Shown in pieces: positions 1 through 44,614 of a DNA stretch of 44,614 bases. The notes under the pieces were generated by a model that had not been told where the DNA came from, did not search any database, and saw only the letters and a program-made list of their open reading frames with translations. Location of the stretch: assembly GCA_001784805.1 (NCBI GenBank), contig MFSE01000018.1, positions 1-44,614 on the forward strand, read 5' to 3'. How positions within the stretch are numbered: position 1 is the first letter of the stretch; every line of letters begins with the position of its first letter. Both the position numbers and the translations under genes were made by a program. Source of the DNA: Candidatus Moranbacteria bacterium RIFOXYA12_FULL_35_19. Its GTDB lineage: Bacteria > Patescibacteriota > Minisyncoccia > Moranbacterales > UBA2206.

Positions 1-204
1 TAGTTGGCAATTTTTATAATTTAAAAAGGTTTTTTATATTTATTTTTACCCTTCTAGTTTACTTTAATCGAGAGGTCTTGTCAAAATTAGAAAATTACAG
101 GTTCAGGCGTCCTCGCCTGAACCTTTTGTTTCTGGTAAAACTTAACTCCCAAACAGACAATTATCAGAACTATGCGATTCAAGCGAGACTCTTGAACCTG
201 CGAG
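1..204. other. Intergenic region with GC-rich hairpins
   Basis: No convincing coding region is visible. The stretch holds a perfect hairpin at 100-123 (arms GGTTCAGGCG/CGCCTGAACC, loop TCCT) followed on the + strand by TTTTGTTT, which could act as a terminator. It also holds one copy of an inverted repeat at 176-201. The hairpin and the inverted repeat share the word GGTTCA(A/G)GCG and seem related. Confidence 0.5.
176..201. repeat. Inverted repeat flanking the dockerin-like gene, copy 1
   Basis: These 26 bp match the reverse complement of 546-571 at 25 positions. Each copy is itself palindromic (GATTCAAGCG..CTTGAACC type). The pair brackets the small gene at 205-519. The sequence shows the repeat; mobility of the bracketed unit is only a guess. 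Confidence 0.7.
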
Positions 205-519
205 CTAGTTATTTTTTAATTCCTGTAGAAAATAATTTTTGTCATCCATAGTGATGCAACCGTTTGCATCAAAATCAGTAATAGGGTTATAGCCATTGTC
301 TCCTCGACATGTATTTAATGCACTTAATAAATGCTGATTAAAAATTAGCAAATCGTTATTATCACAATTCATATTTCTATCTAAATCGCACGACCTATAA
401 TTAGAACCTATTGATGGTTGCCAAGAAGAAAAATTATGCTTTGAATATAAAGCTACACCTATTAATACGATTGAAAGAACACTTAATACTATGATTAGTG
501 TTTTTTTATTAATTGCCAT
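205..519 (-). CDS. Small membrane-anchored dockerin-like protein
   Basis: The predicted protein has 104 residues. It has a short basic N-terminus, one hydrophobic segment (about residues 6-26) and an extracellular part. That part contains two Asp/Asn-rich loops resembling type I dockerin or EF-hand calcium sites: DLDRNMNCDNNDL, and about 30 residues later DFDANGCITMDDKNY. Dockerin repeats bind calcium and, with a cohesin partner, mediate cell-surface complexes; no cohesin is visible here. The ATG at 519 is preferred over a TTG at 555 because the upstream codons fall in a repeat. Three cysteines could form disulfides. The function in this organism is inferred from the repeat pattern only. Confidence 0.55.
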   Translation of the reverse strand: MAINKKTLIIVLSVLSIVLIGVALYSKHNFSSWQPSIGSNYRSCDLDRNMNCDNNDLLIFNQHLLSALNTCRGDNGYNPITDFDANGCITMDDKNYFLQELKNN

Positions 520-545
520 AAAAAAATTATTAATTATTTCACTTT

Positions 546-571
546 GCAGGTTCAAGCGTCTCGCTTGAATC
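546..571. repeat. Inverted repeat flanking the dockerin-like gene, copy 2
   Basis: This is the partner of 176-201 in inverted orientation with one mismatch. It lies directly upstream of the small gene, so it may sit in its leader. Confidence 0.7.
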
Positions 572-579
572 TGCGATGA

Positions 580-642
580 GTATTAAAATATTTTTAATTC
601 GTACATTAGTATATTTGTACAAGATTCGTAATTCGTAAAATT
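580..642. repeat. Word-repeat hairpin spacer (TTCGTA / TTAGTA words)
   Basis: The spacer is built of recurring short words (attcgta, ttagta, ttgtac) in inverted arrangement. Similar material occurs at many other gene junctions in this window. No gene is visible. Confidence 0.5.
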
Positions 643-1959
643 TTATTTTACAAACTTCATCACATCCTTAAATGTCACTAGGATTAGGAGCAGAATAAGA
701 AGCAAGAAGCCGACTGAATGAAAAGTTTGTTCGATTTTTTGACTTACGGGTTTTCCTTTTATTTTTTCAATCAGCACAAAAAGAATTCTTCCACCATCAA
801 GCGCTGGGATCGGCAAGATATTTATTATCCCAAGATTGATACTCAACAGCGCCGCAAATTGCAAAATATAAACTAAACCAAGTCCCGTCACTTGTTTGGT
901 GAGCACGGCAATGCCCACTGGCCCAGCTACATCTGCGCCAACGCCATTACCCATAAATAAACTTTTAATAATTCCGCCTAGCGCCACTAAAATCGCCAAA
1001 GTAATTTCGTATGTCGATTTCAAGCCTTCCCAAAAAGCCTTGTACCAAGAATATTTTATAATTTTTGTTTGCGCCAAATTCACACCAAGCAATCCTTGTC
1101 CTTCGGGGGCATTAACTCGAGGCGTAATCTTTATCGCTAAAGTTTGATCCCCCCTTATTATGCCTAAATTAAGCTCTTTCCCAGCATTATTTTTTATATA
1201 ATTTTGCACATCCTCAACACTGGAAACTTCCACTATTTCTCCTGCTGGATTTACCTGTTTTTTAGAAATTTCATCTCCAATATTTATTCCCGCTAATTGC
1301 GCCGGTGAGTCTTCCACAATTTCAGAAATTTGAATTTTTGCTCCGGCAACATTTTTCTCGGCTGGATCAAAAGCCTGTGGCGCGCCAAGCATAAAAACAA
1401 TTGAAATCAGAACCCATGCCAAAACAAAATTCATCACTACGCCCGCTACCAAAACTTTCGTTCTCACCCAGGCTGATTTTCCCGCAAAACTATCTTCGTC
1501 ACTAATATTTCCACCATCTTCGCCTTTAATTTTGACAAAACCACCCAGCGGAATCCAATTTATTGAATAAATTGTTCCACCCTGAAATTTTTTCTCGTGT
1601 GCTTCATTCAAGTCTTTTTTTTCATTTTCATCATCACCATCGCGACCACCCCAAATTATCCGCCACTTGCGAACTGGTTTCAATTTTTCTGTTTCTTCCA
1701 ATCTTTCTGTAATAATTTCTTCACGAATTTCTTGACCTTGGCTTTTTATGTCAATCGATTTAACTTCAATACTTTTCACTTCCATTTCTTTTTTATTTTC
1801 TTCGCCTGTTATCCTTTGCACCCCAAACATTCTTGGCGGAAAACCAAAACCAAATTCACTAGCCTTGATGCCATTCCGCCGAGCCGTCACAAAATGCCCC
1901 AACTCATGGACAAAAATCAAAACCCCAAGAATTATTATAAAGACTAATACAGCTAACAT
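643..1959 (-). CDS. rseP: RIP site-2 metalloprotease RseP
   Basis: This is an intramembrane zinc metalloprotease (M50/S2P family) that cleaves transmembrane anchors during regulated proteolysis. The zinc motif HELGH is at residues 18-22 in the first membrane helix. The second active-site motif, NILPIPALDGG, ends at about residue 390. A central PDZ-type domain (about residues 200-300) and two C-terminal helices complete the fold. At 438 residues it is slightly longer than usual. The excess is an acidic, Lys/Glu-rich insertion of about 70 residues between the HELGH helix and the GG(F/Y)VK segment, with a short repeat (EVKSIEVKSIDIKS). Downstream of it lies the small dockerin-like gene, and frr lies just upstream, as rseP and frr are near neighbours in many bacteria. 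Confidence 0.93.
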   Translation of the reverse strand: MLAVLVFIIILGVLIFVHELGHFVTARRNGIKASEFGFGFPPRMFGVQRITGEENKKEMEVKSIEVKSIDIKSQGQEIREEIITERLEETEKLKPVRKWRIIWGGRDGDDENEKKDLNEAHEKKFQGGTIYSINWIPLGGFVKIKGEDGGNISDEDSFAGKSAWVRTKVLVAGVVMNFVLAWVLISIVFMLGAPQAFDPAEKNVAGAKIQISEIVEDSPAQLAGINIGDEISKKQVNPAGEIVEVSSVEDVQNYIKNNAGKELNLGIIRGDQTLAIKITPRVNAPEGQGLLGVNLAQTKIIKYSWYKAFWEGLKSTYEITLAILVALGGIIKSLFMGNGVGADVAGPVGIAVLTKQVTGLGLVYILQFAALLSINLGIINILPIPALDGGRILFVLIEKIKGKPVSQKIEQTFHSVGFLLLILLLILVTFKDVMKFVK

Positions 1960-1962
1960 TTT

Positions 1963-2045
1963 TTATTTACAGAGCTACACAGAATCTTACAGAACGACAC
2001 AGAATTTTTCTGCGTTATTCTGTTATTTTCTGTGTTTTTCTGTGT
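1963..2045. repeat. Word-repeat hairpin spacer (CACAGAA / TTCTGTG words)
   Basis: The first half repeats cagaa/acagaac words and the second half repeats their reverse complement (ttctgt), so the rseP-frr spacer can fold into a long imperfect hairpin. It sits immediately before the rseP start codon and replaces any visible Shine-Dalgarno sequence. Confidence 0.6.
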
Positions 2046-2046
2046 T

Positions 2047-2604
2047 TTAAACTTTCATTATCTCCTCTTCTTTCTTTTTTCTTATCTCTTCAATCTTAGT
2101 ATTATATTCATCGACAACTTTTTGTAATTTATCTTTGCCGGAAAATTTGTCATCCTCGCCGATTGTTCCTGCTTTTTCTAAATTCTGGATTTCCTCCCAA
2201 ATTTCTTCTCGTATTCTTCGCACTGACACACGAGCTTCTTCTGATTTTTGATTGAGCATTTTCACTATTTCTTTTCTTCGCTCTTCATTGAGCGCCGGCA
2301 AATTGATTCGGATTACTTGCCCGTCATTAATCGGATTGAGATTTAATTGCGATTCGCGAATAGCTTTTTCAATATCCACCAAAACATCTCGGCTCCAAGG
2401 AGCAATTGCAATTGTCCGCGCTTCTGGTACAGTGATGCTGGCAATTTGTTTCATTGGAGATTTGGCGCCATAATAATCCACTAGCAGATCTTCCACTAAA
2501 GATACACTAGCTCTTCCGGTTCTAAGTTTTCCCAATTCATCCTTAAAATAGCTAATCGCCTTTTCAAAATCTTCCTTTTTTTTATCAATTGTTTCATTAA
2601 CCAT
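2047..2604 (-). CDS. frr: Ribosome recycling factor
   Basis: This 185-residue protein has the standard length and layout of RRF: a three-helix bundle interrupted by a small beta/alpha domain. Recognisable parts are the LRTGRAS segment near residue 30, the VPEARTIAIAPW segment and the C-terminal RRIREEIWEEIQ helix. With EF-G it splits post-termination ribosomes into subunits. It lies upstream of rseP in the same direction. No Shine-Dalgarno sequence is evident before the ATG at 2604. Confidence 0.96.
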   Translation of the reverse strand: MVNETIDKKKEDFEKAISYFKDELGKLRTGRASVSLVEDLLVDYYGAKSPMKQIASITVPEARTIAIAPWSRDVLVDIEKAIRESQLNLNPINDGQVIRINLPALNEERRKEIVKMLNQKSEEARVSVRRIREEIWEEIQNLEKAGTIGEDDKFSGKDKLQKVVDEYNTKIEEIRKKKEEEIMKV

Positions 2605-2664
2605 ATATTGAGAGTGATGCTAATCCACTAATATACGCGAATCCACGAATTGCGAATTAACACT

Positions 2665-3057
2665 TTAATTAATATTTACTTGTGAATTTAATATTCTTTT
2701 TGGTTTTAAATATTTATCCCTAAAATTTACAATAAGTCCTAATTTAAAATCTATAGCAGTAAGATATCTTTTTACTTGATAAAAATCACTTCTTTCGATG
2801 AATCTTTTGCACTTCAATTCCAGAACTATTTTATCTTCAATCATAAAATCAATTCTATTCCTATTATCTTTCTCGCCATCGAAAGAAGTTGGTAAAATCT
2901 TTTCTCTTTCATATTTTATTTTTCTCTCAATTAATTTCTTTTCTATTAGATCACCACATTGTTTTTCATTACAGAATCTCCCTAATTCATTATGAGTTTC
3001 AAATAGCACTCCAGTAATTTCATATGATAAATCTTTATAGATCAAATCTTGTTTCAT
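2665..3057 (-). CDS. GxxExxY-type protein (PD-(D/E)XK nuclease-like)
   Basis: This 130-residue protein resembles the GxxExxY family, which has the PD-(D/E)XK nuclease fold. The namesake motif is degenerate (GRFCNEKQC after HNEL). The core (IDFMIEDKIVLELKCKR) supplies the expected D...E-x-K residues, and the C-terminal VNFRDKYLKPKRI strand is typical. The biochemical role of the family is not established; it is often found in accessory regions and in CPR and Bacteroidetes genomes. Short AT-rich word-repeat spacers lie on both sides, so it may be a separately acquired gene. Confidence 0.8.
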   Translation of the reverse strand: MKQDLIYKDLSYEITGVLFETHNELGRFCNEKQCGDLIEKKLIERKIKYEREKILPTSFDGEKDNRNRIDFMIEDKIVLELKCKRFIERSDFYQVKRYLTAIDFKLGLIVNFRDKYLKPKRILNSQVNIN

Positions 3058-3103
3058 TGTATTGGCAATTAGCAGATTAGCATTTATTAGTAGATTAGCA
3101 TCG
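3058..3103. repeat. Word-repeat spacer (TTAGCA / TTAGTA words)
   Basis: Repeated words such as attagcagattagcat and tagtagattagcat fill the gap between two co-directional genes, in the same style as other spacers here. Confidence 0.5.
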
Positions 3104-4165
3104 TTACTTAGTAAATCCCAAATATAATTCCCCGTCTCCCGCCGGATTATATTCCAAAATATTTGCTTTCATTTTGTTATCAAATTGAAAAGTTTTCCAA
3201 GTTTTTCCGCCATCAACTGATTTATAAGTTGCCTGATTCATCGCATAAACTATTTCGCTGGAATTTTTTGGATTAATCGCTAGCGCTTTGATTGGAAAAT
3301 TTTCCGGATTATTGAGTGCCAAAATTTCTTGCCAATTTTCTCCACTGTCTTTACTCATCAGTATTCCCGCTTCACCAGCCAGATAAACATAATCTGCGCG
3401 CGTCGGATCAGTTTCAATGGAAGTGAATCCTCGTCGACTGAAAGAGAAAAAATCTCCGCTTATTTTTCCAGAAATATCTTCAAAGCTCGCGCCGGCATCC
3501 TTGCTTCTTAGAACTTTTCCTGTCGTAGCTAAAAAATAAATCAGGTTGCTATTTTTAGAATCTAATACAATTTTGATAATCGGCTCGTCCGCTAAAAGAA
3601 TATTTCTCCAAGTCGTTCCGCCATCCGTACTTTTGATCGCTTCTTTTTCACTGGTTGTAGCATAAATGATATTGGAATTTTTTGGATCAATCGCCAAAGA
3701 AATAATCAGTGGTCCGGCGGATGGACTGGTATAAATTTCCGTCCAATTTTCTCCTCGGTCTTGAGTCTTAAACATTTTTCCTGTCCCTTGCCACACTCCA
3801 CTGGCATACAGCGTTCTCCCATCGGCTGGGCTAAGCGCGAGACCATAAACTTTTTCTGAAGTGTAATTTATAAACTTCCAAGTTTCTCCGCCATCAATTG
3901 TTTCCAAGATTCCACCGGATCTAAGTCCAACATAAATATTATTTTTGTCATACGGATTGAAAGCTAAACTCAAAATATCCATCTCCTTGATATTCGCTTT
4001 GCCTTCGCCCTTATTTTTTACTTGCCAATCCGCTCCACCATCAATTGATTTCCAAATGCTCTGACTCAATGTAAACTTCGGCACAGTCGTAGTTTTATTA
4101 TTAGCGCAACCCGAAAAAATCAAAATTAAAAACGATGCGATTAAAATAGATAATATTTTTTTCAT
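3104..4165 (-). CDS. Ycf48-like beta-propeller lipoprotein
   Basis: This is a 353-residue exported lipoprotein. A Lys-rich N-terminus and hydrophobic segment end in the lipobox LIFSGC, with Cys at about residue 20. The rest consists of six or seven repeats with the BNR/sortilin-type signature S-x-DGG-x-x-W (for example KSIDGGADW, ETIDGGETW, KSTDGGTTW, KSVDGGKTW), predicting a beta-propeller. Such domains occur in Ycf48/HCF136, sialidases and many surface proteins of unknown role. A binding or scaffold function outside the cell is likely, but no catalytic residues are visible. It is the last minus-strand gene before the tRNA-Lys locus. Confidence 0.8.
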   Translation of the reverse strand: MKKILSILIASFLILIFSGCANNKTTTVPKFTLSQSIWKSIDGGADWQVKNKGEGKANIKEMDILSLAFNPYDKNNIYVGLRSGGILETIDGGETWKFINYTSEKVYGLALSPADGRTLYASGVWQGTGKMFKTQDRGENWTEIYTSPSAGPLIISLAIDPKNSNIIYATTSEKEAIKSTDGGTTWRNILLADEPIIKIVLDSKNSNLIYFLATTGKVLRSKDAGASFEDISGKISGDFFSFSRRGFTSIETDPTRADYVYLAGEAGILMSKDSGENWQEILALNNPENFPIKALAINPKNSSEIVYAMNQATYKSVDGGKTWKTFQFDNKMKANILEYNPAGDGELYLGFTK

Positions 4166-4219
4166 AATGTTTTTTTTATTTACTTAAGTATATCATAACT
4201 AGACAAAAAGCCAAATGCA

Positions 4220-4247
4220 TTGACGAAAAATACAATGGTGGTATAAT
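4220..4247 (+). promoter_or_regulatory. Promoter of tRNA-Lys
   Basis: A TTGACG -35 box at 4220-4225 and a perfect TATAAT -10 box at 4242-4247 are separated by 16 bp. The predicted start of transcription lies a few bases before the tRNA at 4260. Confidence 0.75.
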
Positions 4248-4259
4248 GCAAAAGTTCGC

Positions 4260-4332
4260 GCGCTCATAGCTCAGTTGGTAGAGCAGTTGCCTTTTAAGCA
4301 AACGGTCCCAGGTTCGAATCCTGGTGGGCGCA
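4260..4332 (+). tRNA. tRNA-Lys (anticodon TTT)
   Basis: A full cloverleaf is visible. The acceptor stem is GCGCTCA/TGGGCGC, the D-arm is GCTC-AGTTGGTA-GAGC, the anticodon loop is CTTTTAA (TTT), and the T-arm is CCAGG-TTCGAAT-CCTGG with discriminator A. CCA is not encoded. The gene has its own promoter and a following terminator. Confidence 0.95.
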
Positions 4333-4336
4333 CTAA

Positions 4337-4360
4337 AAAAATCCTCATCATTGAGGATTT
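4337..4360 (+). terminator. Terminator after tRNA-Lys
   Basis: The hairpin AATCCTCA-tcat-TGAGGATT is followed by a T/A-rich tail directly downstream of the tRNA. Confidence 0.65.
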
Positions 4361-4383
4361 TAAAATTTATTCTACTTTTAAAA

Positions 4384-4430
4384 ATAAAAAGTCCCGGAAT
4401 TGTAGTTTAGCTAATACCACAATTCCGGGG
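4384..4430 (-). terminator. Terminator of the 55-residue small gene
   Basis: Read on the minus strand, an almost perfect stem (CCCGGAATTGT.../...ACAATTCCGGG) is followed by ACTTTTTATTTTT. It lies about 20 bases past the stop codon at 4450. Confidence 0.75.
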
Positions 4431-4449
4431 GTAAACATGTTAGAGGGTT

Positions 4450-4617
4450 TTAAATGCCAAAATAATTAAGATCAAATATGCTCTTGGTCAACCGCCTTGC
4501 TTCGGAGCAAAGCTTAGCCCATAAACATATGTCGTTCTTTTTTTTGGCCTTGTCCATATCGCAATGGACTTCTCTCAACTCTTCTTCAAGCTCTTCCGAT
4601 AGAGTTTCTTCCAGCAT
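4450..4617 (-). CDS. Small 55-residue protein with its own transcription unit
   Basis: The reading frame runs from ATG at 4617 to TAA at 4450-4452 and starts MLEETLSEELEEELREVHCD. The first half is strongly acidic and helical. The second half is basic and ends KSIFDLNYFGI. A good Shine-Dalgarno sequence (GGGAGGA at about 4621-4627), an upstream promoter and a strong downstream terminator make it a real gene despite its size. I do not recognise the family. Two cysteines are present but no metal motif. The expression signals are much stronger than those of neighbouring housekeeping genes, as for other small genes in this window (32440-33069). Confidence 0.65.
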   Translation of the reverse strand: MLEETLSEELEEELREVHCDMDKAKKKNDICLWAKLCSEARRLTKSIFDLNYFGI

Positions 4618-4713
4618 TACTCCTCCCTTCAGTCATTGTTTTTAAACCCTCTCCCACAGCGTTGCCTAAGTTTAGGAAAAGCGAACCCCATTGTCCACTT
4701 CAACGCTAGAAAT

Positions 4714-4742
4714 ATGCTACCATAATAACTAGATTTCGTCAA
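4714..4742 (-). promoter_or_regulatory. Promoter of the 55-residue small gene
   Basis: On the minus strand TTGACG (4737-4742) and TAGCAT (4714-4719) are spaced by 17 bp. It overlaps the region used by the divergent + strand promoter at 4755-4763, so the two may affect each other. Confidence 0.5.
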
Positions 4743-4754
4743 AAAAATAAATTG

Positions 4755-4763
4755 TGCTATAAT
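4755..4763 (+). promoter_or_regulatory. Extended -10 promoter of the 535-residue gene
   Basis: TGC-TATAAT forms an extended -10 box (TATAAT at 4758-4763) 17 bases before the ATG at 4781. The -35 region is weak, as is usual for extended -10 promoters. The leader would be very short and has no clear Shine-Dalgarno sequence. Confidence 0.55.
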
Positions 4764-4780
4764 TATTTTATAAAAACATT

Positions 4781-6388
4781 ATGGAAAAACCCAATTTTAA
4801 AATTAACCAGGCTTATGAAAATATTCACACTCAGCCTGATTTCGAAGAAATAAATGGAAAAAATCTCGAAGAAAAACCTGATTTCACACCATTAGATTCT
4901 TTTGCTATACCCGCAGAATTAGTTGAGAATAAAGAAAAATTCTTACAGTGGTTTGAACCGAGATTTTTCAATCTCCAAAATGAAAATGGTGAAACCAGCC
5001 AGGAAGGTCTGGAAGAATTTTCTCAAAATCTTAAGGATGCCGTTGATTTCTTAAAAAGCAATCCCTACATACTTTCTCCTCGCATAGATAAAGGTTTCTC
5101 GCTTTCAAAAAGCGCTGAAAATAAAGTTTCTAACGGTTTCAATAATATTGAAGATATTATGGCTTTTTTTAAAAAAGTAGCTCTTGAAAATATTCCAGAA
5201 AATACTAAAGATTTTTTTTCTCCAGATAGAAAATCAGCTTCCGGAGCAGAAAGACTAACCCATTGCAGGATATTGAGCGTTGCTTATGTTTCGGAACGGA
5301 TAAAAAAAAGCCACGCTTTCAAAACTTTTCTCGACCATTCTCGCTTTGTACTAGGAAGAAATCCAGAAAAAGATTCAGAATCAGGAATTCTTTCTAATCT
5401 CAATATACCGGCTACCTTGGACATATTGCGAGACAATGAAACTGACACTTTTAAAATTTTTGAATGGGTTGAACGAAATCAATCCGTAAAGGGATGCTCC
5501 TTTAATAATATCGGGCAATCAGGAAGCTCTTCTTATTTTATTCCCGAATTGCAAATTGGAATCAAAGAAGGCTTGCGAACTTTTTTGAAATATTTGAGAG
5601 ATCCCAAAGAAGCTTTCAAAATTGCCGATGATTTTTTGCGCTTTCGCTTCATTTTTAATGACGATATGGAAACAGAAAAAATTCTCGATCTCATGCACGA
5701 TCTTCAAGAAGAAGCCAAAAAGAAAAAAGATCCCGTAATTCAAATAGAATTCAGGGAAAAAAATTATCTTTCTGAAAAAGAATTAAGCGAATATTTTCCC
5801 GAAGGAGAAGAAAAAATAAAAAGAGGAGTTTTGGATAATATTAAAATAGACGAGAATCCCGCCTCTGGCAAAGGTTACAAAAATATGTCCGCTAAAGTAA
5901 AACTCTATCACCCCGGTAGAAGAAAATATTATTTTGCTTTTGAAATTATTTTCTTGAGAAAAAAAGAGCACAAAGAAAACGAGCGATTGGAAAGAGCGGC
6001 TAATCATTTTTTGATGGAAATGCGCCAATCAACCGAATTAGCTTCTCGAATGACTGGAAAAATGACCCACGAAGAAATAATTTTAGCCCTAAAACAGTAT
6101 CTGGAAAAGAACATAACTACCGAGGAAATTCCAAAAGTTCTCATAGGAGATGCGTACAATCCAAAAGAATACGGCTCCTCAAATATTGAAATGGACTTTG
6201 CGGGATCTATGGATGAAAAAGCTCGAATTCTTTTTGATTTTTTAGTTTCTGATGGAACACTCAAACATGTTTCTGCTGACTTCCCCACCATGAAAAAACC
6301 CGCTACTGACAAGAGGGTTTATTCCGGATATTACATTGTCGGAGAAAATGGAAACAGAATACTTAAAAATCTTGGCGCTGAAAAATAA
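4781..6388 (+). CDS. Uncharacterised 535-residue protein, possibly RelA/SpoT-like
   Basis: One of only two protein genes on the + strand. I do not recognise a firm family. The N-terminal half is helical and charged, with no signal peptide or membrane segment. From about residue 275 the order of elements resembles a degenerate RelA/SpoT nucleotidyltransferase domain. First comes KIADDFLRFRFIFNDD, like the D-x-x-G-x-R-I-x-x segment. Then follows a long insert, then GKGYKNMSAKVKLYHPG, like GYRSxHxxV, and FAFEIIFLRK, like the VEIQxRT strand. Key catalytic residues cannot be confirmed by eye. The C-terminus (about 450-535) may be a separate domain. It converges on the next gene with 3 bp between the stops. 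Confidence 0.5.
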   Translation: MEKPNFKINQAYENIHTQPDFEEINGKNLEEKPDFTPLDSFAIPAELVENKEKFLQWFEPRFFNLQNENGETSQEGLEEFSQNLKDAVDFLKSNPYILSPRIDKGFSLSKSAENKVSNGFNNIEDIMAFFKKVALENIPENTKDFFSPDRKSASGAERLTHCRILSVAYVSERIKKSHAFKTFLDHSRFVLGRNPEKDSESGILSNLNIPATLDILRDNETDTFKIFEWVERNQSVKGCSFNNIGQSGSSSYFIPELQIGIKEGLRTFLKYLRDPKEAFKIADDFLRFRFIFNDDMETEKILDLMHDLQEEAKKKKDPVIQIEFREKNYLSEKELSEYFPEGEEKIKRGVLDNIKIDENPASGKGYKNMSAKVKLYHPGRRKYYFAFEIIFLRKKEHKENERLERAANHFLMEMRQSTELASRMTGKMTHEEIILALKQYLEKNITTEEIPKVLIGDAYNPKEYGSSNIEMDFAGSMDEKARILFDFLVSDGTLKHVSADFPTMKKPATDKRVYSGYYIVGENGNRILKNLGAEK

Positions 6389-6391
6389 AAA

Positions 6392-6883
6392 TTAATTCAG
6401 CCTTTTTCGAATAAGATAGACAAAAATTATCGGCGCAATTAGCCAAAGAAAATTATACGGCGAAGAAACTAGGTATCCATAGGTGTTTTGGGAAATGTAG
6501 CCAAGCGCTTTTTTTTCCGGCAAAATTGAAAAAACAAGGCTAAAAAGCATAGCTACTTCCAAAAAACTAACCGCAAAAATCCGCCACATAAATTCAGAAC
6601 TGGAAATATAAATGCCAAAAATTCTCTTGCTAAAAATTGCAATTAAAATCAGCAGAATAAAAAACAAACCCAGTTCATAAGAATAATCCTTGAGATATTC
6701 TTTGGGAAAAACATTCAAAAGTGCCAAGGATATATAAAAACTAACTAAAACCGAAATAAGCCGTCCACGACCAATCAAAAAAGCAAAAGCGATTGTTAGT
6801 AGAATTATAACAACTAATAAAGTAGCATCTTGGACAAAATTTGAAGATATTCCAATTTTAGAAAGCAATAAACCAAGATTCAT
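6392..6883 (-). CDS. Polytopic membrane protein, unknown function
   Basis: This 163-residue hydrophobic protein has about four or five transmembrane segments, a short N-terminus and a basic C-terminal tail (YLIRKRLN). No catalytic motif or known family is apparent; a CvpA-like arrangement is conceivable but unsupported. It ends 3 bp from the convergent 535-residue gene and is separated from dnaJ by a dispersed repeat. Confidence 0.6.
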   Translation of the reverse strand: MNLGLLLSKIGISSNFVQDATLLVVIILLTIAFAFLIGRGRLISVLVSFYISLALLNVFPKEYLKDYSYELGLFFILLILIAIFSKRIFGIYISSSEFMWRIFAVSFLEVAMLFSLVFSILPEKKALGYISQNTYGYLVSSPYNFLWLIAPIIFVYLIRKRLN

Positions 6884-6917
6884 ATTTTTTTGTTTATTTT
6901 ATAAAACCAAAATTAGT

Positions 6918-6977
6918 TGTCATCCTGAACTTGTTTCAGGATCTAATCGGAGATGCTGAAATAAATTCAGCATGACA
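6918..6977. repeat. Dispersed repeat A, copy 1 (GTCATCCTGAAC type)
   Basis: The element begins TGTCATCCTGAACTTG and ends AAATTCAGCATGACA, with two nested inverted parts (CCTGAACttgTTTCAGG and GCTGAAATAAATTCAGC). Closely related copies occur at 28317-28379 and 38158-38228, always between genes. This makes it a repetitive extragenic palindrome family. Confidence 0.85.
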
Positions 6978-7027
6978 ATAATTAGCTTACTTTTACTTTT
7001 TAATTTTACCATTTTTCCTCCAATATG

Positions 7028-8125
7028 TCATTCCCCTGCTCTTTCTAATTCTTCAATTAATCTTCTTTGTTCGCGCGTTAGTTTTTTAGGAATCCTGACA
7101 ATAATTTTAACCAGATGATTTCCTCGTCCTCGGCCATGAATATCCGGCACGCCCTTACCCTTTATTCTAAATATTTCGCCTGATTGCGTTCCTTCTGGAA
7201 TCTTCAAAATTAATTGACCTTCGATTGTTTCAATTTCAATTTCTCCACCAAGCACAGCACAAGAAAAACTAATTTCTTCCGTGCTTAAGATATCGTTATC
7301 TTGGCGAGTAAACTTGCTGTGATTTTTTACATGCACCAAAACATAAAGATCTCCAGCGTTTGCGCCTTTTTCTCCCGCTTCGCCCGCCCCTTGCATAGAA
7401 ATTGTCTGACCATTCATTATTCCCGCCGGAATATTGATTTCTATTTCTTCTTCTTTTTTCACTCTTCCATCGCCTCCGCATTTGGAACATTTTTTTTCAT
7501 AGCTTTTTCCCGCGCCAAAACAATCCGGACAAATTGTCACTTGCGAAAATGAGCCAAAAAAACTGCGGGTAGTTTTTTGCACTTGCCCCGTGCCTCGGCA
7601 AGTCGAGCAAGTTTTTATGTTTGCTCCCGGTTCACCGCCCGTTCCATTGCACCTTTCGCACACTGCGCTTTTGTATAGATTTATTTTCCGCTTAGCGCCC
7701 CGCACCATTTCAAAAAAATCTATCTCCACATCCACTTGAATATCTGACCCGCGTTTTTTTCTTCGTCCTCTTCCACTGCCTCCGCTGAAAATATTGGAAA
7801 AAATATCTTCAAAATCAGTTTCGCCAAAATCGAAATTGCTAAAACCTCCGTCTCCCGAAGAAAAACCGCTAAAGTCAAAACCTGAAAATCCTTGCCCGCC
7901 TCCTGCGCTACCTTGATCAAAAGTCCGTCCAAATTGGTCGTATTGCTGTCTTTTGGATTTATCAGAAAGCACTTGATAGGCTTCGTTGATTTCTTTGAAT
8001 TTTTTCTCGTCTCCACCAGATTTGTCGGGATGATGTTGATGCGCCATCTTTCGATAGGCTTTTTTTATCTCATCATCCGACGCCCCCTTGGAAACGCCGA
8101 GAATTTTATAATAGTCTTCTGACAT
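7028..8125 (-). CDS. dnaJ: Chaperone DnaJ
   Basis: This Hsp40 co-chaperone stimulates DnaK ATPase activity and delivers unfolded substrates. The N-terminal J domain has the HPD motif (HHPDKSGG), followed by a Gly/Phe-rich linker (about residues 70-125). The zinc domain has four CxxCxGxG-type repeats ([32 protein letters not shown]), and two C-terminal beta domains follow. At 365 residues it is a full-length type I DnaJ. It stands apart from the hrcA-grpE-dnaK operon but carries its own CIRCE operator upstream (8299-8325). A long repeat lies between that promoter and the ATG at 8125. Confidence 0.97.
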
Positions 8126-8136
8126 AATAATTGAGT

Positions 8137-8250
8137 ACTGCCTTACGAATTACGAAATTTTACGAATGTACTAATTTAACTAAATAATTTTTACTGTATT
8201 ATTTAATTATTCGTATTTCGTACATTCGTACCAATTCGTAATTCGTAGGG
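8137..8250. repeat. Long inverted word repeat in the dnaJ leader
   Basis: About 110 bases form an imperfect hairpin. The left arm is cttacgaattacgaaa..tacgaatgtac and the right arm is gtacattcgtacc..ttcgtaattcgta. It lies between the CIRCE-controlled promoter and the dnaJ start codon. The same words recur at 28645-28757 and elsewhere. Confidence 0.75.
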
Positions 8251-8267
8251 AAAGAGGCTTAATAAAT

Positions 8268-8325
8268 TTCCTCCTAACTATACCCCCATTCACAAAAATT
8301 AGCAATCCCCCTGCCCGAGTGCTAA
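8268..8325 (-). promoter_or_regulatory. dnaJ promoter with CIRCE operator and a stranded ribosome binding site
   Basis: The CIRCE element TTAGCAATC-N9-GAGTGCTAA at 8299-8325 has one mismatch to the consensus. The minus-strand promoter overlaps it: TTGCTA at 8300-8305, 17 bp spacer, TATAGT at 8277-8282. HrcA bound here would block transcription. Just downstream is a strong Shine-Dalgarno sequence (AGGAGG, about 8268-8274), but no start codon follows it, and the dnaJ ATG is about 145 bases further on. Confidence 0.8.
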
Positions 8326-8344
8326 TGCAATTTAAAAAAGTATT

Positions 8345-9340
8345 TTATTCTACAATTTCAACTTCTACCATCACCTTAGAAATTTGGATGAGCTTAATTT
8401 TCCTAAGTAGCCAAAAAATAAAAGCCGTGAGATACCCAGCAATCGAACCCAAAAAAGATCCGATTGACGCCACTGTCAAAAAAAGAATAACCGATGCGAT
8501 AAAAGGCAAGAAAGGCAAATTATCCTCTTTGAAATTTCTAGAAAAAAATTCATTTATTTTATTATTGATCATTTGAGAAAAAACATCCGCAATTTTTTCT
8601 TGGCCAGTCAAATGAATTCCGGCAATTTGGCTAAAATTTTCTCGACCCTCTGTGAGAATCATATCTTGATCGCTTTCGATTATTTTTTTCATTTGATCTT
8701 CACTCACGCCAATATTTTTTTCATTGAGCCCTTGGCTTTCTAAAATATTTCCCAGCATACCGTCCGCACCCTTTTTTGACATTTCTAAAATAAATTCGTC
8801 CACCGTCAAATCACTTTTTTCGTCTTCTTTCAAATCAGGATACATCATTGGCAAAATTTGCGAAACCGCATCACTCGTTTCAAATTTTGGAATAATGTTT
8901 ATTTTGTTGGTGTTTTTAAGTTCAAAATAATATTGCGAAGTGATGGCAATTGAAAGGGCCAAAATCAACATCGTTTTTCCGGTGCGCACTGATTTAGTAA
9001 TATCCAATTTAATATTTAATTTCGTATCTTTGGCAATTCTTTCTACCGCTAAAAATACAAATAGAAAAGAAAAAACCAATAACGCGATATGCCAAAAAGA
9101 AAAAGTGAAAATGAGACTTGAGAAAAAACCAACCGCCAAAAATGGAATTAGAATAACTTTATCCTTAACAACAATTGCGCCAAGTGCTAACACAATATAA
9201 AAAAGCGAAAACCAAATCGCCGGAACCAACCACGTACTGGAATTTTCGACATTGATCGCCCGCTCAACCGATAACCAAGACGCTACACCAAAAACAACAC
9301 CTAGCCCTACGATTATATATTTTGTAATTTTTGTTTTCAT
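8345..9340 (-). CDS. Polytopic membrane protein with large hydrophilic loop
   Basis: This 331-residue protein of unknown family has about five hydrophobic segments in the first 150 residues. A charged region of about 100 residues follows, with no motif I can name. Two further membrane segments lie near residues 270-315, and the short tail is acidic. The last membrane pair contains several small residues (GSFLGSIAGY). The gene is co-directional with the nucleotide hydrolase upstream. No catalytic residues are evident. It could be a CPR-specific envelope protein. Confidence 0.6.
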   Translation of the reverse strand: MKTKITKYIIVGLGVVFGVASWLSVERAINVENSSTWLVPAIWFSLFYIVLALGAIVVKDKVILIPFLAVGFFSSLIFTFSFWHIALLVFSFLFVFLAVERIAKDTKLNIKLDITKSVRTGKTMLILALSIAITSQYYFELKNTNKINIIPKFETSDAVSQILPMMYPDLKEDEKSDLTVDEFILEMSKKGADGMLGNILESQGLNEKNIGVSEDQMKKIIESDQDMILTEGRENFSQIAGIHLTGQEKIADVFSQMINNKINEFFSRNFKEDNLPFLPFIASVILFLTVASIGSFLGSIAGYLTAFIFWLLRKIKLIQISKVMVEVEIVE

Positions 9341-9371
9341 TATTATATTTTAGCAGAATTAACGACATTTG

Positions 9372-9737
9372 TCATTCAGCTTTTTCCAACATCAAAATTC
9401 TTTTTTTAAACCCACCCTTCTCTTTAGTTTTTTCCCTTTTAACCTTTTCCACTATTTCCCAATTTAAACCCTTTAATTCTAAAATTGCATCCAGTATCCT
9501 AGATACATCACCAATTTCCTCAATTAAATGCTCTTCATCTTTTGCATCCGCCACTTCTTTTGCCTCTTCTAATATTTTTTTAAATAAATATTTCAAATAC
9601 TCTTCGTCTTTTTCTAAAATTTCAATTTTCACTTTTTTACCCGTTTTTTGCTCTATAATTTCTGGAATATTATCCAGTACAATTTTCGGGTATTCATTTT
9701 CTTTTTCCAAGTTTGTTTCAAAATGTTTAAATTCCAT
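9372..9737 (-). CDS. MazG-like / phosphoribosyl-ATP pyrophosphohydrolase-like NTPase
   Basis: This is a 121-residue all-alpha NTP pyrophosphohydrolase. Features are the KIVLDNIPEIIE opening (compare the KLVRDKIPEII start of house-cleaning members) and the metal-binding pattern EEAKE...EEIGD at about residues 57-77 (KKILEEAKEVADA..LIEEIGD). Family members hydrolyse nucleoside triphosphates, often damaged ones. The lack of other histidine genes nearby favours a house-cleaning role over HisE. It lies upstream of the membrane protein gene in the same direction. Confidence 0.8.
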   Translation of the reverse strand: MEFKHFETNLEKENEYPKIVLDNIPEIIEQKTGKKVKIEILEKDEEYLKYLFKKILEEAKEVADAKDEEHLIEEIGDVSRILDAILELKGLNWEIVEKVKREKTKEKGGFKKRILMLEKAE

Positions 9738-9765
9738 AAATTTTTATTACTTATTTAATTATGTG

Positions 9766-10368
9766 TTAAATAATTTTATTCTTAATAAAATAATCCTTGA
9801 CTCGCAAAAACATTTTTTCATGCCCTTTCGTATTAGGATGCAGGCCATCTTCCAGATCACTCTCGTCCAATAAATCAAACATTTCAACGAACATTAACCC
9901 GCTATTTCTGCAAAACTCTTTTATCTTTTCATTATATAAAGAAACATTTTCATTGTCATAAAATTTTGTACTGTCCCATGGAGTCGGCATCACCTTTTTT
10001 TCATCAACCTTGGCGATACCTACAAAAATAATTTCTTGGGTATATTTTTTCGCTTGATCAATTAATTCCAATAGATTGTTCTCGAATTTTTGAAGTGTTA
10101 TGCGCGGATTTTCTTTTGAATTGATATATTGAGAATCATTAATGCCAATAGCAATAATAATCGTATTTGGATTTCTAGCTTCGTTTTCAGCATTGAATCT
10201 TTCCAATAATTTATCTGAATTGTTTCCGGAAATTCCAAGATTATAAACTTTCAAATAATTATCTGGATCCCGTGCTAAATGATTTCTTAGACGATTCGCC
10301 CAACCACCCATATCATCCCAAGCACCCCAAGCAATACTATCACCAAAAATATTAATTGTTTTTTCCAT
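9766..10368 (-). CDS. SGNH/GDSL-family hydrolase
   Basis: This 200-residue esterase/lipase-like hydrolase has all four SGNH blocks: GDS near residues 9-11 (block I, nucleophile Ser), GISGNNSD (block II, oxyanion Gly), GINDSQ (block III, Asn) and DGLHPNTKGH (block V, Asp and His). There is no signal peptide, so it probably acts in the cytoplasm. Substrates in this superfamily range from acyl esters to carbohydrate acetyl groups and cannot be told from sequence alone. Confidence 0.9.
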   Translation of the reverse strand: MEKTINIFGDSIAWGAWDDMGGWANRLRNHLARDPDNYLKVYNLGISGNNSDKLLERFNAENEARNPNTIIIAIGINDSQYINSKENPRITLQKFENNLLELIDQAKKYTQEIIFVGIAKVDEKKVMPTPWDSTKFYDNENVSLYNEKIKEFCRNSGLMFVEMFDLLDESDLEDGLHPNTKGHEKMFLRVKDYFIKNKII

Positions 10369-10558
10369 AAAAATGTTTGATTAGTTTTATTAAAAATTAT
10401 TTCCTCTAAACTCGTTTCTTTTTTTGATATAATCTTTCCGTAAAACCTCCTTGCTTAAAAAATTCGATATCCGCCGTGCGTAAAAAATAAATTTTCTTGA
10501 TTTGTCTTATTTGTTATATTAGACTTATAGGATTTATAAACTTCTTTATTATATCACA
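10369..10558. other. Intergenic region between dnaK and the SGNH hydrolase
   Basis: No gene is seen. On the minus strand there is a TATAAT hexamer near 10549-10554 and an AGGAGG near 10446-10451 that is not followed by a start codon. These may be remnants of the hydrolase leader. Confidence 0.35.
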
Positions 10559-10593
10559 AAAAAAGCAGGGGGCTTATTCCCTGCTTTTTAAAG
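10559..10593 (-). terminator. Terminator of the hrcA-grpE-dnaK operon
   Basis: On the minus strand AAGCAGGGAATAAGCCCCCTGCTTTTTTT forms a stem (AGCAGGG/CCCTGCT) followed by a T-run. It overlaps the 3' end of dnaK. Confidence 0.85.
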
Positions 10594-12510
10594 TTATTCC
10601 TTTTTCTCCCCCTCCTTCGTCTCCGCATCTCGCACAGCGTCCGCCGATGAGGCGGGTTCACCTTCTTTTGCTTGGCTCGACGTAGCTCCGTCTTTCGGAG
10701 CGGAGTCGGCAGATGCTTTGTAAAGTTTTTCGCCAATCTTTTGCGCCTCTTGCGAAAGTTCTTCGGAAGCTTTTTTAATTGCTTCAATGTCATCTGCGTC
10801 CTTGACTTTTTTCAAAGCTTCGATTTTTTCTTCGACTGGCTTCTTTTCGTCGGCAGTAATTTTGTCGCCCGCTTCACGAATCGCTTTTTCGGTGGTGAAA
10901 ATCAAAGTGTCAGCAATATTTTTTGTTTCAACTATTTCTTTCTTTTTCTTGTCTTCTTCCGCATGAACTTCCGCATCTTTTTTCATCTTTTCCACTTCTT
11001 CTTTGGAAAGTCCACTGGAACCTTCAATTCTGATTGATTGCTCTTTGTTCGTAGCTTTGTCTTTGGCCTTAACGCTCAAAATTCCATTAGCATCAATATC
11101 AAAAGTCACTTCCACTTGCGGAATGCCTCTTGGAGATGGTGGAATGCCGTCTAGAATAAATCGGCCTAAAGTTTTATTGTCAACGGCCATTTCTCGTTCG
11201 CCTTGCAAAACATGGATTTCTACTGATGGCTGATTGTCAGCGGCGGTGGAAAATATTTGCGATTTGGCAGTCGGCACAGTTGTGTTTCGATCAATTAGCG
11301 GCGTTCGCACGCCACCCATTGTTTCAATTCCAAGAGTTAGTGGAGTAACGTCCAATAGAAGCACATCCTTCACGTCCCCCTGAAGCACACCACCTTGGAT
11401 GGCAGCACCCAAAGCCACAACCTCATCTGGATTAACTGTAAGATTAACTTTTTTTCCAAAAAATTCTTCTACTGTCTTGATGACTAACGGCATTCTAGTC
11501 ATTCCACCCACCATCACAATTTCATTAATATCTTTCGCTTCTAATTTTGCATCCGCCAATGCTTTTCTGGTTGGTTCAAGTGTTTTTTTGACTAAATCCC
11601 CCACCAATTCTTCCAGTTTAGCGCGAGTAATTTTCATGACTAAATGTTTTGGACCATTAGCGTCAGTGGTGATGAAAGGTTGGTTAATTTCAGTGTCAGC
11701 CGCTGTGGAAAGCTCAATCTTAGCTTTTTCTGCTGCCTCTTTGATTCTTTGCAGTGCCAATGAATCATTGCCCAAATCAATGCCTTCTTGTTTTTTGAAC
11801 TCTGTTATTATCCAGTTGATTATAATTTGGTCAAAATCGTCTCCACCAAGATGCGTGTCGCCATTAGTAGATTTTACTTCTACTGTGTCATCACCGACTT
11901 CCAAAATAGAAATGTCAAAAGTTCCGCCACCCAAATCATAAACAGCAATTTTTTCATCTTTTTTCTTATTAAAACCATAAGCAAGAGCTGCCGCGGTCGG
12001 CTCGTTAATGATTCTTCGCACTTTTAGTCCGGCAATTTCTCCAGCTTCCTTAGTAGCCTTTCTTTGTGAATCATCAAAATAGGCCGGCACAGTGATCACC
12101 GCTTCTTCGATTTTTTCGCCTAATTTTTCTTCGGCGTCTGCTTTGAGTTTAGAAAGAATCATCGCAGAAATTTCTTGTGGAGTATATTCTTTTTCTCCCA
12201 TTTTTATTTTTACTCCGCCATTAGATTTTTCAATTTTATATGGCATGAGTTTCATGTCGCGTTGCACTTCATCATCCGCAAAAGCTCGCCCAATAAGACG
12301 CTTGATTGAATAAAGCGTGTTGCCAGAATTTGTCACTGCTTGGCGCTTAGCCAAAAGCCCAACCAATCTTTCGCCAGATTTTGAAATAGCTACCATTGAC
12401 GGTGTAGTTCTCGCTCCTTCTTTGTTTTCAATTATCGCTGGACTGCCACCTTCCACAATTGCCATTGCAGAATTAGTTGTCCCAAGATCGATTCCTAATA
12501 TTTTTGACAT
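10594..12510 (-). CDS. dnaK: Molecular chaperone DnaK (Hsp70)
   Basis: This is an ATP-dependent chaperone of 638 residues from the ATG at 12510; the frame extends 7 codons upstream but [14 protein letters not shown] is the normal Hsp70 start. The nucleotide-binding domain shows the phosphate 1 motif (GIDLGTTNS), the phosphate 2 motif ([11 protein letters not shown]) and the adenosine motif ([11 protein letters not shown]). The linker [16 protein letters not shown], the substrate-binding domain and the helical lid follow. The C-terminal tail is unusual: its Ala/Ser/Glu-rich end is encoded by two GC-rich palindromes (10641-10656 and about 10678-10710). It is the last gene of the CIRCE-controlled operon. 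Confidence 0.98.
10641..10656. repeat. Palindromic module (loop GATGA) inside the dnaK tail
   Basis: CCGCC-GATGA-GGCGG is encoded within dnaK and read on the minus strand as Pro-Ala-Ser-Ser-Ala-Asp. The same module occurs in porA (27512-27528), in the acyl-CoA synthetase gene (43022-43038, one base different in the loop) and in the interrupted tRNA (25701-25717). Confidence 0.85.
10678..10710. repeat. Second palindrome in the dnaK tail
   Basis: An imperfect hairpin (GCTCCG..CGGAGC core, with outer CGAC/GTCG) lies about 25 bases from the GATGA-loop module. It encodes part of the low-complexity tail ([11 protein letters not shown]). Confidence 0.6.
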
Positions 12511-12522
12511 AAATTTTTTGCC

Positions 12523-12560
12523 AATGAGCAATGATCAAGGATCAATGAACAATGACTTTT
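12523..12560. repeat. Word-repeat spacer (CAATGA / GATCAA words)
   Basis: The dnaK-grpE spacer contains caatgagcaatgatcaagg and atcaatgaacaatgac, repeats of a short word. There is no clear ribosome binding site for dnaK. Confidence 0.5.
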
Positions 12561-12584
12561 TAATTTTAATTAACTTTAAATTTA

Positions 12585-13493
12585 TTATTCTACAACTACT
12601 CTCGCCACCCTAATTACTTTGCTATTAATTTTATATCCTTTCATCAAAACTTTCTTAACTTTATTTTCGGATGTTTCCTGTTCACTGTCTCCTGATTCTT
12701 GTTTCACGGCTTCCATAATATTTGGAGCAAATTCATCTCCAACATTCACCAAAATTTCACTCACGCCATTTTCCTCTAGGACTTTTTCCAACTGATGCTG
12801 AATATGCATAATCCCAACCACCCAACCACCATCTTTTTGATCTTCCGGAATATGATCCGTCGAAGCATGGAAATTATCTAATATCGGAAGGATTTCCGAA
12901 ATTAAATTTAAATTCGAAAAAGCAATCATATCTTTCCTGTCTTCCGCTTGTCTTTTTTTATAATTTTCAAAATCCGCCATGCATCGTTTCCAACCTTCCA
13001 GAGAATTTTTTAGTTCTAAATATTTTTTAGCATCCAGTAAAGTATTTCCCTTGTCGTTTTCAAAACCATCCTTCTCATTTAATTTTTTTACTGCCTCGTC
13101 TATTTCTAACCAAAGAAATTCGCTATGTTCGTCGCTCAATTTTACTTCTGTATTTCCTTGGCAATAAGCAATGAAGCGCAAAGATCTTTTTTCTTTTTTA
13201 AATTGCTTAGTTTCTTTGGGAAATTCAGAAACGCGTATAACCGGTCCAATTTCCACTTCCAATCCTGTTTCTTCCTTTATTTCTCTTTTTAAAGCTTTTT
13301 CTATCGTTTCACCAGCCTCCAAAAGCCCCCCCGGAATATCCCATTTGTCTGGATTGGTATCGGAATCTTTTACTCTTTTAAGAATAAGTGTTTGACCGTC
13401 TTCGCTAATTACCACCGCCTTGACAGTAATCTCCATTGGCCGTGCCCTATCTTTTTTTTGTTCACTAGCTTCCATTTTTTTTATTTTTTCCAT
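12585..13493 (-). CDS. grpE: Nudix hydrolase-GrpE fusion protein
   Basis: One continuous frame of 302 residues encodes two domains. Residues about 20-145 form a Nudix hydrolase with a complete Nudix box (G-x5-E-x7-REIKEETGL, residues 56-78). Residues about 155-302 are GrpE, the DnaK nucleotide-exchange factor, with ADFENYKKR, LPILDNF and the C-terminal VLMKGYKINSKVIRVARVVV strand region. The long N-terminal coiled coil of normal GrpE is largely missing and the Nudix domain takes its place. The ATG at 13493 is chosen because the 15 codons before it fall in a repeat. It sits between hrcA and dnaK. Nudix enzymes hydrolyse nucleoside diphosphate-linked compounds; the substrate is unknown. Coupling nucleotide clean-up to chaperone action is a hypothesis. 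Confidence 0.88.
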   Translation of the reverse strand: MEKIKKMEASEQKKDRARPMEITVKAVVISEDGQTLILKRVKDSDTNPDKWDIPGGLLEAGETIEKALKREIKEETGLEVEIGPVIRVSEFPKETKQFKKEKRSLRFIAYCQGNTEVKLSDEHSEFLWLEIDEAVKKLNEKDGFENDKGNTLLDAKKYLELKNSLEGWKRCMADFENYKKRQAEDRKDMIAFSNLNLISEILPILDNFHASTDHIPEDQKDGGWVVGIMHIQHQLEKVLEENGVSEILVNVGDEFAPNIMEAVKQESGDSEQETSENKVKKVLMKGYKINSKVIRVARVVVE

Positions 13494-13504
13494 AAATTTA
13501 TTAT

Positions 13505-13541
13505 TCGCATGTGCGCATTCGTAGAGCGCTATTCGCATACT
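13505..13541. repeat. ATTCGCAT-bounded hairpin spacer
   Basis: The spacer runs ATTCGCATGTGCGCATTCG..GAGCGCTATTCGCATAC. The same base element occurs at 31385-31465 with an additional palindrome of about 42 bp inserted in its middle. Confidence 0.7.
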
Positions 13542-13542
13542 T

Positions 13543-14295
13543 TTATTTAATAAAAACTATTCCACTTTCTACTATCAAAATTATTGCCATCGATCCGCCC
13601 AAAAGTTTTCGAGCGTAATCCAAAAGCGATTTGTTTTTGGCATATTTCATTCTTTTCGGTCCGACAATCGCCAATACTCCTCTTTCTCCAGATTTAGTTG
13701 TATAGGGACTCACTACCATTGAGCAATTGGAAATTTCCTTGATTGGATTTTCCTTGCCGATAAAAATTCTCGTTTCTCCGTCTTTTAATTTGGAAAGAAT
13801 TGTATCCACATTTTCATCAATATAATCTAACGCTTCGGCAATTCGACAAAACTCATCCACATTTTGAAATTCCGGATTTTCCAAAAGTTCGCCGATGCCA
13901 AAATCATAAAATTCTTTTTCTGATCCACTAATTGCCAAGCTTCCTGATAATGAGGAAAGTAATTTAGCCGTCGTACGGGAAAGCCGTTGATTTTTGGCTT
14001 TCAATTTCAAAACTTCCGCTTGTAGTTTTTTTTGATCAGTCAAGCTTAATTTTTGATCCGGCATAATACTCTCCACGAAAAAACGATATCCCTTGTCCGT
14101 CGGAATCCGTCCCGCACTAATATGCGGTTGGTGCAAATAGCCTTCCTTTTCCAATTCCACCATATCATTTCTAATCGTCGCCGAACTTACTTTCAAACCA
14201 TATTTATCTTCCAGTATTTTCGAGCCAACCGGAATAGCCGAATTAGTATATTCTTCCACCACCGCCGCTAAAATTTTTTTGAGTCTGTCGTTCAT
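13543..14295 (-). CDS. hrcA: Heat-inducible transcription repressor HrcA (short form)
   Basis: HrcA represses heat-shock genes by binding CIRCE. The N-terminal winged helix is well conserved (NSAIPVGSKILEDKYGLKVS and ATIRNDMVELEKEGYLHQPH, then SAGRIPTDKGYRFFV). The C-terminal dimerisation domain ends with VLAIVGPKRMKYAKN. At 250 residues it is about 90 shorter than usual; the loss lies in the middle and inserted-domain region. It is the first gene of its operon, directly behind a perfect CIRCE, so it represses itself, the GrpE fusion and dnaK, and also dnaJ through 8299-8325. Confidence 0.95.
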   Translation of the reverse strand: MNDRLKKILAAVVEEYTNSAIPVGSKILEDKYGLKVSSATIRNDMVELEKEGYLHQPHISAGRIPTDKGYRFFVESIMPDQKLSLTDQKKLQAEVLKLKAKNQRLSRTTAKLLSSLSGSLAISGSEKEFYDFGIGELLENPEFQNVDEFCRIAEALDYIDENVDTILSKLKDGETRIFIGKENPIKEISNCSMVVSPYTTKSGERGVLAIVGPKRMKYAKNKSLLDYARKLLGGSMAIILIVESGIVFIK

Positions 14296-14380
14296 AAAAT
14301 GCTAATATGTTGCGAATGTTTAAACTAATTTTTACGAATAATTTATTTGCGATTTATTTGCCCTCTATTCGCATACATTT
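14296..14380. repeat. Word-repeat leader of hrcA
   Basis: Words such as tgcgaatg, ttacgaata, tttgcgat and attcgcatac are arranged as an imperfect inverted repeat between the promoter and the hrcA start codon, as in the dnaJ leader. Confidence 0.5.
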
Positions 14381-14382
14381 GT

Positions 14383-14424
14383 ATTATACCGCAGGTATTA
14401 GCACTCGTCAAGAGTGAGTGCTAA
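14383..14424 (-). promoter_or_regulatory. CIRCE operator and promoter of hrcA-grpE-dnaK
   Basis: TTAGCACTC-N9-GAGTGCTAA at 14398-14424 matches CIRCE perfectly. The minus-strand promoter is TTGACG (14406-14411), 17 bp, TATAAT (14383-14388), so the operator covers the -35 box and much of the spacer. HrcA binding would occlude RNA polymerase. Confidence 0.93.
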
Positions 14425-14458
14425 TTGTATTTTAGCAGATTGTATTTTGATGTCAATA

Positions 14459-14487
14459 TTGATTTTATTTTAAGTTTAAAGTATGCT
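14459..14487 (+). promoter_or_regulatory. Promoter of tRNA-Gln
   Basis: TTGATT (14459-14464), a 17 bp spacer and TATGCT (14482-14487) lie 18 bases before the tRNA. Confidence 0.6.
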
Positions 14488-14504
14488 GTTTAAGTAATAA
14501 CTGC

Positions 14505-14576
14505 TGGGGAATAGCCAAGCGGTAAGGCAACGGGTTCTGATCCCGTCATGCGGGGGTTCGAATCCCTCTTCCCCAA
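14505..14576 (+). tRNA. tRNA-Gln (anticodon CTG)
   Basis: The cloverleaf has acceptor TGGGGAA/TTCCCCA, a short D-arm (GCC/GGC), anticodon stem ACGGG/CCCGT with loop TTCTGAT (CTG), T-arm GGGGG-TTCGAAT-CCCTC and discriminator A. CCA is not encoded. Confidence 0.93.
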
Positions 14577-14650
14577 CTAAATACAAAAAAACAGTTCTTT
14601 AATTTTTTATTTCACCCACTTACCCATTATTTGAAAGGATAAAAACAATC

Positions 14651-14962
14651 ATGCAATATGAAAATGGCAAAGAGAAAATTCAATTAATTCAAGATCTAAA
14701 TGAATTAAATTCTCCGGTTTTTTCCTTGGGAAATGCTCAAATAAGGCAAATCCTTTTTCGTGCCGGAATAATTAAAACTCAATTTCAACATGATAGTATT
14801 GGTTATATTTATTTTGGTTATGTTGAAAAAATAAAACCTTGTCCTGCGAATGAAATCAAACAAGCCAAAAAGGTCATTGAAAAAGGAAGAACTTTTTATG
14901 TCCTTTTTCAAGAATCTTCTATCGGCCCAATGGATGGAGTTTGCACAGTTTACCGAGATTAA
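14651..14962 (+). CDS. Uncharacterised 103-residue protein
   Basis: This is a small soluble protein with no recognised family. It is predicted to be mixed alpha/beta, with several short hydrophobic strands (GYIYFGYVEKI, TFYVLFQE) and no membrane segment or signal peptide. A Shine-Dalgarno-like AAAGGAT precedes the ATG at 14651, and a terminator follows. It lies 75 bases behind tRNA-Gln on the same strand and may be cotranscribed with it, because no separate promoter stands out. Confidence 0.65.
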   Translation: MQYENGKEKIQLIQDLNELNSPVFSLGNAQIRQILFRAGIIKTQFQHDSIGYIYFGYVEKIKPCPANEIKQAKKVIEKGRTFYVLFQESSIGPMDGVCTVYRD

Positions 14963-14988
14963 AAATCTCGGATAAATACAAAATCAAA

Positions 14989-15030
14989 AAGCCTCTCTTG
15001 CAACTGACAAGAAGGGGCTTTTATTTTTTT
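14989..15030 (+). terminator. Terminator of the tRNA-Gln / 103-residue gene unit
   Basis: The stem AGCCTCTCTTG/CAAGAAGGGGCT is followed by TTTATTTTTTT. A second small palindrome (CCGAGATT/AATCTCGG, 14953-14971) spans the stop codon. Confidence 0.8.
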
Positions 15031-15049
15031 ACAAAAATCAACTCAATAA

Positions 15050-15090
15050 ATTATTCGTAGATTCGCATTTCATTCGTAGATTCGCATCGG
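15050..15090. repeat. Word-repeat spacer (ATTCGTAGATTCGCAT words)
   Basis: Tandem variants of attcgtagattcgcat follow the ftsX stop codon. Confidence 0.5.
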
Positions 15091-15999
15091 TTATATCTTA
15101 AGGTATTTCCTCATCGCAATCCAACTGCTGGCAATGCCGAGAAAGGAACCGATGATAATTTGCAATCCCAAAACATAAAGCGCGTTGGCAAGATAAAAAG
15201 AAAATAAATTTCCGGAAGAAACCACCGCCGAAGCATAGATATTTATAATTTTAATCGTTCCTAAAATAATAAGCGAAGCGATAAACGAAGCAATTACGCC
15301 ATAAATTATTCCTTCAAAAATAAACGGCAAACGGATGAACATATTGGACGATCCGACTAACCGCATCACTTCAATTTCTTGTCTGTGGGTATAAATTGTA
15401 ATTCTAATTGTGTTAAAAATTATCAGAATGGAAACTATTCCAAAAATTCCAACCAAAATCAAACCGACTTTCTTGATTTGAAAAATTATTCCATTCAGGC
15501 GATCGATAATTTCTCGATTTTTTCCATAATTAACTCGCCCGACATCATCCTTGAAAGAAGCATTAGCTATATAATCAGCCACTGCTTGATATTGGCTAGG
15601 ATTATCAGCTTTGATAACTAAAGATGCAAGCAGTGGATTTTCTCCAATTTCTTCCAGTGATTCCATAATCACTGGCTCGTCAGCATTGTCGCGTTTGAAA
15701 ATTTCCAACGCTTTATCTTTGGAAATATATTCCACTGAACTTATTTCTTTGATATTTTCCAAGTCTCTCTTATTTTCCAATATTTTTTCTTCGCTTATAT
15801 CAGTTTTAAAATACACGCTAATACTCACTTTTTTTTCAACATTTTGAAGAACATCATTTGCCACTAATCCCACCATAAAAACCGACCCCACCACAAAAAG
15901 TGCTAGCACTAAAACACTCACCGCTGCCACTGACAACCAGCCATTACGCCAAAAATTTATAAAACTAGCCCTAATTGTTCGTCCGATAATTAAAAACAT
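15091..15999 (-). CDS. ftsX: Cell division protein FtsX
   Basis: This is the membrane subunit of the FtsEX ABC-type complex, which activates cell-wall hydrolases at the division site. The 302 residues show the normal layout. There is an N-terminal membrane helix (about 20-45), a periplasmic domain (about 46-165, with EKKVSISVYFKTDISEEKI at its start) and three C-terminal helices of the permease fold. It lies downstream of ftsE, separated by a word-repeat spacer instead of the usual overlap. The cell-wall amidase at 43562-44347 is a possible kind of target, but no link is visible. Confidence 0.93.
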   Translation of the reverse strand: MFLIIGRTIRASFINFWRNGWLSVAAVSVLVLALFVVGSVFMVGLVANDVLQNVEKKVSISVYFKTDISEEKILENKRDLENIKEISSVEYISKDKALEIFKRDNADEPVIMESLEEIGENPLLASLVIKADNPSQYQAVADYIANASFKDDVGRVNYGKNREIIDRLNGIIFQIKKVGLILVGIFGIVSILIIFNTIRITIYTHRQEIEVMRLVGSSNMFIRLPFIFEGIIYGVIASFIASLIILGTIKIINIYASAVVSSGNLFSFYLANALYVLGLQIIIGSFLGIASSWIAMRKYLKI

Positions 16000-16087
16000 A
16001 ACATTACGAATTACTAATCATTTACTAATATACTAATGTACGAATTTTTTATTAGTATATTCGTACAAAATTAGTAATTAGTAAAGA
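16000..16087. repeat. Word-repeat hairpin between ftsE and ftsX
   Basis: The left half (acgaattactaatc..actaatgtacga) and the right half (ttagtatattcgtac..ttagtaattagtaa) are inverted versions of each other. Confidence 0.65.
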
Positions 16088-16858
16088 TTAGCAGATTTTA
16101 TATTTCCCCTTTGCATCATCGCAAATTATTTTTCCGCGATCAAGCAAAATTACTCTTCTATTAGCTTTATTCACAATTTCCCGATCATGACTAACTAAAA
16201 TAACCGTTGTTCCCAATTTATTAATTTCTAAAAGCAGTTTGACTATTTCCAATGAATTTGCCGAATCTAAGTTTCCCGTCGGTTCGTCCGCCGCAATTAC
16301 CAGTGGCTTATGAATTAACGCTCGCGCCAAAACTACTTTTTGCTGTTCTCCGCCAGAAAGCTCATGAGGAAATTTTTCCATTTTATCTCCCAGCCCCACG
16401 ATATCCAAAATTTGTGGCACATCCTGCAATATTTCCTCCTTAGATAATCCGCAAACTTCCAAAGCATAGGCGACATTTTCAAAAGTAGTTTTTTGAGGCA
16501 ATAATTTAAAATCCTGAAAAATAGTACCAATCCTTCTTCGATGATAGGGAAGTTTCCGCCGACTGATCATATCCAGCGAAACTCCATCAAAATAAACCGA
16601 GCCTTCACTTGGCATTTCTTCAACATAAACCATCTTGAGTAAAGTTGATTTTCCCGCTCCGCTCGGTCCGACAATTGAAACAAACTCGCCGGCTTTTATC
16701 TCCAAATTAATATTATCCAAAATAATTCGGTCATCCTTAAAGAACTTGCTCACATGATCAAATTTAATCAGAGGCGAATTATTTTCCGGCATCATTTCTT
16801 CTATCTCATTTTCTATTTCAATATTATCTTCAATTTCTGTTTTATTTTCTCTTCTCAT
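16088..16858 (-). CDS. ftsE: Cell division ATP-binding protein FtsE
   Basis: This is the ATPase subunit of FtsEX. All ABC motifs are present: Walker A GPSGAGKST, a Q-loop (IFQDFKLLP), signature LSGGEQQKV, Walker B LVIAADEPTG and the H-loop (VSHDRE). It is 256 residues long, with an acidic N-terminal extension of about 28 residues before the first strand (LIKFDHVSKFF). It is upstream of and co-directional with ftsX. Confidence 0.95.
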   Translation of the reverse strand: MRRENKTEIEDNIEIENEIEEMMPENNSPLIKFDHVSKFFKDDRIILDNINLEIKAGEFVSIVGPSGAGKSTLLKMVYVEEMPSEGSVYFDGVSLDMISRRKLPYHRRRIGTIFQDFKLLPQKTTFENVAYALEVCGLSKEEILQDVPQILDIVGLGDKMEKFPHELSGGEQQKVVLARALIHKPLVIAADEPTGNLDSANSLEIVKLLLEINKLGTTVILVSHDREIVNKANRRVILLDRGKIICDDAKGKYKIC

Positions 16859-16860
16859 AA

Positions 16861-16985
16861 TGTTTTACGAAATACGAAATTAACGAAATACTAAAATTAT
16901 TAATACAAACATTTTCAAATACTTTAAATTATTTTTTCGTACTTTCTTTCGTATTTCGCTTATTTCGTATTTAGTAATACTATTA
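16861..16985. repeat. Word-repeat hairpin between prfB and ftsE (CGAAATA words)
   Basis: About 120 bases are made of acgaaatacgaaatt words on one side and the complement tttcgtatttcg on the other. A related element lies at 29349-29420. Confidence 0.65.
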
Positions 16986-16989
16986 TAAA

Positions 16990-18076
16990 CTATTTTTTCA
17001 AATACTTCAAATAGCTTTCCATAAATTCATTGAGATTTCCTTCTAAAACACTTTCTGCCCCCGCAGTTTCATATTTTGTTCGATGATCTTTGACCATTTT
17101 ATATGGATGAATCACATAGGAACGAATTTGACTGCCCCATTCAGCACTAGGTTGTTCACCGCGTAATTTCATTTTTTCTATTTCCAAATCTTCCAAATAT
17201 TTTTTATGCAATTTAGCCCGCAAAATTTTCATCGCTTGTTCTTTGTTTTGCAATTGACTTCTTTCATTTTGGCAAGAAACAACAACGCCGGTTGGAAGAT
17301 GCGTGATGCGCACCGCACTGTCAGTCGTATTGACAGATTGCCCGCCTGCGCCGCTTGATCGATACACATCCACGCGAAGATCCTGCGGATTTATTTTTAC
17401 TTCTTTTATCTCCGCAATTACGGGCATCACTTCCACTAGCGCAAAAGAAGTTTGTCGAAGATTGTCCGCATTAAATGGTGAGAGTCGCACCAACCGATGC
17501 ACGCCCGCTTCGCTTTTCAAATACCCATAAGCAAAGGCACCGGAAATTTCCAGCGTAGCACTTTTTATCCCCGCTTCTTGCCCGCGCGTTTCGTCCAGCA
17601 ATCTTGCTTTAAAATTATTTTTTTCTGACCACTTGAGATACATTCGAAGCAACATCTCTGACCAATCCTGCGCATCCACTCCGCCCGCTCCACTCATGAT
17701 TGTGACGATGGCATCATTGCGATCATACTCATCAGAAAAAAGAGTCTTAAATTCCAATTTTTCTATAATTTCCCCGATTTCCCTAATTTCCCGCTCAATT
17801 TCTTTTTCATCTTTTTTGTTTTCAATGATTTTTGCAAGTTCTTCAATTTCATCCAATCGCTTTTCAATTTCCCCAATTTCCCCAATTTCTTTTTTCAACT
17901 CTTCAATCTCCTGCATAATTTTTCCAGCCGACTGCGAATCATTCCAAAAATTTTCTTTGATTGTTTCTTTTTTTAATTCTTCTATTCTTTTTTCTTTTTC
18001 AGGCAAGTCAAAGATAGTCCCGAATGGTCGGGAGTTTAATTTTTAGCTCTTCGATTTTTTTCAATATTTCCTGCAT
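16990..18076 (-). CDS. prfB: Peptide chain release factor 2, with programmed +1 frameshift
   Basis: RF2 reads UAA and UGA and triggers peptide release. The gene begins at ATG 18076 and encodes 22 residues (MQEILKK...RDYL) before an in-frame TGA at 18008-18010. A +1 shift at CTT-TGA-C leads to DLPEKEKRIEEL and the rest, giving 361 residues. The tripeptide anticodon mimic SPF (about 199-201) and the catalytic GGQ (about 244-246) are present. The joined N-terminus fits RF2 far better than starting at the TTG at 18006. The shift makes RF2 synthesis self-regulating: low RF2 favours frameshifting. It also shows that UGA is a stop codon here. Confidence 0.95.
18004..18037 (-). promoter_or_regulatory. 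RF2 programmed frameshift site
   Basis: On the minus strand GGGAC-TAT-CTT-TGA-C matches the classical RF2 frameshift signal, including a GGG-containing Shine-Dalgarno-like stretch three bases before CTT. The stretch is also the right arm of a small hairpin (TCCCGA-CCAT-TCGGGA), which may tune the signal. Confidence 0.9.
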
Positions 18077-18084
18077 ATAATAAA

Positions 18085-19143
18085 TTACCCAAAATAATTT
18101 TCCACAGCAAATTCAAACTGTTTCAGAAACAATTCCTTGAAATACGAAACATTATTCTGTTCGTAAAAAAGCAAGATAGCTTTTTTATATTCTATTTCGT
18201 CCATACTGCGATAAGAAAGCGGGCAAGAATCAAAGGATTGCAAAATAGCATTACCCGAAAGTCGGCTGACGCGCTTGTTGCCATCAACAAATGGCTGGAT
18301 ATAGGCGATAAGCAACATCATGACAATAGCTTTTTCAAAAACATCCTTAGTTTCATTTACTAACTGGCAAGCTTTTTCCAAAGCTTCTTTAATTTGAAAA
18401 TCATTATCCAACGGCTTATAATTTGTTCCGGTTATTCCAACTAAAGTTTTTCTTAGATTTTTTGTTACATCCAAGCCATCCACCAGCAAGGAATGGATAT
18501 TTTCTATCTTAGGAACGGATATAGCCTGAAATTCCTTTTTATTACTACCAACATATTCCAAGGCTTTTTTATGATTGAGAATCATTACTGCCTCTTCCTT
18601 TGAATGCCCAATCGCCTCTTTCTGATTTTTGATTAACTGCTCCGTTTCCAAAAGATTATAAGTGTTTCCTTCGATTTTTGAAGATTTCCAACTGAAATCA
18701 ATATTCATTCTTTCAATTTCTTTTTTCAATGCATCCGGTGAAATGTCTCTTATCTTTTTTCTATAAATTTCATTCAAATCAGAAAGCTTGTTTTTTTCAG
18801 CATCAGTAAAAACATCTTTCAGCTGACTGAAAATATCAAAATTAAAATTCTCCTTAACTTCTCTTCGATCAAGATCTTGAGCAAAATATTTTTCAACATC
18901 AATCTTTTTTACAATCGGATATTTGAAAGAAAGTTGATAGGTGACAGCTCGCCCAACTGTTCCTTGCCTTTCTATCAAATTAAGTTCTAACATCTTTTCT
19001 AGGTCTCTTGAAATAGTCATTCTGGTCACTTGACCTAATTGCTTTCCTATTCGCTCAACTATCTGACCCATAGAAACACTACCTTCTTTTTCAACAAAGG
19101 AAAGGATTATTTCTTGTCTTTTATTTAATTTTTCAGTTTTCAT
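18085..19143 (-). CDS. Fic-domain protein with winged helix, catalytic His replaced by Gln
   Basis: Fic proteins usually transfer AMP from ATP to target hydroxyls. The 352 residues comprise an N-terminal winged helix-turn-helix (about 1-75, KRQEIILSFVEKEG...TRMTISRDLEKM), a linker helix region and a Fic domain (about 140-330). An inhibitory motif of the S-x-x-x-E-G-N type is at 154-160 (SSKIEGN). The active-site motif reads QPFVDGNKR (283-291) where HxFx(D/E)GN(G/K)R is expected, so the catalytic His is Gln while the nucleotide-binding residues remain. Classical AMP transfer would be impaired; it may instead bind nucleotide as a sensor or use a variant chemistry. Palindromes upstream suggest autoregulation. 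Confidence 0.85.
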   Translation of the reverse strand: MKTEKLNKRQEIILSFVEKEGSVSMGQIVERIGKQLGQVTRMTISRDLEKMLELNLIERQGTVGRAVTYQLSFKYPIVKKIDVEKYFAQDLDRREVKENFNFDIFSQLKDVFTDAEKNKLSDLNEIYRKKIRDISPDALKKEIERMNIDFSWKSSKIEGNTYNLLETEQLIKNQKEAIGHSKEEAVMILNHKKALEYVGSNKKEFQAISVPKIENIHSLLVDGLDVTKNLRKTLVGITGTNYKPLDNDFQIKEALEKACQLVNETKDVFEKAIVMMLLIAYIQPFVDGNKRVSRLSGNAILQSFDSCPLSYRSMDEIEYKKAILLFYEQNNVSYFKELFLKQFEFAVENYFG

Positions 19144-19155
19144 ATGTGTATAATA

Positions 19156-19262
19156 GTAACATTTTTATGCTTTAAATATAACATTTATGTTACAATTAAT
19201 CAACCAAAATACTGATTATTCTGCTGTGATGGCTAATTTAAGCCATATTTATTGTAACATTT
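19156..19262. promoter_or_regulatory. Possible operators of the Fic/winged-helix regulator
   Basis: The leader contains a palindrome TAACAT-TT-ATGTTA (about 19179-19192) plus further GTAACAT half-sites near 19157 and 19255. An inverted pair (GGCTAATTTAAGCC, about 19230-19243) is also present. Placement just upstream of a gene with an N-terminal winged helix suggests autoregulation; binding is inferred. Confidence 0.4.
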
Positions 19263-20006
19263 TTATTCCAAAAACAACATCCCTGCCATCAGTCCCATGC
19301 CCAGCACAAAGGCAATTGTTTGCCAAAAACCAGCCTTGAACGAGCGGTGTTTGTGAAGTTCGGGAATTAGGTCAGTTCCAGCGATATAGATGAAGCCTCC
19401 CGCCGCAAAAGGCACTAAAAATGCGGTTAAATTCTCTGGATTTAAATTTATCAATAAAATTAAAACCGCTCCAAGCACTGCTGTGAGGGCCGTAAGGAAG
19501 TTAAAAAACAAAGCTTTGGCCCTAGAAAAACCAGCATAAACCAAAGAGGCAAAATCGCCAATCTCTTGAGGGATTTCATGGAAAATCACCGCCACAGTTG
19601 TCGCTATTCCCAGCGGAATGCTGGCTAAAAAACTACCAGCGATAATTACTCCGTCGATAAAATTATGCACAGCGTCCCCCGTCAAAATTACATAAGAAAA
19701 TGGATGCGGATGATCAATACAAGGTTCTTCATGACAATGACGCCAACGAATAAGTTTTTCAATTAAAAAGAAAATCAAAATTCCACCCAAAATTGAAAAA
19801 GAAATTTCTATAGTGTTTTGCGAATTTTCAAACGCTTCCGGAATAAGATGCAAAAATGCGTCCCCCATCAAAGTCCCCGCCGAAAAACTCACCAGATAAA
19901 TCAGAATCTTGTATAGTTTCTTCTGATCAAAAGACAACGAAAAAACTCCCACCAAGGAAATGAAACTTATTATTAAAACTGAAACAATTGTGTAAATCCA
20001 AATCAT
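19263..20006 (-). CDS. ZIP-family metal transporter
   Basis: This 247-residue membrane protein has about eight hydrophobic segments. The ZIP metal-site signatures are HNFIDGVIIAG in helix 4 and HEIPQEIGDF in helix 5. A His-rich loop (RWRHCHEEPCIDHPHPF) before helix 4 is typical for metal capture. ZIP proteins import divalent metals, usually zinc but also iron or manganese. The ATG at 20006 is preferred; the frame extends to a TTG at 20030, but that part lies inside a TTTTCAA word repeat. Confidence 0.9.
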   Translation of the reverse strand: MIWIYTIVSVLIISFISLVGVFSLSFDQKKLYKILIYLVSFSAGTLMGDAFLHLIPEAFENSQNTIEISFSILGGILIFFLIEKLIRWRHCHEEPCIDHPHPFSYVILTGDAVHNFIDGVIIAGSFLASIPLGIATTVAVIFHEIPQEIGDFASLVYAGFSRAKALFFNFLTALTAVLGAVLILLINLNPENLTAFLVPFAAGGFIYIAGTDLIPELHKHRSFKAGFWQTIAFVLGMGLMAGMLFLE

Positions 20007-20198
20007 GTCAAGAAAATTTTCAATTTTCAATTTTCAATTTTCAAAAAATTTGAAAATTTAATCATTGAGACATTGGAAATTGTTTAGAAATTAGAAATTT
20101 TCGAAAATTGGTTCTATTAGAATATCAATGCCCTTTATCAAAAACACGAAACCGAAAATTAAAATTTGAATTTGAGTAATCATTGTTGTAATAATAAC
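20007..20198. repeat. TTTTCAA word-repeat spacer
   Basis: Four tandem TTTTCAA words (about 20018-20045) face AATTTGAAAATT and related inverted words further on. The rest is AT-rich without a visible gene. Confidence 0.5.
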
Positions 20199-20708
20199 TT
20201 ACATTCTTAAAAAAACACACTCGCTATTCGTAGTTATCTTTATTTTTACAAAAACAATAACAATAAAAATAATATAAACTGCAATAAGCACAATCATTAA
20301 ATATTTCATTACCTTACTATATGAATTTTTTTGAAAATATTTACAAATATAGTAACCCGTATAAACCAAAGAATAAAAAAATCCCCACATGAAAGGAAGC
20401 AATCTAAATAAAAGACCTCCGTCTGGAACACATGGATATTTTTTAAAAGGATTAGGTATATCATTCATAAATGAAAATATAATAACATACACAAATGGAA
20501 TAAGCCATAAAAAATTATAAAGTGTATCTAAAAATTGAGGTGAATTATTTCTAAATCTATATAAAACTAAGCACAAAAGACATGCGCTCCAAATCAACAT
20601 TAACCCCAAAACAGGCAAAATTTCATACGACACAAATAAGTCGGGATTGAAAATAGAAAAAACAATAAGAATTATTATAATTATTCCTATTGCAATTTTT
20701 TTAATCAT
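20199..20708 (-). CDS. Polytopic membrane protein, unknown function
   Basis: This very AT-rich, 169-residue protein has four hydrophobic segments (about 5-22, 34-52, 65-82 and 138-158) and a loop containing PNPFKKYPCVPDGG. No family is recognised. The start is 5 bp behind the rubrerythrin stop, so the two are probably cotranscribed. Base composition is lower in GC than in the housekeeping genes, which may mark a recent arrival. Confidence 0.6.
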   Translation of the reverse strand: MIKKIAIGIIIIILIVFSIFNPDLFVSYEILPVLGLMLIWSACLLCLVLYRFRNNSPQFLDTLYNFLWLIPFVYVIIFSFMNDIPNPFKKYPCVPDGGLLFRLLPFMWGFFYSLVYTGYYICKYFQKNSYSKVMKYLMIVLIAVYIIFIVIVFVKIKITTNSECVFLRM

Positions 20709-20713
20709 ATTTT

Positions 20714-21232
20714 TTAAATAAAACTATTTATTAGCTCTACGTGTCCTGCCTCAACCTGCATCAACGCTCCGAAAAATTTTCGGATGTTTGGCTCTGTCGC
20801 TTCAGTGGTAAACTTTTTATATAATTCAACTGCATGATCTTCCAACTCAATTGTCTTTTGAAAATTTTCTGAATTTTCATCGGCACAAGTTTCTGGAACT
20901 ATCTCTGGCATTGCAATGCCCAAAAGTTTTGTCACGATCACTGCGTGCTCCAACTCCACTTTCGCCAACCGTTTATACATTGCCTTGATTTTATATTCCG
21001 AAGCTTTCCCCGCCATACAAAGATACATCGCATTGGCTCGAGTTTCCAGTGCCAAAGTTTCCAAAAGATTTTTCTTGGAAATTTCGCCAATTTCTATTTT
21101 TTCATTCACAATCGGCTTGGCTTCATCGGCATTTTTGATAAAATTATTCCTCGCCCCACAAAACGGACAATCCGTCGGCTTCTCCTCCCCAATATACGCA
21201 TCCCCACAAATTTCACAAATATATAGTTTCAT
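20714..21232 (-). CDS. Reverse rubrerythrin (rubredoxin domain first)
   Basis: This 172-residue protein has an N-terminal rubredoxin-like iron site (CEICGDAY...CPFCGA, residues about 6-26). A ferritin-like diiron domain follows, with ExxH pairs (LETRA, VELEHA, ELEDHA, QVEAGH). Ordinary rubrerythrins carry the rubredoxin domain at the C-terminus; this order marks the reverse form. The family reduces hydrogen peroxide or oxygen in anaerobes. Its first codons and leader are duplicated at 25198-25252, which marks one edge of a probable inserted segment. Confidence 0.9.
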   Translation of the reverse strand: MKLYICEICGDAYIGEEKPTDCPFCGARNNFIKNADEAKPIVNEKIEIGEISKKNLLETLALETRANAMYLCMAGKASEYKIKAMYKRLAKVELEHAVIVTKLLGIAMPEIVPETCADENSENFQKTIELEDHAVELYKKFTTEATEPNIRKFFGALMQVEAGHVELINSFI

Positions 21233-21255
21233 ATTAATTTTTAAAAATTAGTTAG
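21201..21255. repeat. Direct repeat spanning the rubrerythrin start, copy 1
   Basis: These 55 bases (rubrerythrin codons 1-10, leader, and the stop codon of the gene before) match 25198-25252 at about 50 positions in the same orientation. The offset is 3997 bp, and the preceding gene stops at the equivalent base in both copies. Confidence 0.85.
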
Positions 21256-22543
21256 TTTTCTTGTCTATTTTTTCAAAAGGCGTATGTTTTAATATTATGC
21301 CATTTTTTTTGTATAATTCCATGTTTTTTCTTATTAACTCTTTTGATCCTTCGGATTTGAACTCTGTTATCCTTCTTTCATTATCAATAATTTCTTTAAA
21401 ATCACTATAGGCTTCTGGATATTTTTCCTTTAATTTTTCCTCTTTTTTAAGAATAGTACTTGCTAATTTTTCAGAAATAGTTTCACAAATATCAATATGG
21501 GTTTGCTCTAAAAGACCTATCAGCATAAAAAATCTTACAGAAGAGTTCATATTCTCAAAATTAATATATTCCGACACCTTATTTAAAGTTGAATTTTCTT
21601 CTTTAGTTAAGTTACTTTCTTTGATAACTCTTTCGGTAGTAAACTCATCCTGAAATTCATTAACTATTTCATCGAACTGACTATTTTCAAAATTTAAAGA
21701 ATATTCCCATATACCAGAAGGTTCAACTACTTTTGATGTTATTTTACTAAAATTATCTCCAAAAATATTTTTTTTATCTATAATATTAGATATATCTGTA
21801 ATACTTGGAGGCATCAAATTGTTCTCCATTTCTCCTTTTCTAATTTTTTCCACTATGTTTTCATCACTAGGATTAATAAGTTTAGCTGGATGAGTATGAA
21901 TAAGCTCTATGCTACATTCTTCATTTCCTATGTATTTTCTAATTTCTTTCACGCTAAAAGAGTTTGAAAAATTATTACCCTCTTGTCCCTTGGGAAAAAT
22001 ATATTCTCCGCTTTTTTTCGCAAAAATAAAAGAATATTCATTGGGTTCATTAATAGCAATATTCCTTATTTTTTCAATTTCTTCTACATATCGTTGTTTT
22101 TGGTTTTTTTCTATTGATTCAATAGTGGATTGTTTATTATCCATTCCCTCTGCTTTTATTTCTCTTATATTACCCGCTTCGGAAAAAGCCATTACTGCCA
22201 TTCCTCCAGCTAAAACTTTTTTAATTCCTGATTTTGCATCGTCCAAAATTTTACTGGCTCTCTCTGAAATTGATTTCAATTTTTCAATAACTCCGTCGCT
22301 TTTAAAAACTTCTTCTTGAATTTCCGGTTCATGTCCGATTGAATCAGTTTCGTCATTAAGCATACTTTCTGATTTAGTCAGATCTAATTCTTTCGCGTCT
22401 TTTTCCATTTCTTCAACATTCTTCTTTGCTAATATTTCGGAATTTTCTTTTGACACTTCAAGATTTTCAATCTTACTATCCTTAGATTTTTCAATTGAAA
22501 CATTGGTATCTAGTATATCAATTTTTTCTTCCATTTTTTCCAT
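21248..22543 (-). CDS. Large acidic protein with JAMM/MPN-like protease motif
   Basis: This 431-residue protein has no named family. Residues 1-105 are acidic and low-complexity. A short hydrophobic stretch follows (GIKKVLAGGMAVMAF, about 107-121). The central part contains IELIHTHPAKLINPS and, after an insert, MPPSITDI. This resembles the metal-binding H-x-H-P...S-x-x-D signature of JAB1/MPN (JAMM) isopeptidases with an enlarged loop, and a Glu upstream (EYSFIFAKKSGEY) could complete the site. The C-terminus is helical. An AAAGGAT ribosome binding site overlaps the end of the preceding 70-residue gene, suggesting translational coupling. The function as a protease is inferred. Confidence 0.5.
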   Translation of the reverse strand: MEKMEEKIDILDTNVSIEKSKDSKIENLEVSKENSEILAKKNVEEMEKDAKELDLTKSESMLNDETDSIGHEPEIQEEVFKSDGVIEKLKSISERASKILDDAKSGIKKVLAGGMAVMAFSEAGNIREIKAEGMDNKQSTIESIEKNQKQRYVEEIEKIRNIAINEPNEYSFIFAKKSGEYIFPKGQEGNNFSNSFSVKEIRKYIGNEECSIELIHTHPAKLINPSDENIVEKIRKGEMENNLMPPSITDISNIIDKKNIFGDNFSKITSKVVEPSGIWEYSLNFENSQFDEIVNEFQDEFTTERVIKESNLTKEENSTLNKVSEYINFENMNSSVRFFMLIGLLEQTHIDICETISEKLASTILKKEEKLKEKYPEAYSDFKEIIDNERRITEFKSEGSKELIRKNMELYKKNGIILKHTPFEKIDKKTN

Positions 22544-22547
22544 ATAT

Positions 22548-22760
22548 TTATAATCCTTTTCTTATTTCTTCCATTTTTCTTTCTTCTAAAAATGCGACAG
22601 ATTCACTAATGACTTTATCGCGCTCCTGTTTTAATACTTCAATTTGTTTTTGATAATCTATTTTTATCACATTTATTTTATTAATTTTATCTTTATTTTC
22701 TAACTCGAAAAAACCATACAATAAACCTGATTCCAGTTTTTTCTTTATTTCTTCATCCAT
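22548..22760 (-). CDS. Small helical protein upstream of the JAMM-like gene
   Basis: This 70-residue charged helix is probably a coiled coil. Its C-terminal half (from IDYQKQIEVLK to MEEIRKGL) aligns with the 62-residue protein at 24188-24376: Y, I-x-x-L, (V/I)I, LE and K-(M/I)-E-x-IR positions coincide. Each small gene directly precedes a large acidic gene. The family is unknown. Confidence 0.55.
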   Translation of the reverse strand: MDEEIKKKLESGLLYGFFELENKDKINKINVIKIDYQKQIEVLKQERDKVISESVAFLEERKMEEIRKGL

Positions 22761-22801
22761 AAGAATATTTATAAACTGCTAATAATTTCTTCCGCAATTG
22801 A

Positions 22802-24145
22802 TTATTTTTGTTCTAATCTTCTTTTAATATAAGCTTCGTCTATTTGACTATTTGCTTTCATCATAGCTTTTAATAGTCGCTTATTTTCATACCATACTCT
22901 CGGAACTGTGCGAAAACCTGTTCCTCCAGTTGCGTTAACTGCTTTCGCCGCATATTCTTCAGCCATAATCATTTCGCGCTTATTTGCTTTATTTTTCAAA
23001 ACGCGTTCGAATAATTTAGTTTTAATTTCTTCACGCGTTTTTTTCAAATCAGGATTAGTATTATTTTTTAACACCTTATCAATATTTATAGGTTCAATGC
23101 CATACACACTTTCAATTTCTTCTCTATCCTTAGTCTCATTCGCATCTATTTCTTTATCTAAGGCATCCGCTTTATTATATTGGTCAATAATTTCTTGGAC
23201 CTGATTAAAATCTATTTCGTCAATAGGTTTGTAAAGTTCTGTCCATTTTTTACCAGCCTCAGGAAGCACCCCCGGTTGCATCATTAATTCTATTAATTTT
23301 TTAGTAATTTTTGAATTAAGCACCAATTTTCCTTTCTCACTGTCAAGTTCGCCTCGCATAGCCTTTACTTCTCGCATAATATTTTCTGCTTCTTGCCTAA
23401 CTTCAAATTTCTTACCAAGATTTTTTTCTAAATCAGCTTTTGATTTTTCATTAGCACTAAGATCTTTAGCAACTGACTCTTTTTTAGAAATCAAACGATC
23501 TTTTTCTTCCTCAATTTCATCTGCTCTTATTGTAAGTAAGTCCTTTTCTTTTCTAAGACTATCTATCGCTTGATTTTGTTCATCTGTGCCATGCCACGAT
23601 GGATCCTTTTTATCTTTTCTATCGTTAATAATTTCTACTACGCGTTTGTTTATTTCATCGTTAATAGGTTTTATTTTTTCTATAAGAGATTTATATTCAA
23701 TATCCGGTTCTGCTAGCCTATCTGCACCTTGGACAGGTTCTTTGTTTTCAACAGGCGCTTCTTGCAACGTTTCTTTTTTCTTTGGTTCTGCTATAACATC
23801 TTTTTCACTATTTGCGATAAAAAATTCCATAGCCTCACTCTGAATTTTTTCATTTGCTTCTTTAGCAATGACTTGCTTTTTAATCTCAATGTCCCCGATT
23901 TCTTGTCTAGCAATAGATATTTCTTCCGGACTTTCCACATCAAGTTTTTCTGCTGATATATCAATTTGTCCTGTTTCAGTTTGAATTGTTTTTTCACTTG
24001 CTCTTTTCATCTCTCCTAATTTAGCCTGCAAATCAGCAATTTGCGCTTCAATACTCTCAACTGTCAGAGGATTTTCAACAACAGCTTCTGGAGTTTTTAT
24101 TTCTTCTTGTTTCGCGTCCGCTGGTTTTATTTCTTCTTGACTCAT
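22802..24145 (-). CDS. Large coiled-coil protein, unknown function
   Basis: This 447-residue, Glu/Lys-rich protein is mostly predicted coiled coil, including AQIADLQAKLGEMKRAS near the N-terminus and long helices at about 150-300. It has no signal peptide or membrane segment. The C-terminal 60 residues (KREMIMAEEYAAKAVNATGG, then GFRTVPRVWYENKR) look like a compact conserved tail. It may be structural or a scaffold for the neighbouring genes. No enzymatic motif is visible. Confidence 0.55.
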   Translation of the reverse strand: MSQEEIKPADAKQEEIKTPEAVVENPLTVESIEAQIADLQAKLGEMKRASEKTIQTETGQIDISAEKLDVESPEEISIARQEIGDIEIKKQVIAKEANEKIQSEAMEFFIANSEKDVIAEPKKKETLQEAPVENKEPVQGADRLAEPDIEYKSLIEKIKPINDEINKRVVEIINDRKDKKDPSWHGTDEQNQAIDSLRKEKDLLTIRADEIEEEKDRLISKKESVAKDLSANEKSKADLEKNLGKKFEVRQEAENIMREVKAMRGELDSEKGKLVLNSKITKKLIELMMQPGVLPEAGKKWTELYKPIDEIDFNQVQEIIDQYNKADALDKEIDANETKDREEIESVYGIEPINIDKVLKNNTNPDLKKTREEIKTKLFERVLKNKANKREMIMAEEYAAKAVNATGGTGFRTVPRVWYENKRLLKAMMKANSQIDEAYIKRRLEQK

Positions 24146-24187
24146 AGTTTTTTTATTAACTTATTTATTAGTGATATTTTTATAAAA

Positions 24188-24376
24188 TTATTTTTCTTTA
24201 ATAACATTTCTTATTTTTTCTATCTTTATTTGCTCAAGTTTTATAATGCAATTATCGATAATCTCTCTTTGTTTCTTTTCAAGCTCTTTAATTTCACTAA
24301 CCGCTTCATTATAAATAGCTTCTATTTTTTTAGATTTTTCTTTTAAATCATCATCCGAAAATTTATTTTTTGGCAT
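24188..24376 (-). CDS. Small helical protein upstream of the coiled-coil gene
   Basis: This 62-residue, Lys/Glu-rich protein is a single predicted helix or coiled coil. Its C-terminal half resembles the 70-residue protein at 22548-22760, suggesting duplicated small-plus-large gene pairs. The family is unknown. Confidence 0.5.
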   Translation of the reverse strand: MPKNKFSDDDLKEKSKKIEAIYNEAVSEIKELEKKQREIIDNCIIKLEQIKIEKIRNVIKEK

Positions 24377-24402
24377 ATTATTTTATTTAATTTTTTATGT
24401 TT

Positions 24403-24468
24403 TTATATTATAGTCAGCACACCATACTTATTTTGAAACTTTTCCCAAGCTTGTTGATATTTGTCCAT
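24403..24468 (-). CDS. Possible 21-residue micropeptide
   Basis: ATG at 24468 to TAA at 24403-24405 encodes MDKYQQAWEKFQNKYGVLTII. It starts 6 bases after the NYN gene stop. There is no clear ribosome binding site, so it may be only a chance frame or a remnant of a longer helical gene. Confidence 0.25.
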   Translation of the reverse strand: MDKYQQAWEKFQNKYGVLTII

Positions 24469-24473
24469 AATTA

Positions 24474-25052
24474 TTATTGTTTTTTGTAAATTTCTTTTGA
24501 AACAAATTTTTCTATTTCTTCTTTGATCATTAGTCTTGTTAGTGAGGCGTATTTTTGCAAACCTAAACTAGGCTTGTGTGAAAAACCTATATATTCGACT
24601 TCCTTGCCTAAGTGTTTTATTTTTTGAATCGCCGGAATTAAATCAGTATCAGAAGAAAGTAGAATTGCCGTATCATAAAGATCTTCATATGCACCAACTA
24701 ATAAATCTACTGCCATTTTCACATCAACGCCTTTCTCATGATAAACTCCGTCATTTTTCATAAGATAACCTTGCTTTACGATGAAGCCTTGCAACGGAGA
24801 ACAAAGATGATTAAATAATCTCTGCTGATTTTTTCTTAACTTTTGTCCTTTTTCATCATTTTCTTTTGCTCTTACAACACCAATATAATATCTTTTTGAA
24901 ATAATAACACGATCTCGCGCCAACCATCTAGAAAGACCACTATAGTTAAAATAAGTTGTATTTGGCACTTCCAAATCCCGCAATTTATAATAAAAATTAC
25001 TCCCATCAATATATATTGCTATTCTTTTTTGTTTTATTTTAGAATTTTCCAT
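24474..25052 (-). CDS. NYN-domain protein (LabA/DUF88 family, PIN-like nuclease)
   Basis: This 192-residue PIN-like nuclease-fold protein has conserved acidic residues: IYIDGSNFYY (first Asp), EKGVDVKMAVDLL (central Asp) and LLSSDTDLIPAI (C-terminal Asp pair). NYN proteins are predicted metal-dependent RNases. It is the first gene of the segment that lies between the duplicated rubrerythrin starts, followed by coiled-coil genes in the same direction. The short C-terminal extension (EIEKFVSKEIYKKQ) is basic. Confidence 0.88.
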   Translation of the reverse strand: MENSKIKQKRIAIYIDGSNFYYKLRDLEVPNTTYFNYSGLSRWLARDRVIISKRYYIGVVRAKENDEKGQKLRKNQQRLFNHLCSPLQGFIVKQGYLMKNDGVYHEKGVDVKMAVDLLVGAYEDLYDTAILLSSDTDLIPAIQKIKHLGKEVEYIGFSHKPSLGLQKYASLTRLMIKEEIEKFVSKEIYKKQ

Positions 25053-25197
25053 TTTTTATAAACTAAAACCCGCCGTGCCCTTGCGGGTCAGAGCGGGTGT
25101 TTTTAGCTGAATTAATTGTAGCACATCCAAAGAAATTGTCAATCTTTTGCTACATAATATAATACCTCTAAATACGGCATAAAATTTCATTGATATT

Positions 25198-25252
25198 TCC
25201 CCGCAAATTTCACAGATATATAGTTTCATAATAATTTTTAAAAATTAATTAA
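25198..25252 (-). pseudogene. Rubrerythrin 5' fragment (direct repeat copy 2)
   Basis: ATG at 25230 followed by codons for KLYICEICG reproduces the start of the rubrerythrin gene, including its leader. It diverges after about 10-12 codons into unrelated sequence. With 21201-21255 it brackets a unit of about 4.0 kb. The simplest reading is an insertion that duplicated or re-created the junction; the intact gene is the distal copy. Confidence 0.75.
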
Positions 25253-25625
25253 TATTCTCCATGCAGAATTTAATTCTATACATAACATCTCCGCCTGTTC
25301 TTTCTACCTCCTGACACTTGCCATTTTCGCAATCATTATCGTCGATGCATATTTTATGACATAATGAGTCTCCTTTTTGTACTCCAGTGACTATACCATT
25401 TGGCCCCATACCACTATATTGTGAATCATAACAAACATAACCTTCTTCACAAACTATTCCATTTGCACATGATTTTAAATTTTTAGCTTGATCTGACTGT
25501 GAAATATTTTTATTTTGACTTTGATTATCCTGAGGTATACTTTCCGCTTGTCTTTCGTTAGCGCATCCAGATACTAAAAGAATAAAAAAAGAAAAAAACA
25601 CAGTAGCTTTAATTATTTTACTCAT
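25245..25625 (-). CDS. Small Cys-rich lipoprotein
   Basis: From the ATG at 25625 the protein has 126 residues. A signal peptide with lipobox (LLVSGC) is followed by a Gln/Asn/Ser-rich linker. The C-terminal domain has about eight cysteines (CANGIVCEEGYVCYD, LCHKICIDDNDCENGKC), which predict a small disulfide-stabilised extracellular fold. No specific function is recognised. The stop codon falls inside the rubrerythrin-start repeat. Confidence 0.65.
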   Translation of the reverse strand: MSKIIKATVFFSFFILLVSGCANERQAESIPQDNQSQNKNISQSDQAKNLKSCANGIVCEEGYVCYDSQYSGMGPNGIVTGVQKGDSLCHKICIDDNDCENGKCQEVERTGGDVMYRIKFCMENIN

Positions 25626-25700
25626 TTGAATTATTTTAATTATTATGTAATTATTATACAAGTGCCCACGTAGCTCAATTGGTAGTCGCCTCTCCGGCGA

Positions 25701-25717
25701 CCCGCCGATGAGGCGGG
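25701..25717. repeat. Palindromic module (loop GATGA) inside the interrupted tRNA
   Basis: CCCGCC-GATGA-GGCGGG is identical to the copy in porA at 27512-27528. Confidence 0.85.
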
Positions 25718-25734
25718 AGAAACGGTATCACTCG

Positions 25735-25749
25735 CCCCGCACCATTTTT
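25735..25749. repeat. Inverted repeat around tRNA-Thr, left arm
   Basis: CCCCGCACCATTTTT pairs perfectly with 25851-25865 (AAAAATGGTGCGGGG). The tRNA-Thr gene lies in the loop between the arms. Confidence 0.85.
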
Positions 25750-25762
25750 CCAAATAACATAC

Positions 25763-25835
25763 GCCGTCCTAGCTCAATTGGTAGAGCAATGGTATCGTAA
25801 ATCATAGGTTATCGGTTCAAGTCCGATGGACGGCT
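25763..25835 (+). tRNA. tRNA-Thr (anticodon CGT)
   Basis: The cloverleaf is complete: acceptor GCCGTCC/GGACGGC, D-arm GCTC-AATTGGTA-GAGC, anticodon stem ATGGT/ATCAT with loop ATCGTAA (CGT at 25796-25798), T-arm ATCGG-TTCAAGT-CCGAT and discriminator T. No CCA is encoded. It shares its D-arm and the word GGTATC with the interrupted tRNA around it. Confidence 0.92.
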
Positions 25836-25850
25836 CAAATGAAAACTTCA

Positions 25851-25865
25851 AAAAATGGTGCGGGG
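25851..25865. repeat. Inverted repeat around tRNA-Thr, right arm
   Basis: This is the partner of 25735-25749. It leads directly into the T-arm of the interrupted tRNA. Confidence 0.85.
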
Positions 25866-25898
25866 TCAGTTCAATTCTGATCGTGGGCTCAATTCTTT

Positions 25899-25947
25899 TC
25901 CCTCTCTCCCTTTGGGAGAGATGTCGCGTACTCGCGACAGAGAGGGA
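25899..25947. repeat. Nested palindrome with TACT-loop module
   Basis: The outer element is CCCTCTCTCCC-TTT-GGGAGAG plus AGAGAGGGA. Inside it sits GTCGCG-TACT-CGCGAC (25923-25938), a separate perfect hairpin. A matching arrangement with a different stem lies at 26040-26090. Confidence 0.8.
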
Positions 25948-26039
25948 ACGAACTCACAAAAATTATTCCATCTTCAATTTCCTCTTTCTGTTTAATATCT
26001 CCTAAAATATTCGTTTTTATTCTTTTCATTTAGCCTTTT

Positions 26040-26090
26040 CCCTCTTCTGTCCGGAGTACCGGACATCCTCTCCCTAAGGGAGAGGAGGGA
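26040..26090. repeat. Second nested palindrome with TACT-loop module
   Basis: The outer CCCTCTTCT...CTCTCCC-TAA-GGGAGAGG element contains GTCCGG-AGTA-CCGGAC (26049-26064). On the other strand this is GTCCGG-TACT-CCGGAC: the loop is the same as at 25923-25938 and the stem bases have changed in a compensating way. Confidence 0.8.
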
Positions 26091-26106
26091 TATTATATTT
26101 TTATTA

Positions 26107-27015
26107 TTATTCACACAAATTCGCAATCCTAGCGAATTCTTCATTGACTAATTTCTGAATTTCTTCTAAATGAGGTTTATTTTCTTCTTTAAAGAGATGC
26201 TTAAAACGGCCTTGGGTTTTCAAAAATTCCGTGACGGGAGTTATTTTCTTTGGTTCGAAGCTTAATTTATGTTCACCATTTTCAATTTCATATAATGGCC
26301 AAAAATTTGTTTCCGTCGCTAACTTTCCTACATTCACATATTGTGAAGTTGGAAATTTCCAATTATTAGTACAAGGTGAAAAAACCAAAAGGAAACTTGG
26401 CCCGTCAGTTTCCAGAGCTTTCTTAGCTTTCTTTTTTAGATCAGCTAAATAGGCGACATTAGATTGAGCCAAATACCCAATGCGATGAGCATTAACAATC
26501 TCCATCAAATTTTTGCGCGTCTCGATTTTTCCAAAAGATTCTTTTCCGGTTGGCGTTGTTTCTGTGAAAGCGCCGTAGGGCGTCGCGGATGATCTCTGAT
26601 TGCCCGTGTTCATATACCCGCCGTTGTCATAACAAACATACAGAAAATTATGTCCGCGCTCCAGCGCTCCTGACAAGCTTTGCAAACCAATATCATATGT
26701 TCCACCATCTCCGCCAAAAGCCACAAATTTTATCTTTTTATTTTTAGAAATCTTGCCTTTCTTTTTCAAGGCTTCATAAGCTCTCTCCACTCCAGAAATC
26801 GTGGCCGCCGCATTTTCAAAAGCATTGTGAATGTAGGGCGCTTTCCAAGCTGAATATGGATAAAGCGTCGAAGTCACCTCCAAACACCCTGTCGCATTGG
26901 CAATAACCACATCAGTTTTTAGTTCCCCCAAAACCGCCCGCACAATCGCCGGAAACCCACACCCCGCGCAAGCCGAGTGTCCTGCCGAATAATATTTTGT
27001 TAGTTCTTTGTTCAT
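26107..27015 (-). CDS. porB: 2-oxoacid:ferredoxin oxidoreductase, beta subunit (PorB-like)
   Basis: This is the thiamine-diphosphate-binding subunit of pyruvate (or 2-oxoacid):ferredoxin oxidoreductase. It makes acyl-CoA, CO2 and reduced ferredoxin. Of 302 residues, the cluster-ligand Cys pair is in CAGCGFPAI and the ThDP motif is GDGGTYDIG...NGGYMNTGNQRS. The NTGNQRS segment and length fit pyruvate-type PorB. It is the last gene of porC-porD-porA-porB, all minus strand, each separated by a repeat spacer. Confidence 0.93.
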   Translation of the reverse strand: MNKELTKYYSAGHSACAGCGFPAIVRAVLGELKTDVVIANATGCLEVTSTLYPYSAWKAPYIHNAFENAAATISGVERAYEALKKKGKISKNKKIKFVAFGGDGGTYDIGLQSLSGALERGHNFLYVCYDNGGYMNTGNQRSSATPYGAFTETTPTGKESFGKIETRKNLMEIVNAHRIGYLAQSNVAYLADLKKKAKKALETDGPSFLLVFSPCTNNWKFPTSQYVNVGKLATETNFWPLYEIENGEHKLSFEPKKITPVTEFLKTQGRFKHLFKEENKPHLEEIQKLVNEEFARIANLCE

Positions 27016-27114
27016 AATGTCTGAACCACTTGATTATCACTGAACTCACATGATTTCACATGAATTAAAATTCAGTGAAATCATTATAATCATGTGCTAA
27101 TCAGTGGTTCTGAT
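27016..27114. repeat. Word-repeat hairpin between porA and porB
   Basis: The left arm (gaaccacttgattat..actcacatgat) and the right arm (atcattataatcatgtg..aatcagtggttc) are inverted copies built from CATGATT and CAGTG words. Confidence 0.7.
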
Positions 27115-28302
27115 TTATTGTATGTATTTGCTTTTTATCTTCCCCATAAAAACATCCTCAATTTGTTTTTGAAATATATCGCGTCCGCCGAGACCATAGA
27201 TATAGGATTTGATTTCGCGTCCCGTAGAGACGCAAAATTTTGCGTCTCTACCGTTTCCATATAAAGAATTTATAATTTCACTATAAAACGGCGGGTAGGT
27301 TCCGATTGATTGGGCACGATCCAAAACAATTATTTCTTTGGCATTTTTCAAACTTTCGGCAATTTCTTGATGCGGAAATGGTCGAAATAAATTTATTTTC
27401 AAAATTCCAACTTTTTCTCCTGCCTCTCGCAACTTATCCACCACCACCTTCGCCGTTCCCGCCGCACTGCCAGTTAGCACCATAATTTTTTCCACGTCTT
27501 CTGTTTTCTTGCCCGCCGATGAGGCGGGATATTCTTCAAAAATATCATATTTTCTCCCGCTTATTTTTTCAAAATCTTTTGCGATTTTTTCATATTCTTC
27601 TTCTGCGTTTTTCATTGCTTCTTCCTGATCGATTCTAAATTCAAAATATGAATTCTGCAGTGCTACCGCACCGTATGTCACGGGATTTTCGGTGTCCAAG
27701 AGTGGACTCACCGCCTCAAATTCTCCCACAAATTCTTGCACAACTTTTGTTTCCAAAATTTCCAAATTTTCCACGCTATGAGAAGTATTGAATCCATCCA
27801 TGATCACCATGATTGGCAGTTTCACTTTTTCCGCCAATTTCATGCCAATAATTGTTTTATCATAAACTTCTTGACCATTTTCGCAAAAAAGTTGAATCCA
27901 ACCAGAATCTCGACAACCCATCACATCACTGTGATCGCCATGAATGTTTATAGGCGAAGCCAAAGCTCGCGCACTCACCAGTATCATAATTGGCAAACGA
28001 AAACCACTGGCGATATAGAGAACTTCATGCATGAGCGCCAATCCTTGCGAACTAGTAGCTGTGGCCGTTCTGACTCCAGCCGCACTTGCTCCAATCGCCG
28101 CACTCATCGCACTATGTTCTGATTCGACTTTGATTATCTCTGTGTCCACTTCGCCATTAGCCTCAAATCCAGCATAAGTTTCAATAATGGTAGTCTGTGG
28201 CGTAATCGGATAAATCGGCATCACATCTATTTCAATTTGCTTCAAAGCTTCCGCTGCCGCCGCACCACCAGTCAAAGCTAATTTTTTATTTTTTTTATTC
28301 AT
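27115..28302 (-). CDS. porA: 2-oxoacid:ferredoxin oxidoreductase, alpha subunit (PorA-like)
   Basis: This 395-residue alpha subunit has the YPITPQTTIIE motif near residue 31, SEHSAMSAAIGASAAG, and ATSSQGLALMHE, all characteristic of the family. It pairs with PorB to decarboxylate the 2-oxoacid. Two palindromic modules sit in the coding sequence without breaking the frame. CCCGCC-GATGA-GGCGGG encodes PASSAG at residues 259-264. A 28 bp perfect palindrome (27224-27251) encodes RDAKFCVST near the C-terminus. Both fall in positions where insertions are likely to be tolerated (a domain linker and near the C-terminus). Confidence 0.95.
   Translation of the reverse strand: MNKKNKKLALTGGAAAAEALKQIEIDVMPIYPITPQTTIIETYAGFEANGEVDTEIIKVESEHSAMSAAIGASAAGVRTATATSSQGLALMHEVLYIASGFRLPIMILVSARALASPINIHGDHSDVMGCRDSGWIQLFCENGQEVYDKTIIGMKLAEKVKLPIMVIMDGFNTSHSVENLEILETKVVQEFVGEFEAVSPLLDTENPVTYGAVALQNSYFEFRIDQEEAMKNAEEEYEKIAKDFEKISGRKYDIFEEYPASSAGKKTEDVEKIMVLTGSAAGTAKVVVDKLREAGEKVGILKINLFRPFPHQEIAESLKNAKEIIVLDRAQSIGTYPPFYSEIINSLYGNGRDAKFCVSTGREIKSYIYGLGGRDIFQKQIEDVFMGKIKSKYIQ
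27224..27251. repeat. 28 bp perfect palindrome inside porA
   Basis: The arms are GTAGAGACGCAAAA and TTTTGCGTCTCTAC with no loop. It is read in frame within the C-terminal part of porA. Palindromes with the GTAGAGACGC word are known as dispersed repeats in unrelated bacteria; here it is inside a gene. Confidence 0.9.
27512..27528. repeat. Palindromic module (loop GATGA) inside porA
   Basis: CCCGCC-GATGA-GGCGGG is read on the minus strand as Pro-Ala-Ser-Ser-Ala-Gly. Confidence 0.9.
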
Positions 28303-28316
28303 AAATTTTTGTCTTT

Positions 28317-28379
28317 TGTCATCCTGAACTTGTTTCAGGATCTAAAATTAAGAGATGCCGAAATAAATTCGGCATGACA
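28317..28379. repeat. Dispersed repeat A, copy 2
   Basis: GTCATCCTGAACTTGTTTC... ending GGCATGACAA, in the porD-porA spacer. The stem base change GCCGAA/TTCGGC against GCTGAA/TTCAGC in copy 1 is compensated on both sides. Confidence 0.85.
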
Positions 28380-28388
28380 ATAAAATTG

Positions 28389-28637
28389 TCATTTTTTCTT
28401 CATTATTATCGCCTTCATCGGGCAAACTTCCGCACAAACTCCACAACCTTTGCAATATTCGTAATCAATTTGGGCTTTTTTATTTTCTATTGTTATAGTT
28501 GCATCCGGACAAAAACCAACACAAGTGCCACAACCAATGCACTTTTTTTTGTCCACTTCCGGATGCATATACCGCCACGCTCCGGTCTTAGGCGATTTTT
28601 TTTGATCATGTTTTATGATTGCTCCGTGCTCTGCCAT
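28389..28637 (-). CDS. porD: 2-oxoacid:ferredoxin oxidoreductase, delta subunit (ferredoxin-like)
   Basis: This 82-residue protein has two [4Fe-4S] motifs, CIGCGTCVGFCP and CKGCGVCAEVCP. It carries electrons from the ThDP subunit to external ferredoxin. The N-terminal part (TGAWRYMHPEVDKKKC) is typical of PorD. It lies between porC and porA. Confidence 0.95.
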   Translation of the reverse strand: MAEHGAIIKHDQKKSPKTGAWRYMHPEVDKKKCIGCGTCVGFCPDATITIENKKAQIDYEYCKGCGVCAEVCPMKAIIMKKK

Positions 28638-28644
28638 GTCGTTT

Positions 28645-28757
28645 CCTTACGAATTACGAAATCGTACGAATGTACGAATGAATTCGATTTTTATTTTTGT
28701 TAATGTTAAAAATTTATTTATATTTTCGTTACATTCGTAAAAGTTCGTAATTCGTAA
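28645..28757. repeat. Word-repeat hairpin between porC and porD
   Basis: The left arm is ttacgaattacgaaatcgtacgaatgtacg and the right arm is ttacattcgtaaaagttcgtaattcgtaa. It closely resembles the dnaJ leader element (8137-8250) in both words and layout. Confidence 0.75.
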
Positions 28758-28760
28758 GGG

Positions 28761-29345
28761 CTAGATACTATCATACGCCTTCTCAATCGCTTGAATATTT
28801 TTATCACAATTTTCTTTGCCGATTTTCTTTTCAAAAATCAACCTAAATTCTTCAAGCACACTTTCCAATTTAACCATTCCAGAAACTTGTACAAATTTTC
28901 CCAAAATTACAGTGTTGGGACGAGGTTGACCGATAATTGAAAGGGAAATTCCACTGGCATCAATTGGATGAATTTTACCTTCAAATTTTCCACCTCTTTG
29001 AATCAGTTTTTCTCGCACTTCGTGTTCTGCCATTTTTGTATTTATTATCAAAAACTCATCTTTGTCTAAATTGAAAGCCACTTCTTGCGAATCTAAAAGT
29101 GTGTCGTCAAGTACCACTACCAAATCCGGATCAACAACCGGTTCGTGCGTTCTAATTTCATGATCGGAAATTCGCAAATAAGTTTTAGTCGGCGCGCCCG
29201 ATCTTTCCGGTCCAAAACTTGGAAAAGCTTGGACAAATTTATTTTCATAAGTTCCCGCCTGCGCCAAAATCTCCGCCGTCGTCTTGGCGCCTTGCCCGCC
29301 CCGAGCAAAAAAAATAACTTCAAAAATGTCTTTGTGGTTCTTCAT
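28761..29345 (-). CDS. porC: 2-oxoacid:ferredoxin oxidoreductase, gamma subunit
   Basis: This 194-residue gamma subunit starts with EVIFFARGGQGAKTTAEILA, the family hallmark. It continues with FPSFGPERSGAPTKTYLRIS and VVLDDTLL. The subunit completes the heterotetramer and is thought to hold the CoA-proximal region. It is the first gene of the operon. Its upstream region is a long array of hairpins without an obvious promoter. Confidence 0.95.
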   Translation of the reverse strand: MKNHKDIFEVIFFARGGQGAKTTAEILAQAGTYENKFVQAFPSFGPERSGAPTKTYLRISDHEIRTHEPVVDPDLVVVLDDTLLDSQEVAFNLDKDEFLIINTKMAEHEVREKLIQRGGKFEGKIHPIDASGISLSIIGQPRPNTVILGKFVQVSGMVKLESVLEEFRLIFEKKIGKENCDKNIQAIEKAYDSI

Positions 29346-29570
29346 ATTTTACGAAATACGAAATTAATACTAAATACGAAATTACGAAAAGTTTTTTAAA
29401 TGTTTCGTATTTCGTTTATTTCGCCAGCCTCGACTCGCAAAGGTAATTGCTTGTCGACGCGAGGCGGGCGAAATTATTACAAATATACTAATATACAAAT
29501 TTACTTTAATATTATAGCACATAAATAAAACATTGCGAAAGATTCGAATTAATCTTTCTTTATTTTAGTT

Positions 29571-29713
29571 CAGCCTTGCGAAACGTGCCATTATAAATTC
29601 GAATGAGTCGGCGTTAAAAAATTTATACTGTTTGAGGCCCGACGCATTTGGTCGGGCCGAGTTATAAATTTTAGCCGACGAATGAAGAATTTATTGGCAC
29701 GTGAGCTCGGCTG
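29571..29713. repeat. 143 bp long-stem hairpin element
   Basis: Outer arms are CAGCC/GGCTG, then CGTGCCA/TGGCACG, GTCGGC/GCCGAC, ATAAATT words, and an apex GGCCCGAC-GCATTTG-GTCGGGCC. The stem is long and nearly continuous with bulges. It could be a miniature inverted-repeat element or a structured RNA. Confidence 0.75.
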
Positions 29714-29726
29714 AGAGTTCTTTTTG

Positions 29727-29755
29727 TTACTTTTTCTTGCGGAAAGAAAAAGTAA
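29727..29755. repeat. TTACTTTTTCTT hairpin
   Basis: The arms TTACTTTTTCTT and AAGAAAAAGTAA surround a short GC-containing loop. It could terminate + strand transcription or belong to the adjacent long hairpin element. Confidence 0.6.
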
Positions 29756-29807
29756 GGCTAAATTTTTGAGAAAATAAAATCCATAAGGAGATTCTTATGA
29801 AAAAATA

Positions 29808-29833
29808 AAAAGACCCATAAATATGAGTCTTTT
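29808..29833 (-). terminator. Terminator of the DsbA-like gene
   Basis: AAAAGACTCAT..ATGGGTCTTTT (minus strand) forms a stem with a T-run, 20 bases beyond the stop codon at 29853. Confidence 0.75.
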
Positions 29834-29852
29834 AAAAATATATTTCTTGTTT

Positions 29853-30917
29853 CTACTTACTAAGTTGTTCTTCAATATCTGCCTTAAGTTCCTCCGCGCT
29901 AAGTGTTCCAGTTTCAATTTTGTCGTTTATGAAAATTGTCGGCGTGCCCGTAATACCAAAATTTTGCGCATCATTTTTGTCCGCTTCAATTTTAGCCTGA
30001 TATTTTTTATTATCCAAACATCCATTGAAATCATTTTCATTCAACTTCAATGTTCTAGCATAATTTTTGAAGCTAGCCGTATCCTTTGTTTCGCCCCATT
30101 GCGATTGTTTAGCATAAAGAATATCGGCATATTCCCAAAATTTACCTTGTTCCAACGCGCACATAGAAGCCAGAGCGGCATTTTCCGACTGTGGATGTAT
30201 CCCGACTAAAGGAAATTCCTTGACGCCGAATAAAACTTTATCCTGATAATTTTTCATCGTATCGCGCAGTGCTTTGTAAAAAACTTTGCAATACGGGCAT
30301 TGGAAATCGGAAAAAATAACTACCTTGACTTTCGCTTCACTATTGCCAAAAGTTGCATCACCATTGTTTATTTGAGGAAGTTCTAAATATTTTCCTACGG
30401 GCGCTCCTAATGTTTGCACATTTAAAATATACTTATTCGCTTTGGCATAAAATAAAATCTGGGCTTCCGTAAAAAATTCTGTTTGCTCAAGATTTTTTTC
30501 AAAAATAAAAGCTGGCAAAGTTTTGATTCCAAATTCACTAATCAAATTTTTTCCTTGTTCGCTGTCAAAATTTATTTTTTCTGCGCTAATTGTTGGAGCC
30601 ACTCGACGAAGCCAAGCTAAAATTTCCCCCGGATCACAATCGGAGCAACTATCATCCGTGATAACAGCAATTGGAAGAGCCGGGCTGTCATAGGCCACCC
30701 AAGTTTTTCCGCTAGCTTCAAAAATATCCGTTTTATTAAGATTTTTTTGCGAATAACCAGCGCTTTTTATCAATTGCCCGATATCCACAAAAAGACTGCC
30801 CAAAAGAAGTCCAAACAAAAGAATCGTCAAAGAAATTAGATTCTTAACTTTCTTTTCTTTTACTTCTGTGTCTTTCTGTTTTTCTTCTGTGTTATTTTGT
30901 GTATTAATTTCTTCCAT
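29853..30917 (-). CDS. Membrane-anchored DsbA-like thiol:disulfide protein with two thioredoxin folds
   Basis: This 354-residue protein has an acidic N-terminal tail (about 1-25), one membrane helix (about 26-46) and an extracytoplasmic part. The first half (about 75-160) resembles a thioredoxin fold with DDSCSDCDP and a cis-Pro segment (TLPAFIF). The second half (about 195-350) is a DsbA/Thioredoxin_4 domain with FSDFQCPYCK and the cis-Pro TGTPTIFIN. It probably forms or shuffles disulfides in exported proteins, consistent with Cys-rich exported proteins in the window. The double-domain layout is less common than single DsbA. Confidence 0.88.
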   Translation of the reverse strand: MEEINTQNNTEEKQKDTEVKEKKVKNLISLTILLFGLLLGSLFVDIGQLIKSAGYSQKNLNKTDIFEASGKTWVAYDSPALPIAVITDDSCSDCDPGEILAWLRRVAPTISAEKINFDSEQGKNLISEFGIKTLPAFIFEKNLEQTEFFTEAQILFYAKANKYILNVQTLGAPVGKYLELPQINNGDATFGNSEAKVKVVIFSDFQCPYCKVFYKALRDTMKNYQDKVLFGVKEFPLVGIHPQSENAALASMCALEQGKFWEYADILYAKQSQWGETKDTASFKNYARTLKLNENDFNGCLDNKKYQAKIEADKNDAQNFGITGTPTIFINDKIETGTLSAEELKADIEEQLSK

Positions 30918-30939
30918 AATAATATTAAAAAATTTATCC

Positions 30940-30990
30940 CCCTTAATTACTATTTACTATTTACTATTTACTATTTACTATTTACTTTCT
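30940..30990. repeat. TTACTATT tandem word repeat
   Basis: Six tandem variants of ttactattta fill the spacer between the DsbA-like gene and the next gene. Confidence 0.7.
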
Positions 30991-31379
30991 GCTTCTTGTT
31001 TTTGCAAAATATCTTTTTCAATCTTATTGATATCAAAATCGCTCTTCATAATTTTCATCTTGTAGTCATCATACCCAATCGTGATTCTTTTCACTGCTTC
31101 AGTCTTGAGCGCAATCCCAACCAAAATTCCCAAAATCAAAAACAACACAAGCTCAACATAGAAATCATATTTCTTTTTCGGCTCTTCCTCTCGCGCCTCT
31201 AAAATTCTTTCTGGTTCAAGAATTGGCCCCTCTGTAATTTTCATTTCCTTAATCTCTTCCGCTTCTTCTGCTTGTTCTGTTTTAAGAGCCGACAAATAAA
31301 GACTTCCTGAATCTTTTTTCAAATATTTTTGGGTATTTTCCCAATATTTCTTCAGTCTTTCTTTAAAATTATTTTCCAT
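30978..31379 (-). CDS. Single-span membrane protein, unknown function
   Basis: From the ATG at 31379 this is 133 residues; longer frames begin inside a repeat. A charged N-terminal cytoplasmic part (about 1-75, Glu/Lys-rich, EEAEEIKEMKITEGP) precedes one hydrophobic helix (YDFYVELVLFLILGILVGIA), and a helical tail follows (ending QKQEAESK). No domain is recognised. It is upstream of and in line with the DsbA-like gene, so it may belong to the same unit. Confidence 0.6.
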   Translation of the reverse strand: MENNFKERLKKYWENTQKYLKKDSGSLYLSALKTEQAEEAEEIKEMKITEGPILEPERILEAREEEPKKKYDFYVELVLFLILGILVGIALKTEAVKRITIGYDDYKMKIMKSDFDINKIEKDILQKQEAESK

Positions 31380-31384
31380 AAGTT

Positions 31385-31465
31385 TATTCGCATGGGTGCG
31401 TTCGCCCGCTTCGACTCGATGAAACATTTCGTCGAATCGAGGCGAGTAGTGCGCTATTCGCATGC
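31385..31465. repeat. ATTCGCAT-bounded element with inserted palindrome
   Basis: The flanks ATTCGCATG..GTGCGTTCG and GTGCGCTATTCGCATGC match the element at 13505-13541. A palindrome of about 42 bp (about 31405-31446; CTCGAT/ATCGAG and GAAA/TTTC parts) interrupts it. This is a clear nested arrangement. Confidence 0.8.
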
Positions 31466-31480
31466 TATCACATATCAAAA

Positions 31481-31528
31481 AACCCCGCAATCTTGCGGGA
31501 TTTTGAGTTTATGGCGTAATAAAAAAAG
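31481..31528. repeat. 48 bp direct repeat, copy 1
   Basis: This is identical to 32342-32389. It contains the hairpin CCCGCAA-TCT-TTGCGGG-like core and ends in a poly-A run that serves as the T-run of a minus-strand terminator. The two copies bracket the 183-residue gene. Confidence 0.92.
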
Positions 31529-31558
31529 AACCCCGCAACCATCGATATGGCTACGGGG
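31521..31558 (-). terminator. Terminator of the 183-residue gene
   Basis: On the minus strand CCCCGTAGCCAT..ATGGTTGCGGGG is followed by TTCTTTTTTTATT. Confidence 0.85.
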
Positions 31559-31588
31559 ACTGCATTTTATAAAATTTTAATATTTTAA

Positions 31589-32140
31589 TTAAGCAACGGC
31601 CAGGTGAAATTCATCGAGTATGTTTCTCATATCCCCATAAAACTCAAGCCACTTTGGGATATTTTCCACTCCACCGCCGGCCATAAAATGACCGACAAGC
31701 GCTACCATCTTGAGTGTTTCTTTTTGTTTTTCAGAAAAACCAAATGTTCTTTTACGAAGTTTTCCGAAGCTCAAACCCCGCGAAACGGGTTCATTCGCAT
31801 GAAGGCGAAGGAGGCTCAATTCTTCCGTAAAATTCATCGGGGTGGCCGCCCTTTTTTCTCCGACTGTATAGCTGGGAAAAGTGATTTTTTTTGAACCCGA
31901 AAAAATCGACCATCGACGTTCTTGGTCCTCAGCAAACCACCCCAAAATCAAATAGATCGCACAGGCATCCTCCCTATCCTTTTGAGCATTATACGTTCTG
32001 AGATCACGCGCATCTAAGCGATCTGCCATACGATCCCTTGCTACCATGCCAACAAAACATACACTATCATTGACATATTGTAACATCACGCTTCCCGGAA
32101 GAAAACTTACTTCCTTTCCTTTTTCTGGTTTTTCCTTCAT
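31589..32140 (-). CDS. Uncharacterised 183-residue protein with strong expression signals
   Basis: The frame starts at ATG 32140 (MKEKPEKGKEV), preceded by AAGGAGG seven bases upstream; nine codons further upstream are not needed. The protein is soluble and without signal peptide or recognised domain. It has a basic, Arg-rich middle (VARDRMADRLDARDLRTY) and a C-terminal helix region ending FYGDMRNILDEFHLAVA. Codon use is more GC-rich than in most of the window. It is bracketed by two identical 48 bp repeats and has its own terminator, so it looks like a self-contained cassette. I cannot assign a function. Confidence 0.65.
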   Translation of the reverse strand: MKEKPEKGKEVSFLPGSVMLQYVNDSVCFVGMVARDRMADRLDARDLRTYNAQKDREDACAIYLILGWFAEDQERRWSIFSGSKKITFPSYTVGEKRAATPMNFTEELSLLRLHANEPVSRGLSFGKLRKRTFGFSEKQKETLKMVALVGHFMAGGGVENIPKWLEFYGDMRNILDEFHLAVA

Positions 32141-32341
32141 GGCCGTGCCTCCTTGTTTAATTTGCATAATAACCTAGGTTTTATTTGCTATTTTATTATA
32201 TTAAAGCAAGATTAATCCTGCTATTATTTTTAAAGTACCAAAAATTATCAAAACAAAAAGCAAAAAAGCCAACCCTCCTTAATTGGTTTAGCTTTTGTTT
32301 CTGCCTCTACCATAGCAAATTTAGACCAGTAGTCAACCCCC

Positions 32342-32389
32342 AACCCCGCAATCTTGCGGGATTTTGAGTTTATGGCGTAATAAAAAAAG
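32342..32389. repeat. 48 bp direct repeat, copy 2
   Basis: This is identical over 48 bases to 31481-31528. It sits at the same place relative to a terminator hairpin (32390-32417). Confidence 0.92.
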
Positions 32390-32417
32390 CCCCGCGGTCA
32401 TATCGACGACTACGGGG
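32382..32417 (-). terminator. Terminator of the zinc-ribbon gene pair
   Basis: On the minus strand CCCCGTAGTCG..CGCGGGG is followed by CTTTTTTTATT. The T-run belongs to the 48 bp repeat. Confidence 0.85.
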
Positions 32418-32439
32418 ATTTTTAATAAAAACCATTTTT

Positions 32440-32679
32440 TTAAAATTCCACTGCTGGTGGTTTTCCATAACACCCGCAGTTTCGACAATCCACCGATAAG
32501 CCAAGAACAAATCCGGTTTTGGATTTATCCGATTTAAGTTTGAAAAATTCCAAAAGACACTGCCCCTTGTCTGCAACTTGAGTTTTGCAATCGGGACAAT
32601 AGAGAGTAACCCATTCCGGCAATTCTACCGAACCACCACCTCCCAAACTCGTTAATCCTATTCGTGTTTTTTGTGGCAT
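32440..32679 (-). CDS. Small zinc-ribbon protein (79 residues)
   Basis: Two Cys pairs, CPDC near residue 28 and CRNCGC near residue 65, are spaced as in a zinc ribbon. The N-terminus (TRIGLTSLGGGGSVELP) is flexible. A good AAGGAGG ribbon binding site precedes the ATG at 32679. It follows the 117-residue zinc-ribbon gene with a 36 bp gap and is followed by a terminator, so the two form an operon. The function is unknown; zinc ribbons often bind nucleic acid or protein partners. Confidence 0.65.
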   Translation of the reverse strand: MPQKTRIGLTSLGGGGSVELPEWVTLYCPDCKTQVADKGQCLLEFFKLKSDKSKTGFVLGLSVDCRNCGCYGKPPAVEF

Positions 32680-32715
32680 TATCCTAACCTCCTTTTAGAA
32701 AAATAACATACATAA

Positions 32716-33069
32716 TCACCTTGGCCATGGGTATGCATCGTTTAAAAAAACATAGCATGGTTCACCTTCAATTATAACGATCCAATATATAAATTCCTCC
32801 CCAGTACCATCTCGAAGGCGAATCTCATGAGAAGAATTTGCTGATAAAATAATAATTTGATTGGAAATTTCATCAAAAAACATCGTGTACCAATCTTTAT
32901 CATCAGGATCCATTTTTTCAAAAACACTTGGACATTGTTGAAGAGGCGAAACCGAAGCACTAATGCCACAATTAGGACATCCATCCTCATGTTGCAAGAA
33001 AATTTTCCCACAACCATTACATTGATGAGAGTATCCTAATTTCATTTCAAGCGACATTTCATTATGCAT
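32716..33069 (-). CDS. Small zinc-ribbon protein (117 residues)
   Basis: An N-terminal zinc ribbon (CNGCGKIF...CPNCG, residues about 17-35) is followed by a beta-rich domain (about 55-117) with aromatic residues, including the ending NDAYPWPR. AGGAGG lies nine bases before the ATG at 33069, directly behind the stop of a 15-codon leader frame (33088-33135). The family is not recognised. It may be under control of the palindrome at 33281-33308. Confidence 0.6.
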   Translation of the reverse strand: MHNEMSLEMKLGYSHQCNGCGKIFLQHEDGCPNCGISASVSPLQQCPSVFEKMDPDDKDWYTMFFDEISNQIIILSANSSHEIRLRDGTGEEFIYWIVIIEGEPCYVFLNDAYPWPR

Positions 33070-33087
33070 AGCGACAATCCTCCTATT

Positions 33088-33135
33088 TTAAGGTTTTTCA
33101 GTCTGTATATTTAATTTAAAAAGAACAGCCACCAT
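33088..33135 (-). CDS. Possible 15-residue leader peptide
   Basis: ATG at 33135 follows a GGAGG 8 bases upstream and encodes MVAVLFKLNIQTEKP, ending at TAA 33088-33090. The AGGAGG of the next gene begins three bases after the stop. Spacing and signals suggest translational coupling or leader control of the zinc-ribbon operon. Confidence 0.4.
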   Translation of the reverse strand: MVAVLFKLNIQTEKP

Positions 33136-33280
33136 GACTGCTCCCTCCACTCCAGCCAAAGTTAACTAAACCTTAGCCTAAACAACCCAAAAAATCAAGC
33201 TCTCGCAAAAATACTTACCCCAATAAATTTATTACACAACCACTTACACTAATTACCCAACTAAAACCCCAACCTAATCT

Positions 33281-33308
33281 ATCCTTAAATACTCCAGTAT
33301 TTAAGGAT
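33281..33308. promoter_or_regulatory. Palindromic operator candidate 1
   Basis: ATCCTTAAATACT-CC-AGTATTTAAGGAT has 13 bp perfect arms. A near-identical copy lies at 33696-33723. The two flank the winged-helix gene; this copy is upstream of the zinc-ribbon operon. Confidence 0.65.
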
Positions 33309-33341
33309 GAATATTTCTTGATAAATATTTTTTAAGACAAA

Positions 33342-33653
33342 TTATCTTTTCTGAAATGTTTTGAGAAATTGAACGAATATTTTTCCATAAGGCGAAAGCG
33401 TGTGTTTTACAAAATTGCCTTGGTATTTTTTATTGACCAATCCTGCTTGGTAAAGCCGGCGAGTATGCTCCCCGATAGTTTTAGGATTAGCTTTTATTTT
33501 TTCAATTATCCCATCCAGCGTAATACCCTTGTCATCACTAATAATTAAAAGTATCTCAATACGGTGATGATTAGCCATCCCTTTCAAATGCCTTTCCATT
33601 TGCTTGGGAGTCTTAATATTCTTCTCAATTTTTTGGCGTTTTTTTGCCAGCAT
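33342..33653 (-). CDS. Small winged-helix transcriptional regulator
   Basis: This 103-residue DNA-binding protein is of ArsR/PadR type. A basic N-terminal helix (AKKRQKIEKNIKTP) leads into MANHHRIEILLIISDDKGITLDGIIEKI, a recognition helix (ANPKTIGEHTRRLYQAGLV) and a wing (GNFVKHTLSPYG). There are no Cys metal sites, so it is not a classical metal sensor. A palindrome (33696-33723) lies 43 bp upstream of its ATG, overlapping the likely promoter, and a twin lies downstream at 33281-33308. Autoregulation plus control of the zinc-ribbon operon is the likely scheme. It follows the ABC exporter genes. Confidence 0.75.
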   Translation of the reverse strand: MLAKKRQKIEKNIKTPKQMERHLKGMANHHRIEILLIISDDKGITLDGIIEKIKANPKTIGEHTRRLYQAGLVNKKYQGNFVKHTLSPYGKIFVQFLKTFQKR

Positions 33654-33695
33654 TGTTTTGCTTTATTTTCTTATTAATTTTACCCCAAAATATCT

Positions 33696-33723
33696 ATCCT
33701 TAAAAACTCCAGTATTTAAGGAT
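33696..33723. promoter_or_regulatory. Palindromic operator candidate 2
   Basis: ATCCTTAAAAACT-CC-AGTATTTAAGGAT differs by one base from copy 1. It lies between the end of the exporter operon and the regulator start. Confidence 0.65.
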
Positions 33724-33765
33724 GATTATATGGGCAATAATGTAATAGATATTTATTTGCATAAT

Positions 33766-35022
33766 TTATTCTTTCCTAAGTGCGTCCATTGGCGAAAGTA
33801 AGGAGGCTTTACGAGCAGGGTAATATCCAAAAATAATTCCCGTAAGTGCGGAAAATCCCAAACCAATAGTCGCCGACCACCAAGTAATGGAAAATTTCAA
33901 ATTAAAACCATAACTAAAAGCCACGATTTCCCCAATTTTGGAAATTCCAAGACCTAAAATAAATCCAATGATCCCGCCCAGCAGTGTGATAAAAATTGCT
34001 TCGAAAAGAAATTGAAAAAGTATTTGGGAATTTTTGGCGCCGATTGATTTTTTGAGTCCGATTTCAAATGTCCGCTCCGTAACTGTTACATACATCACAT
34101 TCATAATCCCCACTCCCCCAACAATCAGTGAAATAGAAGTAAGCGCAATGAGCAAAAGATTAACCGAGAAAAAAACTTTATCAAGAATTTCTAAAACTTC
34201 CACGATTGAATTGACTGCAAAATCATCATCTTCCGGATTAGTAATATCATGCTGTTCTCTCAAAACATCCGTTGCATTCAAAATAGTCAGATCAAGCTTT
34301 CCCATATCTTTAATTTTAAAAATTGCAAATTGAATATAATCAATGCCGGCTAATTTTTTTTGCACTGTTTGAAGCGGAATATAAACTGTTCCATCAAAAT
34401 TAAAAAATCCAGTCGAGCCTCTTTCTTTCAGCACTCCAACTACCCGATAAGTCTGCCCTTTTACTTTTACATTTTTTCCTACCGCCTCACTTTCTCCAAA
34501 AAAATCTTTCTTCACTTCCGATCCCAAAACAATTACTTGTTGGAGCCCATCATCATCTTCTTCGCTAAACATAACTCCTGATTCAATTTCAGCTTTTTTG
34601 TCCGCCTCTGTTACTCCGGCCGTTGTTCCCATTATATAAACTTGCTTGTTTTTATTCTCATAACTTATTATTTGCTGATTCATAATAGCAGCGTACCAAG
34701 CTCCAACATTTTGAAGTTCAGCAATTTTTTTCGCATCTTCCAATTTAAAAGTAGTAATTTGCGATCCGCCCACTTGACCAGAAGCATTTTGCGAAGAAGT
34801 TTTGGAAACTTTCGGCACCTTAACTTCAATTTCTATAATATCACTTCCAAAAGACGACACTTGATCAACTAAAAAAGTTTTTACACCGGTTCCAAATGAC
34901 AAAACTAAAATCACACTCAAAACACCAATCACGATTCCAAGAAGCGACAAAATCGTCCGCCCTAAATTATTGCGCAGACTTTTTGATGCAAGTTTAATTG
35001 GAACTAAAAATTCATGAAGCAT
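33766..35022 (-). CDS. MacB-like ABC transporter permease (second copy)
   Basis: This 418-residue permease of the MacB/FtsX type has one N-terminal helix (about 22-45), a large extracytoplasmic MacB periplasmic-core domain (about 50-275) and three C-terminal helices with the conserved SLIVGGVGIMNVMYVTVTER and PARKASLLSPMDALR motifs. It works with the ATPase at 36401-37123. It is a paralogue of the neighbouring permease (about the same length and motifs), so the complex may be a heterodimer. Confidence 0.92.
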   Translation of the reverse strand: MLHEFLVPIKLASKSLRNNLGRTILSLLGIVIGVLSVILVLSFGTGVKTFLVDQVSSFGSDIIEIEVKVPKVSKTSSQNASGQVGGSQITTFKLEDAKKIAELQNVGAWYAAIMNQQIISYENKNKQVYIMGTTAGVTEADKKAEIESGVMFSEEDDDGLQQVIVLGSEVKKDFFGESEAVGKNVKVKGQTYRVVGVLKERGSTGFFNFDGTVYIPLQTVQKKLAGIDYIQFAIFKIKDMGKLDLTILNATDVLREQHDITNPEDDDFAVNSIVEVLEILDKVFFSVNLLLIALTSISLIVGGVGIMNVMYVTVTERTFEIGLKKSIGAKNSQILFQFLFEAIFITLLGGIIGFILGLGISKIGEIVAFSYGFNLKFSITWWSATIGLGFSALTGIIFGYYPARKASLLSPMDALRKE

Positions 35023-35025
35023 AAT

Positions 35026-35080
35026 AGCATATTAACATATTAGCATTTTGTTAAATGTTAAAATGTTAAAATGTTAAAAT
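35026..35080. repeat. TTAAAATG word-repeat spacer
   Basis: Words aatgttaaaatgttaaaatg on one side and catattaacatattagcat on the other form an inverted set between the two permease genes. The spacer at 36332-36396 uses the same words. Confidence 0.65.
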
Positions 35081-35082
35081 GA

Positions 35083-36330
35083 CTATTCGTATCTCAACGC
35101 CTCCATCGGAGAAATCTTAGAAGCTTTATAGGCGGGATAAAATCCAAAAATAATTCCGATTGTTATTGAAATCAAACAGGCCACTACTATCGATTGCCAA
35201 GAAATTATAAATGGCCAAGTGTATTGCAAAGATTGAATAATCACCGCAGAAATACCAGAAATTACAACACCAATAATAATTCCAATAATACCGCCCAGAA
35301 AAGAAATAAAAGTAGATTCGATTAAAAATTGCGTCCAAACATCACTATTTTTCGCGCCCACCGCTTTTCGCAGTCCCACTTCACGAACCCTTTGATTGAC
35401 CGCTAAAAGCATAATATTCATAATCCCCACTCCTCCAACAATCAGTGAAATAGTTCCAATGGCTAAAAGAAAATAGCGAAGCACATCTGTCACTTGAGTA
35501 ATTATCTTGACCGCCGAAGCCAAATCGCGCACAGAAAAATCATCATTAGCAGGATCATCGATATCGTGCCGTTCTCTTAGCGTGGTCATTATATTTTCTT
35601 TAGCGGAAGAAATAAGTTTAGTATCTCTTACCTTAAGACGGATAAAGGCTAAATGATCAATGCCTAAAAAAAGTTTTTGCGCAGTTTTAAGTGGAACAAA
35701 AATTGCATCATCTTGACTAGCCAAACCAAAAGAAGTCGAGCCTCTTTTTTTGAGCACTCCGATAACAGTAAAATTTTGCTCCTTAAGTTTTACAACTTTT
35801 CCAATTGGATCTGTACCAGAAAAAAGATCTTCCACTAAATTAGCGCCTAAAACCGCTACTCTAGACATATTAGTTTCTTCATCTTTAGTATAAAATCTTC
35901 CACTGACTATTTCAGAATTTTCGACATCAACATAACTAGCCGTCGTCCCTTCAAAAGAAGTGTTTAAATCCGTTCCGTTATAAACAGCTGAAACTGTTCC
36001 TAGAACATATCCCGCCGCATCTTCCGCTTCCGGAACATTTTTTCCATTTCGAAGCGCTTCCAAATCATCATATTTTAAAGTAGTAATAGAAATTCCCATC
36101 GCAGTCGCTGGCGGACCTTTTTCATCTGATGCCCCTGGCAAGACTCCAATTAAATTTGAACCGATGCCCGTTATTTGATCCAAGATTAAAGCTTGCGCCG
36201 ATTGGCCAATCGCCATAATAATAATCACCGACGCCACGCCAATTACCACGCCCAAAATCGTCAAAAAAGAGCGGAATTTCGCCGCCAATAAATATTTTAG
36301 GGAAATTTTAATCGGAGAAAGAATGTTCAT
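35083..36330 (-). CDS. MacB-like ABC transporter permease (first copy)
   Basis: This 415-residue permease has the same layout as the downstream copy: an N-terminal helix, an extracytoplasmic core and three C-terminal helices (SLIVGGVGIMNIMLLAVNQR, PAYKASKISPMEALR). In MacB-type systems the permease transmits ATP-driven mechanical motion to the membrane fusion protein and exports peptides, lipoproteins or drugs. The substrate here is unknown. Confidence 0.92.
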   Translation of the reverse strand: MNILSPIKISLKYLLAAKFRSFLTILGVVIGVASVIIIMAIGQSAQALILDQITGIGSNLIGVLPGASDEKGPPATAMGISITTLKYDDLEALRNGKNVPEAEDAAGYVLGTVSAVYNGTDLNTSFEGTTASYVDVENSEIVSGRFYTKDEETNMSRVAVLGANLVEDLFSGTDPIGKVVKLKEQNFTVIGVLKKRGSTSFGLASQDDAIFVPLKTAQKLFLGIDHLAFIRLKVRDTKLISSAKENIMTTLRERHDIDDPANDDFSVRDLASAVKIITQVTDVLRYFLLAIGTISLIVGGVGIMNIMLLAVNQRVREVGLRKAVGAKNSDVWTQFLIESTFISFLGGIIGIIIGVVISGISAVIIQSLQYTWPFIISWQSIVVACLISITIGIIFGFYPAYKASKISPMEALRYE

Positions 36331-36331
36331 A

Positions 36332-36396
36332 TTAACATTTTAACATTTTAGCATATTAGCATCTTGTTAAAATGCTAAAATGTTAATATGCTAAAG
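36332..36396. repeat. TTAACATTTTAACATT word-repeat hairpin
   Basis: attaacattttaacattttagcatattagcat faces its inverted counterpart atgctaaaatgttaatatgct. Confidence 0.7.
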
Positions 36397-36400
36397 CAAT

Positions 36401-37123
36401 TTATTTCAACAATTCGCTTTCTCCATCCGCAATCCTTCTATTTTTCACCGGATCATCGGCCACAATCTCTCCATCTTTCATATAAATTATTCTTTTAGCG
36501 TGCTCGGCAGTATAAGTTTCATGGGTAACCAAAATTATTGTTCGTCCTTTATTATTTAAGTCTTGCAAAATTTTCATTACTTGAAGACCCGACTTGGAAT
36601 CCAAGTTTCCTGTTGGTTCATCGGCAAAAATAATTTCCGGATCATTGACCAAGGCGCGAGCAATGGCCACTCTTTGCTTTTCTCCGCCAGAGAGTTGATT
36701 GGAAAGATATTTTTCCCGATGTTCCATTCCAACCGATTTCAAAGCTTGTAATACTTTATTTTTATTTTTTCCATCCGGAGTTGCGTCATAAAGAAGTGGC
36801 AATTCTACATTTTCAAAAACCGAAGTGCGCGGAAGAAGATTGAATGATTGAAAAACAAAACCAATTTTTTTATTTCTAAAATTAGCTAGGGTATCATCAT
36901 CAAATTCAACTGTGTCCCGGCCATCAAAAAAATATTTTCCTTCCGTTGGTCGATCCAAAAGGCCAAGGACTTGCATCAAAGTTGATTTCCCACTTCCGCT
37001 CGGCCCCATAATCGCCAAAAATTCTCCCTTCTCCACAAAAAAATTCGCCTTACAAAGCGCTGGCGTTTTCACCCCCTCATTTTCATAAGTTTTGCAAAGA
37101 TTTTGAACTTGAATTAAAGACAT
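36401..37123 (-). CDS. MacB-type ABC transporter ATPase
   Basis: This 240-residue ATPase has Walker [10 protein letters not shown], the Q-loop VFQSFNLLP, signature LSGGEKQRV, Walker [10 protein letters not shown] and an H-loop (VTHETY), all typical of the LolD/MacB subfamily. The ATG at 37123 ([11 protein letters not shown]) is preferred over an upstream TTG. It lies 8 bases behind the membrane fusion gene and in front of two permease genes. Confidence 0.95.
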
Positions 37124-37131
37124 AAACAAAA

Positions 37132-38130
37132 TTATTTTTCATTCGTCAATACCACCACATTTTCCCCACCGCTTAAGCCAGAAATAATTTCTACCATTCC
37201 ATCATCGCCCCTAAGTCCAGTTTTTACATTTATTTTTTCTGTTATATTATCAGACTTTAGTATTTCTACATATTCCTGGCCGTTATCATTTTTCACTGCA
37301 CGAATTGGCGCCATAACCACATTATTTTTTTCCGCCGTATTGATATCCGCATCTGCGCTCATACCAATTTTCAATCGCTCATCTAGCTTGGCTAATTTTA
37401 TTTTTATTTTATAATAAACCACATCAGAAATAACCGTTGAAGCTGGCTCAATTTCAAAAACTTCTCCCGCCAATTCTTCATCACTTGGTAAGGCATCAAA
37501 AGTTATCATTGCTTTTTGCCCAATTTTCACATCCACAATATCCGATTCCGGAACATCTAATTGAACAAATGGTTCGCCTAAACTAGAAACAGTCAAAACA
37601 GACGCATTCGCCACAGCATTTTCTCCTAGCTCAATATTTTTTTTCGTCACAATACCGTCCATCGGCGAATAAAGAACTGTATCGCCGATTTGCTTTTTTA
37701 TTTCATTAATTGCTCCTTCTGATTCTTTTATCTGCGCTCTTTGCGCTTCTCGCTGCGCATGGTTATATGTGCCATCCCTGTTTTTCATATTTTTCAAAGT
37801 TTCATTCTGCGCTTCAAGCTCATGCTTAGCCTGCTCTAGTTGTTCCAATAATATTCCTTTGTCAATTACTGCGATTTTTTGCCCCTTTATAATATTATCG
37901 CCCACATCAACAAAAATATATTCTACTCGCCCGCTTAATTTAAAAGCTAAGTCTGATTCAATTTCAGGTTTGATTTCCCCTGTGGCCGAAACCGTTTTAG
38001 CGATTGTCCCGACTTTCGCCGTTTCCGTTGTATAATCAATTTTCACCGGTCGAGTTTTCCAATAATAAATTCCACCAATAATTAAAACTATTAGAGCCAA
38101 AATTACATAAGTTTTCTTTTTACGAAACAT
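37132..38130 (-). CDS. Membrane fusion protein (HlyD/MacA-like)
   Basis: This 332-residue periplasmic-adaptor-type protein has an N-terminal membrane anchor (about 5-22), a biotinyl-lipoyl-like half-motif (ATGEIKPEIESDLAFKLSGRVEYIFVDVGDNI is the region, about 50-80), a helical hairpin (about 95-140), the second half-motif (YSPMDGIVTKKNIELGENA) and a beta-barrel C-terminal part. CPR bacteria appear to lack a normal outer membrane, so it probably works as an envelope-spanning adaptor. It is the first gene of the exporter operon. Confidence 0.9.
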   Translation of the reverse strand: MFRKKKTYVILALIVLIIGGIYYWKTRPVKIDYTTETAKVGTIAKTVSATGEIKPEIESDLAFKLSGRVEYIFVDVGDNIIKGQKIAVIDKGILLEQLEQAKHELEAQNETLKNMKNRDGTYNHAQREAQRAQIKESEGAINEIKKQIGDTVLYSPMDGIVTKKNIELGENAVANASVLTVSSLGEPFVQLDVPESDIVDVKIGQKAMITFDALPSDEELAGEVFEIEPASTVISDVVYYKIKIKLAKLDERLKIGMSADADINTAEKNNVVMAPIRAVKNDNGQEYVEILKSDNITEKINVKTGLRGDDGMVEIISGLSGGENVVVLTNEK

Positions 38131-38157
38131 AATTTAAAATTACAACTAATTAAAAAT

Positions 38158-38228
38158 TGTCATCCTGAACAAGTTTTCAGGATCTTCTCAATGAGATAGT
38201 GAGATGCTGAAATAAATTCAGCATGACA
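38158..38228. repeat. Dispersed repeat A, copy 3
   Basis: GTCATCCTGAACAAG..TTTTCAGGATC and ATGCTGAAATAAATTCAGCATGAC, with a longer centre than the other copies. Confidence 0.85.
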
Positions 38229-38235
38229 CAATCTA

Positions 38236-38667
38236 TTATAATAGATTTCCCTGTTTCTCCTTCGCATCCAACGCTTCATTCACCAAAGCATCCGCAACTT
38301 TATTCTCTTCTCTTGGTATATGTTTAAATATAACATTTTTGAAGTCTAACATCAAATTCCAAATTTCAATGAAATTCTTCTGCACATTTTCGTCTTTGAT
38401 TTTGTATTCATGATTCATTTGTTTCACAATCAGTTCACTGTCCAAATTGCATTCGATTTCATATTGCTTGGTTTTATCTTTGCCCAAAAGTTGTTTCAAT
38501 TTTTTGAGGCCATATATCAAAGCTGAATATTCCGCCACATTGTTTGTTGCTTCGCCAATATACTCGCCGTATTTTTTCTCCAAAGTTTCCACATAAACTC
38601 CAATTCCTGCCGGCCCAGGATTCCCTCGTGATCCACCATCAGTAAATATTTTTATAAAATTTTGCAT
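38236..38667 (-). CDS. rnhA: Ribonuclease HI-type protein
   Basis: This 143-residue RNase H-fold enzyme cleaves RNA in RNA-DNA hybrids. The four acidic catalytic positions are visible: TDGGSRGNPGPA (Asp, near residue 9), NNVAEYSAL (Glu), NLDSELIVKQM (Asp) and ENKVADALVNEALD (Asp). It has no N-terminal hybrid-binding domain. It lies downstream of recJ in the same direction, another nuclease of replication and repair. Confidence 0.9.
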   Translation of the reverse strand: MQNFIKIFTDGGSRGNPGPAGIGVYVETLEKKYGEYIGEATNNVAEYSALIYGLKKLKQLLGKDKTKQYEIECNLDSELIVKQMNHEYKIKDENVQKNFIEIWNLMLDFKNVIFKHIPREENKVADALVNEALDAKEKQGNLL

Positions 38668-38675
38668 AAAATTTT

Positions 38676-38760
38676 GTCATTGCGAGGGAGCGTAGCGACC
38701 GTGGCAATCTCAGATTTATACTAATAAAACAAGATTGCTTCGCTACGCTCGCAATGACAG
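38676..38760. repeat. Dispersed repeat B, copy 1 (GTCATTGCGAG type)
   Basis: The element is bounded by GTCATTGCGAGGGAG and CTCGCAATGAC with internal GGCAATCTC and AAGATTGCTTCG. A second copy with extra inserted palindromes lies at 43268-43388. Confidence 0.85.
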
Positions 38761-38776
38761 TTTATAATAAATTTAT

Positions 38777-40504
38777 TTATTCTATTATTTTCAAATCAAT
38801 CAAATTCAACTGTATCTTTTTGTTTCCACTCCATTCATCTTCTTGAATATTGAAAACCATTTCTATTTTATCATCCTTTTTCAAATCGGGAAATTTTTCG
38901 ACCAAAGAAAATCCAATCGCGTCAAAAATTTTTGGACTGCCAGAATCGCTCATTAAAGACAATTTCCAATGCTTGCTTCCGTTACCCACAATTTTCAAAT
39001 CACTAATAACTACATTCTTGGCCAAAAAAACCGGCTCTTCATTGCCAATACCAAACGGTTCCATTTTTTTGAGCTCCGAAACAAATTCCCAATTGATGTC
39101 ATCTAATTTTATCTCGCAGTCAACCTCAATAGCAGGCATAATTTCTTTACCGGCTAATTCTTCTTCGATAAGTTGCGACATTTTTTCATAAAATTTTTCA
39201 ATATTTTCTGGTTTTATAGTCACGCCCGCCGCTTGCGAATGCCCGCCAAAGCGAAAAAGGAATTCCGAACATTTACCAAGCATTTCAATAATATTTATTT
39301 CTGAAATACTGCGAAGAGAACCAACAAATTCACTTTCTTGCCGTTGCAAAATCACGCTGGGCTTTTGAAATTCTTCCGTTATCTTGCCGGCTACCAATCC
39401 CAAAATTCCTACCGGCCAATTTGGATTTTCGGCAAAAATAAATTTTTTATCCTTAAAAGAATTATTTGCCAAAACTTGAATTTCTCGAAAAATTTCCGCT
39501 GTTATTTTCTGCCGTTTTTGATTGTTGCTTTCCACTTCCAACGCCATTTCTCGAGCTAACACTGGGTTTTTTTCAATAAGAAGATTGTACGCGACATTAG
39601 CATGATCCATTCGGCCAGCCGCGTTAATTCTCGGCGCAACTTGATAGGCCACTTTTTGCGTATCCGGAATTTTATCTTCTGAAATATCAATTCTACCCAC
39701 TTTAAATATTTCTAAAAACCCTGCTCTTTTGGTTTTTGAAAGTACAATCAGTCCGTACTTAACCAGAGTTCTGTTTTCTCCTAATAATGACACACAATCA
39801 GCGATCGTTCCTAAAGCTAATAAATCCAAAGACCATTTCAATTGATCCTCTTTCTCCGGAGATATTTTTTTATAAAGCGCTTGCGCTAATTTGAAAGCCA
39901 CTCCTACTCCCGCCATTTCTCTAAAAACAAATCCTGAATTGGGAATATTAGGATTGATAATCGCATAAGCTTCTGGCAGAATTTCTGGCGCGTGATGATG
40001 GTCAGTGATGATTACATTTATTCCTTTTTTATTCGCTTCCTCAATTTCCTTAATATTTGTTATTCCGCAATCGACTGTGATAATAAGTTTGACATTATTT
40101 TCAAAAAGATAGTTAATTGATTTTTCGTTCATTCCATAGCCTTCCAGCTGGCGATCGGGAATATAGCAAATAATATTTTCAAAACCAAGATTTGTTAGTG
40201 TCTCATACAGAAGCGCGGAAGCAGAAACACCATCTGCATCATAATCGCCAAAGATTGCAATTTTCTCTCCGCCAACTGGCGGATTATCTCTAGCTGTTTT
40301 TATTCTTTCTACCGCTTTTTCCATTCCAGAAATCAAAAATGGATCGCTCAAATCTTTTTCGTAATCAAAATTGAAATATTTTTCAATTTCTTCTGGTGTT
40401 TCCAATCCACGATTTTTAAGAAGTTGTAAAATAATCGGATTATATTTTTCCAATAACTCCGTTGCGAAATTTCCTGTTTTTTCTTTTATTTTCCAATTTT
40501 TCAT
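38777..40504 (-). CDS. recJ: Single-stranded-DNA-specific exonuclease RecJ
   Basis: This 575-residue 5'-3' ssDNA exonuclease acts in recombination and mismatch repair. DHH-family motifs include GDYDADGVSASALL, TVDCGITN and TDHHHAPEILPEAYAIINP. The DHHA1 segment contains FRFGGHSQAAGVTI, and the C-terminal OB-type domain ends the protein. Length and motif order are normal for RecJ. Confidence 0.96.
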   Translation of the reverse strand: MKNWKIKEKTGNFATELLEKYNPIILQLLKNRGLETPEEIEKYFNFDYEKDLSDPFLISGMEKAVERIKTARDNPPVGGEKIAIFGDYDADGVSASALLYETLTNLGFENIICYIPDRQLEGYGMNEKSINYLFENNVKLIITVDCGITNIKEIEEANKKGINVIITDHHHAPEILPEAYAIINPNIPNSGFVFREMAGVGVAFKLAQALYKKISPEKEDQLKWSLDLLALGTIADCVSLLGENRTLVKYGLIVLSKTKRAGFLEIFKVGRIDISEDKIPDTQKVAYQVAPRINAAGRMDHANVAYNLLIEKNPVLAREMALEVESNNQKRQKITAEIFREIQVLANNSFKDKKFIFAENPNWPVGILGLVAGKITEEFQKPSVILQRQESEFVGSLRSISEINIIEMLGKCSEFLFRFGGHSQAAGVTIKPENIEKFYEKMSQLIEEELAGKEIMPAIEVDCEIKLDDINWEFVSELKKMEPFGIGNEEPVFLAKNVVISDLKIVGNGSKHWKLSLMSDSGSPKIFDAIGFSLVEKFPDLKKDDKIEMVFNIQEDEWSGNKKIQLNLIDLKIIE

Positions 40505-40544
40505 AAGAATAAAATTAGGGGATCAATCCCCTAATCCATTATAA

Positions 40545-40592
40545 TTTATTTCATTCGTAATTTCGTATTTCGTTAATTTCGTAGTTCGTAAT
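40545..40592. repeat. TTCGTAATTTCGTA word-repeat spacer
   Basis: Tandem variants of ttcgtaatttcgtatttcg occupy the gap between recJ and the receiver gene. Confidence 0.5.
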
Positions 40593-41153
40593 TTACCCGC
40601 ACTTAGGACAAACAAATTTCGCGTTAAATTCCTGTTTATTAACATCAAAAATTTTCAGTTTCAAAACCATTTCTCCGGAACATTTAGGACATTCAAATCT
40701 TTGGTTGATATGAAGATCTTCCGCTAATTTCAAAGCATCTAATTCACTGGTACTGAATTTAATAAGATAACCTTCTGGCCCAAACATCGCTTGAATTTTT
40801 TCTATAATTTCTTTCGGGCTAATCATTCCTTGCACGATAAAATCTTTTACACCTAAATTGTGTGCTTTTTCTCGATCTTCTTCGCGTCCCATATGAGAAA
40901 GCATCATCACCGGAATTTTGGAAGTATTGACATTTTTTACCAAAGCTTCCTTCAGTGCAAAGCCATCCATTCTGGGCATAATTATTCCCGTAAAAATAAC
41001 ATCCGGCATTTCCTTAGTCGCTTTGTCCAAACCGTCCAAGCCATCCACCGCTTCACTCACTTCAAAGCCAGCTTGGCGAAAAATATCCGCATAAGTTTCC
41101 CGAATTGTCTGCTCATCATCTACCAACAAAATTCTAATTTTTTTATCATTCAT
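40593..41153 (-). CDS. Receiver-like protein with zinc ribbon, phospho-acceptor lost
   Basis: In this 186-residue protein the first 125 residues form a response-regulator receiver fold (ILLVDDEQ, the acidic pair, at residues 9-14; PDVIFTGIIMPRMDG at 50-64). The phospho-accepting Asp is replaced by Gly56 and the conserved Lys by Gln108, so classical phosphorylation is unlikely. The C-terminus carries a zinc ribbon (CPKCSGEM...CPKCG) instead of a DNA-binding domain. It may be a signal-independent protein-interaction module. No histidine kinase is nearby. It starts 4 bp behind the acyl-CoA synthetase stop. Confidence 0.85.
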   Translation of the reverse strand: MNDKKIRILLVDDEQTIRETYADIFRQAGFEVSEAVDGLDGLDKATKEMPDVIFTGIIMPRMDGFALKEALVKNVNTSKIPVMMLSHMGREEDREKAHNLGVKDFIVQGMISPKEIIEKIQAMFGPEGYLIKFSTSELDALKLAEDLHINQRFECPKCSGEMVLKLKIFDVNKQEFNAKFVCPKCG

Positions 41154-41157
41154 AATA

Positions 41158-43239
41158 TTATATTATTATTTTAACATCTACCACAATTGCCTCTTGATTA
41201 TTATTATATACAATTAGCGGATTTATATCAAATCCGCCAATTTCAGGAATTTCCAGTGCCAGTGAGCCTATTCCCAGCAGTATTTTCGCTATTTCTTCCA
41301 TATTATATTTTTTTTGTCCGCGCATTCCAGAAAATAAAAATCTAATTTTTCCATTCATTAATGACTCTTCTGTTTGTTTGAGATTAAAGGGAGGAATTAA
41401 ATAATCCACCATTCTAAATACTTCGGTATAGATGCCTCCCAATCCATAAATAATTACTGGTCCAAAAATTTCATCTTTTTTTATTCCCATAATAAGCTCC
41501 GTGCCTTTTTGCGCCATTGGTTGAATTATAAATCGACTTCCCGGAAAATTTCTTTTCATTTTTGCGATATTCTCTTCTAGTTTTTTTTCATCTTCAATAT
41601 TCAAAATTAATCCAGCCTTATCAGTTTTATGCAAAATTTTATCACTATCAATCTTGAGTGCTACGGGATAAGAAAAATTTTCTTTCTGATAATTTTCCGC
41701 TTCAAAACTTTTTGTCGTATTTATTCCATACAGCGCCATAATCTTGGCACTTTCTTCAAAATATAGCGCTTGGCGATTTTGGGATTTTGCAGATTGGATT
41801 ATTTCCAAAATTATACTGCGTCTTTTTTCATTAATCATCTGCGTTTTAGTTTTTGTTTTTATCTTTCTAAATTCATTCCATTGACTATATCCGTCAATCG
41901 CCCTCACTGCTAAATCAGGAAAATTAAAATTGCAAATTCCATTCTGTTTTAATTTTAAAATTTCTTTTTCCACTTTTTCGCCACCTAAAAAAACAGTGAC
42001 GATAATTTTATTTGTCTTATTTTTAAATTTTATTATTTCTTCGGCAATTTCTTCTACAGGCGTCTGCTGTTGAGGCGTGAGCAGACAAATAATTGAACCA
42101 ATTTCTTCAATTTCTGAAATCACCTCTAAAGTTTTTTCGTACCGATCAGCTCTTGCATCACCCAAAAGATCAATTGGATTTTCCACTGATGATTCCGCCG
42201 GAAGAAATTCCCGTAATTTATTTTTTGTTTCTTCATTCAATTCAGCTAATTTTATTTTCTTACCATTAAACGCATCCGAAATCAAAACTCCCGCTCCGCC
42301 AGCATTGGTAATGACCGCTACTTTTTGATTTGGTACTGTGCGTGAAAAACTGATAAGTTTTAACAAATTGAAAAATTCTTCCAAATTATTCGCGCGAATT
42401 ATTCCTGCTTTTTCAAAAACCGCCGAAACAATTTCATCGTCTCCCGCCAACGCGCCCGTATGTGAAGCAATCGCCTGTTGTGTTTTTTCATTTTTCCCCG
42501 CTTTCAAAATCACAATTGGCTTTAAGCGAGAAACATTTTCCGCCATTTCGATAAATTTTTCCCCATCTTTTATCCCCTCCAAATACATTCCAATTACTTT
42601 CGTATTTTCATCCTGTGCTAAAAATTCTAACATTTCCACTTCTCCAATTTCCATTTTATTACCAATTGAAACAATGCTGGAAAATTTTATTCCTTCTTTT
42701 TTAGCACTATCCATCAGCGCCACCGCCAATGCACCAGATTGACTCACAAAAGAAATATTTCCCGCTTCCGGCATTCCGCCAGCAAAAGACGCGTTGAGTT
42801 TTAGACTTGGAATTATAAACCCTAAACAATTTGGACCCAAAATATTCAACTCATTTTCCTTGGCAATTTTTTTGAGTTCTTCTTCTTGTTTTTTTCCCTC
42901 TTCTCCAATTTCCGAAAATCCCGCCGAGATAACTACATAGTTTTTTATATTCTTAGAATTATTTAGAATCTCTTGATTCACAAACTTCGCCGGAATAGCT
43001 AAAATTGCTAGATCAATCATGCCCGCCGATAAGGCGGGTTTATCCTCAAAAATTTCACCTAAAGATTTATAACATTTTTTCCCAAAAATTTCACTGTATT
43101 TTGGATTGACCAAATACACTTCGCCCCCATAGCCAAGTTCCAAAATATTTTTCGCAATCACATTTCCAATCTTCCCCTCCTCACTCGAAGCCCCAACAAT
43201 TGCAATTGATTTTGGATTAAATAATTTATCTAGAGACAT
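41158..43239 (-). CDS. Acyl-CoA synthetase (ADP-forming), fused alpha-beta
   Basis: This 693-residue enzyme interconverts acetyl-CoA (or another acyl-CoA) plus ADP and phosphate with the acid, CoA and ATP. The alpha part (about 1-455) has SIAIVGASSEEGKIG, GPNCLGF and the phospho-His loop ASHTGALAG (His260). The beta part (about 470-693) is an ATP-grasp domain (PVALKIDSDKILHKTDKAG). The ATG at 43239 (MSLDKLFNPK) is chosen because upstream codons lie in repeat B. The GATGA-type palindromic module encodes PALSAG at 68-73. Together with porCDAB it gives ATP from pyruvate. Confidence 0.93.
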   Translation of the reverse strand: MSLDKLFNPKSIAIVGASSEEGKIGNVIAKNILELGYGGEVYLVNPKYSEIFGKKCYKSLGEIFEDKPALSAGMIDLAILAIPAKFVNQEILNNSKNIKNYVVISAGFSEIGEEGKKQEEELKKIAKENELNILGPNCLGFIIPSLKLNASFAGGMPEAGNISFVSQSGALAVALMDSAKKEGIKFSSIVSIGNKMEIGEVEMLEFLAQDENTKVIGMYLEGIKDGEKFIEMAENVSRLKPIVILKAGKNEKTQQAIASHTGALAGDDEIVSAVFEKAGIIRANNLEEFFNLLKLISFSRTVPNQKVAVITNAGGAGVLISDAFNGKKIKLAELNEETKNKLREFLPAESSVENPIDLLGDARADRYEKTLEVISEIEEIGSIICLLTPQQQTPVEEIAEEIIKFKNKTNKIIVTVFLGGEKVEKEILKLKQNGICNFNFPDLAVRAIDGYSQWNEFRKIKTKTKTQMINEKRRSIILEIIQSAKSQNRQALYFEESAKIMALYGINTTKSFEAENYQKENFSYPVALKIDSDKILHKTDKAGLILNIEDEKKLEENIAKMKRNFPGSRFIIQPMAQKGTELIMGIKKDEIFGPVIIYGLGGIYTEVFRMVDYLIPPFNLKQTEESLMNGKIRFLFSGMRGQKKYNMEEIAKILLGIGSLALEIPEIGGFDINPLIVYNNNQEAIVVDVKIII
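43022..43038. repeat. Palindromic module (loop GATAA) inside the acyl-CoA synthetase gene
   Basis: CCCGCC-GATAA-GGCGGG is read on the minus strand as Pro-Ala-Leu-Ser-Ala-Gly. It has one loop base different from the other three copies. Confidence 0.9.
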
Positions 43240-43267
43240 ATAGTTTTGTTTTATTTTTAACAGCACT

Positions 43268-43388
43268 GTCATTGCGAGCGAATCCGCCAGCTGGCGGAGA
43301 AGCGAAGCAATCTCGAAATAATTTAGATACTCTAACTTAGAACGAGATTGCCACGGTCGTTCCGAGTACGAAACTCCCTCGCAATGAC
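43268..43388. repeat. Dispersed repeat B, copy 2, with two inserted palindromes
   Basis: The outer parts match 38676-38760. CCGCCAG-CTGGCGG (43284-43297) interrupts the GCGAGC..GAAGCAATC part. A TACT-loop hairpin (43359-43374, GTTTCG-TACT-CGGAAC on the minus strand) replaces GCGTAGC in the other arm. Confidence 0.85.
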
Positions 43389-43498
43389 AGAATAATAATT
43401 CTACTATTTTATTATACCCGATTTTCACCCAAAAAACAATTTTTAGAATCAAAACTATTAGATTAGCACTGGTGGCTTTGATTTATTTTAATAAAACA

Positions 43499-43527
43499 GG
43501 ACCGATGCATATTGAATGCGCCGGTCC
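43499..43527 (-). terminator. Terminator of the amidase gene
   Basis: On the minus strand GGACCG..GCAT loop ATGC..CGGTCC is followed by TGTTTTATT. Confidence 0.75.
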
Positions 43528-43561
43528 CATTTTGACGAGAATCTATTTTTAGTATACTCGC

Positions 43562-44347
43562 CTACTTCTTTTTTTCTCCTTTCATCATTTTTATTAGCGC
43601 TCGAGTTTTTAATTGAGCGTAGTTTTCACGGACATGGAAATCTCTAATCCTCCAAATGTCCTTGGTGTTTTTGAAATTACCCAATTCAATTAAGACCTTC
43701 TCCTTAATCAAATTGTTTTTACCAAGCACGAAGATGTTTTTCAACCCATGCGTTTTATCCCCACTTTCTACCAAGCACCACTTACCATTCGCCCTGTTGC
43801 ATTCAAGAAATGTTTCAGAGAGAAACTTCCCGAGCGCATTTCCACCATTCGACTCAATCACTCGGACACCTTCGATACTGGCCGGCAAAACATCAAAATG
43901 AATCGAAACGAATATCACTTTGTGTTTGGGGTATTTTTTCTGTATCACATTGGCATATGCGACACGCTTTCTCAATCCCACTTTACCAGCTTGAACAATT
44001 GACCCATCTAATGAAAAGATTTCATTTTTATCCGGCTCGATGATATCAGCTGGATGATTAGCGATAGGCTTGGTTTATTTTTTGTCTTTAATAGTCATAA
44101 AGACGATTGCCTCTTTTACCAACAGTATTCTTTGGAGACGAAGAGATACATCATATACATATTCATCTTCGACTACCATTTTATCATTGAAAATTCCGTG
44201 AGCTCCGGGATCCATACCTCCATGACCCGGGTCAAGAATGACGACCAACCCATAACGCTCACCCTTTTTTGCTTCTTTTGCAATTGCCAGCGTCGCTGAC
44301 GACGCTAAAAAACAACCAACCAACAATAAGCTAATAATTTTTTTCAT
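43562..44347 (-). pseudogene. Secreted N-acetylmuramoyl-L-alanine amidase interrupted by an in-frame stop
   Basis: This zinc amidase (Amidase_3 type) cleaves the lactyl bond between peptidoglycan glycan and peptide. The ATG at 44347 has a GGGAG ribosome binding site and encodes a signal peptide (MKKIISLLLVGCFLASSATL). The first zinc His is in DPGHGGMDPGAHG, and the Glu is in VVEDEYVYDV. A single TAA at 44075-44077 then interrupts. The same frame continues (TKPIANHPADIIEPDKNEIF) to VFVSIHFDV (third ligand) and VLIELGNFKN (catalytic Glu). All catalytic residues exist but are split 90 plus 170 codons. It could be a nonsense mutation, a sequencing error or readthrough; independent translation of the second half is unlikely. 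Confidence 0.8.
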
Positions 44348-44398
44348 GATTCAATCTCCCTATTGGGTTATATATGTTTTATAAGATTTTTTCAATTA

Positions 44399-44446
44399 CC
44401 CGATTTCTGCCTCAAATTAGATCACTGGCTAAAGACAGAAATCGGG
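44399..44446. repeat. Hairpin upstream of the amidase gene
   Basis: The arms CCCGATTTCTG and CAGAAATCGGG surround a loop of about 26 bases. It could be the terminator of an upstream gene beyond the window or a leader structure; no T-run follows on the minus strand. Confidence 0.55.
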
Positions 44447-44548
44447 CAATCAAATTTTAGTTGAATTTTTAAGGAACAATTTTCACTAACTGTTTATTAT
44501 ACACCTAAAACAGCCTTTTGTCCAGCCTTAGTCTCTTCCAATACAGAA

Positions 44549-44614
44549 TGTCCCCCCAAATGAGTTTCGGTTTCTAACGCAAGATGACCCCCGAAATGAG
44601 GGTCACTCGCCTAG
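44549..44614. repeat. Paired TGWCCCCCSAAATGAG repeats at the window edge
   Basis: TGTCCCCCCAAATGAG (44549-44564) and TGACCCCCGAAATGAG (44585-44600) repeat at a 36 bp distance; the second continues into a GGGTCA inverted half. Multiple short repeats of this kind are typical of insertion-sequence ends, but no transposase is visible in the window. Confidence 0.35.

Follow-up and report, generated by a model that had tools for sequence, protein, structure and literature searches.

Introduction

Integrative elements found at tRNA genes are driven by an integrase, and they restore one end of the gene that they enter by means of a sequence that they carry. Phage T4 contains free-standing GIY-YIG nuclease genes, the seg genes, and in particular SegB, which lies between tRNA-Arg and tRNA-Ile (PMC2988022). 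The mobile ORFs of Glomus mitochondria bring replacement gene ends to atp6, atp9, cox2 and nad3 (PMC3630166). The GC clusters of yeast mitochondria, like other double-hairpin elements, are short mobile GC-rich palindromes with short direct repeats at their insertion sites (PMC4478555). Finally, the rRNA genes of the CPR contain insertion sequences and introns, the introns being mainly of the LAGLIDADG type and GIY-YIG ORFs sparse (PMC11270868).

Here we describe a locus in the tiny genome of Candidatus Moranbacteria bacterium RIFOXYA12_FULL_35_19 (genome G000) at which one tRNA-Thr gene lies within the remains of another. The window is the whole stretch that we analyzed, 44,614 nucleotides of contig MFSE01000018.1 read on the forward strand. 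A first-pass annotation of these letters had noticed a complete tRNA-Thr inside an interrupted tRNA. Beyond this, we found the same nesting, bounded by the same terminal repeat, for many isoacceptors.

Results

One tRNA-Thr gene within the remains of another

The nested arrangement is real, and the parts of the locus are the following.

25664-25684, + strand: 5′ half of the outer gene, very probably a displaced tRNA-Thr(CGT) (acceptor GCCCACG, TA, D-stem GCTC, D-loop as far as GGTA)
25664-25670, + strand: 5′ strand of the outer acceptor, GCCCACG, with its partner CGTGGGC at 25882-25888
25685-25716, + strand: double-hairpin insert GTCGCCTCTCCGGCGAC CCGCCGATGAGGCGG in the outer D-loop, after GGTA
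25717-25729, + strand: probable remnant of the outer D-stem 3′ strand and 5′ anticodon arm, GAGAAACGGTATC, assigned by comparison with GAGCAACGGTATCG of genome G016
25735-25749, + strand: left terminal inverted repeat of the tRNA-carrying element, CCCCGCACCATTTTT
25763-25836, + strand: complete inner tRNA-Thr(CGT) (ARAGORN; Rfam RF00005, 64.3 bits)
25851-25865, + strand: right terminal inverted repeat, AAAAATGGTGCGGGG
25866-25891, + strand: 3′ half of the outer gene, very probably the same displaced tRNA-Thr(CGT) (T-arm, acceptor CGTGGGC, TCA; variable loop and 3′ anticodon strand missing)
26107-27015, − strand: pyruvate:ferredoxin oxidoreductase beta-like gene (Pfam PF02775), the conserved neighbor

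The two terminal repeats form a perfect 15-bp inverted pair around the inner gene, which is the sole content of the approximately 130 bp inserted between the outer halves. The inner and outer acceptors differ (GCCGTCC versus GCCCACG). This cassette contains no integrase gene, and we rejected an integrase-driven element at a tRNA gene as a candidate, the cassette holding the inner tRNA alone. It has no GIY-YIG ORF of its own either, which counts against the explanation that we prefer below. The nested strand folds with an energy of −91.3 kcal/mol, versus a shuffle mean of −62.4 kcal/mol (z −7.0), a difference that the intact inner tRNA and the GC-rich hairpins explain to a large extent. A second inverted repeat pair, CTCTCCCTTTGGGAGAG, occupies 25904-25920 and 26068-26084, past the nested tRNA but before the oxidoreductase gene is reached.

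The outer acceptor stem is paired and the outer T-arm still pairs, as the first-pass annotation had it; the D-loop, which it took to be intact, is interrupted by the double hairpin. This insert consists of two GC-rich hairpins, each complementary to the other, and the same motif is found in tRNA remnants elsewhere in the genus and family (contigs C10 and C31 of this genome; G003, G002 and G007). Hairpins, the 15-bp repeat and the tRNA-Thr(CGT) do occupy the middle of the outer gene, as proposed, but this gene has suffered more than an interruption, being deprived of the variable loop and of the 3′ anticodon strand. Part of it was deleted by the insertion, which was not a simple clean event, a point against our preferred explanation.

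Could the outer gene nevertheless be functional, either through an unusual intron spliced from the RNA or as the two halves of a split tRNA? Its paired acceptor stem and T-arm could be taken in this sense, and in two other genomes, G016 and G027, removal of the inserts leaves a complete outer gene, which ARAGORN calls as a tRNA-Thr(CGT). In the window, on the other hand, ARAGORN calls no tRNA when both inserts are removed and the outer halves are joined, the 3′ anticodon strand and variable loop being missing. A scan of the window with Rfam at gathering thresholds yields three tRNAs only, with no group I or other intron, and ARAGORN reports no tmRNA there. The outer halves in other genomes are truncated further or struck by additional hairpins, and an intact tRNA with the same anticodon is present. 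We regard a functional outer gene as very improbable, and the intron-like, permuted, split or tRNA-like RNAs suggested at first are unsupported. The other suggestion made at the time, a pseudogene produced by palindrome insertion, was right.

The outer halves as a displaced native gene

The 5′ half is identical at 20 of 21 positions to the intact tRNA-Thr(CGT) found at the same locus in the order-level relative G039, and the 3′ half at 24 of its 26 nt, a similarity that, judged from the alignments, exceeds chance. The G039 gene has the very acceptor of the outer gene, GCCCACG/CGTGGGC. Furthermore, over the 40 nt 5′ of its outer half the window hardly differs from G004 and G005 upstream of their intact tRNA-Thr(CGT). 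Because of the G039 match, this upstream match and the neighbor of the locus, we read the outer halves as a displaced tRNA-Thr(CGT) that very probably still marks the native position of the gene; the reading as a displaced remnant is strongly supported. The paired acceptor stem, for which selection or recency had been suggested, probably reflects a recent displacement and a shared ancestor, given the acceptor of G039, rather than demonstrated selection.

We found 41 tRNA genes in the genome, with each anticodon present once except for three Met, and the inner gene is the sole intact tRNA-Thr(CGT) among them. The first-pass annotation had raised the question whether the genome otherwise lacks the outer tRNA species; it does not, the species being tRNA-Thr(CGT) itself, supplied by the inner gene. 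This gene probably provides the tRNA-Thr(CGT) function, and would be expressed, probably, from the native upstream region.

Occupied and empty sites in relatives

The oxidoreductase beta-like gene adjoins tRNA-Thr(CGT) in the nine relatives examined and in G039, and because this neighbor is conserved we took the locus to be orthologous. Only an intact gene is present in G004 and G005, of the same genus, and in G029 and G039. A 5′ remnant, a hairpin and a complete gene follow one another in G002, and likewise in G001 and G006, which were placed at the locus by the resemblance of their downstream region to the window. A complete gene with a 3′ remnant is found in G028 and G052, and a nested gene in the window, G016, G022 and G027. 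We consider it likely, and the best explanation of these states, that a mobile element has replaced the gene serially.

The tRNA-Thr(TGT) gene is intact in G004 and G006, and split, with matching flanks and halves, in G001 of the same genus, where the halves enclose another tRNA-Thr(TGT) within the arms CCCCGCACCAACTT/AAGTTGGTGCGGGG. G004 and G006 thus hold the empty site of this cassette. The derived junction, TTTTGCGCCAG...TAAAT, is common to G001, G025, the Moranbacteria contig L108 and G039, and this shared sequence points to one event that would have spread rather than to independent accidents.

Nine of the 41 tRNAs of the genome have a fragment of their own adjacent to them, above the 99% control level. 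Other cases can be seen by inspection of individual loci. A tRNA-Glu(CTC) lies within tRNA-Glu halves on contig C23 (17743-17814; L296), the third repeat-bounded cassette of this genome, with a slightly decayed left arm. On contig C10 (33598-33701; L029) a tRNA-Pro(GGG) lies within tRNA-Pro halves and between the same repeats as in the window; upstream are an older 10-nt 5′ fragment and a double hairpin, apparently making three generations. In two old tRNA-Gln copies (C7, 48698-48757, in this genome, and L196 on contig C11 of G001) the anticodon arm is exactly swapped for a GC-rich hairpin, and both adjoin an intact tRNA-Gln and a GIY-YIG ORF.

A terminal repeat common to many tRNA cassettes

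The ends of the element have the consensus CCCCGCACYAA...TTRGTGCGGGG. We scanned genome contigs for CCCCGCACYA...TRGTGCGGGG with the arms 81-141 nt apart and obtained at least 116 stretches, mostly from Patescibacteria among the matches listed. Among the same matches, ARAGORN finds an enclosed tRNA in 41 of 125 pairs (Arg, Leu, Gly, Met, Val, Ala, Glu, Thr, Asp, Pro and Ile) and none in the other 84, some of which, from the GC-rich genomes of Streptomyces, Mycobacterium and Nocardia, appear to be fortuitous. Five matches on viral contigs have no tRNA inside.

When the scan, the window and the relatives are put together, at least 45 repeat-bounded tRNA cassettes are known, mostly from Patescibacteria (CPR). 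Their isotypes were compared by aligning the flanks to reference tRNAs, since automatic joining of the flanks often misnamed the anticodon, the junction bases being altered; the intron mode of ARAGORN was not used for isotypes, as it gave misleading calls (Phe or Arg, for example) at nested loci. The outer flanks best match the isotype of the inner tRNA in 37 of the 45 cassettes, against a mean of 4.7 and a maximum of 14 in 10,000 shuffles, and a tRNA carried as cargo almost always lies within a broken tRNA of its own isotype. Position 9 of the arms, left free in the search pattern, covaries: it is C.G in 34 of the 45 cassettes, T.A in 10 and T.G in one. Three-deep nests are found for tRNA-Gly(CCC) in L086 and for tRNA-Leu(CAG) in L135. 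The same tRNA-Met cassette is present in L080 and L180, whose contigs are labeled Omnitrophota and Falkowbacteria and are perhaps mis-binned, unless the cassette was recently transferred.

Such an element is carried by 10 of 380 genomes of the phylum, a lower bound because the search pattern is exact, and most of these elements contain a tRNA. We take this phylum to be Patescibacteria, since several of its genomes recur in the contig scan, with identical sequence and coordinates, under the names Doudnabacteria and Uhrbacteria. A reversed control pattern has no match in the 380 genomes. This control bears on the suspicion that the arrangement is an artefact of assembly or chance, for which one could invoke a draft genome of 32 contigs and the fact that repeats break assemblies, two copies of the G003 element described below being at contig ends. 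The same architecture, however, is repeated for many tRNAs across numerous genomes that were assembled independently, and we judge an artefact or chance extremely improbable.

That the repeat is the end of a mobile element is well supported and, in our view, very likely. As in miniature inverted-repeat elements, the terminal inverted repeats are conserved at many places, an autonomous relative with the same ends exists, in G003 only, and empty sites are found in close relatives for the G003 element and for the tRNA-Thr(TGT) cassette. A local tandem duplication of the tRNA gene with template switching, and no mobile element, could be argued from cases such as L112, where the outer tRNA-Arg hardly differs from the inner one, or G001, G002 and G006, where the full tRNA-Thr(CGT) begins with the same 15 nt as the 5′ remnant. 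It is improbable: the 10-bp terminal motif recurs across isotypes, in distant Patescibacteria and around cargo other than tRNA, the inner and outer tRNAs are often clearly different, as are the two acceptors of the window, and sites free of the element exist.

Non-coding and nuclease cargo

Three kinds of cargo are found between the repeats: tRNA genes, non-coding filler and, in G003, a GIY-YIG nuclease ORF. The non-coding cargo, of approximately 100-140 nt, is also found in intergenic DNA. Repeat-bounded non-coding inserts of 101-137 nt are present in what the flanks identify as RNase P RNA (L168), 16S rRNA (L150) and 23S rRNA (L079, L146), and these four resemble rRNA intervening sequences. 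Direct repeats of 4 bp lie at the junctions of 16 of the 70 non-tRNA copies whose arms are good, against a mean of 1.8 and a maximum of 8 under the null (n = 2,000). They are found at only one of 37 tRNA copies, and this lack of a clean target duplication counts against our preferred explanation.

The G003 element is 291 bp long and contains a GIY-YIG ORF of 84 codons between the arms CCCCGCACTAACTTTTGC/GCAAAAGTTAGTGCGGGG. A nearly identical sequence occurs at two further places, both of which run into contig ends. The six remaining genomes of the genus all have the joined flanks of the element without interruption, and thus represent empty sites, with approximately 4 nt extra at the junction. 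It also counts against our preferred explanation that the exact repeat family is linked to a GIY-YIG ORF in this one genome only.

GIY-YIG ORFs and tRNA genes

All seven genomes of the genus have matches to PF01541, 6-13 each with UvrC included. Of the 47 small GIY-YIG ORFs examined in the genus, 18 have a tRNA no more than 250 bp away, versus 3.3% expected, for which p is 3e-15 if independence is assumed, orthologous loci not being independent; in this genome taken by itself, 4 of the 9 solitary GIY-YIG ORFs adjoin a tRNA. Several of these ORFs separate the broken and the intact copy of one tRNA: Pro (C31), Gln (C7) and Ser (C10) in this genome, Gln in G007 (C33) and Tyr in G006 (C15). Other GIY-YIG ORFs form units of approximately 290-300 bp with perfect or near-perfect inverted repeats of their own, starting with CCCC or similar; one is on contig C21 of this genome (repeat ATCCCCCCTCACTTTATTTTA), and similar units occur in other genera. 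The best PDB match of the proteins is UPF0213, SLX1 being matched as well.

Two loci are of a different kind. At L026 (G007, contig C10) a double hairpin lies at the 3′ end of a gene that looks alaS-like by eye and is followed by a diverged second copy of this 3′ end, a pattern of gene-end replacement, here in a protein gene. At L027 (G002, contig C44) an ORF that looks LAGLIDADG-like by eye lies between tRNA-Thr(TGT) and tRNA-Tyr.

The element could also be mobile and yet be moved by an unrelated enzyme, of the host or of a mobile element, the GIY-YIG ORFs being passengers or fellow invaders of tRNA genes. Indeed, the 4-bp target duplications resemble transposition and not classical homing, most copies, that of the window included, are devoid of an ORF, and many of the tRNA-adjacent GIY-YIG ORFs have other hairpins. 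Against this, the repeat of G003 bounds a GIY-YIG ORF alone, at more than one place, and several other GIY-YIG ORFs have perfect terminal repeats of their own. On balance, an unrelated mover seems rather unlikely to us.

Discussion

We hold with good confidence, as the best explanation of the whole, that a palindrome-ended mobile element replaces host tRNA genes of the same isoacceptor and is probably moved by GIY-YIG nucleases. At the locus of the window, such an element with a complete tRNA-Thr(CGT) would have inserted into the resident tRNA-Thr(CGT), leaving two dead halves, and the inner copy would have taken over. GIY-YIG nucleases from autonomous copies may cut the target DNA, and the break could be filled from a copy of the element, either by homing-like repair at the tRNA homology or by a transposition-like insertion. 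Since nearly every tRNA gene is present in a single copy, only the insertions carrying a matching tRNA would survive. The match of isotypes could alternatively arise from homing, the outer halves then serving the elements for recombination, a route that the shared junctions favor for tRNA-Thr(TGT). To the nuclease as the mover of the element, we would give about an even chance. We suggest more tentatively still that the GIY-YIG elements of approximately 290 bp in Patescibacteria may have given rise to tRNA-carrying derivatives that destroy and replace the cognate essential gene and on which the host comes to depend.

If this is true, essential tRNA genes have been repeatedly replaced by mobile DNA across a large bacterial radiation, in contrast with the usual view of tRNA genes as vertically inherited markers that change slowly, or as sites that passively receive integrations. 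Replacement would explain both tRNA pseudogenes and a sudden change of acceptor stem at a fixed locus. Such tRNA halves should not be annotated as split or intron-bearing tRNAs.

How does this arrangement compare with those already described? Like the seg genes of phage T4, the genes considered here are small free-standing GIY-YIG genes beside tRNAs, in a neighborhood that is inherited together (PMC2988022). The Patescibacteria elements differ in being chromosomal, in having terminal inverted repeats, in lying within the tRNA gene and in bringing a complete replacement of the same isoacceptor; many copies, moreover, are without the nuclease. The likeness to the mobile ORFs of Glomus is that an endonuclease ORF breaks an essential gene, a foreign piece restores the function and the old piece stays in place (PMC3630166), but there a part of a protein gene is replaced, giving a hybrid, whereas in Patescibacteria a whole tRNA gene with palindromic ends lies inside the old one. 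Gene cargo is not reported for the GC clusters of yeast (PMC4478555), whereas the palindromes of Patescibacteria enclose tRNAs or a nuclease ORF. The insertions in CPR rRNA genes concern the same radiation, invade structured RNA genes and include GIY-YIG ORFs (PMC11270868); the main text of that study contains none of the terms ‘tRNA’, ‘inverted repeat’ or ‘palindrom’. The integrative elements of tRNA genes also insert into a tRNA gene and restore its function by their cargo, but here a full second gene is nested, the original is left broken and no integrase is seen.

We found no description of nested tRNA cassettes in the open-licence literature, and the arrangement in which a tRNA gene is broken and a spare supplied seems to be undescribed so far. 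Its parts have known relatives, and we place the whole with the mobile elements that make good the damage they cause; none of the four cited papers describes the delivery of a complete tRNA into its own counterpart. Should the nuclease step be proven, the arrangement could form a categorically new class. This could be a natural break-and-replace selfish DNA with a nuclease of approximately 85 residues and, if our reading is true, the natural counterpart of the synthetic cleave-and-rescue gene drives, driving a serial turnover of tRNA genes.
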